A DNA stretch of 53,018 bases, taken from positions 1-53,018 of the forward strand of contig JAUYSD010000164.1 in NCBI GenBank assembly GCA_030696505.1, given 5' to 3'. Below the pieces are notes generated by a model. It saw only the letters and a list, made by a program, of their open reading frames with translations. It made no database searches and was not told the origin of the DNA. The position numbers and the translations under genes were made by a program. The DNA is from Sulfuritalea sp. Its GTDB lineage: Bacteria; Pseudomonadota; Gammaproteobacteria; Burkholderiales; Rhodocyclaceae. Below, piece by piece: positions 1 through 53,018 of this stretch (position 1 is its first letter; the number at the start of each line of letters is the position of its first letter).

Positions 1-223
1 CAATTGGCTGCTGCGCAAGCGCAAGCAGATCCAAACCATCTCATCATCCTTCGATGAATTGTTGGCAGCACTCGCTTCGGTGAGCGGAATTCTTGTTTTC
101 GACGGCTGCAAGCTCGGGGCCGCACGTATCAATTACAACGCCGATTCGAATCATATGATTTCACATGCAGAGATGGCGATCATCGAGCGCATCCTGTCGG
201 TTTCGCCCTTGTACGCGCAGTGA
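1..223 (+). CDS. C-terminal end of an unidentified protein (partial)
   Basis: An open frame enters from the left edge and ends at a TGA at 221-223, giving about 73 residues and ending in SPLYAQ. The visible part is a mixed helical sequence (for example FDELLAALASVSGILVFDG) with no motif I recognise. It faces the minus-strand lipid operon convergently. Base composition is a little more AT-rich than that operon. The start lies outside the window, so the function cannot be judged. Confidence 0.5.
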   Translation, partial: NWLLRKRKQIQTISSSFDELLAALASVSGILVFDGCKLGAARINYNADSNHMISHAEMAIIERILSVSPLYAQ

Positions 224-264
224 CGTCGCATCGGGGTGCACAGCTCTGCCGCTTGGGTCAGCCA

Positions 265-1110
265 TTACAGCCGCACGGTTTCCGCGCCGCAGATAATGCC
301 GGTCTGCGGCAACTCGTCAAGAGTTGGCGCTGGCGACGCGGCGCTGCGCGGCGCTTCGGCCGGCAAGGCGGCGGCGACGGGCTGCCAGGCGCGCACCAGT
401 TCCAGCCTGCCGTCATGGTGCTCGACGACGGCGGTGCAGCTATCGACCCAGTCGCCGCAATTGACATAGACCGTGCCGTCGACTGGACGGATCGCCGCGC
501 TGTGGATGTGGCCGCAGATCACGCCGTCCAGGCCGCGCTCGCGCACGGCGTGGATCAGCGCATCCTCGAAGTCGAAGACGAAGGAAACGGCGCGCTTGAC
601 GCGGGTCTTGGCGTAGCCGGCCAGCGACCAGTAACCGGGGCGGCGCAACAGGCGGCGCAGGCGCGAGAGCCAGGCATTCACGCGCACCAGCAGGTTGTAG
701 CCGACGTCGCCGAGCACTGCCAGCCAGCGGTGATAGCGCGTCACCTGGTCGAACTCGTCGCCGTGCAGCAGCAGGTAGCGGCGGCCGTCGGCGGCGACGT
801 GGATGTGTTCGCAGCGCACCAGGATGTCGCCGAAGGAAACGCCGTCGTATTCGCGCATGGCCTCGTCGTGGTTGCCGGGAATCAGCATCACCTGCTCGCC
901 GCGGCGGGCGCGGCGCAGGATCTTCTGCACCACGGTGTTCTGCGCCGGGGTCCAGTGGATGCCGCGGTTCATGGCCCAGAAGTCGATGATGTCGCCGAGC
1001 AGGAACAGGTTCTCGCTCTCGTAGTCGCGCAGGAAGTCGAGCAGGCGCTCGGCCTGGCAGCCGCGGGTGCCGAGATGGACGTCGGAGATAAAAATGGAGC
1101 GGACCTTCAT
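265..1110 (-). CDS. plcP: PlcP-type metallophosphoesterase (phospholipase C), LpxH superfamily
   Basis: 281 residues with the full calcineurin-like metal-binding set: SDVHLG (9-14), GDIID (39-43), GNHDE (79-83), HGDEFD (116-121) and GHIH (200-203). The tail motif CGDWVDSCTA resembles, from memory, the PlcP family of Sinorhizobium and marine bacteria more than short LpxH. PlcP enzymes remove the phosphate headgroup from phosphatidylethanolamine and phosphatidylglycerol during phosphate starvation, leaving diacylglycerol. The ATG overlaps the stop of the upstream glycosyltransferase by 4 nt, so the two are translationally coupled. It is the last gene of a lipid operon divergent from pst. The alternative is a lipid A UDP-diacylglucosamine diphosphatase; the context favours PlcP. 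A copy of a dispersed 23-bp repeat forms part of the C-terminal tail. Confidence 0.8.
   Translation of the reverse strand: MKVRSIFISDVHLGTRGCQAERLLDFLRDYESENLFLLGDIIDFWAMNRGIHWTPAQNTVVQKILRRARRGEQVMLIPGNHDEAMREYDGVSFGDILVRCEHIHVAADGRRYLLLHGDEFDQVTRYHRWLAVLGDVGYNLLVRVNAWLSRLRRLLRRPGYWSLAGYAKTRVKRAVSFVFDFEDALIHAVRERGLDGVICGHIHSAAIRPVDGTVYVNCGDWVDSCTAVVEHHDGRLELVRAWQPVAAALPAEAPRSAASPAPTLDELPQTGIICGAETVRL
321..343 (+). repeat. Dispersed 23-bp repeat, copy R1
   Basis: Matches the consensus GAGTTGGYGCTGGCG, three variable bases, then CGGCG. It lies antisense within the last codons of the plcP-like gene. It differs from copy R6 (43881) at two positions. Confidence 0.7.
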
Positions 1111-2300
1111 GGTTCGGCGATGAAGCGGTAGGTCGCTTCCCCGGCCACTGGCGGCAGCGGCTGCGCGATGGCCTCGCGCAGCGCGGCCAGCAGTTGCTCG
1201 TGGATGCGCTCCCAGTCGAGTGCGGCGACGCTGCGGGGCGCCGCCGTGGCTGCGCGGCGGCGGGCGCCGGGTCGCGTCACGAGGTCGAGCGCGGCGCGCA
1301 CGAACTGGTCGCTGGCGCCGGGTTCGGCCAGCATGCCGTTGTCGCCGTGGCGTATCAGTTCGGCGGCGGCCGCCATGCGGTAGGCCACCACCGGCAGGCC
1401 GCTGGCCAGCGCTTCGAGGGTGACGTTGCCCCAGGTGTCGGTCATGCTCGGAAACAGGAACAGGTCGGCCGACGCATAGTGCGCGGCGAGGTCTTCGCCG
1501 TGGCGCATGCCGGCATGGATGTAATCGGGATGCTCCCGCAGCAGCCGCGCCCGCGCCGGCCCGTCGCCGACCAGCAGCAGGCGCGACGTGGGAGCATGGC
1601 GGCGAATCGCGGCGAAGCTGCTGAGCACCAGCGGCAGATTCTTTTCCGGCGCCAGGCGGCCGACATGAGCCACCACCAGATCCTGGTCGCCGACCTGCCA
1701 GGCGGCGCGCAGGGCGGCGCTGCGGCGCGCCGGATTGAACAGGGCGGTATCGACGCCGCGGGCGACCATGCGGAGGTTGCGGTAGCCGCGGCGCTGCAGA
1801 TCGAGGCCGAGCCGGCGCGAGGGCACCAGGGTCATGCGGCTGCGGTTGTGCAGGCGCTGCAGATGCTCGGCAATCAGGTCTTCCAGCCAGGCCAGGCCGT
1901 AATGCCGGCTGTAGCTGTGGAAATTGGTATGGAATTCCGAGACCACCGGGATGCCGAGTTCGCGCGCCGCGGCGATCGCCGAGCTGCCCAGCGGGCCTTC
2001 GGTGACGACCTGGACCACGTCCGGGCGCTCGGCGCGCCAACTGCGGCGCAACAGGCGCTGCGCCGGCAGGCCGAACTTGAGGCCGGCATAACCGGGAATC
2101 GGCAGGCCGCGCACCAGCGTCGTGGTCAGCCCCGGTGCGGCGGGTGGCGCGTCGCCGGCGTGCTGGCGCGGCCGCGTCAGGCTGACGCGATGGCCGCGTG
2201 CCAGCAGGCCCTGCACCATGCGGCCCAGCGTCATGGCCACGCCATTGACTTCCGGCGGGTAGGTTTCGGTGACCACGGCAATGTGGATCGGCGCGGTCAT
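1107..2300 (-). CDS. GT4-family glycosyltransferase (Agt-like candidate)
   Basis: 397 residues with the GT-B fold typical of family GT4. The N-terminal nucleotide-fold start (ETYPPEVNGVAMT) and the donor-site region with APEKNL and ASGLPVVAYRMAAAAELI are visible. There is no signal peptide. Such enzymes transfer a sugar from a nucleotide donor at the cytoplasmic face of the membrane. In phosphate-stressed bacteria a GT4 enzyme (Agt) encoded beside plcP converts the diacylglycerol made by PlcP into glucosyl- or glucuronosyl-diacylglycerol. Here the stop overlaps the plcP start by 4 nt, which fits that partnership. The start is the ATG 2 nt after the dgkA stop. A role in glycan or mannolipid synthesis cannot be excluded. 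Confidence 0.75.
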   Translation of the reverse strand: MTAPIHIAVVTETYPPEVNGVAMTLGRMVQGLLARGHRVSLTRPRQHAGDAPPAAPGLTTTLVRGLPIPGYAGLKFGLPAQRLLRRSWRAERPDVVQVVTEGPLGSSAIAAARELGIPVVSEFHTNFHSYSRHYGLAWLEDLIAEHLQRLHNRSRMTLVPSRRLGLDLQRRGYRNLRMVARGVDTALFNPARRSAALRAAWQVGDQDLVVAHVGRLAPEKNLPLVLSSFAAIRRHAPTSRLLLVGDGPARARLLREHPDYIHAGMRHGEDLAAHYASADLFLFPSMTDTWGNVTLEALASGLPVVAYRMAAAAELIRHGDNGMLAEPGASDQFVRAALDLVTRPGARRRAATAAPRSVAALDWERIHEQLLAALREAIAQPLPPVAGEATYRFIAEP

Positions 2301-2302
2301 AT

Positions 2303-2692
2303 TCACGCCACCAACACCAGCGACCAGGTCGCCAGGACATTGATCAGCGCGATCAGTACCGCCGCGCTGCCGATGTCCTTGGCGCGTTTGGAGAGCCGGT
2401 GCCGATCCAGCGAAATGCGGTCGATGGCGGCTTCGACCGCCGAATTCAGCAGTTCGACGACGAGCACGACGAGCACGCTGCCGATCATCAGCGCCTTGCC
2501 GAAGCCGGGCACCGACATGAACAGTGCAAGCGGGATCAGCAGCGCCGCCAGCAGGCTTTCCTGGCGGAAGGCGTCTTCGTTGCGATAGGCCGCGCGCAGC
2601 CCCGACAGGGAGTAGCTGAAGGCGTTCCAGATGCGGCGCAAACCGGTTTGGCCCTTGAACGGGCTTTCCTCGATGGCGGGTTCCGTATTCAT
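2303..2692 (-). CDS. dgkA: Diacylglycerol kinase
   Basis: 129 residues, close to the usual length of about 122. An amphipathic N-terminus (AFSYSLSGLRAAYRNEDAFR) is followed by three membrane helices and the family signature ELLNSAVEAAIDR. The enzyme phosphorylates diacylglycerol to phosphatidic acid in the inner membrane. Its place between two glycosyltransferases and upstream of plcP gives the locus two fates for diacylglycerol: sugar addition, or recycling to phosphatidate. The start ATG overlaps the stop of the upstream glycosyltransferase by 4 nt, and the next gene starts 2 nt downstream, so it is firmly in the operon. Confidence 0.92.
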   Translation of the reverse strand: MNTEPAIEESPFKGQTGLRRIWNAFSYSLSGLRAAYRNEDAFRQESLLAALLIPLALFMSVPGFGKALMIGSVLVVLVVELLNSAVEAAIDRISLDRHRLSKRAKDIGSAAVLIALINVLATWSLVLVA

Positions 2693-3981
2693 CGGCCGGT
2701 GGACACCGGCTGCTGGCAGTCGAGGGCGAGCGGCGCGCGCAGCAGTTGGCGATACAGCGCGGCGAGCCGGGCGCCCTGTGCCGTGGCATCCCACTCGCGG
2801 GCGAAGGCGATGCCCTCGCCACCCATGACGGCCAGCTGGGCCGGACGTCCGAGCAGCGCCGCCAGTTGCTCGGCAAAGGCCTCGGGCGTGTCGGCGGCGG
2901 CGACCGCGCCGCGTTGGGGCAGGATGATTTCGGCCGCGCCCAGGGCTGGAATGGCCAGTACCGGCAGGCCGACCGCCATGGCTTCGAGCAGCACCAGGCC
3001 CTGAGTTTCGGTAAGCGAGGCGAAGGTGAACACGTCGGCGGCGGCGTAGCAGTCGCGCAGGCCGCCCTCGCGCGGCAGGTAGCCGACGAAACGCACGTGG
3101 TCCGCGATCCCCAGCGCCGCCGCCTGGCGGCGCAATGCCGGCAATGCCGGTCCTTCGCCGGCAATCACCAGCATCAGTGCGGGCCGCTGGCGGCGTGCGA
3201 CGGCCAGCATTTCGAGCAGGAAGCCGATGTTCTTCTCGTGCGCGGCGCGACCGACGTAGAGCGCAATTTCGCATTCCGGCCCTATGCCCCAGGTCTGGCG
3301 AAAGCGCTTGCCGTCGCCGCGCAGGAACTGGGATTCCGGCAATCCGGTGGGAATCACATGCAGCGGCGCGGCAACGCCATAGTCGCGCAGGGTGGCGGCC
3401 ATCGCTTGCGAGGGCACGACGATGGCATCGAGCGCAGCGCACTGATGGCGGGCCAGGCAGCGCGCCGCGTAACGCAGCGCGCTGCGCGGCAGGAAGCGGA
3501 TGTAATGGAACAGGTATTCCTCGAAGTGCGTGTGATAGCTCGCGATGCACGGAATGCCGCGCGCCCTGGCCAGGCGCAGTCCGGCGTAGTGCGCGGCGAA
3601 GGGGGTCTGCACATGCACCAGGTCGACGTCGCAATAGTTGGCGCTTGCCGGCCCGCGAAGCGGAATCCCCGGCAGACAGAGTCCGAGACGGCGATCGAGT
3701 TGCGCGAGGTGGCTCCAGCGCATGAGGCGGTCTTCCGGGTCCAGCGGCACGGCGCGCGACGGCAGGCGCTGAATGTCCTCATCGGCATCGGCTTCGCTAT
3801 TGGTCCCCGGATAGTCGGGCGCCACGATGGTGACACGCACGCCGAGGCGCGCCAGGGTGGTATGGAAGGTCTGGATCGAGGTGGAGACCCCGTTGATGCG
3901 CGGAAAATAGACGTCGCTGATCATCAGCACGTGCATGCGGCGGCTTTCGCGCGCTGTTGCGAAAATCCCGCCTGCATTCAT
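2689..3981 (-). CDS. GT4-family glycosyltransferase with a repeat-derived insertion
   Basis: 430 residues, GT-B fold. The core begins near residue 16 (MHVLMISDVYFPRINGVSTS), followed by VHVQTPF, SYHTHFEEYLFHYIR, the donor-site AAHEKNIGFLLEM and EAMAVGLPVLAI. The family resembles alpha-mannosyl and diacylglycerol glycosyltransferases. I take the start at 3981 because that ATG overlaps the olsB stop by 4 nt; the internal Met16 is an alternative. Between LDRRLG and the VDLVHV strand lies a stretch (LPGIPLRGPASANY) encoded by a copy of the 35-nt hairpin element, which looks like an in-frame insertion. It is the second of two GT4 genes in the operon, so a two-sugar headgroup or two different glycolipids are possible. 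Confidence 0.75.
   Translation of the reverse strand: MNAGGIFATARESRRMHVLMISDVYFPRINGVSTSIQTFHTTLARLGVRVTIVAPDYPGTNSEADADEDIQRLPSRAVPLDPEDRLMRWSHLAQLDRRLGLCLPGIPLRGPASANYCDVDLVHVQTPFAAHYAGLRLARARGIPCIASYHTHFEEYLFHYIRFLPRSALRYAARCLARHQCAALDAIVVPSQAMAATLRDYGVAAPLHVIPTGLPESQFLRGDGKRFRQTWGIGPECEIALYVGRAAHEKNIGFLLEMLAVARRQRPALMLVIAGEGPALPALRRQAAALGIADHVRFVGYLPREGGLRDCYAAADVFTFASLTETQGLVLLEAMAVGLPVLAIPALGAAEIILPQRGAVAAADTPEAFAEQLAALLGRPAQLAVMGGEGIAFAREWDATAQGARLAALYRQLLRAPLALDCQQPVSTGR
3644..3678 (-). repeat. REP-like 35-nt hairpin element, copy H3 (inside a gene)
   Basis: Read on the minus strand it shares TTCCGCTTCGCGGG with copies at 11192 and 31710. The inner stem is CCGC-GAA-GCGG (3653-3663). 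The outer stem is GCCGG (3647-3651) with CCGGC (3669-3673). In the other copies the outer stem has different but still paired bases. It is translated in frame inside the glycosyltransferase. Confidence 0.6.
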
Positions 3982-4739
3982 GCCGCCGGCTTGACGAAGT
4001 GGCGCATGTAACGCGGGTTCATGCGCGACATCGGCAACAGCAGGAGCAGATCGGCGGTGTTGAAGTCAGGATCCCAGGCCGGTTCGCCGCAGATCCAGGC
4101 GCCGACGCGCAAATAGCCCTTGATCAGCGGCGGCACCAGCGCCGGCTGACCGTTGGCGAGCCGTTCGAAGGGCAGGCCGTGCTGCGGAAACACGCGATAT
4201 TCCGCCGGCGCCATGTAATCGGGTGCGATCTGGCTGAACAGGTTGGCGGCATTGTGGCCGCCGTCGACCATGCCGATCGAGGCGCAGCCGATCAGGTAGT
4301 CGTAGTTGTTGCTCACCATGTAGTTGGCCAGACCGGCCCAGAGCAGGGTGATCACCGCGCCGCTGCGATGCTCGGGGTGGATGCAGGAGCGGCCGACTTC
4401 CACCATGCGGCCGCGCAGGTTCTGCAGCCGGTTGATGTGGAACTCGTTCTCCGAGTAGTAGTTGCCGATCCGGCGCGCCGCCGTCGGCGACAGGATGCGG
4501 TAGGTGCCGACGATGCGGTCGGCCTGGCTTTCGCGCACGATCAGGTGTTCGCAGAACGCGTCGTAGTGATCGATGTCGTGGTGGGGCAGGCGCGAGTGGA
4601 TGCGGGCGCCGAGTTCCTCGACGAATACCTTGTAGCGCAGGCGCTGCGCCTCGCGGACTTCCTCTTCGCTGCGCGCCAGCGCAACGCGGTAGCCAACCTT
4701 CTGTGCGGTGGCGGCGGTTTCGATCAGATGCTCTTGCAT
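3978..4739 (-). CDS. olsB: L-ornithine N-alpha-acyltransferase (GNAT superfamily)
   Basis: 253 residues of the OlsB / acyl-homoserine-lactone-synthase-like GNAT group. Key stretches are LRYKVFVEELGA, the acyl-transfer core IVGTYRILSP and VEVGRSCIHPEHR, and a conserved C-terminal half (CASIGMVDGGHNAANLFSQI). OlsB adds a 3-hydroxyacyl chain from acyl carrier protein to ornithine, giving lyso-ornithine lipid. The upstream acyltransferase gene is the expected partner for the second step. Ornithine lipids contain no phosphorus, and many bacteria make them when phosphate is scarce. An AAGGAG-like ribosome site precedes the ATG. It overlaps the next gene by 4 nt. Confidence 0.85.
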   Translation of the reverse strand: MQEHLIETAATAQKVGYRVALARSEEEVREAQRLRYKVFVEELGARIHSRLPHHDIDHYDAFCEHLIVRESQADRIVGTYRILSPTAARRIGNYYSENEFHINRLQNLRGRMVEVGRSCIHPEHRSGAVITLLWAGLANYMVSNNYDYLIGCASIGMVDGGHNAANLFSQIAPDYMAPAEYRVFPQHGLPFERLANGQPALVPPLIKGYLRVGAWICGEPAWDPDFNTADLLLLLPMSRMNPRYMRHFVKPAA

Positions 4740-4811
4740 GGCGTTCTCCTTTTTTCTCTCGGGTTCGCCTGCATTTTCGAAACTCCGCGTTACCGCCTGA
4801 TTGCCGCTGTG

Positions 4812-5579
4812 TTACGGAGAGGTTGCGCGCCTCTCGGCATGCGCCAGCGCAGCGGCGACCGCTTGGTGGGCGCGGTGCGCAAGATGGCGGCGATCGGCCA
4901 GCGGCGGGGCGAAGCTGGCCGCCAGCGCGACGCGGGCCGTCAGTCCGCGCGCTTCGAGGACTGTCGTCAGGCAGGCCAGCAGGCTGATGTCGTCGATGTA
5001 GGCCGGCGCCGCGGAACGCAGGCCATCGGCCCCGTGGTAACTGAGCGCGAGCGCGTAGAGCGGCACTGCGGCGTCGATCGCACTCTGAAACAGGGCGGCG
5101 TGGAAAGGCAGCAGTCGGTCGCCGGCGGTGGTGGTGCCTTCCGGAAACACCACCAGGCGCGTGCCGGCGTCCAATGCCACCTGCATGTGGCGCCGGGTGT
5201 CGTGCGCCGCCTTGCGGCTGCCGCGTTCGATGAACACGGTGTCGTTGCGGCGGCTGAGCCAGCCGATCAGCGGCCATTGCGCGATATCGCTCTTGGCGAC
5301 GAAGCCCGACGGCAGCAGGGTGTTGAGGACGAAGATATCGATGAAGGAAACGTGGTTGCAGACCAGCAGGCCGTTCTCGATGCGGTCCAGGCCGCCGCCA
5401 GCCGCTTCGATGCGGATGCCGAGCAGCGCCAGCAGTCGCCGCGACCAGGCGCGTTTCAGGCGTTGCCGCACGGCGCTGCCGGCCAGGGGAAACAGCAGGC
5501 CGGCCTGGAGTGCGGCGGAGACCAGATGCAGCCCGATCAGCAACAGGCGCAGGCTGGAAAACAGGGGAAAGGGCCGCAT
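4812..5579 (-). CDS. olsA: 1-acyl-glycerol-3-phosphate-type acyltransferase (PlsC/OlsA family)
   Basis: 255 residues with an N-terminal membrane segment (about 9-32) and both PlsC signatures: NHVSFID (75-81, the HX4D catalytic motif) and FPEGTT (145-150). OlsA O-acylates lyso-ornithine lipid to ornithine lipid; some members also acylate lysophosphatidic acid. Placement 72 nt upstream of olsB supports the OlsA role. It is the first gene of the operon. No Shine-Dalgarno is visible before the ATG, and a candidate Pho box ends only about 22 nt upstream, so the mRNA may be leaderless or nearly so. A housekeeping PlsC role remains possible. Confidence 0.82.
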   Translation of the reverse strand: MRPFPLFSSLRLLLIGLHLVSAALQAGLLFPLAGSAVRQRLKRAWSRRLLALLGIRIEAAGGGLDRIENGLLVCNHVSFIDIFVLNTLLPSGFVAKSDIAQWPLIGWLSRRNDTVFIERGSRKAAHDTRRHMQVALDAGTRLVVFPEGTTTAGDRLLPFHAALFQSAIDAAVPLYALALSYHGADGLRSAAPAYIDDISLLACLTTVLEARGLTARVALAASFAPPLADRRHLAHRAHQAVAAALAHAERRATSP

Positions 5580-5601
5580 CGGCCGAGGATAGGATGGCCC
5601 C

Positions 5602-5619
5602 GTTACAGGAGCATGACTT
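5602..5619 (-). promoter_or_regulatory. Candidate Pho box for the lipid operon
   Basis: On the minus strand the sequence reads AAGTCAT-GCTC-CTGTAAC. These are two 7-bp half-sites at the 11-bp spacing of PhoB sites (CTGTCAT, four bases, CTGTCAT); each half matches at 5 of 7. It points toward olsA. A weak -10 (TATCCT, 5587-5592) follows. This is a motif match by eye. Confidence 0.5.
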
Positions 5620-5657
5620 CCAGGCGCAGGGAAACAATTTCCCTTCAGGCTGAAACG

Positions 5658-5675
5658 ATTTCACGGCGCTGTAAC
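5658..5675 (+). promoter_or_regulatory. Candidate Pho box for pstS
   Basis: ATTTCAC-GGCG-CTGTAAC, two half-sites at 11-bp spacing facing pstS; the second is the same CTGTAAC as in the opposite box, the first is weak (4 of 7). A -10-like TAGACT (5686-5691) lies about 10 nt downstream, as at PhoB-activated promoters where the box replaces the -35. Confidence 0.45.
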
Positions 5676-5728
5676 ATTCGCTGCCTAGACTGCGGGCTTC
5701 CATTTCGCAAGCACAAAGGAGTCTATTA

Positions 5729-6715
5729 ATGAAATCCCTGAAAATTGCTGCTGTTGTTGCCGCTGCTTTTGCCTCGGCATCGGTGTATGCCCAGGCCCTG
5801 ATCAAGATCGACGGCTCCTCGACCGTGTTCCCCGTGACCGAGGCGGTGGCCGAGGATTTCCAGAAGGCCAAGAAGGGCAGCGTCCGCGTCACCGTGGGCA
5901 TTTCCGGCACCGGCGGTGGCTTCAAGAAGTTCTGCCGCGGCGAGACCGACATCTCCGACGCCTCGCGCCCGATTCTGAAGAAGGAAATGGAAGCCTGCGC
6001 GGCTGCCGGCATCAAATACATCGAATTGCCGGTGGCCTTCGACGCATTGACGGTCGTGGTGAATCCGAAGAACAGCTTCATCAGCCAGCTCACGGTCGCC
6101 GAACTCAAGAAGATGTGGGAGCCGGCCGCCCAGGGCAAGGTGATGAAATGGAAGGACGTCAACCCGGTCTGGCCCGATGCGCCGCTCAAGCTCTTCGGCC
6201 CCGGCGCCGATTCCGGCACCTTCGATTACTTTACCGAAGCCATCAACGGCAAGTCGAAGTCCAGCCGCGGCGACTTCACCGCCTCGGAAGACGACAACGT
6301 GCTGGTGCAGGGCGTCTCGCGCGACAACAATGCGCTGGGCTTCTTCGGCTTCGCTTACTACGACGAGAACAAGGGCAAGCTGAAGGCGGTGCAGATCGTC
6401 AATCCCAAGGGCAAGGCCGTGACGCCCTCGATCGATGCCGTAATGGCCGGCGAATACGAGCCGCTGGCGCGCCCGATCTTCATCTACGTCAGCGCCAAGT
6501 CCATGGATCGCCCCGAGATCAAGGAATTCGTCGAGTTCTACCTCAAGCACGGCGCCAAGCTGGCCAAGGAAGTCAAGTACGTGCCGCTGGGCGATGCCGA
6601 CTACAAGCATGCGCTGGACAACTTCAGCAAGAAGAAGACCGGCACGGGCTTCGGCGGCGAGGCCGAGGTCGGCGTCAAGGTGGCCGACCTGCTGAAGCGC
6701 AATCCCAAGGAGTAA
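5729..6715 (+). CDS. pstS: Phosphate ABC transporter, periplasmic phosphate-binding protein
   Basis: 328 residues. A clear Sec signal peptide (about 1-21, cleaved near VYA) is followed by the PstS start IKIDGSSTVFPVTEAVAEDF. Phosphate-contacting motifs include GISGTGGGFKKFCRGETDI, SRPI and GADSGTFDYF. It captures inorganic phosphate in the periplasm and passes it to PstCA. AAAGGAGT sits 7 nt before the ATG. It opens pstSCAB and is divergent from the lipid operon. It belongs to the PstS group with the extra Cys pair (FCRGETD ... EACAAAG), not the classical E. coli form. Confidence 0.95.
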   Translation: MKSLKIAAVVAAAFASASVYAQALIKIDGSSTVFPVTEAVAEDFQKAKKGSVRVTVGISGTGGGFKKFCRGETDISDASRPILKKEMEACAAAGIKYIELPVAFDALTVVVNPKNSFISQLTVAELKKMWEPAAQGKVMKWKDVNPVWPDAPLKLFGPGADSGTFDYFTEAINGKSKSSRGDFTASEDDNVLVQGVSRDNNALGFFGFAYYDENKGKLKAVQIVNPKGKAVTPSIDAVMAGEYEPLARPIFIYVSAKSMDRPEIKEFVEFYLKHGAKLAKEVKYVPLGDADYKHALDNFSKKKTGTGFGGEAEVGVKVADLLKRNPKE

Positions 6716-6733
6716 GCTTCCGCACCCGGTCTG

Positions 6734-6764
6734 GGCGGACGTTGCCGGCAAGGTGGCGTCCGCC
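6734..6764 (+). promoter_or_regulatory. pstS-pstC intercistronic hairpin
   Basis: A perfect 8-bp stem, GGCGGACG (6734-6741) with CGTCCGCC (6757-6764), just after the pstS stop and without a T-run. Such hairpins often protect the upstream message and so raise the binding protein over the permease. A TATAAT (6783-6788) further on could give pstC its own weak promoter. Confidence 0.5.
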
Positions 6765-6827
6765 TTGATCGATGCGCGCCTTTATAATCGCGCACAGCCC
6801 TGAATCGACTCACCCCGGAATCCAGTA

Positions 6828-7790
6828 ATGACTGCCAGCGCCTCCCTGCCTACCCGTCTGCTGCCGTCCGCGTCGCTAGGCAATGGCGTCAGCGACCGGC
6901 TGCGCAAGAAGGCCTCGCGTCACGTCAAGGAGCGCATCATCGAGTCGCTGCTGTTCAGCGCCGCGGCCTTCTCGGTGTTCGTTACGGTGGCCATCGTGTA
7001 CGTGCTGGTCAAGGAATCCTGGGTGTTCTTTCAGGTCGTGCCGCTGTCGGATTTTCTCTTCGACACGCAATGGACACCGCTGTTCGACGACGCCCACTAC
7101 GGCATCATGGTGCTGCTCTCGGGCACCCTGACCAGTTCCGGCGTGGCCCTGTTGGTGGCGATTCCGCTGGGCACCATCATCGCGATCTACCTGTCCGAAT
7201 TCGCCGGCTTCAAGGTGCGCGAAATCGCCAAGCCTTTCCTCGAACTGCTGGGCGGCGTGCCGACCATCGTCTATGGCTACTTCGCGCTGACTTTCCTGAC
7301 GCCGATCCTGCAGAAGATCTATCCCGACCTGCCGGGCTTCAACCTGCTCTCGGCCGGCCTCGTCATGGGCATCATGATCATTCCCTACGTCGCCTCGCTC
7401 TCCGAAGATGCGATGCGCGCGGTGCCGATGGCGCTGCGCGAAGGCTCCTACGCGATGGGCGCGACGCGGCTGCAGACGGCGCTGTGGGTGGTGACGCCGG
7501 CGGCGACCTCGGGCATCGCCTCGGCCTATATCCTCGGCATTTCGCGCGCGGTGGGCGAGACCATGATTCTCGCCGTGGCGGCCGGGATGCAGCCCAACCT
7601 GACCTTCAACCCGACCGAGCCGGGCGCGACCATCACCTCCTACATCGTGCAGGTGGCGCTGGGTGACCTGCCGCACGGTTCGATCGGCTATCAGACCATC
7701 TTCGCCGCCGGCCTCACGCTGCTGCTGATGACCTTGGCCTTCAACCTGCTCGGCTACTGGCTGCGCAAGCGCTTCCGCGAGGTGTATTGA
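6828..7790 (+). CDS. pstC: Phosphate ABC transporter permease PstC
   Basis: 320 residues, an inner-membrane permease with about six to seven membrane segments and the binding-protein-dependent permease domain. The EAA-type loop that docks the ATPase is visible (VPMALREGSYAMGATRLQT), as are GGVPTIVYGYFALTFLTP and AVGETMILAVAAG. A charged N-terminal extension of about 35 residues precedes the first helix. It forms the phosphate channel with PstA. The stop is 1 nt before the pstA start, indicating coupling. Confidence 0.95.
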   Translation: MTASASLPTRLLPSASLGNGVSDRLRKKASRHVKERIIESLLFSAAAFSVFVTVAIVYVLVKESWVFFQVVPLSDFLFDTQWTPLFDDAHYGIMVLLSGTLTSSGVALLVAIPLGTIIAIYLSEFAGFKVREIAKPFLELLGGVPTIVYGYFALTFLTPILQKIYPDLPGFNLLSAGLVMGIMIIPYVASLSEDAMRAVPMALREGSYAMGATRLQTALWVVTPAATSGIASAYILGISRAVGETMILAVAAGMQPNLTFNPTEPGATITSYIVQVALGDLPHGSIGYQTIFAAGLTLLLMTLAFNLLGYWLRKRFREVY

Positions 7791-7791
7791 A

Positions 7792-8727
7792 ATGGTCAAC
7801 GCTGCCGATCCCAACGCCATTCGCGCCGTGCGCGCGATCATCGCGCGGGCCAAGCGCTGGGATCTGTTTTTTTCCCTGCTCGGCATTCTGTCGCTGATGG
7901 TCGGCGTGCTGACCTTCTGCGTGCTCTTCCTCGACATGGCGATTCAGGGCGTACCGCGCCTGGATCTGGATTTCTTCACATCCTTCCCCTCGCGCCGCGC
8001 GGCAAACGCCGGCATCCTCTCAGCCTGGGTCGGCACCGTGTTGGTGATGGCGGTGACAGCGCTGGCCGCCGTGCCGCTGGGCGTGGCCGCCGGCGTCTAT
8101 CTGGAGGAATATGCACCGAAGAACTGGATCACCGACATCATCGAAATCAACATCAGCAACCTGGCCGGCATCCCGTCCATCGTCTATGGCCTGCTGGCCC
8201 TCGGCCTGTTCGTGTATTACTTCGGCTTCGGCCAGAGCATACTTTCCGCCGGCCTGACGCTGGCGCTGTTGATCCTGCCGGTGATCATCGTCGCCACGAG
8301 AGAAGCCATCCGCGCCATTCCGCAGTCGATCCACGAAGGTTCCTACGCCTGCGGCGCGACCACCTGGCAGACGGTGCGCGATCACATCCTGCCGTATTCC
8401 TCGGCCGGGATACTCACCGGCGTGATCATCGGCATGGCGCGCGCCATTGGCGAGACGGCACCGATCATCACCATCGGCGCGCTGACCTTCATCGCCTTCC
8501 TGCCCACGGCGCCCTTCAGCGGTGAGCCGCCGGCCGGCCTGTTCGACTGGATCTTCGCCCCTTTCACGGTGATGCCGATCCAGATGTTCAACTGGACCTC
8601 GCGGCCCGAGGCGGCCTTCACGGTCAATGCCGCGGCGGCCGGCTTCGTCCTCGTCTTCATGACCCTGGCCATGAACGGCCTGGCCATCTACGTGCGCTAT
8701 CGTCTGCGCAAGAACATCAAGTGGTAA
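7792..8727 (+). CDS. pstA: Phosphate ABC transporter permease PstA
   Basis: 311 residues, permease partner of PstC. Motifs include [23 protein letters not shown], the EAA loop [20 protein letters not shown] and [15 protein letters not shown]. An additional loop before the last helix ([18 protein letters not shown]) is usual for PstA. It starts 1 nt after pstC and ends 5 nt before pstB. The two permeases with two PstB copies make the import channel. Confidence 0.95.
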
Positions 8728-8732
8728 ATACC

Positions 8733-9536
8733 ATGCAAATACCTACCGGATACGAGGCGGGCGTCGAGGGCGCCGTGCTCAAGGCCGACGTGCGCGAACT
8801 GGACTTCTATTACGGCGCCTTCCATGCGCTGAAACGGGTCTCGATGCCGATCCACGACCACATGGTCACCTCGCTGATCGGCCCCTCCGGTTGCGGCAAG
8901 TCGACGCTGCTGCGCTGCTTCAATCGCATGCACGACCTGTATCCGGGCAACCGCTATGCCGGCGGCGGCATCGTGCTCTACCCGGACAACACCAACCTGC
9001 TGGACCCCGGCGTCGATCCCATCGAAGTGCGCATGCGCATCAGCATGGTGTTCCAGAAGCCCAACCCCTTCCCCAAGTCGATCTACGAGAACGTCGCCTA
9101 CAGCCTGCGCGTGCGCGGCATGCGCAACAAGAACGAACTCGACGACCGCGTCGAATCGGCGCTGAAGGGCGCCGCGCTGTGGAACGAAGTCAGCAACCGG
9201 CTCAAGGAACTCGGCGCCAATCTTTCCGGCGGCCAGCAGCAGCGCCTGTGCATCGCGCGCGCCCTGGCCTCCGACCCCGAGATCATCCTGTTCGACGAGC
9301 CGACCTCGGCGCTGGACCCGATCGCCACCGCGAGCATCGAGGAGCTGATTATCGAACTGAAGGAAAAGGTCACCATCCTCATCGTCACCCACAACATGCA
9401 GCAGGCCGCGCGCATCTCCGATTTCACCGCCTACATGTACCTCGGCGAGATGGTCGAATTCGGCGTCACCGACCAGTTGTTCATCAAGCCGCAGAAAAAG
9501 GCGACCGAGGACTACATCACGGGACGGTTCGGCTAA
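8733..9536 (+). CDS. pstB: Phosphate ABC transporter ATP-binding protein
   Basis: 267 residues. Walker [10 protein letters not shown] (50-58), signature LSGGQQQR, Walker [12 protein letters not shown] and a switch His in VTHNM are all present, so the ATPase should be active. I use the ATG at 8733; an in-frame GTG at 8721 overlaps pstA but adds only four residues. No phoU or phoBR follows. The next gene is convergent and unrelated, so phosphate signalling genes must lie elsewhere. Confidence 0.95.
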
Positions 9537-9563
9537 GGCGTGTTTTCGACGCGAGGTCCGCGA

Positions 9564-9586
9564 TAGTCGGCGCTGGTAACACGGCG
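9564..9586 (+). repeat. Dispersed 23-bp repeat, copy R2 (diverged)
   Basis: TAGTCGGCGCTGGTA followed by ACACGGCG, about 19 of 23 to the consensus. It fills much of the 52-nt gap between the convergent pstB and peroxidase genes. Confidence 0.5.
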
Positions 9587-9588
9587 AT

Positions 9589-10797
9589 TCAACGGCAAGC
9601 CGCGACGATAGGCGGCACCACCGGTGCCGGCAGCGGCGCAGCGGGCGACAGCGACTCCAGGAAGGCCACCAGGTCTGAACTTTCCTCCTCGCTCAAATGC
9701 AGCGGCTTCAGAATCCGTTCGCCGTCGGCATGCAGGCGGTCCTCGTCGAGTTCGGAGTAGTGCCGCACCACTTCGCGCAGCGTGGCGAGGCTGCCGTTGT
9801 GCATGTAGGGTGCGGTGAGCGTGAGGTTGCGCAGGCTGGGCACCTTGAACTCGCCGAAGTTGCGATGCTCGGGCCGGAGGAATTTCGTTCCCGTCGCGTT
9901 GTTGCGCGTCGCGTCGTCGTTGTAGGCGCCGAGCAGGTTGTAAGGGTTGGCCAGCAGGCGCTTGATGCCGCCCTGGCGCCCGGGATCGACACCGTTTGGC
10001 TTGATGAAGAAAGGCATGCCGATGTCGCCGAATTCGCCGTTGCTGAACAGCGGCCCAGCGTGGCAGGTGGCGCATTGGCCGCGGCCGACGAAGATGCGCA
10101 GGCCGCGCTGCGCCGCCGCGGGGTAGGCCGCGGCCGTCTGCGCATCGCCGCGCTGCAGCGCATCGCGAAATTCGTCGAAGGGCGTGGCCGGCGAGCCCCG
10201 CGTTTCCTGCCAGGCGGCGATGGCCTTGGCGACATTCACCAGCAGTTCCGGGTCGCCGGCGTCGGGCCGTTTGCCGAAGGCCCCGGCGTAGTGGCAATCG
10301 AGAGTCGACTTGCTGCGCAGCACCCGTGCTACGCGTGAGGCCTTGCCGCCCATTTCGCGCGGATCGAGGATGGGGCGCAGGCTCGCCGACCACAGGTTGT
10401 CGTGGCCGCCGTCCCAGCCGAACCAGCGCTGATGGCGTACGTTGAGCAGGCCGGGCGTGTTGCGCGTGCCGGTCACCAGCCCGCGTGCGACGGTGCGGCC
10501 GTCCTGAAAGCCGCGTGCCGGGTCGTGGCAGGATGCGCAGGCGACGCGCCGGTTGGCCGACAGGCGCGGCTCGAAGAATAGTGCGTAGCCGAGTCGGATC
10601 GCGGAGGCATTGCCCGAGACGCGATTGCCGGGGTCCGCCATCCATGGCAGAGGCCATGGCCCGTGGGCGGCGATGCGGCTGAGTTCGGCGGCGGTGAATT
10701 CCGGCTTGTCCGCGCCGGCGCACGCCGTGGCTGCAAGGGCGAGCAGGGCGGCGAGACCCAGGCGCTTCAGCAAGGGTTCAATCGACCTGCACGTCAT
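9589..10797 (-). CDS. Di-haem cytochrome c peroxidase / MauG-family protein
   Basis: 402 residues. The secretion signal (LGLAALLALAATACAGA) may be Sec or lipoprotein type. Two haem c sites are present, CASCH (87-91) and CATCH (242-246), as in the CCP/MauG family. These periplasmic enzymes reduce peroxide or carry out high-valent oxidations of partner proteins. The start overlaps the end of the upstream YtkA-like gene by 20 nt, so the pair is probably co-translated. The C-terminal motif SLRNLTLTAPYMHNGSLATL is diagnostic of the family. The substrate is unknown. Confidence 0.88.
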   Translation of the reverse strand: MTCRSIEPLLKRLGLAALLALAATACAGADKPEFTAAELSRIAAHGPWPLPWMADPGNRVSGNASAIRLGYALFFEPRLSANRRVACASCHDPARGFQDGRTVARGLVTGTRNTPGLLNVRHQRWFGWDGGHDNLWSASLRPILDPREMGGKASRVARVLRSKSTLDCHYAGAFGKRPDAGDPELLVNVAKAIAAWQETRGSPATPFDEFRDALQRGDAQTAAAYPAAAQRGLRIFVGRGQCATCHAGPLFSNGEFGDIGMPFFIKPNGVDPGRQGGIKRLLANPYNLLGAYNDDATRNNATGTKFLRPEHRNFGEFKVPSLRNLTLTAPYMHNGSLATLREVVRHYSELDEDRLHADGERILKPLHLSEEESSDLVAFLESLSPAAPLPAPVVPPIVAACR

Positions 10798-11251
10798 GGC
10801 TGAGCCGCAGGTTCTCCTTGCCGGCCAGCACCTCGAAACTCAACTGCCAGTGACCGGCCATGTGCAACATCATGCCTTCGACGCGGAAGCGCCCGCCACT
10901 CAAGGGCGTGATCGCCGGCCGGTAGTTCATGCCGTGGCGGTGCTCGGGCATCGTCGCATCGGCCTTGTGCAGGCGTGCCGCGGAAACACCATCCTTGTCG
11001 CACAGTTGCACTTCCAGTGCGAAATGCTGCGCCATCGGCAGGCGACCGGCGCCGCTCGCCAGCCGGTAGGCGAGCAGCAGATCGCCCTTCCTCACCACAG
11101 TGCCGTCCGCCGCATCGGGCGGACAGGCGGCATGCACGGCGGCGGACAGGCCAAGGATCGACGCCGCCAGCACGCCGCGCCAGCAATCACCGTTACCTGC
11201 CCGCGAAGCGGAAATGTAGGTACGCAGAGCGCGCCAGCGCCAACCCACCAT
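10778..11251 (-). CDS. Secreted YtkA/FixH-like domain protein
   Basis: About 157 residues from the ATG at 11251. A hydrophobic segment ending SAAVHA reads as a signal peptide. The mature part is a small beta-sandwich-like domain with MPEHRHGMNYRP and GGRFRVEGMMLHMAGHW, the pattern of YtkA/FixH-like proteins. The His/Met cluster could bind copper (inference). The start is uncertain. A GTG at 11278 overlaps the amidohydrolase stop as GTGA, while the first 25 or so codons from either start coincide with a hairpin element (11192-11226) and a partial 23-bp repeat. The true gene may begin further in, or the repeats may have become its N-terminus. Confidence 0.6.
   Translation of the reverse strand: MVGWRWRALRTYISASRAGNGDCWRGVLAASILGLSAAVHAACPPDAADGTVVRKGDLLLAYRLASGAGRLPMAQHFALEVQLCDKDGVSAARLHKADATMPEHRHGMNYRPAITPLSGGRFRVEGMMLHMAGHWQLSFEVLAGKENLRLSHDVQVD
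11192..11226 (-). repeat. REP-like 35-nt hairpin element, copy H2
   Basis: Minus-strand element with inner stem CCGC-TTC-GCGG and outer stem ACCT/AGGT. In copy H1 the outer pair is GCCT/AGGC, a compensatory change. Just 5' of it on the minus strand is GGTTGGCGCTGGCG, a partial copy of the 23-bp repeat (11223-11245). Confidence 0.6.
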
Positions 11252-11274
11252 GGGATACCGCTGTGCATTACTCT

Positions 11275-12147
11275 TCACGGCTGCTTCGCCATCATCGAGG
11301 CGAACAGGGTTTCGCCATTGCGCCAGCCGATGCGCTCGGCGACGTCGCGTGGCAGGTCGGCCAGCCAGGCGCGCGACCAGTCGGCGTGCTCGGCGATGTA
11401 GTGCCAGCGCTCGGGCGTGAAGGTGTCGGTGCCGACCAGGAAGCGGTCGGGAAATTCGAGGAAGGCCTCGCGCCACTCGGGATCGATCTTGCCGTCGTTG
11501 GCGTGATCATTGCGAAAGGCCAGGTCGGCGTGAAGCCGGCGATGTTTTTTCAGCATCGCGCGCACCGCCTCGGGCCGGTCGAAGCCGGAATGCGCCCAGA
11601 GGATGCGCGCCTCGGGGTCCTGCACCAGCACCCGCTCGATCGCGTCGCTGTCGCCGTGCAGGTGCAGCCAGAGCTGGTACTGTTTCGCCAATTGCACCGT
11701 ACGCCGCACCACCGGCAGGTCGGCGTCGCTGCCATAGACGTGGAACTCGCCGATCGCCGCGTAGCGATAGCGTTTGAGGCGGTCTTCGAGATGGGGAATC
11801 ACCGTCTCGTCGCGCACCCAGGTCGAAATCTCGCCGCGCTTGCGGTAGGGGCGCAAGGAGGGCACGACAAGGTCGGGCGCCTCGGCATGGAGCTTCTGCG
11901 TGCCCTCGTCGCTGGAACTCGACACCATCGCCCGCCTGAGTCCGGCTTTGCGCAGGATGGCGATGGCCGCCTTGGGCGGCGTGCTCTCCCAAGCGTCATG
12001 GCTGTAATGTACGTGGGCGTCGAAGATCGGCATTTTTGGTTCGGCCGCGGTGCTCGGCTGCGCCAACAGGATGCCCGTCAGTGCTGCGCCTGCCAGGTAC
12101 ATCAGCCGTGTCCGCGTCGTCTCGGGGATTCTGATCTGAGCTTGCAT
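11275..12147 (-). CDS. Secreted amidohydrolase-family protein
   Basis: 290 residues. An N-terminal signal segment (LAGAALTGILLAQPSTAAE) is followed at once by FDAHVHYSHD, the metal-binding HxH strand of the amidohydrolase 2 (TIM-barrel) family. GEFHVYG, LHLHGDSD, ILWAHSGFD and FLVGTDTF continue the barrel ligands. Members act on C-N, C-C or ester bonds of small acids or lactones; no substrate can be named. AGGAG lies 7 nt before the ATG. It is first in a three-gene set with the YtkA-like protein and the di-haem peroxidase, all predicted to be outside the cytoplasm. Confidence 0.8.
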   Translation of the reverse strand: MQAQIRIPETTRTRLMYLAGAALTGILLAQPSTAAEPKMPIFDAHVHYSHDAWESTPPKAAIAILRKAGLRRAMVSSSSDEGTQKLHAEAPDLVVPSLRPYRKRGEISTWVRDETVIPHLEDRLKRYRYAAIGEFHVYGSDADLPVVRRTVQLAKQYQLWLHLHGDSDAIERVLVQDPEARILWAHSGFDRPEAVRAMLKKHRRLHADLAFRNDHANDGKIDPEWREAFLEFPDRFLVGTDTFTPERWHYIAEHADWSRAWLADLPRDVAERIGWRNGETLFASMMAKQP

Positions 12148-12243
12148 GGTTCACTCCTGAAGGAAACGCTGGAATGATTGAAAGCTCAACGATACCACTG
12201 CGGTTCGGCGTCGGCGACGCCGATGCTGCCACCCGGCTTTGCT

Positions 12244-12915
12244 TCAGCGTTCCGTATCGGGCAGGGTGACGGAGCTTGTCGGCATCCGGCGGAAGGCGCT
12301 CGCCGCGATCTCGGAGGCCAGCGGTCGCGCAACCCGGATCATGACGTTGAGCAACTCCTGCGCGATCAGTTCGCGCAGCGGCACCAGCGGCCCGGGCAGG
12401 CGCACCGAGCGGCTCAGGGATCGGGTTTCCTCGGCGTAGAGGCGGAACAACTCATAGAGCAGCCGCGCGAACTCCTCGTGCGCGTATGTTGCGTGCATGG
12501 CGCCGCGCAGGCGCCGCATGCCGTTGCGCGCGGCCAGGATTTTCGTGGCGGCGTCGTAGAGCAGCTTGATGCGCCGGGCGCGGATCGGCGCGATCTCCTC
12601 GTAGCGGATCACGATCTCGACCGGAAAGCGGCCGACGCGGGCGAGAAACCTGCGATCGATTTCCTGGGTCGCTTGCAACAACTGCGGCAGCACCGCGTTC
12701 CAGTCCGGTGTGGCGGCGCCCGCCAGTTCGCGGGCGCGCAGGATCACCAGCCTGTCCTTCTCGACTTCCTTCTCGACGTTGAGCGCCAGCACCGGCTCCA
12801 GGTGTGGCAGGGCCAGGCGCAAGGGCAGGGCGGCGCGCAGCGCGGTGGTGGTGCGCCGGCTGTAGGTCGCGAGAATCCGGCCGTTGAGCCTGGCCAGTGA
12901 ATGCGCCCGCTTCAC
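12244..12915 (-). CDS. Conserved-looking helical protein of unknown function
   Basis: 223 residues, rich in Arg, Leu and Ala and predicted to be almost entirely helical, with no signal peptide or membrane segment. I recognise no family. It starts 7 nt after the methyltransferase stop and so is probably the last gene of the frdABCD-methyltransferase transcript. That position suggests a role in anaerobic quinone or fumarate metabolism, but this is guilt by association only. The basic N-terminus (MKRAHSLARLNGR) could touch nucleic acid or the membrane surface. Confidence 0.65.
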   Translation of the reverse strand: MKRAHSLARLNGRILATYSRRTTTALRAALPLRLALPHLEPVLALNVEKEVEKDRLVILRARELAGAATPDWNAVLPQLLQATQEIDRRFLARVGRFPVEIVIRYEEIAPIRARRIKLLYDAATKILAARNGMRRLRGAMHATYAHEEFARLLYELFRLYAEETRSLSRSVRLPGPLVPLRELIAQELLNVMIRVARPLASEIAASAFRRMPTSSVTLPDTER

Positions 12916-12922
12916 GCCGCGC

Positions 12923-13702
12923 CTAGTCCGGCAGAGCCTGAGCCACCGGTACCGGCTTTGTCGCGCGGTGGAAACCCAGCATGCCGTGAAACACGGTATC
13001 CACTTTGACTTCGATGTAGCCCAGTTCGCGCAGCAGGATCGACAACTCCTCGGCGGTGTAGAACAGCTCCAGCGCGTCGAGGAAATACTGCTTGGCCTTG
13101 ACCGCGGCCGGGCCGCTACCGACGATCATGCCGGTGATGCCGAGGCAGCCGCGCAGGTAGGTGTAATAGAGGTTCTTCACGATCGGGTTGCGCGGCCGCA
13201 GCATGTCGGAATGGTGGAAGTGGCCGCCGGGTTTGAGCACGCGCAATATCTCGGTGAACACCTCGCGCACGCGCAGATGGCGCGAGGCGAACTGCAGCGT
13301 GACGACGTCGAAATGGTTGTCGGGGAAGGGCAGCGTGTGCACGTCGCCGATGGTGCTCTTGATCTGGAAGCCCTGGGCGGCGGCGCGCTGCTGGCCGACG
13401 GTCTGCATGGCGACGCTGCGGTCCATGGCGTGCACGTCCAGCGTCGGTTCGCGCTTGAGCAGGGCAATGCCGATGGCGTTGGTGCCGGCGCAGACGTCGA
13501 GCACCTTCTGCTTCGGCTGCAAATCGACCAGCTGCATGAAGCGCCGCAGGAAATTGCCGAACTGCCCCAGCGCGGCGATGTTGTTGGCACGGTCGTAATA
13601 GGGGGCGACGTCGGCAAAGACGTCGTTCAGTTCATTGCTCCAGACGTCGCCGAGACGTTCTTCGCGAACAGCCTCCCGCGAGGCCAGTGGGGGTGGTGCC
13701 AT
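12923..13702 (-). CDS. UbiE/MenG-like SAM-dependent methyltransferase
   Basis: 259 residues. The class I methyltransferase fold shows motif I VLDVCAGTNAIGIAL, acidic motif II around AMDRS, GDVHTLPFPDNHFDVVTLQF and RVLKPGGHF. The arrangement FADVAPYYDRANNI followed by these motifs matches UbiE-like quinone methyltransferases, but motif I (CAGTNA instead of the usual ACGTGD) and the AMDRSVAM segment are unusual. It starts 36 nt after frdD. Fumarate reductase needs a low-potential quinol, so a dedicated quinone-modifying methyltransferase is a reasonable inference. It does not resemble RquA as I remember it. Confidence 0.75.
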   Translation of the reverse strand: MAPPPLASREAVREERLGDVWSNELNDVFADVAPYYDRANNIAALGQFGNFLRRFMQLVDLQPKQKVLDVCAGTNAIGIALLKREPTLDVHAMDRSVAMQTVGQQRAAAQGFQIKSTIGDVHTLPFPDNHFDVVTLQFASRHLRVREVFTEILRVLKPGGHFHHSDMLRPRNPIVKNLYYTYLRGCLGITGMIVGSGPAAVKAKQYFLDALELFYTAEELSILLRELGYIEVKVDTVFHGMLGFHRATKPVPVAQALPD

Positions 13703-13738
13703 TGGTCTTGTTCTTTCCCTGAGAAGTAATTGATTGGC

Positions 13739-14080
13739 CTAGATGCGCGCCAGGAACACCGCCGCAGCAATGCTGCCGAATATCGCGGCGGCATAGAGGA
13801 CGGTCGCCACCAGCGTGTCGGCGCGCAGGCCGAAGTCGTAGCAGGTGCAGCGCAGGCGATGCGCCGAGCTCCACAGCGACAGGGCCACCACGCCGAAGAT
13901 GATCAGCTTGCCGAGGCCGCTGCGGGCGAAGACATGCATGTTCTGATAGTCGAGTCCGGCCGGGGCATGGCCCAGCGCGGCGAGGAGGGTCAGCAGAACG
14001 ATCACCGGCATGCAGAATGCGATCACCGTACCGCCGGCGGCGAAGGGGAACCAGACGACAGGTTTGTGCGATTTGGCCAT
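13739..14080 (-). CDS. frdD: Fumarate reductase membrane subunit D
   Basis: 113 residues with three membrane helices. The pattern follows E. coli FrdD: a charged N-terminus then WFPFAAGGTVIAFCMPVIVLL, a middle helix with SLWSSAHRLRC, and a last helix AAAIFGSIAAAVFLA. It anchors FrdAB and helps form the quinol site. I chose the ATG at 14080, one base after the frdC stop, over the in-frame ATG at 14098, which would overlap frdC. Confidence 0.9.
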   Translation of the reverse strand: MAKSHKPVVWFPFAAGGTVIAFCMPVIVLLTLLAALGHAPAGLDYQNMHVFARSGLGKLIIFGVVALSLWSSAHRLRCTCYDFGLRADTLVATVLYAAAIFGSIAAAVFLARI

Positions 14081-14081
14081 C

Positions 14082-14474
14082 TCAGAACACTCCCGCAAGA
14101 ATCAGCACGATCAGGGACAGTACCGCCCATGCCGCGTAGTGCGCGCCCGAAATCAGGTTGCCGGGCACGAAGCCTTCGCCGATCTGCAGCGGCATGGCCT
14201 TCTGCGTGGCGTTGAACCAGGTGGCGGCGTGATACACCGCAGCGACAAAGGCGAGGATTTGAAACACGATCGATGCCGGGCTTTGCAGCGCCAGCAGGAA
14301 GCCTTCCCAGGCGGTCGGGCCGTCGGCCAGGCGTTGCAGGCCGACCACCAGCAGCACACAGTAGGCGCCGACGAAGATGCTGGTGATCTCGCGCGACATG
14401 TAGCGCATGTAGCGCGGCTGGCGGAAATACCAGGTGGTCGGCGGGCACTCGCGAACCAGGGGTTTGCGGCTCAT
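14082..14474 (-). CDS. frdC: Fumarate reductase membrane subunit C
   Basis: 130 residues, the usual length, three membrane helices. The N-terminus RKPLVRECPPTTWYFRQPRY and the internal NGPTAWEGF-like region (DGPTAWEGFLLALQSPASI) are close to E. coli FrdC. HAATWF carries the His expected near the quinone site. It overlaps frdB by 4 nt. Having separate C and D subunits without haem-ligand architecture identifies this as the fumarate reductase type and not succinate dehydrogenase. Confidence 0.93.
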   Translation of the reverse strand: MSRKPLVRECPPTTWYFRQPRYMRYMSREITSIFVGAYCVLLVVGLQRLADGPTAWEGFLLALQSPASIVFQILAFVAAVYHAATWFNATQKAMPLQIGEGFVPGNLISGAHYAAWAVLSLIVLILAGVF

Positions 14475-15256
14475 GATATGTCTCCTGCGTCCTCGCGGGA
14501 GGCGGTATCCCTTGCGGATTTTCCTCCCGGCATCAGGTGCTCAACGATCCAGTCGAGCGAACTGGTGATCTTCATCTGCTGCAAGGCGCTGGCCGGGTCC
14601 ACGTGGGCCGGGCAGACCTCGGAGCAGGCGCCGACGAAGGTGCATTCCCAGACGCCTTCATGGGTGGCGACCACTTCCTGCCGCTCCGCCCGCCCGCCGT
14701 CGCGTGAATCCTGGTTGTAGCGATGGGCCAGGGTCAGCGCCGCCGGGCCGATGAAGCTCGGCGTCAGGCCGTATTGCGGGCAGGCCGCGTAGCACAGCAT
14801 GCAGTTGATGCACATCGAATACTGGCGGAACTTCATGAGCTGCGCCGGAGTCTGCTTGTACTCGCCCTCGCTGATCGGCTTCTTTTCCTTCGGGATGATG
14901 TAGGGCTTGACGCGCTTGAGCTTTTCCATGAAGTCGTCGGGCGCGGTGACGAGGTCGCGCTCGATCGGGAAATGCGCCAGCGGCTCGACCCGGATCACGC
15001 CTTCGTAGTCGCGCAGGAAGGCATGGCAGGACAGCTTCGGTTCGCCGTTGATCATCATGCCGCAACTGCCGCAGACCGCCATGTGGCAGGACCAGCGATA
15101 GTTGAGCGTCGGGTCGATGTCCGCTTTGACCTTGTTGAGGGCATCGAGCACCACCCATTCTTCCTGACAGACCACTTCGTAGCGCTGGAAGTGGGCTTCG
15201 GTATCGGTGTCCGGGTTGTAGCGCAGGACTTCGAGCTGAACGGTGCGCTCTTTCAT
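14471..15256 (-). CDS. frdB: Fumarate reductase iron-sulfur subunit
   Basis: 261 residues. An N-terminal [2Fe-2S] domain (CHMAVCGSCGMMINGEPKLSC) is followed by ligands for [4Fe-4S] (CINCMLCYAACP) and [3Fe-4S] (CTFVGACSEVCP). These closely track E. coli FrdB, including FIGPAALTLAHRYNQDSRD. It passes electrons from menaquinol or a similar quinol to the flavoprotein. It overlaps frdA by 4 nt upstream and frdC by 4 nt downstream. Confidence 0.96.
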   Translation of the reverse strand: MKERTVQLEVLRYNPDTDTEAHFQRYEVVCQEEWVVLDALNKVKADIDPTLNYRWSCHMAVCGSCGMMINGEPKLSCHAFLRDYEGVIRVEPLAHFPIERDLVTAPDDFMEKLKRVKPYIIPKEKKPISEGEYKQTPAQLMKFRQYSMCINCMLCYAACPQYGLTPSFIGPAALTLAHRYNQDSRDGGRAERQEVVATHEGVWECTFVGACSEVCPAHVDPASALQQMKITSSLDWIVEHLMPGGKSARDTASREDAGDIS

Positions 15257-17010
15257 TTGTGGTCTCCCGAGTAATCGCGCACGCCCGGCGGCGATTTGGT
15301 GATCACCACGTCGAGGTAATCGACGCGGGGGACGTCCAGCCCCTGGTGGTAGACCATGGTGTGGCGCAGGTAATTCTTGTCGTCGCGTTCCACGTAATCG
15401 AGGCGCTGGTGTGCGCCGCGCGATTCCTTGCGCGCCAGCGCGCCGACCGTCACGGCTTCGGCGCAGTCGAGCATGGAGCCGAGTTCGAGCGCCTGGAACA
15501 GATCGGTGTTGAAGACGCTGGACTTGTCGGTGAGTTTTACATGGCGGTAGCGCTGGCGCAGCTCGTGAATCTTGCTCACGCCCTCCTGCAGGCCTTCTTC
15601 GGTGCGGTAGATGCCGACGTTCTTTTCCATGGTGTCCTGCATCTCCTTGCGCAGGCCGGACATCGATTCAGTGCCATCGGTGCGCGAAAAGAGTTCGCCG
15701 ATGCGTTGCTGTGTCTTTTCGGCCTGCGCGTTGAGTGCGACGGCGTTGGCGGCCGGCAGACCCTGCACGTGCTCGGCGGCGGAGAGCGCAGCACGGCGGC
15801 CGAACACCAGCAGTTCGACCAAGGAGTTGGAACCCAGCCGGTTGGCGCCGTTCAAGCTGACGCAGGCGCACTCGCCGGCGGCGAAGAGGCCGGGCAGGGG
15901 AGTGGCGGCCGCGGTATTGGTGGAAATGCCGCCCATCATGTAATGCACCACGGGACGGATCGGTACGGCTTCCTTGACGATATCGACGCCGAGGTAGGCC
16001 TCGGCCAGTTCGCGCACCAGGGGCAGGCGTTCGTTGATTTTCTTTTCGCCGAGGTGGCGCATGTCGAGCAGCACGCATTCGCCCCACTGCGTGGTGACGG
16101 TGTTGCCCTTCTGCAGTTCGTGCCAGTAGGCCTGGCTTACGCGGTCGCGTGGCCCGAGTTCCATGGTCTTGAGTTGTGGCTTGCCCACCGGCGTTTCCGG
16201 GCCCATTCCGTAGTCCGCCAGGTAGCGGCGTCCGTGCTTGTTCACCAGGATGCCGCCTTCGCCGCGGCAGGCTTCGGTCAGCAGGCTGCCGGTGTTGGGC
16301 AGCCCGGTCGGGTGGTACTGGACGAACTCCATGTCCTTCAGCGGTGCGCCGGCGCGGTAGGCCATGGCCATGCCGTCGCCGGTCTTGATCGCGCCGTTGG
16401 TGGAGAAGGGGAACATGCGGCCAGCGCCGCCACCGGCAATGATCACGGCCTTGGCGTGGAACTGGCGCAGTTCACCGCTGCGCATTTCCATGGCGGTCAC
16501 GCCCTGGCAACGGCCGTCATCGACCAGCAGGTCGAGCGCGTAATACTCGTCGTAGCGCGTGATGGTCGGGAACTGCAGCGAGGTCTGGAACAGGGTGTGC
16601 AGGATATGGAACCCGGACTTGTCGGCAGCGAACCAGGTGCGCTGCTTCTTCATGCCGCCGAAGGGCCGCACCGCCACCGAGCCGTCGGCTTCGCGGTTCC
16701 AGGGGCAGCCCCAGTGCTCCAGTTGCGTCAATTCCTTGGGTGCTTCGTGGATGAAGTATTCGACGCAATCCTGGTCGGAGAGCCAGTCGCCGCCGCCCAC
16801 GGTATCGTCGAAGTGCATGTCGAAGCTGTCGTCGGGCTTGATCACGCCGGCGGCTCCGCCCTCCGCGGCACAGGTGTGGCTGCGCATCGGATATACCTTG
16901 GAGATCAGTGCGATGCGCAGTTTCGGGTCGGTTTCGGCGAGGGCGATCGCCGCACGCAGGCCGGCACCTCCCGCACCTATGATTGCAACATCGATCGATA
17001 TGGTTTCCAT
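15253..17010 (-). CDS. frdA: Fumarate reductase flavoprotein subunit
   Basis: 585 residues from the ATG at 17010. FAD-binding GAGGAGLRAAIALAE, the covalent-FAD His in MRSHTCAAEGG (His45), and active-site stretches HYMMGGI and GANRLGSNSLVEL are intact. It reduces fumarate to succinate at the cytoplasmic face. An upstream in-frame ATG at 17088 would add 26 residues and would start inside the FNR-like site, so I reject it. frdABCD overlap or nearly touch, indicating one transcript driven from the FNR-controlled promoter. Confidence 0.96.
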   Translation of the reverse strand: METISIDVAIIGAGGAGLRAAIALAETDPKLRIALISKVYPMRSHTCAAEGGAAGVIKPDDSFDMHFDDTVGGGDWLSDQDCVEYFIHEAPKELTQLEHWGCPWNREADGSVAVRPFGGMKKQRTWFAADKSGFHILHTLFQTSLQFPTITRYDEYYALDLLVDDGRCQGVTAMEMRSGELRQFHAKAVIIAGGGAGRMFPFSTNGAIKTGDGMAMAYRAGAPLKDMEFVQYHPTGLPNTGSLLTEACRGEGGILVNKHGRRYLADYGMGPETPVGKPQLKTMELGPRDRVSQAYWHELQKGNTVTTQWGECVLLDMRHLGEKKINERLPLVRELAEAYLGVDIVKEAVPIRPVVHYMMGGISTNTAAATPLPGLFAAGECACVSLNGANRLGSNSLVELLVFGRRAALSAAEHVQGLPAANAVALNAQAEKTQQRIGELFSRTDGTESMSGLRKEMQDTMEKNVGIYRTEEGLQEGVSKIHELRQRYRHVKLTDKSSVFNTDLFQALELGSMLDCAEAVTVGALARKESRGAHQRLDYVERDDKNYLRHTMVYHQGLDVPRVDYLDVVITKSPPGVRDYSGDHK

Positions 17011-17039
17011 TGGGCCACCGTGGAGTATTCGTTGTTCTT

Positions 17040-17088
17040 GGGGCGATAGTATCGACTCTTTGCTCTTGGCGCGGTTGATTTGTGTCAA
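17040..17088 (-). promoter_or_regulatory. FNR-type site and promoter of frdABCD
   Basis: TTGATTTGTGTCAA (17075-17088) matches the FNR consensus TTGAT, four bases, ATCAA at 9 of 10 fixed positions. A -10-like TACTAT (17046-17051, minus strand) is centred 33 nt from the site centre. That is the spacing of a class II FNR promoter, with the site at -41.5 and a start near 17040. This predicts anaerobic induction of the frd operon. Confidence 0.75.
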
Positions 17089-17191
17089 CCAGCGCCGGCT
17101 GGATACGGGCTCACGTATCGTGCGGCTGTCGCGTGGGCGAGTCCGTCGTCCGCATGCTGTTCCCGGTCTGGCATTCGCGCCGCGCAGCCGT

Positions 17192-17197
17192 TATAAT
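17192..17197 (+). promoter_or_regulatory. tpiA -10 element
   Basis: Perfect TATAAT 32 nt before the tpiA ATG in the frdA-tpiA divergent region; no convincing -35 17 nt upstream (TTCGCG). Confidence 0.5.
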
Positions 17198-17229
17198 CGC
17201 GGGCTTCGTGTAGCCCCAATCTTGTCATC

Positions 17230-17973
17230 ATGCGCACCAAACTTGTTGCCGGAAACTGGAAAATGCATGGCAGTCTCGCCACCAATGCGGGACTGCTGCA
17301 AGCTGTACGCGACGGCGCCAAAGGTCGCGCCGAGGTGGCTGTCTGCGTGCCTTACCCCTACCTGGCCCAGGCGCAAGCTGCGCTCACGGGCAGCAGCGTG
17401 GGCTGGGGCGCCCAGGATGTCTCCGAACATGCCCAGGGCGCCTGGACGGGCGAGGTGAGCGGGGCGATGCTGGCGGATTTTGCCTGTCGCTATGCCCTCG
17501 TCGGCCATTCCGAACGCCGGTCGTTTTTCGGCGACACCGATGCCGTGGTTGCGGCCAAGTTTGGCGCAGCGCTGAAGGCCGGACTGATTCCGGTGCTGTG
17601 CGTCGGCGAATCTCTGGCGGAGCGTGAGGCCGGCATCACCGGCGAGGTGGTGACGCGGCAGATCGACGCGGTCATTGAAGCGAATGGCATTGAAGCCTTT
17701 GCCCGCGCAGTCGTCGCCTATGAGCCGGTATGGGCGATCGGCACCGGACGCACCGCGTCCCCGGAGCAGGCGCAGGAGGTTCATGCCCAGATCCGCGCAC
17801 GCTTCGCGCGAGACAGTAAGGATGTCGCCGCCGGTCTGCGCATTCTCTATGGCGGCAGCGTCAAGGCCAACAATGCGGCCGAGCTTTTCGGTCAGGCCGA
17901 TATCGATGGCGGACTGATCGGCGGCGCTTCCCTGGTGGCGGCGGATTTCCTCGCCATTTGCGCTGCTGCCTGA
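17230..17973 (+). CDS. tpiA: Triose-phosphate isomerase
   Basis: 247 residues, the usual length. It carries the N-terminal catalytic Lys motif AGNWKMHGS, the electrophilic His in GHSERR and the catalytic Glu motif AYEPVWAIGTG. It interconverts dihydroxyacetone phosphate and glyceraldehyde 3-phosphate in the cytoplasm. secG follows 29 nt later, the arrangement seen across betaproteobacteria upstream of nuo. Confidence 0.98.
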   Translation: MRTKLVAGNWKMHGSLATNAGLLQAVRDGAKGRAEVAVCVPYPYLAQAQAALTGSSVGWGAQDVSEHAQGAWTGEVSGAMLADFACRYALVGHSERRSFFGDTDAVVAAKFGAALKAGLIPVLCVGESLAEREAGITGEVVTRQIDAVIEANGIEAFARAVVAYEPVWAIGTGRTASPEQAQEVHAQIRARFARDSKDVAAGLRILYGGSVKANNAAELFGQADIDGGLIGGASLVAADFLAICAAA

Positions 17974-18002
17974 ACGTAATTTAGAGATTTGAAGAGGTTC
18001 TC

Positions 18003-18356
18003 ATGGACTTGATGCATACCGTGATTCTGACCGTGCATATCATCGCCGGTCTGAGTGTCATCGGCTTCGTGCTGCTGCAGCACGGCAAGGGCGCCGACAT
18101 GGGCGCGGCTTTCGGCAGCGGCGCCTCGGGCAGTCTGTTCGGCGCCACGGGGTCGGCGAATTTTTTGTCGCGCGTAACCGCGGCACTTGCCGTGGTGTTC
18201 TTCCTGACCAGTCTTGCGCTTTCCTACATCGCCACCTCGCGCCCCACGGTGTCGGGTAGCGTGATGGATTCGGCGCCCGCCGCACAGACCGCTCCCGCGA
18301 CTCCGGCGCAGACGCCGGCGGCACCCGACTCGAAGGCAAAGGACATTCCGAAATAA
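18003..18356 (+). CDS. secG: Preprotein translocase subunit SecG
   Basis: 117 residues. Two membrane helices (about 5-27 and 52-74) flank the conserved loop LLQHGKGADMGAAFGSGASGSLFGATGS. A Pro/Ala-rich C-terminal tail follows. SecG assists SecYE and the SecA motor in protein export. It lies between tpiA and tRNA-Leu. Confidence 0.97.
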   Translation: MDLMHTVILTVHIIAGLSVIGFVLLQHGKGADMGAAFGSGASGSLFGATGSANFLSRVTAALAVVFFLTSLALSYIATSRPTVSGSVMDSAPAAQTAPATPAQTPAAPDSKAKDIPK

Positions 18357-18362
18357 GCTTCA

Positions 18363-18388
18363 GGCCTCAACGGCCATAGATTTTTTTG
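18363..18388 (+). terminator. Weak possible terminator after secG
   Basis: A 4-bp GGCC/GGCC stem (18363-18366, 18372-18375) followed by seven T (18381-18387). The stem is short, so termination would be partial at best. Confidence 0.35.
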
Positions 18389-18420
18389 TTGCGGCGCACG
18401 AACGAGTCAATGGCTTGTTA

Positions 18421-18426
18421 TATAAT
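18421..18426 (+). promoter_or_regulatory. -10 element of the tRNA-Leu promoter
   Basis: Perfect TATAAT 28 nt before the mature tRNA end, followed by a GC-rich discriminator (CGCGCCGC), as at stringently controlled stable-RNA promoters. No clear -35 is seen. Confidence 0.55.
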
Positions 18427-18453
18427 TCGCGCCGCTCCCGCAGTAACGATATT

Positions 18454-18538
18454 GCCGACGTGGTGAAATTGGTAGACACGCTATCTTGAGGGGGTAGTGG
18501 CGCAAGCTGTGTGAGTTCGAGTCTCACCGTCGGCACCA
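18454..18538 (+). tRNA. tRNA-Leu (anticodon GAG)
   Basis: 85 nt with encoded CCA. Acceptor ends GCCGACG and CGTCGGC pair fully. The anticodon stem CTATC/GGTAG holds the loop TTGAGGG, giving anticodon GAG at 18488-18490. The long class II variable arm typical of tRNA-Leu is present, and the T-arm is GTGAG-TTCGAGT-CTCAC. It sits between secG and nuoA and may be cut from a transcript that continues into nuo. Confidence 0.97.
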
Positions 18539-18581
18539 GTAAAAAAGCAGCAAGCAAGGCAGCAAAAAGGTAGTCGTGTGT

Positions 18582-18613
18582 CGGTTCACCTGCGAAGGAT
18601 TGCAGGTTGGCCG
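18582..18613 (+). promoter_or_regulatory. Hairpin in the nuo leader
   Basis: A stem with ACCTGC/GCAGGT and an outer CGG/CCG, about 12 bp with one mismatch and two G-T pairs, loop GAAGGATT. It lies between tRNA-Leu and nuoA with no T-run, so it more likely separates tRNA and mRNA or stabilises the nuo 5' end than terminates. Confidence 0.45.
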
Positions 18614-18649
18614 GCCGAAACCAACAAGTGAAGTGGCCGTCCCACCAAA

Positions 18650-19024
18650 ATGCTGGATAATTACTTCCCGATTCTTGTCTTTATCTTGGTGGGCCTCGCT
18701 TTCGGTTGCGCACCCATCCTCCTCGGTTGGCTGATTGCACCCAATCGTCCGGATAGCGAGAAACTTTCCGCCTTCGAATGCGGTTTCGCTCCCTTCGAAG
18801 ATGCGCGCATGAAATTCGATGTGCGCTACTACCTGATCGCCATTCTCTTCATCCTGTTCGATCTCGAAATCGCCTTCCTGTTTCCTTGGGCAGCGATCTT
18901 CAAGGAGATCGTCAATACCGACGCGATGAAGCTGTTTGGGTTCGTCGAGATGTTCGTGTTTATCGGTATCCTCGTTGTTGGCTACGTGTATGCGTGGGCC
19001 AAGGGAGCGCTGGATTGGGAATGA
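18650..19024 (+). CDS. nuoA: NADH-quinone oxidoreductase subunit A
   Basis: 124 residues with three membrane helices. The conserved loop between helices 1 and 2 ([41 protein letters not shown], split here by structure) includes the Cys near the quinone pocket and the acidic pair DLE. It starts the 14-gene complex I operon, which oxidises NADH, reduces quinone and pumps protons. No Shine-Dalgarno is visible before its ATG. Confidence 0.97.
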
Positions 19025-19046
19025 ACGGAATCAAGGACCTCAGCGC

Positions 19047-19523
19047 ATGAGTATCGAAGGCGTTCTGCAGGAAGGCTTCGTCACCACGTCGCTGGACAAG
19101 ATCATCAACTGGACGCGCACCGGTTCGATGTGGCCGATGACTTTCGGTCTGGCCTGTTGCGCCATTGAAATGATCCACGCTGGTTGCTCGCGCTACGACC
19201 TCGATCGCTTCGGCATCGTGTTCCGCCCGAGCCCGAGGCAAAGCGACGTGATGATCGTCGCCGGCACGCTGACCAACAAGATGGCGCCGGCGCTGCGCAA
19301 GGTTTACGACCAGATGGCCGAGCCGCGCTGGGTGCTCTCGATGGGTTCCTGTGCCAATGGCGGCGGCTACTACCATTACTCGTATTCGGTGGTGCGCGGA
19401 GTTGACCGCATCGTGCCCGTCGATGTCTATGTGCCGGGTTGTCCGCCGACGGCGGAGGCGTTGCTGTACGGCCTGATCCAGCTGCAGAGCAAGATCCGCC
19501 GCACCACTACCATCGCCCGCTGA
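19047..19523 (+). CDS. nuoB: NADH-quinone oxidoreductase subunit B (N2 cluster)
   Basis: 158 residues from ATG 19047, matching the family start [17 protein letters not shown]. The four ligands of cluster N2 are visible in [15 protein letters not shown] and [11 protein letters not shown]. This cluster hands electrons to quinone. It starts 22 nt after nuoA. A longer frame beginning inside nuoA is not the start. Confidence 0.97.
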
Positions 19524-19537
19524 CCTGAGCCTATCCC

Positions 19538-20140
19538 ATGAGCGTCAAACTGGAACGACTTTGCAGGCAACTTAAAGAAAGCTTCGGTGATCGGATCGGC
19601 GAACCGGTCCTGGCATTGGGTGAATTGACTGTCGTGGTGCCGGCCGGGAATTATCTCGACGTGATGCGCCAACTGCGTGACGACCCTGCTTTCCGCTTCG
19701 AGCAGTTGATGGATCTCAGCGGCATCGATTACTCCGCCTACACGGGCTATCAGGGCAAGCGCTTCGCGGCAGTCAGCCAGCTGTTGTCGATCACCCACAA
19801 CTGGCGCCTGCGCGTCAGGGTCTTCGCGCCGGACGACGAATTTCCGGTGGTGCCGTCGGTCATGGACATCTGGAACAGCGCCAACTGGTACGAGCGCGAG
19901 GCCTTCGATCTGTTCGGCATCCATTTCGAGGGTCATGTCGACCTGCGCCGCATCCTGACCGATTACGGCTTTGTCGGCCATCCTTTCCGCAAGGATTTTC
20001 CGATTTCAGGTTATGTCGAAATGCGTTACGACCCCGAGCAAAAACGCGTGATCTATCAGCCGGTGACGATCGAGCCGCGCGAAGTGACGCCGCGCATCGT
20101 GCGCGAGGAAACCTACGGAAAAGGTGGCGGCCGTGGCTGA
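19538..20140 (+). CDS. nuoC: NADH-quinone oxidoreductase subunit C
   Basis: 200 residues of the 30-kDa subunit family, with the signature [17 protein letters not shown], then [19 protein letters not shown]. It is separate from NuoD, unlike the fused NuoCD of E. coli. It is part of the peripheral arm that holds NuoB and NuoD. It overlaps the nuoD start by 8 nt. Confidence 0.97.
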
Positions 20141-21386
20141 CATCAAGAATTACACCCTGAACTTCGGCCCCCAGCATCCGGCGGCGCACGGCGTGCTGCG
20201 CCTGGTGCTGGAACTCGACGGCGAAGTCGTGGTGCGCGCCGATCCGCACATCGGCCTGTTGCATCGCGGCACCGAGAAGCTGGCGGAAACCCGCACCTGG
20301 CTGCAGACCCTGCCTTACCTGGATCGCCTCGACTACACCTCGATGATTCCCAGCGAGCATGCCTACTGCCTCGCGGTCGAGCGCCTGCTGGGCATCGAGG
20401 TGCCGATCCGCGCCCAGTACATCCGCGTCATGTTCGACGAGATCGCGCGGATCAAGAATCACCTGCTCAACATCGGCACCCATGCGCTCGACATCGGCGC
20501 CATGACCATGGTGCTATATACCTTCCGCGAGCGCGAGGATCTGTTCGACGTCCTCGAAGCGACCTGCGGCATCCGCATGCACCAGGCCTATTACCGGCCC
20601 GGCGGCGTCTATCGCGATCTGCCCGATCAGATGCCGAAGTATCAGGAAAACCGCTTCAAGAATGCGCAGACGGTCAAGGAACTCAACGAGGCGCGCAGCG
20701 GTTCGCTGCTCGACTTCCTCGAAGACTTCACCAACCGTTTCCCGGTCTACCTGAGCGAGTACCACACGCTGCTGACCGACAACCGCATCTGGAAGCAGCG
20801 TACCGTCGGCATCGGCGTCGTCAGTCCGGAGCGTGCCCTGCAACTCGGCTTCAGCGGTGCGATGCTGCGCGGTTCGGGCATCGAATGGGATCTGCGCAAG
20901 AAGCAGCCCTACGAGGTGTATGACCGCATGGATTTCGACATTCCTGTCGGCGTCAATGGCGATACCTACGATCGCTATCTGGTGCGCATGGAGGAGATGT
21001 TCCAGGCCAACCGCATCATCAAGCAATGCATCGCCTGGCTGCGCAAGAATCCCGGTCCGGTGATCACCGATGACCACAAGGTGGCGCCGCCATCGCGGGA
21101 AAAGATGAAGGGCAGCATGGAAGAGTTGATCCATCACTTCAAGCTGTTTTCCGAAGGCATGCACGTGCCGGCCGGCGAGGCCTACGTGGCGATCGAGCAC
21201 CCCAAGGGCGAGATGGGCGTCTGGGCAGTCTCGGACGGTGCCAACAAGCCCTACCGCATCAAGCTGCACACCGCAGGAATTCCCCACCTGGCCGCCACCG
21301 ACGAAATGTGTCGCGGCCACATGCTGGCCGATGCCACTGCCGTGATCGGCACCATCGACCTGGTTCTTGGCGACGTTGACAGATAG
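20133..21386 (+). CDS. nuoD: NADH-quinone oxidoreductase subunit D (quinone site)
   Basis: 417 residues from a GTG at 20133, which gives the family N-terminus [20 protein letters not shown] and has GGTGG 5 nt upstream. A GTG at 20124 is an alternative. The 49-kDa subunit forms the quinone pocket with Nuo[10 protein letters not shown] holds the conserved His. [11 protein letters not shown] and the C-terminal [10 protein letters not shown] are typical. Confidence 0.97.
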
Positions 21387-21391
21387 ACCGC

Positions 21392-21895
21392 ATGAATACC
21401 CAGAACACCCTGTTGTGTCCCGAATTGAGCGCTGAGTCTCTGCTGAAGATCGATCGGGAAGTGGCCAAGTACCCGGCAGACCAGAAGCAGTCCGCAGTGA
21501 TGGCGGCGCTGGTGATTGCCCAGGACGAAAAGGGCTGGCTGTCCAAGGAAACCATCGCCGCCGTCGCCGGCTATCTGGGCATGCCGCCGATCGCCGCTTA
21601 CGAGGTGGCGAGTTTCTACAACATGTACGACCTGCACCCGGTCGGCAAGTACAAGCTCACCGTGTGTACCAATCTGCCCTGCGCCCTGTCCGGCGGCGTT
21701 CATGCCGCCGACTACGTCAAGGAAAAGCTCGGCATCGATTTCAACGAGACCACCGCCGACGGCAAATTTACACTCAAGGAAGGCGAGTGCATGGGTGCTT
21801 GCGGCGATGCGCCGGTGATGCTGGTGAACAACAAGCGCATGTGCAGTTTCATGCTGCCGGAACAGATTGACAAGCTGTTGGCGGAGTGCAAATAA
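21392..21895 (+). CDS. nuoE: NADH-quinone oxidoreductase subunit E
   Basis: 167 residues, thioredoxin-like [2Fe-2S] protein. Cys ligands lie in [12 protein letters not shown] and [12 protein letters not shown], the N1a cluster. With NuoF and NuoG it forms the NADH-oxidising tip. It starts 5 nt after nuoD and ends 1 nt before nuoF. Confidence 0.97.
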
Positions 21896-21896
21896 G

Positions 21897-23228
21897 ATGG
21901 CCTTGATCGACACCATCAATCCGCTGCTGACCACCGGCTGGGCCAAGGGCGATGCCGGCTGGAGCCTCAAGGATTACGAAGCGCGCGGCGGCTACAAGCA
22001 ACTGCGGCGCGTGCTGGAAAGCAAGATGACGCAGGACGACCTGATCGCCGAGGTCAAGAAATCCGTGCTGCGCGGCCGCGGCGGTGCGGGCTTCCCGACC
22101 GGCCTCAAGTGGAGCTTCATGCCCAAGGCGGCGCCGGAGAAGTATGTCGTCTGCAACACCGACGAAGGCGAGCCGGGCACCTTCAAGGACCGCGACCTGC
22201 TGCGCTTCGATCCGCATTCGACCATCGAAGGCATGATCATCGCCGGCTATGCGGTGGGCGCCAAGCGCGGTTACAACTACATCCACGGCGAGATTTTCGA
22301 AATCTACCAGCGTTTCGAGGAAGCTCTCGACCAGGCGCGTGCCGCCGGCTATCTGGGCAACAACATTCTCGGTTCCGACTTCAGTTTCGACCTCTTTGCG
22401 CATCACGGCTGGGGCGCCTACATCTGCGGCGAGGAGACCGGCCTGCTCGAATCGATCGAGGGCAAGAAGGGCCAGCCGCGCTACAAGCCGCCGTTTCCGG
22501 CGAACTTCGGCCTCTACGGCAAGCCGACCACGATCAACAACACCGAGACCTTTGCCGCGATTCCCTTCATTCTGGGCATGGGCGGCGAGGCCTACCTCAA
22601 CCTCGGCAAACCCAACAACGGCGGCACCAAGCTGTTCTCGGTGTCGGGCCACGTCAATCGCCCGGGCAACTATGAAGTCCCCATGGGCACGCCCTTCGCC
22701 AAGCTGCTCGAAATGGCCGGCGGCATGCGTGGTGGACGCAAGCTCAAGGCGGTGATTCCCGGTGGCTCCTCGGCGCCGGTGTTGCCCGCCGACGTGATGA
22801 TGGATTGCACCATGGATTACGACTCGATCGCCAAGGCCGGCTCCATGCTCGGCTCCGGCGCGGTGATCGTGATGGACGAGACGGTCTGCATGGTCAAGGC
22901 GCTGGAGCGCCTGTCCTATTTCTACTACGAAGAATCCTGCGGCCAATGCACGCCTTGCCGCGAAGGCAGCGGCTGGTTGTATCGCGTCGTGCATCGCATC
23001 GAGCACGGCCAGGGTCGCGCCGAAGATCTCGATTTGCTGAATCGCGTGACCGACAACATGATGGGCAAGACTATTTGTGCGCTGGCCGATGCCGCCGCTT
23101 TCCCGGTGCGCAGCTTCATCAAGCATTTCAAGAGCGAATTCGAGTATCACATCGAGAACAAGAAGTGTCTCGTCGATCCGGACATTCAGCGTGCCGGTAG
23201 CGGCTTCTTCAAGGCAGGGGCCGCGTAA
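21897..23228 (+). CDS. nuoF: NADH-quinone oxidoreductase subunit F (NADH/FMN site)
   Basis: 443 residues from ATG 21897. The FMN/NADH-binding [15 protein letters not shown], the [15 protein letters not shown] region and the N3 [4Fe-4S] motif [12 protein letters not shown] are intact. It accepts hydride from NADH. A frame extending 30 nt upstream overlaps nuoE and is not needed. Its TAA shares a base with the nuoG ATG. Confidence 0.98.
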
Positions 23229-25564
23229 TGGTCGAAATCGAAATCGACGGCAAGACGCTGCAGGTCGCCGAGGGCAGCACCATCATCGAGGCGGCCCATC
23301 AACTCGGCACCTATATCCCGCACTTCTGCTATCACAAGAAGCTGTCCATCGCGGCCAACTGCCGCATGTGCCTGGTCCAGGTGGAAAAGGCGCCGAAGCC
23401 GATGCCGGCCTGCGCCACGCCGGTCACCAACGGCATGAAGGTGTTCACGCACTCGGATCTGGCGGTCAAGGCGCAGAAGGCGGTGATGGAATTCCTGCTG
23501 ATCAACCACCCGCTGGATTGCCCGATCTGCGATCAGGGCGGCGAGTGCCAGTTGCAGGATCTCGCGGTCGGTTACGGCGAATCCGCCTCGAAGTACGAGG
23601 AAGAGAAGCGTGTCGTCCCCGACAAGGATCTCGGTCCGCTGGTGTCGACCGACATGACTCGCTGCATCAACTGCACGCGCTGCATCCGCTTCACCGCGGA
23701 AATCGCCGGCTTCATGGAACTCGGCCAGTCCTATCGCGGCGAGCGCGCCGAGGTCATGCCCTTCATCGGCAAGACGGTGGATACCGAGCTATCCGGCAAC
23801 ATCATCGATCTGTGTCCGGTCGGCGCGCTGACCTCCAAGCCTTTCCGCTTTTCGGCGCGCACCTGGGAACTGTCCCGGCGCAAGTCGGTCAGCCCGCACG
23901 ATGGCCTGGGCAGCAATCTGATCCTGCAGACCAAGCATGACCGCGTGATGCGCGTGCTGCCGCTGGAAAACGAAGCCATCAACGAATGCTGGCTCAGCGA
24001 CAAGGAGCGTTTCTCCTACCAGGGCCTGAATTCGCCGGAGCGGCTGACCAGGCCGATGGTGAAGCAGGGCGGCGAATGGAAAGAGGTCGACTGGAGCGTC
24101 GCCCTCGATTACGCCGCGCACGCGCTGCGCGACGTCGCCAAGACGCATGGCGGTGCTGCGATTGGCGGCCTGCTGAGCCCGCATGCGACGCTGGAGGAAA
24201 TGTATCTGGCGCAGAAACTGCTGCGCGGCCTGGGCAGCGAGAACATCGATTTCCGCCTGCGCCACAGCGACTTCTCGGCCGACGGCAAGCGTCAGGGCAC
24301 GCCCTGGCTGGGCATGAATATCGCCGACATCGGCCGCCTCGATCGCGTGCTGGTGGTCGGCTCCTTCTTGCGCAAGGACCATCCGCTGCTGGCCCAGCGC
24401 CTGCGCCAGTCGGCCAAGCGCGGTGCCGAGATCAGCATCCTGCACAGTGCCGACGATGATCTGCTGATCAAGCTGGCGGCGCGCGCGATTGCCGCGCCCT
24501 CGCAACTGCCGGCGGTACTGGTGCAGGTGGTCAAGGCCGTATGTCAGATCAAGGGTGTCGCGGCAGATGTTGCGCTTTCCGGAGTTACCGTTTCTGCCGA
24601 GGCGCAAGCCATCGCTCAGAGTCTGGCCTCGGGCAGCAACACCGGCGTCCTGCTCGGCAATTTCGCGCAACAACACCCGCAGGCAGCGACCCTGCATGCG
24701 CTGGGCCGCCAACTGGCCGCCGCCCTCGGCGGCAGCTTCGGCTTCCTCGGCGAAGCTGCCAACAGTGTCGGCGGCTACGTGGCCAAGGCAGTCCCGACAG
24801 GCGCCGGCCTCAACGCTTCGGCGATGCTGAAGGATCCGCGTCAGGCCTACGTCGTGCTTGGCGCCGAAGCCGAACTCGATTGCGCCGACGGCGCCCAGGC
24901 GCTGGCCGCGCTGAGCAAGGCCGCCGTCACCGTGGTGCTGACGCCCTTCAAGTCGCCGGCCATGCTCGACTATGCGGCGGTGCTGCTGCCGGTGTCGCCC
25001 TTCTCGGAAACTTCGGGCACCTTCGTCAATACCGAAGGCCGTGTGCAGAGTTTCTACGCCGCCGCCAAACCGCTGGGCGAAACGCGTCCGGCCTGGAAGG
25101 TGTTGCGCGTGCTGGGCAATCTGCTGGCCCTGAACGGTTTTGAATTCAATAGCAGCGAGGATGTGCGTGCCGAAGCGCTGGGCGGTCAGCCAGAATTCGT
25201 CGCCGGCCTCGACAACGGCATCGGCGGCGTACCTCTCAATCCGGCGACCGCTGACGGCGGCCTGGAACGTCTGGCCGATGTGCCGATTCATTTTGCCGAC
25301 CCGCTGGTGCGGCGCGCTGCGGCGTTGCAACTGGCGGCCGATGCCGCGGCTCCCGCCGCGCGCATGAATGCGGCGATGCTGGCGAAACTCGGTCTGACTG
25401 CAGGCGGCCAGGCAAGAGTTGGTGCTGGCGCCACGGCGAGCGTGACGCTGCCGGTGCAGCTCGATGCCGGCCTGCCCGACGGCGTGGTTCGCGTCGCGGC
25501 GGCGCATGCCGCCACCGTCGCGCTGGGTTCGATGTGCGCGGTTCTGAGCGTGGAGAAGGCGTGA
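23228..25564 (+). CDS. nuoG: NADH-quinone oxidoreductase subunit G
   Basis: 778 residues. [2Fe-2S] ligands are Cys34, 45, 48 and 62. The His/Cys [4Fe-4S] site is in [15 protein letters not shown] (His94, Cys98, 101, 107), and the second [4Fe-4S] is in [10 protein letters not shown] with LCPVGAL. A long molybdopterin-oxidoreductase-like domain follows and appears to lack catalytic function, as is normal for NuoG. Near the C-terminus, RVGAGATA is encoded by a copy of the dispersed 23-bp repeat. It ends overlapping nuoH by 1 nt. Confidence 0.97.
25416..25438 (+). repeat. Dispersed 23-bp repeat, copy R3 (inside nuoG)
   Basis: Differs from intergenic copy R6 at one position over 26 bp if the preceding CAA is included. 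Translated as part of RVGAGATA near the NuoG C-terminus. Confidence 0.65.
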
Positions 25565-26649
25565 TGGAAGCTACCGTCCTCAACCTGCTCGCGGCTGTCT
25601 TCGGTTCGCTGTGGGCGCCGATCTGGAGCCTGATCAAACCGGTCTGGCCGCTGCTGTGGACCCTGGCCAAGATCGTGCTGATCATGGCGCCGCTGCTGCT
25701 GTCGGTGGCCTACCTGACCTTCTGGGAACGCAAGATCATCGGCTGGATGCAGGTCCGCATCGGCCCCAATCGCGTCGGTCCCTGGGGATTGCTGCAGCCG
25801 ATAGCCGACGGCCTCAAGCTGTTCTTCAAGGAAGTCCTGTTCCCCACCGCCGCCGACAAGAAGCTGTTCGTGCTCGGACCGATCATGGCCATCGCACCGG
25901 CTCTCGCCTTGTGGGCGGTGATTCCGTTCTCGCCCGGCTGGGTGCTGGCCAACGTCGATGCCGGCGTGCTGTATCTGCTGGCGATCAGCTCGGTGGGTGT
26001 TTACGGCATCATCATTGCCGGCTGGGCCTCGAACTCCAAGTACCCCTTCTTCGGCGCCATGCGTGCTTCGGCGCAGATGATCTCCTACGAGATCTCGATG
26101 GGCCTGGCGCTGATCACCGTGCTGATGGTCTCGAACAGCCTGAACTTGACCGACATCGTCATGGCCCAGAGCAAGGGCCGCTTCGCCGGCTACGGGATCG
26201 ACGTGCTTTCATGGAACTGGCTGCCGCTGCTGCCGATGTTCGCGGTCTACCTGATTTCCGGCGTCGCCGAAACCAACCGCGCACCGTTCGACGTGGTCGA
26301 GGGCGAATCGGAAATCGTCGCCGGCCACATGGTGGAATATTCGGGCATGGCCTTCGCGATGTTCTTCCTCGCCGAATACGCCAACATGATTCTGATTTCG
26401 GCCATGACCTCGATCTTCTTCCTCGGCGGCTGGTTGTCCCCGGTCGGATTCCTGCCCGACGGATTTCACTGGATGGCGGCAAAGATGGCCGCGATCCTGT
26501 TCTTCTTCCTCTGGATTCGAGCCACCTTTCCGCGCTATCGCTATGACCAGATCATGCGTCTGGGCTGGAAGGTGTTTGTACCGCTGACGCTGATCTGGAT
26601 TCTGGTGGTGGGCGTCTGGATGATGTCGCCGCTGACCATCTGGAAATAG
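25564..26649 (+). CDS. nuoH: NADH-quinone oxidoreductase subunit H
   Basis: 361 residues, eight or so membrane helices. [36 protein letters not shown] is split across the first loop; [20 protein letters not shown] lines the quinone channel. NuoH joins the quinone pocket to the membrane arm. Start at ATG 25564, overlapping the nuoG stop; an upstream extension has no support. Confidence 0.97.
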
Positions 26650-26664
26650 GACCTGGAGATCACC

Positions 26665-27162
26665 ATGGGTGCAAGAGATTTCATAGGTAGCCTGTTCCTC
26701 AAGGAACTGTTCAAGGGCATGGCGGTGACCGGTCGCTACATGTTCGCGCGCAAGATCACCATTCAGTATCCGGAAGAGAAGACGCCGCAAAGCAACCGCT
26801 TCCGCGGCCTGCATGCCCTGCGCCGCTACCCGAACGGCGAAGAGCGCTGCATTGCCTGCAAGCTGTGCGAGGCGGTGTGTCCGGCGCTGGCCATCACCAT
26901 CGAGTCCGCCGAGCGCGTCGACGCGAAATGGCAAACCTCGCGCCGCACCACGCGCTACGACATCGATCTGACCAAATGCATTTTCTGCGGCTTCTGCGAG
27001 GAAGCCTGTCCGGTCGACGCGATCGTGCAGACCCGCATTTTCGAATATCACGGCGAAAAACGCGGCGATCTCTACTACACCAAGCAGATGCTGCTGGCCG
27101 TGGGTGACAAGAACGAAGCGCAGATCGCTGCCGACCGCGCCCAGGATGCCCCTTACCGCTGA
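26665..27162 (+). CDS. nuoI: NADH-quinone oxidoreductase subunit I
   Basis: 165 residues with two ferredoxin motifs, [13 protein letters not shown] and [16 protein letters not shown], carrying clusters N6a and N6b that link NuoG to Nuo[19 protein letters not shown] precedes them as in the family. GGAG lies 8 nt before the ATG. Confidence 0.97.
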
Positions 27163-27180
27163 TGCCCCGCTGACCCAGCC

Positions 27181-27816
27181 ATGGAATTCAAGACCCTACT
27201 TTTCTATCTCTTCTCCACAGTGACGGTGGTAGCCGCCTTGCGCGTGATCACGGCCCGCAATCCGGTGCATGCCGCGCTGTTCCTGGTGCTGGCCTTCTTC
27301 AACATGGCAGGGCTGTGGCTGCTGCTGCAGGCCGAGTTCCTGGCGCTGGTGCTGATCATGGTCTATGTCGGCGCCGTGATGGTGCTGTTCCTCTTCGTGG
27401 TGATGATGCTCGACATCAATATCGAGCGCATGCGTCTGGGCTTCTGGAAGCACCTGCCGCTCGGCGCGCTGGTCGGTCTGCTGCTGATCGGCGAGATGGC
27501 GGCGGTGCTGTCGGGCCGCTATTTCGGCCTGGCCAACCTGCCGGCGCACAACCTGCCGGCAAACTACAGCAACACCAAGGAATTGGCGCGGGTGCTGTAC
27601 ACCGAGTATGCCTATCCCTTCGAAATTGCCTCGGTCATCCTGCTGGTGGCCATCATCGTCGCCGTGATGCTGACGCTGCGGCGGCGCAAGGACACCAAGG
27701 CCATGCATCCATCCGACCAGATTGCGGTCAAGGCCAAGGATCGCATGCGCCTGGTCAAGATGGCGCCGGAAGTCGAACTGCCCGCGCCTGCGGCACAACC
27801 AGGGGAAAAGGCATGA
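27181..27816 (+). CDS. nuoJ: NADH-quinone oxidoreductase subunit J
   Basis: 211 residues, five membrane helices with [17 protein letters not shown] and the flexible third helix [18 protein letters not shown] polar C-terminal tail follows. It is part of the proton-translocating membrane arm. It overlaps nuoK by 4 nt. Confidence 0.96.
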
Positions 27817-28118
27817 TCTCGCTGTCGCACTACCTGATCCTGGGCGCCATCCTGTTTGCCATCAGCATCGTCGGCATCTTCCTCAATCGCAAGAACCTGA
27901 TCGTGCTGCTGATGGCCATCGAGCTGATGCTGCTGGCGGTGAATCTCAACTTCGTCGCCTTCTCGCACTACCTCAACGACCTTTCGGGTCAGATCTTCGT
28001 CTTCTTCATCCTTGTGGTGGCGGCCGCCGAGTCGGGCATCGGTCTGGCCATCCTGGTGGTGCTGTTCCGCAATCTGTCGTCCATCGATGTCGAGGATCTC
28101 GACACTCTGAGGGGCTAG
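27813..28118 (+). CDS. nuoK: NADH-quinone oxidoreductase subunit K
   Basis: 101 residues, three helices. The two conserved membrane Glu are in [16 protein letters not shown] and [14 protein letters not shown]. The ATG at 27813 overlaps the nuoJ stop (ATGA). It works with NuoJ in proton transfer. Confidence 0.97.
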
Positions 28119-28125
28119 TCGGACC

Positions 28126-30159
28126 ATGGGCATGAAAACTCTCTATCTGCTGGTTCCCCTGGCCCCGCTGGCCGGCGCCATCCTCGCCGGCTTCTTCGGC
28201 AAGATCCTGGGCCGCACCGGCGCGCACACGGTGACGACGCTCGGTGTCGCCATCGCCTTCCTGCTCTCGGTGCTGATCTTCCAGGACGTGCAGGCCGGCC
28301 ATGTGTTCAACGGCGCCGTCTACACATGGATGGAATCGGGCGGCCTGAAGCTGGAGATCGGCTTCCTGATCGACCAGCTGACCGTGCTGATGATGCTCGT
28401 CGTCACCTTCGTCTCGCTCATGGTGCATGTGTACACCATCGGCTACATGGCGCACGACGAGGACAACTGGCCGGCCGACAGCAAGGCCGGCACCAACAGC
28501 TACCAGCGCTTCTTCAGCTACATCTCGCTGTTCACCTTCTCCATGCTGATGCTGGTGATGGCGAACAACTTCGTCCAGCTGTTCTTCGGCTGGGAGGCGG
28601 TGGGTCTGGTGTCCTACCTGCTGATCGGCTTCTGGTCGGTGCGACCGACCGCGATCTACGCCAACCTCAAGGCCTTCCTGGTCAACCGCGTCGGCGACTT
28701 CGGCTTCCTGCTCGGCATCGGCCTGATCGCCGCCTACGCCGGCAGCCTCGACTACGCCACGGTGTTCGCCAAGCGCAACGAACTGGCCCTGGTCACCGCG
28801 GCGGTCACCGGCTGGCCGCTGATCACCGCCATCTGCATCTGCCTGTTCATCGGTGCCATGGGCAAGTCGGCGCAGTTCCCGCTGCATGTCTGGCTGCCCG
28901 ATTCGATGGAAGGCCCGACCCCGATCTCCGCCCTGATCCACGCTGCGACCATGGTCACGGCCGGTATCTTCATGGTCTCGCGCATGTCGCCGCTGTTCGA
29001 GCTATCCGACACGGCGCTGTCCTTCGTCATCGTGATCGGCGGCATCACGTGCCTGTTCATGGCCCTGATCGCCATCGTGCAGACCGACGTCAAGCGCGTC
29101 GTCGCCTACTCGACCCTCTCGCAGCTTGGCTACATGACCATGGCGCTGGGCGCCTCGGCCTACTCGGTGGCGATCTTCCACCTCATGACGCACGCCTTCT
29201 TCAAGGCCGTGCTGTTCCTCGGCGCTGGCTCGGTGATCATCGCCATGCATCACGAGCAGGACATGCGCAAGATGGGCGGCCTGCGCAAGTACATGCCCAT
29301 CACCTACGCCACGATGCTGATCGGCGCCATCGCCAACGCCGGCCTGCCGCCCTTCGCCGGCTTCTTTTCCAAAGATTCGATCATCGAGGCCGTGCATCTG
29401 TCCCAGGTGCCTGGCGCCGGCTTCGCCTACTTCTGCGCCCTGGCCGCGGTCTTCGTCGGCGGCCTGTACTCCTTCCGCCTGATTTTCTTCACCTTCCATG
29501 GCAAGGAACGCTTCCGCGAGGCGGCGCATGACGCGCACGGCCACGATGCGCACCACGACGACCACCATGGTCACCATGGTTCCGTCGAGCCGCACGAGTC
29601 GCCCAAGGTCGTCACCGTGCCGCTGATCCTGCTCGCCATCCCGGCGATTGCCTCGGGCTGGCTGATCGGCTCGGTGCTCTACGGCAACTGGTTCGGCACC
29701 TCGATCACCATCGCCGAGGTGCACCAGGGCATGGCGACCATGGCCCACGAGTTCCATGGCGTGTTCGGCATGATGGCGCATGGCGTCACCACGTTGCCCT
29801 TCTGGCTGGCACTGTCGGGTGCGGCCACGGCCTGGTACCTGTATATCGTGCGCCCGGACCTGCCGGCGGTGATCAAGCAGAAGTCCGGCGTGCTGGCGAC
29901 CATACTCGAAGAGAAATACGGCTTCGACCGCTTCAACGACTGGTTCTTCGCCGGCGGCGCGCGCCTGCTCGGCCGCGGCCTGTGGAAGGGCGGCGACCAG
30001 GTCCTGATCGACGGCGTCATGGTCAATGGCTCGGCGGCCGCGGTGGGCTGGATTTCCGGACTGGTGCGCCTGTTCCAGACCGGGCGCATCTACCAGTACG
30101 CTTTCGGCATGATCTTCGGCGTCTTCGCGCTGCTGACGTTCTGGTTCGCCAGGGCCTGA
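28126..30159 (+). CDS. nuoL: NADH-quinone oxidoreductase subunit L (antiporter-like)
   Basis: 677 residues, about 16 membrane helices including the long lateral helix at the C-terminus. Pump residues lie in FFGWEAVGLVSYLLIGFW and MGKSAQFPLHVWLPDSMEGP. A His/Asp-rich cytoplasmic loop (residues about 465-490, many HDAHHDDHHGHHG-type repeats) is conspicuous and may bind metal; similar loops occur in other NuoL proteins. It starts 7 nt after nuoK. Confidence 0.97.
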   Translation: MGMKTLYLLVPLAPLAGAILAGFFGKILGRTGAHTVTTLGVAIAFLLSVLIFQDVQAGHVFNGAVYTWMESGGLKLEIGFLIDQLTVLMMLVVTFVSLMVHVYTIGYMAHDEDNWPADSKAGTNSYQRFFSYISLFTFSMLMLVMANNFVQLFFGWEAVGLVSYLLIGFWSVRPTAIYANLKAFLVNRVGDFGFLLGIGLIAAYAGSLDYATVFAKRNELALVTAAVTGWPLITAICICLFIGAMGKSAQFPLHVWLPDSMEGPTPISALIHAATMVTAGIFMVSRMSPLFELSDTALSFVIVIGGITCLFMALIAIVQTDVKRVVAYSTLSQLGYMTMALGASAYSVAIFHLMTHAFFKAVLFLGAGSVIIAMHHEQDMRKMGGLRKYMPITYATMLIGAIANAGLPPFAGFFSKDSIIEAVHLSQVPGAGFAYFCALAAVFVGGLYSFRLIFFTFHGKERFREAAHDAHGHDAHHDDHHGHHGSVEPHESPKVVTVPLILLAIPAIASGWLIGSVLYGNWFGTSITIAEVHQGMATMAHEFHGVFGMMAHGVTTLPFWLALSGAATAWYLYIVRPDLPAVIKQKSGVLATILEEKYGFDRFNDWFFAGGARLLGRGLWKGGDQVLIDGVMVNGSAAAVGWISGLVRLFQTGRIYQYAFGMIFGVFALLTFWFARA

Positions 30160-30199
30160 TGCAATGACACGCACACCGGTCTGATGGAATATTAATCCG

Positions 30200-31675
30200 A
30201 TGAAATCGCAACTCCTGAGTCTCGCAATCTGGGTGCCGATCCTGGGCGCTCTGCCGGTGTTCTGGCTCGGCTCCGAGCGCCGCACCCTGGTGCGCTGGCT
30301 GTCGCTGGCCGTGGCGATCGCCGGTTTCCTGGTCACCATCCCGCTCTATACCGGTTTCGACACCAGCACCGCCGGCATGCAGTTCTTCGAACAGGTGCCG
30401 TGGATCACCCGCTTCAACGTCCAGTACATGCTCGGGGTCGACGGCATTTCGATGCCCTTCATCCTGCTCAACAGCCTGATCACGGTATTGGTGGTGCTGG
30501 CCGGCTGGGAAGTCATCGAAGAAAAGCAGGCGCAGTACATGGGCGCCTTCCTCGTCATGTCAGGCCTCATGAACGGGATTTTCTGCGCGCTCGACGGCGT
30601 GCTGTTCTACGTCTTCTTCGAAGCCTCGCTGATCCCGATGTACATCATCATCGGCGCCTGGGGCGGCCCGAACCGCGTCTATGCGGCAATCAAGTTCTTC
30701 CTCTATACGCTGCTCGGTTCGCTGTTGATGCTGGTGGCGCTGATCTGGCTGTTCCTCGAGTCCGGCGGCAGCTTCAACATCCTCGACTGGCACCATCTGC
30801 GCATCGGCATGGCGCCGCAGATCCTGATTTTCATCGCCTTCCTGGTCTCCTTCGCGGTCAAGGTGCCGATGTGGCCGGTGCATACCTGGTTGCCCGACGC
30901 CCACGTCGAGGCGCCCACCGGCGGTTCGGTGGTGCTGGCCGCGATCGCCCTGAAGCTCGGCGCCTACGGTTTTGTGCGGTTCTCGCTGCCCATCGTGCCC
31001 GACGCCAGTCATCACCTGGCGCCGCTGATGATCGCCCTGAGCCTGATCGCCGTGATCTACATCGGTTTCGTGGCGCTGGTGCAGACCGACATGAAGAAGT
31101 TGATCGCCTACTCGTCGATCTCGCACATGGGTTTCGTCACCCTCGGCTTCTTCATCTTCAACCAGATCGGCATCGAAGGCGCCCTGGTGCAGATGATCTC
31201 CCACGGCTTCGTTTCGGCGGCGATGTTCCTTTGCGTCGGCGTCATGTATGACCGCATGCATTCGCGCATGATCGCCGACTACGGCGGTGTGGTGAATACC
31301 ATGCCGAAATTTGCCGCGCTGTTCATCTTCTTCGCCATGGCCAACTCCGGCCTGCCGGCCACGTCCGGTTTCGTCGGCGAGTTCATGGTGATCCTGGGCG
31401 CCATCAAGTTCAATTTCTGGGTCGGCTTCGCTGCCGCCACCACCTTGATCCTCGGCGCCGCCTACACGCTGTGGATGATCAAACGCGTGGTCTTCGGCGC
31501 AGTCGCCAACGACCACGTGGCCAAGCTGAAGGACATCGGCGGCCGCGAGTTCCTGGTGCTCGGCCTGCTGGCGGTCTGCGTCCTGGCCATGGGCCTCTAT
31601 CCTTTCCCCTTCACCGAGGTGATGCACGCTTCGGTGGATAACCTGCTCAAGCACGTTGCGATGAGCAAACTATGA
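30200..31675 (+). CDS. nuoM: NADH-quinone oxidoreductase subunit M (antiporter-like)
   Basis: 491 residues, about 14 membrane helices. Key Glu in FFEASLIPMYIIIGAWGG, and VKVPMWPVHTWLPDAHVEAPTGGSV holds the pump Lys region. It is one of three proton-pumping subunits. A 40-nt gap separates it from nuoL, with no obvious ribosome site. Confidence 0.97.
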   Translation: MKSQLLSLAIWVPILGALPVFWLGSERRTLVRWLSLAVAIAGFLVTIPLYTGFDTSTAGMQFFEQVPWITRFNVQYMLGVDGISMPFILLNSLITVLVVLAGWEVIEEKQAQYMGAFLVMSGLMNGIFCALDGVLFYVFFEASLIPMYIIIGAWGGPNRVYAAIKFFLYTLLGSLLMLVALIWLFLESGGSFNILDWHHLRIGMAPQILIFIAFLVSFAVKVPMWPVHTWLPDAHVEAPTGGSVVLAAIALKLGAYGFVRFSLPIVPDASHHLAPLMIALSLIAVIYIGFVALVQTDMKKLIAYSSISHMGFVTLGFFIFNQIGIEGALVQMISHGFVSAAMFLCVGVMYDRMHSRMIADYGGVVNTMPKFAALFIFFAMANSGLPATSGFVGEFMVILGAIKFNFWVGFAAATTLILGAAYTLWMIKRVVFGAVANDHVAKLKDIGGREFLVLGLLAVCVLAMGLYPFPFTEVMHASVDNLLKHVAMSKL

Positions 31676-31709
31676 TGAATCGTCCTATCCGATCCGGCCA
31701 CACGCGCTT

Positions 31710-31744
31710 TGCGTGCCTGGAATTCCGCTTCGCGGGCAGGCAAC
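31710..31744 (+). repeat. REP-like 35-nt hairpin element, copy H1
   Basis: Inner stem CCGC-TTC-GCGG (31725-31735) and outer stem GCCTG/CAGGC. It fills the 90-nt nuoM-nuoN gap, the only sizeable gap in the second half of the operon. Confidence 0.65.
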
Positions 31745-31765
31745 AAGAGAGACACGAGAGAAGCG

Positions 31766-33247
31766 ATGCTGAATAATTTCGTGATGCCCGACCTGTACCC
31801 GGCGGCGCCGGAGATTTTTCTCCTGCTGATGTCCTTCCTGGTGCTGTTCGTCGACCTGGTCTTTGGTGCCACCCACCGCTGGATCGCGGCCATGCTGACC
31901 GTGATCACCCTGCTCGGCTGCGCCGCGCTCACCTTGGTGACCTCCGACGGACAGACGACGCTGACCTTCAGCAACATGTTCGTCGACGACCTGCTGTCGG
32001 ACTTCCTCAAGCTGATGAGCTACCTCGCCGTGATCATGATGCTGGTCTACAGCCGGCAGTACCTGGGCGACCGCGGCCTCGACCGGGGCGAGTTCTACGT
32101 CCTGGTGCTCTACGCCACGCTGGGCATGATGGTGATGATCTCGGCCGCCAGCCTGCTGACCATGTATCTCGGTCTGGAACTGATGTCGCTTTCGCTCTAC
32201 GGCCTGGTCGCCATCGATCGCGAATCGCGGCGCGCCACCGAGGCGGCGATGAAGTATTTCGTGCTCGGTGCGCTGGCCTCGGGCCTGCTGCTCTACGGCA
32301 TGTCGATGATCTATGGCGCCACCGGCAGCCTGGAAATCGGCGGCGTGGCGCAGGCGCTGTATCAGGGCCACTCGGAAAAGCCGGTGCTGGTCTTCGGCCT
32401 GGTCTTCCTCGTCGCCGGCATCGCCTTCAAGCTGGGCCTGGTGCCCTTCCACATGTGGATTCCCGACGTGTATCACGGCGCACCGACGGCCGTGACCATG
32501 TTCATCGGTTCCGCACCGAAGCTCGCCGCCTTCGCCATGGCCTTGCGCCTGCTGGTGTATGGGCTGTTCGGGCTGGCGATGGACTGGCAGAAGATGCTGC
32601 TGATCATGGCCGTGCTCTCCATCGGTCTGGGCAATCTGGCGGCCATCGCACAGACCAACATCAAGCGCATGCTGGCCTACTCGGCGATTTCGCACATGGG
32701 CTACATGGTGCTGGGCCTGATGGCTGGCGTGATCGGCGGCCAGATCGACCCCTTCACGGCGGTCAATGCCTACAGCTCTGCGCTGTATTACACCGTGGCC
32801 TACGTGCTGATGTCGCTCGGCGCCTTCGGCATGGTGCTGCTGCTGTCGCGTGCCGGCTACGAAGCCGAGAACCTGGAAGACTTCAAGGGCCTTAACCAGC
32901 GCAGTCCGTGGTTCGCCGCGATGATGCTGATCATCATGTTCTCGATGGCCGGCATTCCCTTCTTCATCGGTTTCTTCGCCAAGTTCGCCGTGCTGCTGGC
33001 GGCGATCAAGGCGGGCTACACGGCGGTCGCCGTGGTCGCCGTGATGTTCTCGCTGGTGGGCGCCTTCTACTACCTGCGCGTGGTCAAGCTGATGTATTTC
33101 GACGCGCCGGTCGATTCGGCACCGATCGCCGCCGGCCTCGACCTGCGTGTGATGCTATCGCTCAACGGCCTGGCCATCGCCGCCTTCGGTCTGTTCCCCG
33201 ACGCGGTGATGCTGGTCTGTACCACCACCCTGATGCGTTCGCTCTAG
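31766..33247 (+). CDS. nuoN: NADH-quinone oxidoreductase subunit N (antiporter-like)
   Basis: 493 residues from ATG 31766, preceded by GAGAG. About 14 membrane helices; [16 protein letters not shown] and [21 protein letters not shown] carry the pump Glu and Lys. A longer frame reading through the hairpin element is possible but adds a non-family N-terminus. It is the last gene of the operon, followed by GC-rich hairpins. Confidence 0.96.
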
Positions 33248-33250
33248 GCT

Positions 33251-33274
33251 GCGCGCCTGCCGGCGCGCAAGTTT
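33251..33274 (+). terminator. Likely terminator of the nuo operon
   Basis: Stem GCGCGCC/GGCGCGC with loop TGCC, followed by AAGTTT. A second stem (CCGGCGG/CCGCCGG, 33275-33301) and a third perfect 10-bp stem (33321-33345) follow at the end of the facing gene. T-runs are short. Confidence 0.5.
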
Positions 33275-33323
33275 CCGGCGGAGCCGTCAGGCGCCGCCGG
33301 CACCTCCGATCCTGCAGTCTGCG

Positions 33324-33779
33324 CTACGCGGCTTTCGCGTAGCGCTCTTTCGCGGCCCTGGCCTCCGCCGCTTCCTGCGGCGAATACGCCTTGCCCGACC
33401 ACAGCATGCGATAGGCGATCTCCTCGTTGCCGTTCTCGCACAGTTTCAGCACCTGGCGGAACAGCGGCTGGAAGGTCTCGCTGCGGTGCGAAGCTTCGTG
33501 CTGGTCAAAGGATTCCCAGAAGGTGATGATCAGCGCCTCGCGCTCCTGCAGCGGACTCGCCACGGCCTGGCCGAGGGTGCTGCCTTCGTTGGAAACCTGG
33601 CCGCTGTTGAGCACCACCATGCCGCCGAGAAAACCCGTTTCGGAATGATAGGTTTTTACGTTCTCGCAGAGCACCGCAACCCGTTCTTCGAGGTCGTCGA
33701 TGGTATATCCTTGGCGCAGCAGCACGCGGTTGATGGTCACCACGCCGTCGCCGTTCAATCCCGGAATCAAGCCTGACAT
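33324..33779 (-). CDS. Antibiotic-biosynthesis-monooxygenase-like protein
   Basis: 151 residues from the ATG at 33779, which has GGAGG at a good distance; an in-frame ATG at 33797 lies before that site. The segment ALIITFWESFDQHEASHR resembles the ABM (dimeric alpha-beta barrel) domain found in small haem-degrading or quinone-modifying monooxygenases. The first 75 residues and the Ala-rich C-terminal tail are not recognised. The stop codon is within a perfect 10-bp hairpin. Function unknown. Confidence 0.65.
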   Translation of the reverse strand: MSGLIPGLNGDGVVTINRVLLRQGYTIDDLEERVAVLCENVKTYHSETGFLGGMVVLNSGQVSNEGSTLGQAVASPLQEREALIITFWESFDQHEASHRSETFQPLFRQVLKLCENGNEEIAYRMLWSGKAYSPQEAAEARAAKERYAKAA

Positions 33780-33864
33780 ATGAGCCTCCTGTATCAATGA
33801 TGGCTAATATAAGATGGCGCCCGAAAACAAAAGTTCAAGTATCAATTATTTCCCTAACCGCACT

Positions 33865-34428
33865 ATGGATGATGCCGACCTGATCGAACACACCGTCGCC
33901 AGCGAGCCGGTTTTTGACGGCAAGCTGCTGCATGTGCGACGCGACACCGTGCGCCTGCCCAACGGCCACGAAACCCTGCGCGAGTGGATCGCCCATCCGG
34001 GTGCGGTGGTGGTCATCGCCGCGCTGGACAATGGCAAGCTGCTGTTCGAACGGCAGTTCCGTTATCCGCTGCAACGCATCTTCGTCGAGCTGCCGGCCGG
34101 CAAGATCGATCCGGACGAACATCCGCTCGACACCGCCAAGCGCGAACTGCGCGAGGAGACCGGCCATCAGGCGAAGTTCTGGCGCCATCTGGGCACCATG
34201 CATCCCTGCATCGGCTATTCCGACGAACGCATCGAAATCTTCTGGGCCCATGGCCTGATCTACGTCGGCCACCAGCGCGATCACGGCGAGTTTCTTGAAG
34301 TCGTTGAAATGAGCGTCGCCGAAGCGATCCTGGCCGTGCGCGACGGCGAGATCACCGACGGCAAGACCATCAGCGCCCTGATGTGGGCGGACAAGATAGC
34401 CTCCGGCGCCTGGCCTGCTCCCGAATGA
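33865..34428 (+). CDS. NUDIX hydrolase, ADP-ribose pyrophosphatase type
   Basis: 187 residues from ATG 33865. A complete NUDIX box runs from GKIDPDE through the REL-REETG segment. An N-terminal part VFDGKLLHVRRDTVRLPNG and YPLQRIFVELPAGKID match the ADP-ribose pyrophosphatase (NudF-like) group, which splits ADP-ribose to AMP and ribose phosphate. An ATG at 33814 would add 17 residues that do not look like the family. Its TGA overlaps the sensor-kinase ATG. Confidence 0.85.
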   Translation: MDDADLIEHTVASEPVFDGKLLHVRRDTVRLPNGHETLREWIAHPGAVVVIAALDNGKLLFERQFRYPLQRIFVELPAGKIDPDEHPLDTAKRELREETGHQAKFWRHLGTMHPCIGYSDERIEIFWAHGLIYVGHQRDHGEFLEVVEMSVAEAILAVRDGEITDGKTISALMWADKIASGAWPAPE

Positions 34429-35660
34429 ACAAGATCAACCAAACCGGCGCCATACCTTTCCACGCCGAACTCGATCTCGATCCGTCCGGCGGTCACACCC
34501 TGGAGGCGCTGCATGTCCTCGCCGAAATCTCCAGCACGCTGGCCGACGAGGATGATCTCGACGAGCTGCTGGGTCGATTCCTCGGTACCATGATCCGCCT
34601 GGCCAAGGCCGACGCCGGGGTGGTGCGGGTGCTGACCAGTGACGGCAAGCATTTGCGCATGGTCGCCTCGCGCGGCCTGCCGCCGGCGGTGGTCGAAAGG
34701 GAGCGCCTGGTCTCGCGCGACTGCGGCCTGTGCGGCATTGCCATCGGCCAGAACCGGCCCTTGTTCGACATCGACCTGAAAGCTTGCGACGCGCGTACCG
34801 GCGGCGAGTTCTTCAAGACCGGCTGCCAGGCCATGGTGGTGGTCCCGTTGCAGACTGCCGGCCGCCTGCTCGGCACCTACAACCTGTTCCTGCCGGAAGC
34901 CTTCGAACTGCCCGAGGAAGTCGCGCTGCTGTTCCGTTCGATCGGCGAGCATCTCGGCATGGCGCTGGAGAACGCGCGCCTCAAGCGCGAAAACCTGCGC
35001 ATTGTGCTGACCAGCGAACGGCAGATGATGGCCGCCGAAATCCACGATTCGCTGGCGCAGACCCTGGCCTACATGAAAATGCGCATGGCCATGCTCAACG
35101 ATGCGATCGCCGACCAGTCGCTCGAGCGCACCGCGAAATACGCCGGCGACGTCGGCCAGGCACTGGACGATGCCTACGGCCACCTGCGCGAGCTGCTGGT
35201 GCAGTTCCGCAGCCGGATGGACCCGATGGGCCTCGAACATGCGCTGCAGGGTCTGGCCTGCGGCTTCCAGGAGCGCACCGGCATCGCCCTGCGCTACGAC
35301 AACAAGCTGACCGACCTGCGCCTGCCGCCGGAACAGGAAAGCCAGGTCTTTCACATCCTGCAGGAAGCGCTGGCCAACGTCGCCCGCCATTCCGGGGCCA
35401 CCGAAGCCAGCATGACACTGGAAGCGGCCGGCGACTATTACAATGCCACGGTCGAAGACAATGGCCGCGGCGGCCAGGGCTTCTTCGCCATCGCCAATCG
35501 CGTCGGCGGCTTCGAGGAGCATCCCGCCCTGCGCGATCACTTCGGGCTTGCCATCATGCGCGAGCGCGCGCAGAAAATCGGCGGCCGTCTCGAAGTCGTC
35601 AATCTGCCGCAGGGCGGTTTCCGCGTCAGACTCAGCTTTCCGCCGGGAGGGGGCGTTTAG
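34425..35660 (+). CDS. NarX-type soluble sensor histidine kinase with GAF domain
   Basis: 411 residues without membrane segments. A GAF domain (about 40-180) is followed by the HisKA_3 dimerisation helix with the phospho-accepting His207 (AEIHDSLAQTLAY), then an ATPase domain with N box EALANVARHSGA and VEDNGRG. The GAF carries four Cys (100, 103, 121, 134) in a CX2CX17CX12C pattern that could hold an iron-sulfur cluster or act as a thiol switch. The response regulator follows immediately. The signal is unknown; the family senses nitrate, oxygen or redox state. Confidence 0.85.
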   Translation: MNKINQTGAIPFHAELDLDPSGGHTLEALHVLAEISSTLADEDDLDELLGRFLGTMIRLAKADAGVVRVLTSDGKHLRMVASRGLPPAVVERERLVSRDCGLCGIAIGQNRPLFDIDLKACDARTGGEFFKTGCQAMVVVPLQTAGRLLGTYNLFLPEAFELPEEVALLFRSIGEHLGMALENARLKRENLRIVLTSERQMMAAEIHDSLAQTLAYMKMRMAMLNDAIADQSLERTAKYAGDVGQALDDAYGHLRELLVQFRSRMDPMGLEHALQGLACGFQERTGIALRYDNKLTDLRLPPEQESQVFHILQEALANVARHSGATEASMTLEAAGDYYNATVEDNGRGGQGFFAIANRVGGFEEHPALRDHFGLAIMRERAQKIGGRLEVVNLPQGGFRVRLSFPPGGGV

Positions 35661-35662
35661 GC

Positions 35663-36346
35663 ATGAACATGCAGACCGAGACAGCAGCCATCCGCGTCCT
35701 GCTGGTGGACGACCACACGCTGTTCCGCAAGGGGCTGGCGGAGCTGCTGGAGCAGCGTGGCACCATCACCGTCGCCGGCATTGCCGGCAGCGGCGACGAG
35801 GCCTGCCGCATGCTGGCCGAGGCGCGTCCCGACGTCGTCATCACCGACCTCAACATGCCGCCCAACGGCGGTCTCACCCTGCTGCGCCAACTGGTGGCTG
35901 ACGGCTGGCATGGCCCGGTGCTGATCCTGACCGTCAGCGACGCCGAGGAAGATCTCGCCGCGGCGCTGCAGGCCGGCGCCAAGGGCTATCTGCTGAAGGA
36001 CATGGAGCCCGAGGACGTGGTCGATGCCGTGCAGCGCGCGGTGCGCGGCGAAACCGTGGTGGCGCCGGCGATGACGCTGAAGCTGGTCAACCTGCTGCAG
36101 GGCGGCAATGCCGCGGCGACCAAGGCCGACACCCTCAAGCTGCTCACCGCGCGCGAACACGAAATACTCCAGCAGCTTTCGCAGGGCCTGTCGAACAAGG
36201 CCATCGCGCGCGTGCTCGACATCAGCCACGACACCGTCAAGCTTCACGTCAAGCACATCCTGGCCAAGCTCAACCTCAGCTCGCGGGTCGAGGCCGCCGT
36301 GTTCGCCGTCGAGCAAAAGGCCGCCGGGCAGGCCCGGCGCAACTAG
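35663..36346 (+). CDS. NarL/FixJ-type response regulator
   Basis: 227 residues. The receiver domain has Asp16-Asp17 and the phospho-accepting Asp62 (VVITDLNMPP). A LuxR-type helix-turn-helix follows (LTAREHEILQQLSQGLSNKAIAR, HDTVKLHVKHILAKL). It begins 2 nt after the kinase with GGAGG upstream. The sequence NKAIARVLDISHDTVKLHVKHIL is NarL-like. It should be the output partner of the GAF kinase; targets are not evident. Confidence 0.9.
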   Translation: MNMQTETAAIRVLLVDDHTLFRKGLAELLEQRGTITVAGIAGSGDEACRMLAEARPDVVITDLNMPPNGGLTLLRQLVADGWHGPVLILTVSDAEEDLAAALQAGAKGYLLKDMEPEDVVDAVQRAVRGETVVAPAMTLKLVNLLQGGNAAATKADTLKLLTAREHEILQQLSQGLSNKAIARVLDISHDTVKLHVKHILAKLNLSSRVEAAVFAVEQKAAGQARRN

Positions 36347-36352
36347 CCGCGT

Positions 36353-37018
36353 TCAGGCCGCGGCTTCGCTGGCCTGACGCATCACCTGCAGCAAAGCCTC
36401 CGGCGGCTGCGCGCCGGAGGCCGCCAGGCGCTGGTTGAATATGAAGAAGGGCACGCCGCTGATGCCCTTGCGCTGGGCTTCCGCCGCGCCGCCGCGCACG
36501 GCCTCGGCATCCTCGTCCGATTCCAGATAGCTGAGCACGGCCGCCGCATCCATGCCGCATGCGCCGGCCACCGCCGCCAGCACCTTGCGGTCGCCGACAT
36601 GGCGGCCTTCGAGGAACTGTGCGGCGAACAGCGCCTCGATCAAGCCGCCGATCGCCGTGGCGTCAGCGCCAACTTTCTGCGCGAGGTGGATCAGCCGGTG
36701 TGCGGCAAGCGTATTGGCGCGCAGTTGTATCTTCTCGAAGGCGAAGGCGATGCCGGCCTTGCTTCCCGCCTCGCCGACGCGCTGCCAGAGTTCTTCGAGC
36801 TGCCTGGGCCCGCCGAACTTCTTTTCCAGGAAGGGCCGGTAGGGCTCGCCCGCTTCGGGCGTATCCGGGTTGAGGAAGAAGGGCCGCCAATGCACCGTCA
36901 CCGCGCAAGCCGGCTGTTCCGCGCGCCACAGTTCCAGGGCGCGGTCGAGATGGCGCTTGCCGATGTAGCACCAGGGGCAGACCACGTCGGAGACGACATC
37001 GATGCTCAGCGCGTTCAT
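36353..37018 (-). CDS. DsbA-family oxidoreductase (FrnE-like)
   Basis: 221 residues, thioredoxin fold with an inserted helical domain. The active site CPWC (Cys14-Cys17) is followed by YIGKRHLDRAL; the cis-Pro segment is ISGVPFFIFN. No signal peptide, so it is a cytoplasmic FrnE-like dithiol isomerase. It overlaps the upstream quinone oxidoreductase by 4 nt, suggesting a redox-linked pair. KVGADATA is encoded by a copy of the dispersed 23-bp repeat. Confidence 0.88.
   Translation of the reverse strand: MNALSIDVVSDVVCPWCYIGKRHLDRALELWRAEQPACAVTVHWRPFFLNPDTPEAGEPYRPFLEKKFGGPRQLEELWQRVGEAGSKAGIAFAFEKIQLRANTLAAHRLIHLAQKVGADATAIGGLIEALFAAQFLEGRHVGDRKVLAAVAGACGMDAAAVLSYLESDEDAEAVRGGAAEAQRKGISGVPFFIFNQRLAASGAQPPEALLQVMRQASEAAA
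36653..36675 (-). repeat. Dispersed 23-bp repeat, copy R7 (inside a gene)
   Basis: Minus-strand AAGTTGGCGCTGACG then CCACGGCG; translated as KVGADATA in the DsbA-family protein. Confidence 0.5.
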
Positions 37019-38001
37019 GGCTTGCCCACCTCCAGCACGATCTTGCCGATATGACGGCTTGATTCCATCAGGCGATGCGCCTCGGCGGCCTGCGCCAGCG
37101 GGAAGCGGGCGAACAGGTGCGGCAGCAGTTCGCCGCGTCCCAATGCCGGCCAGATATTGGCCGCCAGCGCATCGCGGATCGCGGTCTTCTCGGCCAGCGT
37201 ACGCGGCCGCATCGTCGAGCCGGTGATGGTCAGGCGCTTCAGCATCACCGGCATCAGGTCGGCCTCGCCCTTGCTGCCTTCGAGGAAGGCCACATACACC
37301 AGGCGTCCGTCGCGCCGCAGCGTAGCCAGATTGCGCGCGAGATACGGCGCGCCGACCATGTCGAGAATCACATCGACGCCAGCGCCCGCGGTCAGCGTCT
37401 TCACCTCCTCGGCGAAGTCGGCGCTGCGGTAATTGATCGCGTGCGCGGCCCCGGCGGCGCGGCAGAAGGCCGCCTTTTCCTCATTGCCGACGGTGACGAT
37501 GCATTCGACGCCGAGGTGCTTCGCCAACTGGATCGCGACCAGGCCGATGCCGCTCGATCCGCCATGCACCAGCAGCCGCTCGCCGCGCTTCAAGCGGCCC
37601 AGGTCGACCAGGTTGGCCCACACCGTGAACCAGGTTTCGGGCAGCGCCGCCGCGGTCGCGAAGTCCATTCCGGCCGGGATCGGCAGCGCCTGGCCGGCCG
37701 CCGCCACGCAGTATTCGGCATAGCCGCCGCCCGGCGTCAGCGCCGTCACGCCAGCGCCAACTTTCCAGTCGGTGACGCCGGCGCCCAGCGCCGCAACACG
37801 CCCGGCAACCTCCAACCCGAGCAGCGGCGAGGCGTCCGGCGGCGGCGGGTAACGGCCCGAACGCTGCAGCACGTCGGGCCGATTCACGCCGGCGCACACC
37901 ACCTCGATCAGGATCTGGCCGTGGCCGGGTTGCGGCACCGGGCCTTCGGCCAGCGTCATGCAGTCGGCGGGGCCGCCGCTGCCGTGGTCTATGTATTTCA
38001 T
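37015..38001 (-). CDS. NAD(P)H:quinone oxidoreductase, zinc-independent MDR family
   Basis: 328 residues from ATG 38001, with GGAG 9 nt upstream. The fold matches quinone oxidoreductase/PIG3 of the medium-chain dehydrogenase superfamily: GVNRPDVLQRSGRYPPPP, HGGSSGIGLVAIQLAKHLG (NADPH site) and DVILDMVGAPYLARNL. There are no zinc ligands. It reduces quinones with NADPH in the cytoplasm. KVGAGVTA is encoded by repeat copy R8. An ATG at 38016 is a weaker alternative start. Confidence 0.92.
   Translation of the reverse strand: MKYIDHGSGGPADCMTLAEGPVPQPGHGQILIEVVCAGVNRPDVLQRSGRYPPPPDASPLLGLEVAGRVAALGAGVTDWKVGAGVTALTPGGGYAEYCVAAAGQALPIPAGMDFATAAALPETWFTVWANLVDLGRLKRGERLLVHGGSSGIGLVAIQLAKHLGVECIVTVGNEEKAAFCRAAGAAHAINYRSADFAEEVKTLTAGAGVDVILDMVGAPYLARNLATLRRDGRLVYVAFLEGSKGEADLMPVMLKRLTITGSTMRPRTLAEKTAIRDALAANIWPALGRGELLPHLFARFPLAQAAEAHRLMESSRHIGKIVLEVGKP
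37741..37763 (-). repeat. Dispersed 23-bp repeat, copy R8 (inside a gene)
   Basis: Minus-strand AAGTTGGCGCTGGCG then TGACGGCG; translated KVGAGVTA. The protein motif is also common in this enzyme family, so coincidence is possible here. Confidence 0.45.
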
Positions 38002-38427
38002 TGTGGCTTGCTCCATCGGGAAAACTGCCGCGAGTCTAGCAGCCCCGGCGGGCCGGCAGCGTTGCCGCCCCTGAACGCCGCTGCGCGGGACGGCGTCAGA
38101 CAACGCCGGCAGAAAGCTCCCGGCACGGCTCCTCGCTCGGCGGCTCCAAAAGCGGCGCCGCCGCAGTCGGCCCGTCCGCGGTATCAGCCTTGCAGGGAAT
38201 ATGGAACCGGGATAGGCTTGTGTCGAATTTTCGTTTGCCGACGTTCAGCTTTGGATCACGGGGCGACAAAAATGCCTGGATAGTGATGGAAACAGGTATC
38301 CATATCGGGAACGCAGGGGTATTTTGTTACGACTGCTACTTATCGTTGAGGCTCTCAATCTCGAAACAAAAGTTGCCTACTCTACGGCCTGAACTATTGA
38401 TCCACTAATATCCAATATGGAAGAGCT
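38002..38427 (+). other. Gene-free stretch at the left edge of the accessory region
   Basis: No convincing gene. GC-rich to about 38190, then clearly more AT-rich to 38427, marking the change from core to accessory DNA. A 72-codon open frame (38190-38408) has no family features or ribosome site. Confidence 0.5.
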
Positions 38428-38868
38428 ATGAAACGCAAAGAATTTCAATGCCCAGTTTGCAGCAGTGCAAATACCCGCAGGCAATCAGAAGTCCACGCCG
38501 AGGGTACTTCTACTTCGTCGGGACCAAAATTCGACGTAACTCATACCACGGCCTTGGCTGACCAGAATCAACCGCCGCCGCGACAGAGAGATCCAAAAAT
38601 CATAAAGATACAAGTGGGTATTGCCGTAACGCTGAGCGTTCTATGCATCGGCTATTTGTGGATCAAGACAGGCAATTGGCCGTATAGCGCGTTGGGTGGC
38701 GTCATACTGTTCGCTGGGGGTATTAGTGAAATTCTGGTTAGGTTGGCATATCGCAACAATTTGCTGAGCCACGCCTACTATCTCCAGTTCGCTCAGTGGT
38801 TGACCAGATGGAGGTGCCTCGACCGTGGTTGTGTTTTCTTGCCGGATGACGAAGCGAAACAACAATAG
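38428..38868 (+). CDS. Small zinc-ribbon membrane protein of unknown function
   Basis: 146 residues. An N-terminal FQCPVCSSANTRRQ has the CxxC half of a zinc ribbon; a second half may be CLDRGC near the C-terminus. Two membrane helices (about 62-79 and 86-104) lie between them, with a polar linker rich in Ser, Thr and Pro before. Codon use is more AT-rich than in the core genes, indicating recent arrival. No family is recognised. Confidence 0.6.
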   Translation: MKRKEFQCPVCSSANTRRQSEVHAEGTSTSSGPKFDVTHTTALADQNQPPPRQRDPKIIKIQVGIAVTLSVLCIGYLWIKTGNWPYSALGGVILFAGGISEILVRLAYRNNLLSHAYYLQFAQWLTRWRCLDRGCVFLPDDEAKQQ

Positions 38869-38977
38869 GTGCAGTTACTTCGTGAATCCCTGTGCCCAAA
38901 CCCATCGCTCGAGGGCAACTGCGCCAAAAGTGCCGCAGCTCCGTCACCTCATTCGTTAAGCCTCAGGGAAGCATTCG

Positions 38978-40015
38978 TTGACCTCCACTGCGCCCTTTCG
39001 CTTCCGTCTTCGCTTGGCCGCACGGCAGCCAGGTAAGCTGCCATTTCCTGAGCCCGAGGTTCAGATCGAGGTTTCGGATGAACTTACTTTAGAGGTCGCC
39101 GCACGGAACGCCGAAACGCTCAATGCCGCGACGAACTTTCATATCGATGGCGCAGGGTTTAAGTCAGCCGAGGCGGCAACTCATGCTGCCGAGGCGCTTC
39201 GGGTGCGACTACGCCTTCTCAACGCGATCCTTGGGCTAGGCCTCAACATTCCAGTTGGGGACAAAGTTTCCGCTCAGGTCTCCGAAGCGATCAAGAGCAA
39301 GCTGAAGTCCGAGCAAGGCGCGACGGTTGTTGACAGCATTTGGGGCGCGTCCGTCTTTCCAGACGACGGGCTTCACTTCGAGTATGTGGTCAGCGGCAAC
39401 CTTGTTGTTACCCCGAGCAATCCCGAGTACCTGCTGGAGGGTATCAAGAAGCTGTGGACACTTAACATATCGCTCGACAAGCAGTCCGAAGATGCACTTC
39501 AAATACTTTGCTTGGCTACGCAGGAGACCTCAGACAAGGCGGCATTCCTCACGAGCTACCTCGCGCTAGAGGAACTTGTGGAACGCCGCCCACGCAGTGA
39601 CGCTGCGAAGGAAGTCTTGCAGCAAATTAAGAAGGAACTGAGCGAGCTTGCCGCCGACAGCGCGCATCCTCTGCTACCGGAGGATGCCAGTTCTTTAGCC
39701 GGAGTCCTTGGGTCACTCAACGAAGAGTCGTTCTCTTCGGCACTAAGTCGGCTGGGCAAGCTGATCGCTCAGCCAGCGGAGATCTGCGGCGTGCCCATCC
39801 CGAAGTTCTTGTCAGCCTGCATCGATGCACGGAACAAGATTGCACATCATGCCGAGCCGGAAACAGCGATCCCACTCGGAGAACTTTCCAAGGCACTGCG
39901 GGAGTTTGTTCTCATGCTTGTCTGGACTCGTAACAAGCTCCCCGATTTTCGGCTAAACACGCCGCCGTCAGCGGTAAGCTTCCCAGTCGGCGGTCTTTCG
40001 GTCCGTGTCATGTGA
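38978..40015 (+). CDS. HEPN-like protein of unknown function
   Basis: 345 residues from a TTG with AGGGA 8 nt upstream; there is no better ATG. The C-terminal half has the two-helix pattern of HEPN domains: YLALEEL (about 194-200) and DARNKIAHH (283-291), where R285-N286 and His290 form the RX4H ribonuclease-type motif. The N-terminal 150 residues are mixed alpha/beta and unrecognised. HEPN proteins are often RNases in toxin or phage-defence systems, but solitary ones can be structural. The gene lies alone in accessory DNA beside toxin-antitoxin genes. Confidence 0.6.
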   Translation: MTSTAPFRFRLRLAARQPGKLPFPEPEVQIEVSDELTLEVAARNAETLNAATNFHIDGAGFKSAEAATHAAEALRVRLRLLNAILGLGLNIPVGDKVSAQVSEAIKSKLKSEQGATVVDSIWGASVFPDDGLHFEYVVSGNLVVTPSNPEYLLEGIKKLWTLNISLDKQSEDALQILCLATQETSDKAAFLTSYLALEELVERRPRSDAAKEVLQQIKKELSELAADSAHPLLPEDASSLAGVLGSLNEESFSSALSRLGKLIAQPAEICGVPIPKFLSACIDARNKIAHHAEPETAIPLGELSKALREFVLMLVWTRNKLPDFRLNTPPSAVSFPVGGLSVRVM

Positions 40016-40212
40016 GCTCAAGCAATGAGCCTGGTGTCTACCTTGCAGTGCGCCGGACTTGCGCGAAAAGCTGCGCAGGCCGGTGATTGTTGAACGATTA
40101 GAGCCCGCCACATGCTCCGATACCTGAGGACTGTTCGCAGAGAAATTAACGTGTTGGTGGGCGCGTCGCTATGCCTGTTAGGCATTAAGGTCATTTGGTT
40201 GAATGGTGCCGT

Positions 40213-40284
40213 TGGGATCAGAGATATTTGACTTTGTGAGCATCGACATGCCATGTCGCCCACGCATTCCTCTTCCCGGCTAGC
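40213..40284 (+). repeat. Miniature element M1, derived from a REP-associated transposase gene
   Basis: Contains GGATCAGAGATATTTGACTT, then ATG with 11 codons reading MPCRPRIPLPG and a TAG stop. It is about 80% identical to element M2. The peptide matches the usual first residues of REP-associated (IS200-like) transposases. Confidence 0.6.
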
Positions 40285-40526
40285 CCGGATATTTCACCAG
40301 GCCCCGTGATTTGGCTGCGCAGATATGCTGGACGGATTGATGGTGATGTGAGCGGGGGCGGTTGATCAGATTTTGATCAAATAGGCGAATTCTGGACGGA
40401 CTTTCCCCAACCCCCGAAGATCAACATGTCGGGGACGCACTGGTTAAAGGCTATGGGGACGCCAAGGCGTTCGCGGCGATGAAGTAGATATCGCGCAGCG
40501 GGTGGTGGGAAGCGAGCAGGTGGCAT
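40285..40526 (+). other. Degenerate non-coding DNA between two miniature elements
   Basis: No intact gene. The 625 nt from 40016 to 40642 as a whole holds only elements M1 and M2 plus broken frames. A direct repeat TTGATCA occurs twice at about 40363-40380. Confidence 0.4.
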
Positions 40527-40623
40527 AGGGGTCAGAGACATTCGACTTTCCGGGCATCGACATGCCATGTCGCCCGCGCATTCTTCTTTCCGTCTAGCTG
40601 CTGCACAAAATCGGATTTCTTCC
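40527..40623 (+). repeat. Miniature element M2, derived from a REP-associated transposase gene
   Basis: TAGGGGTCAGAGACATTCGA leader, then ATG with MPCRPRILLSV-like codons and an in-frame stop, then CTGCTGCACAAAATCGGATT. The tail after the stop matches element M3. Confidence 0.6.
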
Positions 40624-40642
40624 ACAGCTTCGGTTTGCGCGA

Positions 40643-40975
40643 TTGACAGTATGTAATCGTTCGATTACTGTTCGATCGTATCCTCGATCAAGCCCCCCGA
40701 CGTATTCCCATGCATGCTTGTCCGGCCCGAAGGACGGCATGACGCATCGCCGCTTGCTGGGGCTCTTGCGTAAGGCCTCGCTGGGTAATCTGGGTGACGT
40801 GAAGCCGATCGGCGAGGGCGTGTTCGAGATGCGGGAGCATTTCGGGCCGGGCTGGCGCATGTACTACGTGCAGCGCGGCACGGTACTGATTGTGATGCTC
40901 GGGGGCGGCGACAAATCGACGCAGGTCGCCGATATTGCCAGGGCCGTGAAGCTGGCGGCGGCCATTGAGGAGTGA
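40643..40975 (+). CDS. RelE/HigB-type addiction-module toxin, possibly degenerate N-terminus
   Basis: Up to 110 residues from a TTG at 40643. The C-terminal 70 are textbook: LGNLGDVKPIGEGVFEMREHFGPGWRMYYVQRG and GGGDKSTQVADIARA belong to the addiction-module killer family, a ribosome-dependent mRNA-cleavage fold. The N-terminal third is odd: the expected Trp-Leu motif before KDGMTHRRL reads ACLSGP, and no ATG is in frame until 40740. The toxin may be weakened or translated from a non-standard start. The antitoxin starts 3 nt downstream. Confidence 0.65.
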   Translation: MTVCNRSITVRSYPRSSPPTYSHACLSGPKDGMTHRRLLGLLRKASLGNLGDVKPIGEGVFEMREHFGPGWRMYYVQRGTVLIVMLGGGDKSTQVADIARAVKLAAAIEE

Positions 40976-40978
40976 TCC

Positions 40979-41284
40979 GTGACCAAGAAAATTCGCATTG
41001 CCGATCTGCCCGATTTCGATTTCTCCGAACACCTCGATGGCGAACAGGCGATAGCCGAGTTCCTGACCGTGATTCTCGAAGAAAACAATCCCGCCTTGCT
41101 GGCAGCGGCATTGGGCGACATCGCCCGCGCGCGCGGCATGAGCGAGATAGCCAAGGCATCCGGCATTACCCGCGAGGCGTTGTACAAGGCCCTGCGCCCC
41201 GACGCGCAACCGCGCTTCGATACCATCAACCGGGTGTGCACGGCGCTGGGCGTCAAACTGGTGGCGCAGGCCGTTCATGCCTGA
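40979..41284 (+). CDS. HigA-type addiction-module antidote protein
   Basis: 101 residues from a GTG. A start typical of the putative addiction-module antidote family (DFSEHLDGEQAIAEFLTVILEENN) is followed by a helix-turn-helix (MSEIAKASGITREALYKAL) that binds the module's own promoter. FDTINRVCTALGVKLVAQ closes the family pattern. Toxin-first order is usual for this type. Confidence 0.85.
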   Translation: MTKKIRIADLPDFDFSEHLDGEQAIAEFLTVILEENNPALLAAALGDIARARGMSEIAKASGITREALYKALRPDAQPRFDTINRVCTALGVKLVAQAVHA

Positions 41285-41307
41285 AGAATAGTGGCGATAC
41301 GGGGCGG

Positions 41308-41577
41308 CGTCGGATGCGTTATTAGAAGGCCGGCGTCAGCGTGGACGGGCAAATCGAGCCCACCCACTTGGGCGTGCCGCAAGGCGGGCCGCTGTCGCCG
41401 GTGCTGGCCAACGTGGTGCTCGATGAACTGGATTGGGAACTGGATCGGCGCGGCCACCGATTCGCCCCGCGGTTGGCAAATGAGGCCGACGACGGCAACA
41501 TCCTCGTCAAAAGCAAACGCGCGGGCAAGCGGGTGATGGCCAGCGGTGTCGGACGATGCAGCCTAAATTCGCCTTAG
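41308..41577 (+). pseudogene. Fragment of a group II intron reverse transcriptase
   Basis: The frame reads KAGVSVDGQIEP, then GVPQGGPLSPVLANVVLDEL and GNILVKSKRAG, the palm region of group II intron-encoded proteins. It is dead: a TAG stands at 41323 where Leu is expected, the YADD catalytic box has become NEADDG after local change, and the protein breaks off after about 80 residues. No intron RNA domains are seen around it. Confidence 0.8.
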
Positions 41578-41870
41578 CGTTCGCGCCAGTATCCAGGCTT
41601 GCGGCGCTGGTGCGCGACAGCGAGCACTGTCACGGAACTGCCTCGAATCTCGTAGAAGACCGTGTAGGGAAAGTGGCGGAGAATATGACGTCTGACCGCA
41701 TCCTCGTCTTCAGGCCACATCAGTGCATCGATACCGAGTCGATCAATTGCCTCAAGTGCTTCGATTCGAAAAGCGTCGGCCGCAATTGGACTGCGCTCAA
41801 AATACCAGAAGAAAGCTTCTCTGATTTCTGTCTCAGCCTCAGGCAGAATCTCGACTTCAAAGCGGGTCAC
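41574..41870 (-). CDS. ParE/RelE-superfamily toxin
   Basis: 98 residues from a GTG whose GTGA overlaps the antitoxin stop. FEVEILPEAETEIREAFFWY and the C-terminal FPYTVFYEIRGSSVTVLAVAHQRRKPGYW match ParE-type plasmid-stabilisation toxins. It forms a module with the upstream gene. It is transcribed toward the intron fragment and overlaps its end by 4 nt. Confidence 0.85.
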   Translation of the reverse strand: MTRFEVEILPEAETEIREAFFWYFERSPIAADAFRIEALEAIDRLGIDALMWPEDEDAVRRHILRHFPYTVFYEIRGSSVTVLAVAHQRRKPGYWRER

Positions 41871-42091
41871 AGAGCGTTCAGTCTTGCTCTGGCTTCCGTC
41901 CAAGAAACGGCCTTGACTGTTCCCGCTCGCAGGGCCGCTTGCCGCAACCTGATCTCCTGCCGCCAAGCTTCCGTAATTGAAGAATCGCCACTACCTTCCA
42001 GGCTATCGAGTAGCGCTACGGTCAAGGCTGAACGCTCGTCGGCAGGCAGGCCGAGAGCTTCGTCCAGAATGTGGTCTACGTGTGCGTTCAT
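41867..42091 (-). CDS. Addiction-module antitoxin (Unstab_antitox-like)
   Basis: 74 residues. LDEALGLPADERSALTVALLDSLEG and the C-terminal segment with AWRQEIRLRQAALRAG and SWTEARARL follow the short helical addiction-module component family (PF09720-like). It precedes its toxin, the reverse of the HigBA order next door. Longer frames upstream enter repeat DNA and are not used. Confidence 0.85.
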   Translation of the reverse strand: MNAHVDHILDEALGLPADERSALTVALLDSLEGSGDSSITEAWRQEIRLRQAALRAGTVKAVSWTEARARLNAL

Positions 42092-42171
42092 AAAACGAAG
42101 TCTAGCACTCCAATTTGGCCTGGTCACTGCCCGCCTGGAGCCGACGCCCAACCCAGCGGTGCAGGGGACTG

Positions 42172-42231
42172 GGCGCATGAAGCCGCGCATTCTTCTTCCC
42201 GGCTAGCTGCTGCGCATTGTCGGATTTCTTA
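42172..42231 (+). repeat. Miniature element M3, derived from a REP-associated transposase gene
   Basis: ATG with codons MKPRILLPG, TAG, then CTGCTGCGCATTGTCGGATT. Shares CCGCGCATTCTTCTT and the tail with M2. Confidence 0.6.
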
Positions 42232-42273
42232 GCGCTGTAGGATCAGTGCAGCAACCGATTTCGCGCCCACACT

Positions 42274-42296
42274 CGCCGTGCCACCAGCGCCAACTC
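42274..42296 (-). repeat. Dispersed 23-bp repeat, copy R4
   Basis: Minus-strand GAGTTGGCGCTGGTG then GCACGGCG. With R5 it forms an inverted pair with 13 perfect bases (CCAGCGCCAACTC / GAGTTGGCGCTGG) about 95 nt apart. Confidence 0.65.
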
Positions 42297-42390
42297 TCTG
42301 CCGGGATGCCTGATTCAAGCCTCATCTATCTCTGTCGGTGCGACTGCGCCGCATTGAAGCGCAAGCCGGGCTTGCGCCGGACATCGCCAG

Positions 42391-42413
42391 GAGTTGGCGC
42401 TGGCGCGACGGCG
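42391..42413 (+). repeat. Dispersed 23-bp repeat, copy R5
   Basis: GAGTTGGCGCTGGCG then CGACGGCG, ending 11 nt from the end of the histidine-kinase gene. The 333-nt stretch 42092-42424 holds only M3, R4 and R5. Confidence 0.65.
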
Positions 42414-42424
42414 CGGCGGGGCGG

Positions 42425-43744
42425 TCAGCCGCGCAAGGCGCTGGACTCGGCCAGCGGCAGTTCGATCCAGAAGGTGCTGCCGATGTCGACGGTGGATTCG
42501 TAGCCGATGCGGCCGCGCATTTTGTCGATCAGTTGCTTGGAGATGGCGAGGCTGAGTCCGGTGCTGCCGAAGTTTCCGGCTTCCGCGCCAAGGCGGGAAA
42601 ACGGCTCGAACAATTCGTTCTTCCAGTCGCTGGCGATGCCGATGCCGGTGTCGGCCACGCTGATGCGCAGATAGGCGGTTCCCGCCCGCTGGCAGGAGAT
42701 CGTGACGCTGCCGCCCTGGCGATTGAACTTCACGGCGTTCGACAGCAGGTTCAGCAGCGCCTGCTTGACCATTGCACGGTCGGCCCAGACGATCCAGTCG
42801 GTAGCGGCGCTGCAGTCGTCGACCAGGCTGACCTGTTTCTTTTCCGCCGCCAGCGCGACCAGGGACAGGCAGGGCGGGACCACCTGGTCGATATGGATGG
42901 GTTCCATGTTCAGCTTCAGTTCGCCCGCCTCGATGCGGCTCATGTCCAGCACCTGCGTCACCAGCCCGAGCAGGTGCCGGCCGGCGTTGGTGATGTGGCC
43001 GATGTTGGCCAACTGCTCCTTGGTCAGGGTATTCGCCGGTTCTGCGCGCAGCCGCTCGGCAAGTTCCAGGATGGTGATCAGCGGGGTACGGAATTCATTG
43101 CTGATCGAAGTCAGGAATACGGTTTTCGCCCGGCTCGACTGCTCGGCGGCACGCTGCGCGGTGCGCAGCATGGTCTTGACCTGGGCGCGGTCGCGCGCCA
43201 CGACGAAGCCGGCCAGCACCACGATGCCGACCGAACCGAGCATGGAGGTCAGCATCAGCCCCGGCATTTCGGTGTTCGGAATCATGCTGACGGGGAGCCA
43301 GCTCAGCATCGTCGCCGTGTAGAGAAACAGCAGCGCGGCGCCCAGGATGGCGCCCATCACCAGCAGGATGGCGGGATTGCCGAAGGTGCTCAGCAGCGCG
43401 ATGTTGGCGAGGAATCCGGGCAGGGCGATCGAGGTGATGCCGCCGGTGAGGAAAGCCCAGACCGCGATCACCAGGATGCCGCCGATGTTCGTCACCACCA
43501 GGCCCAGGCTGATGTCGCCGGTGGCGCGGATCAGCCATGCACCGAGCACCGGCGTCAGGATGCCGGCGGCGAACATGACGTGCTCGGCAAAGGGCATCGT
43601 GCCGCGCACGAAGGCGACGCCGAGGTACATCAGCGACACCACCAGCGAAATGGTCAGCAGGGATTTCGCGATGCCCCGGTGTCGCGTGTTGCGGCGCGGG
43701 TCGGGCAGGGCGTTGGGCGGAACAAACCAGGCGATTACATCCAT
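42425..43744 (-). CDS. Membrane histidine-kinase-like protein lacking the phospho-accepting His
   Basis: 439 residues. Five or six N-terminal membrane helices (about 28-182) lead to a dimerisation helix and an ATPase domain. The H box reads SISNEFRTPL, with Asn216 (codon AAT, 43097-43099) where histidine kinases have His. The ATP-binding parts look functional: N box NLLSNAVKFN, G1 ADTGIGI, G2 FGSTGLSLAISKQL (slightly off). No receiver domain and no response-regulator gene adjoin. It may be a decayed kinase, or a pseudokinase that modulates another kinase. Confidence 0.85.
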   Translation of the reverse strand: MDVIAWFVPPNALPDPRRNTRHRGIAKSLLTISLVVSLMYLGVAFVRGTMPFAEHVMFAAGILTPVLGAWLIRATGDISLGLVVTNIGGILVIAVWAFLTGGITSIALPGFLANIALLSTFGNPAILLVMGAILGAALLFLYTATMLSWLPVSMIPNTEMPGLMLTSMLGSVGIVVLAGFVVARDRAQVKTMLRTAQRAAEQSSRAKTVFLTSISNEFRTPLITILELAERLRAEPANTLTKEQLANIGHITNAGRHLLGLVTQVLDMSRIEAGELKLNMEPIHIDQVVPPCLSLVALAAEKKQVSLVDDCSAATDWIVWADRAMVKQALLNLLSNAVKFNRQGGSVTISCQRAGTAYLRISVADTGIGIASDWKNELFEPFSRLGAEAGNFGSTGLSLAISKQLIDKMRGRIGYESTVDIGSTFWIELPLAESSALRG

Positions 43745-43880
43745 TGGGGGCCCCCGTTTTTCCGGTCTATGCCGTTCTGGTTGGGATTGTTTGCAAAGAC
43801 CATTCTACAGCCGCCGGTGCCGCGGCAGCCGTCCGAATAATGCCATTCGCTTGGTAAGGGATTGGCTGCGCGGATTGCAA

Positions 43881-43903
43881 GAGTTGGTGCTGGCGACACG
43901 GCG
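43881..43903 (+). repeat. Dispersed 23-bp repeat, copy R6
   Basis: GAGTTGGTGCTGGCG then ACACGGCG, 14 nt before the glpD ATG, so it would lie in the glpD 5' leader. Confidence 0.7.
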
Positions 43904-43917
43904 TAACATGCGCTTCC

Positions 43918-45423
43918 ATGCCTGCCGACACTCCGCCCTCCGTGCCGCCCATCGATCTGCTGGTCATCGGCGGCGGCATCAACGGCACCGGCATCGCGCG
44001 CGATGCCGCGGGCCGCGGCTTTGCGGTGACCCTGGTGGAACGCGGCGACCTGGCCGGCGCCACCTCGTCGTGTTCCTCGAAGCTGGTCCATGGCGGTTTG
44101 CGCTATCTCGAACAGTACGAGTTCCGCCTGGTGGCCGAAGCCCTGGCGGAACGCGAAACGCTGTTGCGCATGGCGCCGCACCTGGTCTGGCCGACGCGCT
44201 TCGTGATGCCCCATGTGCCCTGGCTGCGCCCGCGCTGGATGATCCGCGCCGGACTGTTTCTCTACGACCATCTGGGCGGTCATCATGCGGATTCGCGGCT
44301 GGCGCGCTCGGCTTCGGTGCGGCTCGATCGCGGCCCGTATCACGCCGGCCTGCAGGACCGCTATCGCCACGGTTTCATCTATTCCGACTGCCGCACCGAC
44401 GACGCGCGGCTGGTGATCGCCAACGCGCGCGACGCGGCGCGACTCGGCGCGCGCATCCTGCCGCATACCGAACTCGTCGCTGCGCAGCGTAGCGGCGGCC
44501 TCTGGCAGGTGCAACTGGCCGGCGGCGAGACCCTGCAGGCGCGCGCGATCGCCAATGTCGCCGGGCCCTGGGTCAAGCAAGTCCTCAATCAGCGGCTCGG
44601 CGTGCCTTCCGCCGATTCCCTGCGGCTGGTGCGCGGCAGCCACCTGGTGCTGCCGCGCCTGTACGCGGGCGAGCATGCCTTCATCCTGCAGAACGACGAC
44701 CGCCGCGTGGTGTTCATGATTCCCTACGAGGGACGCTTCACCCTGCTCGGCACCACCGACGTGCTGGAAACCGGCGATCCGCTGCGACCGCAGGCCACGG
44801 CGGAGGAGGCCGCCTACCTGTGCGCCGCCGCCGGCCGCTACCTGCAGCAGGCGCCGCGGCCGCAGGATGCGGTCTGGCGTTTCGCCGGCGTGCGCCCGCT
44901 GTACGACGACGGCTCGGGCGATCCCGCGGCCATCACCCGCGATTACACCCTGCGCCTGGATAGCCAGCAGCAGGCGCCGGTGCTGTCGGTGTTCGGCGGC
45001 AAGCTCACCACCTATCGCAGTCTTGCCGAGCAGGTGGTCGATCGCCTGGCTGCCGCCCTCGGGCAGCGCCGGCCGGCATGGACCGAGCGCTCGACCCTGC
45101 CCGGCGGCGATCTGCCGGCTGGCGGTTTCGACCAATTCGTCGCGCAGCAGATCGCACCGCGCTTTCCGTGGCTGCCGGCCCCGCTGCGCGCGGCCTTGGC
45201 CCGGCGTCACGGCAGCGAGCTGGGCGGCCTGCTGGGCGATGCCCGCAGCCTGGCCGATCTGGGGGAGGATTTCGGCGGCGGGCTGTGCGAACGCGAACTG
45301 GAATGGCTGATCGCCCGCGAATGGGCGCGCTCGGCCGACGATGTGCTGTGGCGCCGCAGCAAATGCGGCCTGCACATGACGCCGGAGCAGCGCCAGCGGG
45401 TCGCGCGCCGCATGGGCGGTTAG
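43918..45423 (+). CDS. glpD: Aerobic glycerol-3-phosphate dehydrogenase
   Basis: 501 residues. The FAD-binding start DLLVIGGGINGTGIARDAAGRG is followed by SSKLVHGGLRYLEQ, RGSHLVLP and VFGGKLTTYR, all hallmarks of GlpD. It oxidises sn-glycerol 3-phosphate to dihydroxyacetone phosphate at the inner membrane and feeds electrons to quinone. No ribosome site is visible; the dispersed repeat R6 lies where one would be expected. No glpK or glpF is nearby. Confidence 0.95.
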   Translation: MPADTPPSVPPIDLLVIGGGINGTGIARDAAGRGFAVTLVERGDLAGATSSCSSKLVHGGLRYLEQYEFRLVAEALAERETLLRMAPHLVWPTRFVMPHVPWLRPRWMIRAGLFLYDHLGGHHADSRLARSASVRLDRGPYHAGLQDRYRHGFIYSDCRTDDARLVIANARDAARLGARILPHTELVAAQRSGGLWQVQLAGGETLQARAIANVAGPWVKQVLNQRLGVPSADSLRLVRGSHLVLPRLYAGEHAFILQNDDRRVVFMIPYEGRFTLLGTTDVLETGDPLRPQATAEEAAYLCAAAGRYLQQAPRPQDAVWRFAGVRPLYDDGSGDPAAITRDYTLRLDSQQQAPVLSVFGGKLTTYRSLAEQVVDRLAAALGQRRPAWTERSTLPGGDLPAGGFDQFVAQQIAPRFPWLPAPLRAALARRHGSELGGLLGDARSLADLGEDFGGGLCERELEWLIAREWARSADDVLWRRSKCGLHMTPEQRQRVARRMGG

Positions 45424-45698
45424 GGCGCCCGCCCGCCACTCCCTCGCACCGGCCTGCCGGACCTGCCCGCAGACCGGCGCTGTCGTTGCCTGGACCGGGG
45501 GTTCCGCGCAAAATGCATTCATCACAAACTCCGCTCGACTATGACGCTGAGCATAGGCGGCAACGCGGCGGTGGCATGTGCGCTATGCCACATATGGCAG
45601 CAAGATTCGTCGATTCCTTGCCGCCCAAACGAAGTTTCTCCTACTATTCGGATGGCGCCCGTCGCGCCGCAGAACTTTCCCCCGACAAGGAGTGGCCC

Positions 45699-46097
45699 AT
45701 GATCGAAGGCAGTTGCCTGTGCGGTGGCGTCCGCTATCAGTATGACGGCGAGATCGGTGAGATTTCGATCTGCCATTGTGCTCAGTGCCGCAAGGCGCAG
45801 GGGTCGGCTTTTGCCGCGGTGAGTCCGGTGGCGTCGGACAAATTCAGACTCATCGCAGGCGCCGAACTGCTGCGGGAATACCGGTCCTCGGCGGACAAGG
45901 CCAGGGTATTTTGTTCGCACTGCGGCAGTCCGATCTACAGTGCCAAGGACGATTTGCCGGAGGTCAGGCGCTTGCGCCTGGGTACGGTCGATACACCCAT
46001 CGCCTGCGACAATGTTTTCCACATTTTCGTCGACTCGAAGGCATCCTGGTGGGATGTCGGCGATGCGCATCCGCGCTTCGCGCAGCGCAAGCCTTAG
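45699..46097 (+). CDS. GFA-family (DUF636-like) zinc protein
   Basis: 132 residues from ATG 45699 with AAGGAG 9 nt upstream. Zinc ligands follow the family pattern: SCLCGGVRY, CHCAQCRKAQGS and FCSHCGSPIY. Founding members bind glutathione and formaldehyde; most act on unknown substrates. The upstream 275 nt contains no gene but a 7-bp hairpin (GTGGCAT/ATGCCAC, 45571-45591). Confidence 0.9.
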   Translation: MIEGSCLCGGVRYQYDGEIGEISICHCAQCRKAQGSAFAAVSPVASDKFRLIAGAELLREYRSSADKARVFCSHCGSPIYSAKDDLPEVRRLRLGTVDTPIACDNVFHIFVDSKASWWDVGDAHPRFAQRKP

Positions 46098-46111
46098 GGC
46101 AGGGCACCGAC

Positions 46112-46588
46112 ATGCTGCCGCAATCACTGACGGAACTGGAGAAGATCCGCGCGTCCTGCAAGACCATGGTCAGGCGCCGCGCCGCGACCTCGGGCGGCAT
46201 GTCGCTGATCCCGATTCCGGGGGTGGACATTGCCGGCGATGTCGGTCTGCTGCTGCAATTGATTCCGGCGATCAACCAGAAGTTCGGACTGACTCCCGAG
46301 CAGATCGACGAACTCGATCCGCGGCACAAGGTGCTGATCTACGCCATGCTGAAAAAGGTCGGCAGCGACCTCGCGGGACGGGCCATCACCAAACGGCTTG
46401 CAGTGGCGGCGCTGAAAAAGGTCAGCCTGCGCCTCGCCACCAAACAGGTGCTCAAGTACCTCCCCGTCGCCGGGCAGGCTGCCGCCGTGGCGCTCAGCGT
46501 GACGGCGATGATGTATCTGGGCAACTCGCATGTCGACGCCTGTTATGAAATTGCCAAGGGAGCGATCAAGAATGAACCAGAAGCCTGA
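46112..46588 (+). CDS. DUF697/EcsC-like small protein
   Basis: 158 residues. SLIPIPGVDIAGDVGLLLQLIPAINQKFGL resembles the hydrophobic helical repeat found in DUF697-type proteins that accompany GTPases. A further hydrophobic helix (YLPVAGQAAAVALSVTAMMYL) follows. It probably associates with the inner membrane. It starts 14 nt after the GFA gene and overlaps the next start by 17 nt. Confidence 0.65.
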   Translation: MLPQSLTELEKIRASCKTMVRRRAATSGGMSLIPIPGVDIAGDVGLLLQLIPAINQKFGLTPEQIDELDPRHKVLIYAMLKKVGSDLAGRAITKRLAVAALKKVSLRLATKQVLKYLPVAGQAAAVALSVTAMMYLGNSHVDACYEIAKGAIKNEPEA

Positions 46589-47111
46589 GCCAGCGCGTTT
46601 CGCGATCCCGCAGGAACTGGAGACCGGGCGGCTGCGGCTGCGGATGTTCCGCGACGAAGACTGGCGCGGACTGCACGAGCACTACGCCGATCCGGAATGC
46701 ACGCGCTTCACCTTTCGCCGCGCCCTGACCGAAGCCGCCACCTGGCGCGCCATGGCCAGCATGGCCGGGCACTGGCTGCTACGCGGCTACGGACCCTACG
46801 CGGTCGAGGAAAAGTCCTCGGGTACCGTGCTGGGCACGGTCGGGCCCTGGTATCCGATCGAATGGCCGGAGCCGGAAATCAAGTGGTCGCTGGCGCGGCG
46901 GCACTGGGGCAAGGGCTACGCCAGCGAGGCGGTGCGCGCGGTGCAGCGTATGGCGCATGACTGCCTGCCGCAACTGCGACTGATCAGCCTGATCGACAGC
47001 CGCAACGAGGCCTCGATCCGGCTCGCGCTGGCGGTCGGCGCCGTACTTGAACGCGAAATTGAATTCGCCGGTGCGCCTTTCCACATCTACCGCCATCCGG
47101 CAGTGGCTTGA
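46572..47111 (+). CDS. GNAT N-acetyltransferase (RimJ/RimL-like)
   Basis: 179 residues. LETGRLRLRMFRDEDWRGLHEHYAD starts the RimJ/RimL-like domain; the acetyl-CoA loop is RRHWGKGYASEAV, and SLIDSRNEASIRLALAVGA completes the fold. The ATG at 46572 has GGGAG 9 nt upstream; an upstream ATG at 46530 lies deeper within the previous gene. Substrate unknown. Confidence 0.88.
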   Translation: MNQKPEPARFAIPQELETGRLRLRMFRDEDWRGLHEHYADPECTRFTFRRALTEAATWRAMASMAGHWLLRGYGPYAVEEKSSGTVLGTVGPWYPIEWPEPEIKWSLARRHWGKGYASEAVRAVQRMAHDCLPQLRLISLIDSRNEASIRLALAVGAVLEREIEFAGAPFHIYRHPAVA

Positions 47112-47124
47112 CTTGTTGACCGCT

Positions 47125-47967
47125 ATGGAACATCGACAATTCGAACTGCGCACCGCCGACGGGGTGAACCTGGCGGGCCAGGCCTGGATGCCGCCCCAGC
47201 CGCGCGCCGTGATCGCGGTGGTGCATGGCATCGCCGAGCATTCGGGTCGCTACGCCTTTCTCGCGGCAAGGGCCAATCGCCAAGGCATCGGCGTGGTCTC
47301 GGTGGATTTGCGCGGCCATGGCCGCTCACCGGGCGAGCGTTCCTATGTCGAACGCTTCGACGACTATCTGCAGGACGTCGATGCACTGCTGACAAAGGCG
47401 CAGGAATTTGCCGCGGGCCGCCCGCTATTCCTCATGGGGCACAGCATGGGCGGCGCGATTGCCCTGCGCTGGCTGGCACAGCGCGAGGGAAAGCTGGCGG
47501 GGCTGGTGCTGTCGTCCGCCGCGCTGAAGATCGGCGGCGACGTGCCGCGTCTGCTGGTGGCGCTGGCGCCGCTGCTGTCGCGCTGGCTGCCGCATCTGCG
47601 CGGTACGCGTATCGATCCGGCGCTGATCAGCCGCGATCCGGCGGCAGTTGCGGCCTATGTCGGCGATCCGCTGGTGAGCCTGCAGGCGCCGCCGGCGCGC
47701 ACCGGGGCCGAACTGCTGCGGATCATGGCGGTCAATCGCGTATCGGCGCCGGGACTCGATGTGCCGGTGTACCTGTTTCACGGTGATGCCGACCGGCTGA
47801 CCGACCCGGCCGGCAGCCGGGAAATATTCGATCTGTGGGGTGGACCGGATCGCAGCCTGCGGCTATGGCCCGGCAGCCGCCACGAGACGCTCAACGACCT
47901 GGATCGGGAGGCCGTGGCCACCGAACTGCTGGATTGGGCGGTGGCGCGTATGCCGAAGGGCGATTAG
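47125..47967 (+). CDS. Alpha/beta hydrolase, monoacylglycerol-lipase type
   Basis: 280 residues. VVHGIAEHSGRY and VDLRGHGRSPGERSYV are family marks of the serine aminopeptidase S33 / monoglyceride lipase group. The nucleophile is Ser107 in GHSMGG; Asp in FHGDADRLTD and His in SRHETLND complete the triad. A lipid-ester substrate is likely. It follows the GNAT gene by 13 nt. Confidence 0.88.
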   Translation: MEHRQFELRTADGVNLAGQAWMPPQPRAVIAVVHGIAEHSGRYAFLAARANRQGIGVVSVDLRGHGRSPGERSYVERFDDYLQDVDALLTKAQEFAAGRPLFLMGHSMGGAIALRWLAQREGKLAGLVLSSAALKIGGDVPRLLVALAPLLSRWLPHLRGTRIDPALISRDPAAVAAYVGDPLVSLQAPPARTGAELLRIMAVNRVSAPGLDVPVYLFHGDADRLTDPAGSREIFDLWGGPDRSLRLWPGSRHETLNDLDREAVATELLDWAVARMPKGD

Positions 47968-48097
47968 GCGCTTGGCGTGGCGATTTGCGTCGGCGCTCGC
48001 CATTCGCCGGGTGGCTCCGAATGAACTATGTTTGTAATAAAGGGCTATGCGGCCTTCCCGTGGAGCCGATCCTGCAACCGTTGAAGGAGATCGCATC

Positions 48098-48883
48098 ATG
48101 CAAAAAACTGCCTGGGTGGCGGCCGCTGCCGCCGTCCTCATCGGTGGCGGGGTGGCGACTTATTATTTCCTGCAGGACGAGCCTCCGCCGCCACCGCCAC
48201 CCCCGCCAAAGATAGCCCGTGATCCGGTGCGGGCGGCGCCTGCACCGGTTGTGGCGCCGACCATACGTCATCCCTTGGGCGGGGTGACGGCTACGGGATT
48301 GCCGGAACTGGAGCAAAGCGATGCGCCCCTGCTGCAGGCGCTGGACGAATTGCTGGGCAAGAAATGGCGGGCCTATTTCCTTCCCGAGAGTGTGATTCGG
48401 CACATTGTCGCCACAGTGGATAATCTTCCGCGCGAGCGGCTGCCGGCCGATGTGATGCCGCTCAAGCGGGTGCCCAGGCCTTTCGTCACGACGGGCAAGG
48501 GCGCGGCGCTGGCGATCGGCGCGCGCAATTCTGCTCGCTATGCCGCCTATGTGTCGGTCGTCGCCGCGATCGATGCAGCGAAACTGGTCGCGGTGTATGT
48601 GCGCTTCTATCCGCTGTTCCAGAAGGCCTACGAGGAACTGGGGAACCCGAAGGGCTATTTCAACGATCGCCTGGTCGCAGCGATCGACGATCTGCTGGCC
48701 GCGCCGGACCTTGCCGGTCCAATCAAGCTGGTGCGGCCGATGCTGCATTACGAGTTCGCCGATCCCGCGCTGGAAGCGCGCTCTGCCGGCCAGAAGATCA
48801 TGATCCGGATGGGGAAGGACAACGCCGCCAGGGTCAAGGCCAAGCTGGGCGAGATCCGCAAGCTGGTGGCGACCGGAGGATGA
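48098..48883 (+). CDS. DUF3014-family membrane-anchored protein
   Basis: 261 residues from ATG 48098 with AAGGAG 9 nt upstream. One N-terminal membrane helix (about 5-25) is followed by nine consecutive Pro, then a periplasmic domain with LPELEQSDAPLLQAL and FLPESVIRHIVATVDNLPRE, which match DUF3014. Function of the family is not established. A hairpin with a short T-run 70 nt downstream may end its transcript. Confidence 0.85.
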   Translation: MQKTAWVAAAAAVLIGGGVATYYFLQDEPPPPPPPPPKIARDPVRAAPAPVVAPTIRHPLGGVTATGLPELEQSDAPLLQALDELLGKKWRAYFLPESVIRHIVATVDNLPRERLPADVMPLKRVPRPFVTTGKGAALAIGARNSARYAAYVSVVAAIDAAKLVAVYVRFYPLFQKAYEELGNPKGYFNDRLVAAIDDLLAAPDLAGPIKLVRPMLHYEFADPALEARSAGQKIMIRMGKDNAARVKAKLGEIRKLVATGG

Positions 48884-48956
48884 ACTCGCCAAATGGGGAA
48901 ATAAAACAAACCACTTCAACAGTTGGGTTTTTGGTCTTATAGTTGACCTATCACGA

Positions 48957-49098
48957 ACGCGCGGGGCGAAACCCTGCTTCGCGTGTTTTCCCGAGCCGAC
49001 GCCAAAGCGCCGGCTCTCCCTGCGGATCGGGAGCAACTCCCGGCTGCACTGTGATGGGGTCGGTGGATTCTGCCCTCAAGGCTAGGATCGGCCGACCC
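48957..49098 (+). other. Hairpin-rich leader upstream of rnfB-like gene
   Basis: Four stems in about 140 nt: GCGGGG/CCCTGC with loop CGAAA plus an outer CGC/GCG, ending GTTTT (48957-48988; may terminate the DUF3014 gene); GAGCCGaCGC/GCGcCGGCTC with loop CAAA (48993-49016); CGGGAG/CTCCCG with loop CAA (49028-49042); GGGTCGG/CCGACCC (49057-49098). No protein is coded in 48884-49249. I recognise no known riboswitch class. Confidence 0.45.
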
Positions 49099-49249
49099 GG
49101 CTTTCTTCGTTGTCTCTCCACGGCAGGCGCATTCCACGACAAGTGGCGCGTTGGCCGTTCGAGGCGCGAGATGAAATCCATGATCTTGGCGCGGCTTTGT
49201 TTCTCGCTTGAAGAAACGCCGCACCGCACAGGCGAGGGAGCAGGGAGCA

Positions 49250-50128
49250 GTGGAGTCGTTGTCCAATCTGGCAGTTGCAGGGGCTTTCATGGCAGGGCTG
49301 GGCGTGATCCTGGCGTTGCTGCTGGCTTTTGCCAACAAGAAGCTTTACGTCTACGAAGACCCGCGCATCGGCGAGGTCGAGGACCTGCTGCCGAAGTCGA
49401 ATTGCGGAGCCTGCGGCCAGGCCGGCTGTCGCGACTTCGCCGAGAAGGTGGTCGGCGGCGACATCATTCCCGCGCAGTGCACGGTCAGCACGCCGCAGCA
49501 GCGCCAGGGCATTGCCGACCTGCTCGGCGTTGCCGCCGGCACCATGGAGAAAAAAGTGGCGCGCCTGGCCTGCGGTGGCGGCCGTCATGTGGCCTTCCTG
49601 CGCGCCCGCTACGAAGGCCTCAAGACCTGCCGCGCGGCGGCCGTGGTCTCCGGCGGCGGCAAGGAGTGCGCCTGGGGCTGCCTCGGCCTGGCCGACTGCG
49701 CCACGGCCTGCACCTTCGACGCCATCGCCATGGATGCCCACGGCCTGCCGGTGGTCGATAGCGAGAAGTGTTCGGCCTGCAACGACTGCGTCGAGGTCTG
49801 TCCCAAGGGCCTGTTCAGTCTGGAACCGGTGAGCCACCGCCTCTGGGTGGCGTGCAAGAACCAGGCCGACGGCGACACCGCCGAGGCTTCCTGCGAGGTG
49901 GCCTGCACCGCCTGCGGCAAGTGCGTCGCCGATGCGCCCTTGAAGCTGATGCAGCTCGCCGGTCAACTGGCCGTGGTCAATTACGACTGGAACGACCGCG
50001 CCACGCGCGCACCCATCGAACGCTGCCCGACCGGCGCCATCGTCTGGTTCGAAACGCCCGACCGGCCGGTCAAGGGCGCCGCCGCCAAGAAAATCCTGCG
50101 CAACGATCCGTTGCCCCTGCATTATTGA
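49250..50128 (+). CDS. RnfB-like multi-cluster ferredoxin protein
   Basis: 292 residues from a GTG preceded by GGGAG. An N-terminal membrane helix (about 8-28) is followed by the RnfB-type Fe-S module with Cys52, 55, 60 and 77 (NCGACGQAGCRDFAEKV) and ferredoxin motifs CAWGCLGLADCATAC and CSACNDCVEVCPKGL. Further Cys (CEVACTACGKC) lie beyond. In Rnf complexes RnfB carries electrons from ferredoxin. Here it stands alone 23 nt before a 2-oxoacid:ferredoxin oxidoreductase, so it may serve as that enzyme's membrane electron acceptor. A TTG at 49208 would add 14 basic residues. Confidence 0.88.
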   Translation: MESLSNLAVAGAFMAGLGVILALLLAFANKKLYVYEDPRIGEVEDLLPKSNCGACGQAGCRDFAEKVVGGDIIPAQCTVSTPQQRQGIADLLGVAAGTMEKKVARLACGGGRHVAFLRARYEGLKTCRAAAVVSGGGKECAWGCLGLADCATACTFDAIAMDAHGLPVVDSEKCSACNDCVEVCPKGLFSLEPVSHRLWVACKNQADGDTAEASCEVACTACGKCVADAPLKLMQLAGQLAVVNYDWNDRATRAPIERCPTGAIVWFETPDRPVKGAAAKKILRNDPLPLHY

Positions 50129-50151
50129 ATTCGCATTGTTAGGAAGCCGCC

Positions 50152-53018
50152 ATGCCCATCACGCTGATCAAGAAAATCTTCTCCTCCACGCTGCTTGAGT
50201 CCGGCAGCGCCGGCGTCGATGCAAAGTCGGTCAAGTACCCCGGCTTGCGCGACGCGGTGGACGGCAATACCGCCGTGATCCATGTCGAGCGCGAGGCGTC
50301 CGACGCGGCCGGCGCCTACCCGATCACGCCTTCGACCCAGATGGGCGAGTACTGGGCCGAGGAGGTCGCCGCCGGGCACCTGAACATTTCCGACCGGCCG
50401 CTGATTTTCATCGAGCCCGAATCCGAGCACGCCGCTGCCGGCGTCACCGCCGGCATGGCCATGACCGGCCTGCGCGCGGTCAATTTCTCCTCGGGGCAGG
50501 GCGTTGCCTTCATGCACGAGTCGCTTTACGCCGCGGTCGGCAAGCGCCTGCCCTACGTGCTCAACATGGGTTGCCGCGCCATCACCAAGGTCTCGCTCAA
50601 CGTCCATGCCGGCCACGACGACTATCATTGCATCGACGACACCGGCTTCATCCAGGTCATGGCCAAGAATGCCACCGAGGCGGCAGACCTGAACCTGATC
50701 GCGCGCAAGATCGCCGAACTCTCGCTGACGCCCGCGATCGTCGGCCAGGACGGTTTCCTTACCACCCACCTGATCGAATCGGCGCTGCTGCCGGAGCGCG
50801 AACTGGTGGCCGAGTATCTGGGCAAGCCCGACGACCTGATCGACACGCCGACGCCGGCGCAGCAGATGCTGTTCGGGCCGAAGCGGCGCCGCGTGCCGGC
50901 GATCTGGGACGTCGATAGCCCGGTGGTATCGGGCACGGTACAGAACCAGGATGCCTACATGCAGGCCACCGCCGGTCAGCGCCCGTATTTCTTCGATCAC
51001 ATCGAAGCCCTTGCCGATGCCTGCATGGAAGAGTACGCCGGGCTGACCGGGCGCCGCTACCAGCGCGTCGCCGCGTTCAAGGCCGAGGATGCCGATTACA
51101 TCATCCTCGGCATGGGCAGCATGATCGTGCAGGCCGAAGCGGTCGCCGACTATCTGCGCGAGACGCGCAAGCTCAAGGTCGGCGTGGTCAACCTGACCAT
51201 GTTCCGCCCCTTCCCCGGCGACCTGCTGGGCAATGTGCTGCGCGGCAAGAAGGGCGTGGTGGTGCTGGAGCGCACCGACCAGCCGCTGGCCGAAGACCTG
51301 CCGTTGATCCGCGAGCTGCGCGCGGTGCTGATGAAGTGCGTCGAGAACGGCATGGCCGCGGCGCAAGGCCAGGGCGGCGAACTGCCCTTCCCGGGTTATG
51401 CCAGCTACGGCGCGGGCGACCTGCCGCGCCTGTATTCGGGCTGCTATGGTCTCGGTTCGCGCGACCTGCAGCCCGAAGGCATGATCGGCGCGGTGGAGAA
51501 CATGCTGCCCGAGGCTGCCAGCACGGGGACGCAGCGCAAGTTCTTCTACCTCTCGGTGGATTTCGCGCGCGATCCGATCAATCCCAAGGACGAGGTGCAT
51601 CAGCAGGATCTCGCCGACAAATATCCGCGCGTCCGCGAACTGGGCGTGCGCGGTTCGGAAAACCCCAACCTGTTGCCCAAGGGCGCGATCACCGTGCGCA
51701 TGCACTCGGTCGGCGGCTGGGGCGCCATCACCACCGGCAAGAACCTGGCGATGACCCTGTTCGAACTGCTCGGCTGGGACATCAAGGCCAATCCCAAGTA
51801 CGGTTCGGAGAAGAAGGGCCAGCCGACCACCTACTACCTTTCCGCGGCGCCGGAACCGATCCGCATCAACTGCGAGTACACCTATGTCGATGTCGTGCTC
51901 TCGCCCGACCCGGCGGTGTTCGGCCACAGCAACCCGCTGTCCGGCCTGAAGCGGGGCGGCTTCTTCATCATCCAGTCCAATCTCGGCGCCGAGACCTGGG
52001 CCAGCTTCCCGCTCTGGGCGCAGAAGTTCATCGTCGACAACGAGATCCGCGTCTTCCATCTCGACGCCTTCCAGATCGCCCGCGACGAAGCCGGTGCGGC
52101 GGAACTGCAGTTGCGCATGCAGGGCATCGCCTTTCAGGGCGCCTTCTTCGCCGCCAGTCCGACCATGGCCAATGCCGGGCTGACCGAGGACGCGCTGTTC
52201 ACGGCGATCGAGGCCCAGTTGCAGTCCAAGTTCGGCGGCAAGGGCGCCCGCGTGGTGGCCGACAACCTGCGCGTGGTGCGCCGCGGCTACACCGAGCTGA
52301 CCGAGATCACCGAGAAGGAAGTCGGCGTTACGCGCAAGACCTTCGTCAAGAAGGATGCCGGCCTGCCGGTGATGCTGCAGCAGATGCCGGCCAGCGACGG
52401 CAGGATTGCCGACATCCACCGCTTCTGGGAACAGACCGGGAATTTCTACCTGACCGGCCGTGGCAACGACAACCTGGTCGACCCTTTCATCGGCATGTCG
52501 CTGATGCCGGCCGCCACCGGCGTCTATCGCGACATGACGGGCATCCGCTTCGAGCACCCGAAATGGATCGCGGAGAACTGCACGGCCTGCGGCAACTGCT
52601 ACACGGAATGCCCGGACTCGGCGATTCCGGGCCTGGTCAGCTCCGTCTCCGACGTGCTGGCGACGGCCTTGAACCGCATCGAAACTTCCGGCACGCCGAC
52701 GCGCTTCCTGCGTCGCGCCGTGCGCAGCGTCGAAAAGAAGCTGCGGGCGCTGGTCGACCATCACGGCGGCGCGGTGCGTCCGCTGTTCGATATCGCCATC
52801 GACGAGGTCATCGCCGAGGCGCCGGATGCGGATCGCGCCGGCCTTGCGGCCGAGTTCACCCAGTTGCAGATCCAGCTCGGCGGCTTCCAGTTCGGCACCA
52901 CCAAGCCCTACTGGGGCCAGATGGAGAAGAAGGCCAAGGGCAGCGGCGGGCTCTTCTCGATCACCGTCAACCCGTACACCTGCAAGGGCTGCGCGCTGTG
53001 CGTGACGGTCTGCGAGGA
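50152..53018 (+). CDS. Fused 2-oxoacid (pyruvate):ferredoxin oxidoreductase, N-terminal 955 residues (partial)
   Basis: An open frame of 955 codons runs off the right edge. In order: alpha-type domain (residues about 40-440) with AGAYPITPSTQMGEYW and FRPFPGDLL; gamma-type domain (about 500-690) with HSVGGWGAITTGKNLAM and VVLSPDPAVFGHSNP; then ferredoxin motifs CTACGNCYTECP (about 808-819) and, at the edge, CKGCALCVTVCE. The TPP-binding beta part should follow. Such enzymes oxidise pyruvate or another 2-oxoacid to the acyl-CoA and CO2, giving reduced ferredoxin. Thiamine enzyme and substrate cannot be fixed from this part. AGGAAG lies before the ATG. Confidence 0.88.
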   Translation, partial: MPITLIKKIFSSTLLESGSAGVDAKSVKYPGLRDAVDGNTAVIHVEREASDAAGAYPITPSTQMGEYWAEEVAAGHLNISDRPLIFIEPESEHAAAGVTAGMAMTGLRAVNFSSGQGVAFMHESLYAAVGKRLPYVLNMGCRAITKVSLNVHAGHDDYHCIDDTGFIQVMAKNATEAADLNLIARKIAELSLTPAIVGQDGFLTTHLIESALLPERELVAEYLGKPDDLIDTPTPAQQMLFGPKRRRVPAIWDVDSPVVSGTVQNQDAYMQATAGQRPYFFDHIEALADACMEEYAGLTGRRYQRVAAFKAEDADYIILGMGSMIVQAEAVADYLRETRKLKVGVVNLTMFRPFPGDLLGNVLRGKKGVVVLERTDQPLAEDLPLIRELRAVLMKCVENGMAAAQGQGGELPFPGYASYGAGDLPRLYSGCYGLGSRDLQPEGMIGAVENMLPEAASTGTQRKFFYLSVDFARDPINPKDEVHQQDLADKYPRVRELGVRGSENPNLLPKGAITVRMHSVGGWGAITTGKNLAMTLFELLGWDIKANPKYGSEKKGQPTTYYLSAAPEPIRINCEYTYVDVVLSPDPAVFGHSNPLSGLKRGGFFIIQSNLGAETWASFPLWAQKFIVDNEIRVFHLDAFQIARDEAGAAELQLRMQGIAFQGAFFAASPTMANAGLTEDALFTAIEAQLQSKFGGKGARVVADNLRVVRRGYTELTEITEKEVGVTRKTFVKKDAGLPVMLQQMPASDGRIADIHRFWEQTGNFYLTGRGNDNLVDPFIGMSLMPAATGVYRDMTGIRFEHPKWIAENCTACGNCYTECPDSAIPGLVSSVSDVLATALNRIETSGTPTRFLRRAVRSVEKKLRALVDHHGGAVRPLFDIAIDEVIAEAPDADRAGLAAEFTQLQIQLGGFQFGTTKPYWGQMEKKAKGSGGLFSITVNPYTCKGCALCVTVCE

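Follow-up and report, generated by a model that had tools for sequence, protein, structure and literature searches.

A candidate phosphate-starvation locus in Sulfuritalea that places Pst uptake genes opposite a six-gene membrane-lipid block

PlcP-Agt and OlsBA have been described as lipid routes used in low phosphate (PMC4796936, PMC8528852, PMC9239053). In marine bacteria, rhizobia and methanotrophs, a plcP-agt pair joins PlcP to an Agt-like glycosyltransferase under putative Pho-box control (PMC4796936, PMC9239053). For Pseudomonas putida BIRD-1, a PHO-dependent set has been described that comprises PlcP, DagK, OlsA and OlsB; PlcP and OlsAB are reported as absent in a phoBR mutant and DagK as enriched in low phosphate (PMC5082522). 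For Pseudomonas aeruginosa, plcP-agt1, agt2 and olsBA are reported to provide two glycosyltransferases and ornithine lipid in low phosphate, the glycosyltransferases making glucosyl- and glucuronosyl-diacylglycerol (PMC8528852, PMC9804370). Thiocapsa imhoffii (locus L118) has olsB-olsA-GT4b-plcP, with ornithine-lipid and glycolipid genes in a single run, although the stretch examined has no GT4a, dgkA or pst match.

Layout of the Sulfuritalea locus

The window analyzed here is a whole stretch of 53,018 nucleotides from Sulfuritalea sp. (family Rhodocyclaceae). Within it, the lipid block olsA-olsB-GT4a-dgkA-GT4b-plcP (5579-265, minus strand) runs divergently from pstSCAB (5729-9536, plus strand), with a spacer of 149 bp between olsA and pstS. 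Three junctions (olsB/GT4a, GT4a/dgkA and GT4b/plcP) are 4-nt overlaps, and the dgkA-GT4b gap is 2 nt; the 72-nt gap between olsA and olsB is the one junction of the five that is neither. The genes are as follows.

265-1110, minus strand: plcP, metallophosphoesterase (Pfam Metallophos), a predicted phospholipase C freeing diacylglycerol
1107-2300, minus strand: GT4b, predicted diacylglycerol glycosyltransferase (Pfam GT4 domains), in the sister clade of Agt-like enzymes
2303-2692, minus strand: dgkA, diacylglycerol kinase (PF01219, 8e-33)
2689-3981, minus strand: GT4a, glycosyltransferase of a distinct plcP-linked clade; start ATG at 3981 or 3936
3978-4739, minus strand: olsB, ornithine N-acyltransferase (Acetyltransf_5, 1.9e-36; best NCBIfam model OlsB)
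4812-5579, minus strand: olsA, lyso-ornithine lipid O-acyltransferase of the PlsC family (PF01553; best NCBIfam model OlsA)
5729-6715, plus strand: pstS, phosphate-binding protein, type 1 (TIGR02136, 308.3 bits, cut-off 206.6)
6828-7790, plus strand: pstC (TIGR02138, 258 bits, cut-off 196.45)
7792-8727, plus strand: pstA (TIGR00974, 271.7 bits, cut-off 193.45)
8733-9536, plus strand: pstB (TIGR00972, 364.9 bits, cut-off 343.2)

Reading frames and the Pfam and NCBIfam profiles uphold the gene identities and divergent operon layout of the original prediction. The Pfam families are DAGK_prokar, two GT4, Metallophos, Acetyltransf_5, a PlsC-type Acyltransferase and those of PstS, PstC, PstA and PstB; all four Pst subunits exceed the cut-offs of their NCBIfam models, and pstB has a single genome match at E 1e-40. 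The predicted gene content covers both substitute-lipid routes and a diacylglycerol kinase, as had been proposed.

The locus differs from the plcP-agt pair in that GT4b belongs to a sister clade, a second GT4 (GT4a) comes from another clade, and dgkA, olsBA and a divergent pst are present as well (PMC4796936, PMC9239053). The same functions are reported as phosphate-responsive via PhoBR in P. putida BIRD-1, but there olsA/olsB (0974/0975) and plcP (1390) have distant locus tags, whereas in Sulfuritalea they form one block facing pst (PMC5082522). In P. aeruginosa, agt1 lies apart from agt2 and both are likened to Agt by the authors, whereas GT4a falls outside the Agt-like clade (PMC8528852, PMC9804370). 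The six-gene set beside pst had been put forward as unfamiliar. As a functional set it was already known, since PHO-dependent PlcP, DagK, OlsA and OlsB are claimed for P. putida BIRD-1 (PMC5082522), but a literature search found no published description of the whole pst-linked block or of the GT4a clade, nor any report of such phosphorus-saving lipid remodeling in Rhodocyclaceae. The individual parts are familiar, and judged by that search the novelty appears to lie in their union in one pst-linked block and in the GT4a clade.

We consider it likely, with a probability of roughly 0.8, that this is a phosphate-starvation locus combining Pst uptake with membrane-lipid remodeling under PhoR/PhoB. 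Pointing to this reading are the gene families, the layout, the conserved boxes, the conservation within the genus and the repeated linkage in other genera.

Enzymes of the lipid block

A rival reading takes the phosphoesterase for an LpxH-type hydrolase, with the glycosyltransferases serving LPS or capsule synthesis in an envelope-sugar cluster. PlcP and LpxH separate into clades with 100/100 support in a tree that has 11 LpxH rows and includes no biochemically tested PlcP sequence (13 candidate LpxH loci were considered, of which L197 and L202 gave no reading frame). The LpxH models score the window protein below cut-off (47.1 of 190.35 and 50.1 of 134 bits), and the genome has its own separate LpxH at 228.6 and 258.8 bits against these same cut-offs. 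The calcineurin-type motifs D10/H12, D40, N80, H116 and H201/H203, which we take to be the metal-binding positions, are invariant among the 21 sequences of alignment A1, which excludes L061 (its frame stops after 62 codons). Window plcP encodes a predicted phospholipase C rather than LpxH, in agreement with the original assignment. DgkA and OlsBA, moreover, act on membrane lipids, and GT4b is sister to the plcP-adjacent Agt-like enzymes. An envelope-sugar role is thus very improbable.

Both glycosyltransferases had been called Agt-type, which holds in part for GT4b and fails for GT4a. In GT4 trees of 63 and 31 selected rows, GT4b joins the Agt-like clade as its sister (96/97), where "Agt-like" denotes nearness to plcP in named genomes and not tested enzymes; 34 of the 36 Agt-like rows touch plcP or lie within 100 bp of it (L110 and L117 are further away), and the survey of plcP adjacency took in 78 of 80 named loci, leaving out L085 and L086. 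Since the GT4b rows (100/98) and the Agt-like rows (99/94) each form a single group, GT4b lies outside the Agt-like clade proper. GT4a also falls outside it, forming a clade of its own (100/100, and 99/98 after four other GT4 proteins of the same genome were added). Both proteins score under the NCBIfam cut-offs.

OlsB has a GNAT domain by Pfam and OlsB as its best NCBIfam model, yet at 179.3 of 320 and 174.8 of 350 bits it stays below the equivalog cut-offs, as does OlsA with 131.5 and 128.9 of 300 bits, yet again with the expected model ranked best. The olsB gene is the sole copy found in the genome, and PF01553 has four genome matches besides olsA. DgkA belongs to PF01219 (112.8 bits, cut-off 22.3), of which it is the only match found in the genome. 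It aligns at 1.5e-30 to the solved diacylglycerol kinase 3ze5, presumably E. coli DgkA, and retains VELLNSA-EA and RAKD; we take the catalytic residues to lie within this conserved stretch.

Candidate promoters and regulators

Candidate Pho-type sites had been proposed in both directions, and conserved boxes are indeed present in the spacer. The sites are as follows.

5602-5618, minus strand: Pho-type box facing olsA, AGTCATGCTCCTGTAAC; -10-like TATCCT at 5586-5591, 6 nt ahead of the olsA ATG
5659-5675, plus strand: Pho-type box facing pstS, TTTCACGGCGCTGTAAC; -10-like TAGACT at 5686-5691
4789-4815, minus strand: third candidate PhoB-type promoter, ahead of olsB, with GTAAC, GCAAT and GTAAC in 11-bp steps; -10-like GAAAAT at 4773-4778

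The strict Pho consensus CTGTCATN4CTGTCAT has no match with up to 3 mismatches anywhere in the window. A looser 11-bp repeat, [GT]T[CA]A[CT]N6GTAAC, has exactly two matches in the 53 kb, compared with a chance mean of 0.24 in 100 single-base shuffles, for a pattern drawn up post hoc from the sites themselves. Both matches lie inside the spacer and point in opposite directions (5660 plus, 5602 minus).

The pst-side box is kept in all 14 other same-genus loci examined that have type 1 Pst (15/15 counting the window) and, with the same promoter core, in four of five Sulfuritalea loci that have another, non-orthologous Pst; L047 is without it. Scored against TGTCAYN5TGTCAY, the lipid-side box reaches at least 9/12 in 15 of 21 Sulfuritalea loci and 8/12 in four others, and it was not found in the remaining two, those in which olsA is absent or displaced. 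Locus L051 was scored by hand here, and L056 and L251 had no pstS. Both units are preceded by a conserved PhoB-type box at a constant distance from its -10 element, the lipid-side one being weak or missing in 6 of 21 Sulfuritalea loci. The genome encodes PhoB (345.5 bits, cut-off 296.2) with PhoR adjoining it (394.7 bits, cut-off 334.2), and an 11/12 box lies about 45 bp ahead of the PhoB match.

In other genera, the pst-side site matches TGTCAYN5TGTCAY at 12/12 in L190, L236, L239 and L252 and at 11/12 in L189 and L238. The lipid-side box in these genera (8-9/12) is no better than background, and in L050 and L233 the best spacer site is unremarkable on its own, with 0.173 and 0.196 of background windows equally good.

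These sites bear on whether the lipid genes are constitutive membrane-lipid genes that happen to lie beside pst and are free of phosphate control. Rhodocyclus species are described as having ornithine lipid among their major polar lipids (PMC8954225), so it may also be produced in phosphate-rich cells, and the single olsB and dgkA matches mean that the operon may hold housekeeping functions. Against this, the conserved divergent boxes have equal -10 spacing, the promoter core persists in four of the five loci whose Pst genes differ, and in eight genera including Sulfuritalea the pst facing the lipid cluster is either of two non-orthologous types. We regard constitutive expression as unlikely.

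Under the phosphate-starvation reading we infer the following for the enzymes and their products, for PhoB binding and induction, and for DgkA. In low phosphate, PhoR/PhoB would turn on both divergent units, and Pst would import more phosphate. PlcP would cut the phosphorylated headgroup off membrane phospholipids and leave diacylglycerol in the membrane, where GT4b, and probably GT4a too, would glycosylate it to phosphorus-free glycolipids. OlsB and OlsA would make ornithine lipid, a second phosphorus-free lipid. DgkA would convert surplus diacylglycerol back to phosphatidate, which we propose would keep free diacylglycerol from building up and let some phospholipid synthesis go on. The third PhoB-type site would allow transcription of the lipid genes without olsA.

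Variation within the genus and family

A search for the gene order found olsB-GT4a-GT4b-plcP in every one of the 20 same-genus loci that were extended, with dgkA missing in one and olsA adjacent in 17. The locus has lost dgkA in G019; in G007 it is without olsA, and in G018 without the glycolipid half. A strong PlcP match is missing from five of 31 same-genus genomes, one of them, G018, being 99% complete. Of the 25 other same-genus genomes with such a match, five (G008, G009, G010, G020 and G024) are outside the extended-locus set, the match being in two pieces in G010 and G024.

This variation raises the possibility of two stacked units, with PhoB-type promoters ahead of olsA and of olsB, in which the ornithine-lipid and glycolipid parts are adjacent yet gained and lost separately. 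The 11-bp repeat and -10-like element ahead of olsB are conserved in 20 of 20 Sulfuritalea rows (outer half-sites in all, one as GTAAT), and the last GTAAC recurs in Rugosibacter L087. L049 has no olsA at the usual position and L047 has it displaced; G018 carries pst, olsA and olsB, but its genome yields no plcP match above LpxH level and its 18-kb stretch neither a GT4 nor a dgkA match; and other genera have the genes in permuted order. The window junctions, however, set only olsA apart, and the overlapping or 2-nt junctions from olsB to plcP mean that these genes would remain a single unit. We hold the two-unit arrangement as a tentative alternative, somewhat short of an even chance.

Taken with the phosphate-starvation reading, these observations allow a broader proposal, which we offer as speculative. 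Rhodocyclaceae may have a modular phosphate island in which uptake and membrane phosphorus saving stay side by side, the pairing enduring even though the lipid genes are permuted and Pst is replaced by a non-orthologous transporter behind the same promoter. GT4a might found a class of PlcP-linked lipid glycosyltransferases outside Agt that makes a new glycolipid, and the operon DgkA might set the share of diacylglycerol returned to phospholipid. Among the loci examined, this is the most complete gathering of known phosphorus-saving lipid routes, tied to phosphate uptake. That dgkA sits with the very phospholipase predicted to produce its substrate is a point for testing, as are the GT4a product and possible selection for pst exchange under one promoter.

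The arrangement extends beyond this genome. A related lipid cluster directly divergent from pst occurs in seven other genera: one (L233) has all six lipid genes with pst, and six more have related, partly permuted versions. Among 121 genomes of the family, 78 hold both olsB and plcP, and in 26 of these the two genes are no more than 15 kb apart; GT4a is within that distance of plcP in 55 of 70.

The lipid operon and its conservation within Sulfuritalea

In a draft genome of 4.45 Mb, the window makes up contig C339, and the reading frames of the locus are arranged on it as follows.

5579-4812, minus strand: olsA
4739-3978, minus strand: olsB
3981-2689, minus strand: GT4a, the first glycosyltransferase gene
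2692-2303, minus strand: dgkA
2300-1107, minus strand: GT4b, the second glycosyltransferase gene
1110-265, minus strand: plcP
5729-9536, plus strand: pstS, pstC, pstA and pstB

Every junction from olsB to plcP is a 4-nt overlap or a 2-nt gap, and olsA and olsB are spaced by 72 nt; the frames, overlaps and 2-nt gap bear out the original observation of a compact olsA-olsB-GT4-dgkA-GT4-plcP set divergent from pstSCAB. DgkA and OlsB each have a single match in the genome, as does PstB at 1e-40, and there are four PlsC-type matches besides olsA. The genome also encodes a distinct LpxH, above the LpxH cut-offs and apart from plcP, and a PhoB above its cut-off with PhoR adjoining. An 11-of-12 Pho box lies about 45 bp upstream of the PhoB match (position 2223 of L264, a stretch of contig C133), suggesting autoregulation of PhoBR.

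A strong PlcP match (1e-90 or better) was found in 26 of 31 same-genus genomes, this one counted, and not in the other five (G001, G004, G012, G018 and G026). Long stretches were fetched for 20 of the 25 other genomes with a match. All 20 keep the order olsB-GT4a-GT4b-plcP, 19 have a dgkA match, and in 17 olsA adjoins olsB, the exceptions being L049 (olsA absent), L047 (olsA displaced and only 40% alike) and L056 (contig ends). The Pst genes are of the window's type in 14, of another type in 5, and cut by the contig end in 1. The locus is real and conserved. In genome G018, which is 99% complete, the 18-kb stretch (L187) contains pst, olsA and olsB and gives no match for plcP, either GT4 gene or dgkA; beyond this stretch the search covered PlcP and OlsB. 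A natural loss is seen in L048 (genome G019), the one locus without a dgkA match, where 17 nt separate the ends of the GT4a and GT4b matches. Next to pstB in the window lies a gene for a MauG-like di-heme protein (9589-10797, minus strand; best model 156 of 443.85 bits). Of the 20 extended loci, 8 have a match to it, and many stop short of its place.

Candidate Pho sites and a proposed exchange of the Pst genes

The 149-bp spacer between olsA and pstS holds two outward-facing direct repeats with an 11-bp period, and a third candidate site lies ahead of olsB.

5659-5675, plus strand: candidate pst-side box, TTTCACGGCGCTGTAAC
5602-5618, minus strand: candidate lipid-side box, AGTCATGCTCCTGTAAC
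4789-4815, ahead of olsB: third candidate site, GTAAC-GCAAT-GTAAC in 11-bp steps

A -10-like hexamer follows 10 nt past each box, TAGACT on the pst side and TATCCT on the lipid side; the latter ends 6 nt ahead of the olsA ATG, so the olsA message may be nearly leaderless. The two boxes are the sole matches in 53 kb to a loose pattern, which was composed after the sites were seen. A matrix trained on the 15 pst-side sites was applied to five loci outside the training set, that of G018 together with L043, L052, L054 and L055. Their pst-side sites score 25.5 to 34.3 bits and their runner-up sites 7.7 to 10.9 bits. Against TGTCAYN5TGTCAY, the lipid-side site scores at least 9 of 12 in 15 of 21 Sulfuritalea loci and 8 in L051 (scored by hand), L057, L058 and L187; it was not seen in L047 and L049. 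The outer half-sites of the third candidate are present in 20 of 20 Sulfuritalea rows, as GTAAT in one. In other genera, the spacer site facing pst is canonical (12 of 12) in L190, L236, L239 and L252 and scores 11 in L189 and L238, 10 in L234 and L240, and 9 in L233; the canonical sites link the looser ones of Sulfuritalea to the PhoB site of textbooks. No site above background was found on the lipid-facing side of these spacers.

The two Pst types differ by family models: PstS, PstC and PstA of L054 exceed the cut-offs of PRK10918, PRK11275 and PRK11268, making the other Pst the E. coli kind, and PstS of the window exceeds that of TIGR02136. L054 shares with the window the two neighbors that lie at window positions 9589-10797 and 11275-12147, and so the Pst difference sits in place. 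The promoter core TTTCAC-N5-TGTAACATTCGCTG-(C/T)-CTA(A/G)ACT is kept in four of the five other-Pst loci (L043, L052, L054 and L055), in which likeness, judged by eye, stops right after the -10 element; it is not present in the fifth, L047. The simplest reading is that the transport genes were exchanged under a retained promoter.

Linkage across the family and known systems

At the cut-offs used, 121 Rhodocyclaceae genomes of 68 genera gave GT4a in 76, olsB in 98 and plcP in 82. Of the 78 genomes that have both olsB and plcP, 26 (18 genera, the window's own counted) have the two no more than 15 kb apart, and for GT4a and plcP this holds in 55 of 70. We estimate the chance expectation at about 1%, from 30 kb in roughly 3.6 Mb; these counts are lowered by assembly breaks and are non-independent through shared descent. 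We mapped 23 loci of other genera in the family, mostly picked for a nearby olsB; in a further locus, L062 (genus g5), plcP stands alone. In eight of the 23, from seven genera, pst and the lipid genes diverge directly from each other.

L233: full six lipid genes; window's Pst type
L234: as L233 without olsA; window's Pst type
L236 (Rugosibacter): without olsA; other Pst
L189: plcP apart, on the opposite strand; other Pst
L238: olsB shifted behind plcP; window's Pst type
L239, L240 and L252: olsB shifted behind plcP; other Pst

L190, from an eighth genus, has a lipid-pst gap of 4.4 kb. The arrangement recurs beyond the window within the genus and, with all six genes, in L233; six more genera have related, partly permuted versions. 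Among 78 of 80 named loci, GT4a-like proteins above 300 bits occur in 12 and GT4b-like proteins in 14, two of the latter being Thiocapsa and Halochromatium, which are purple sulfur bacteria; Thiocapsa (L118) has the run olsB-olsA-GT4b-plcP.

The functional set is already known. Published accounts describe plcP neighborhoods with agt or btaBA in marine isolates (PMC4796936); plcP-agt1, agt2 and an olsBA operon in Pseudomonas aeruginosa (PMC8528852, PMC9804370); and, in Methylosinus, plcP-agt together with ornithine lipid made in low phosphate (PMC9239053). In Pseudomonas putida BIRD-1, PlcP, DagK, OlsA and OlsB are described as PHO dependent: PlcP and OlsAB are listed with the proteins that a phoBR mutant lacks, and DagK with those that low phosphate enriches (PMC5082522). 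We found no published description of the set gathered into a single block facing pst, of the GT4a clade or of the proposed pst exchange. The locus is best read as one of phosphate-starvation lipid remodeling, its response and products being predicted from sequence.

A repeat insert in GT4a and a possible one in LpxH

GT4a carries an in-frame palindromic repeat of about 65 bp (3630-3695, minus strand; RLGLCLPGIPLRGPASA), which gives 41 rows in its own genome, GT4a itself included and some rows being halves of one copy. It occupies the same site and frame in L042 and L049, a remnant 36 nt shorter remains in the nearest relative (L039), and others either lack an insert or carry a different one. 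Confidence in the predicted loop is low (pLDDT <50 at 103-109 and 111-114). The repeat resembles elements of the REP or RPE type that are tolerated within genes. LpxH of the same genome (L188, on contig C77) contains an in-frame insertion of about 25 residues (SLCVPGTPLYVPEGRYPPGRGQV), absent from all four other same-genus LpxH proteins read, which is possibly another repeat of the GT4a kind.
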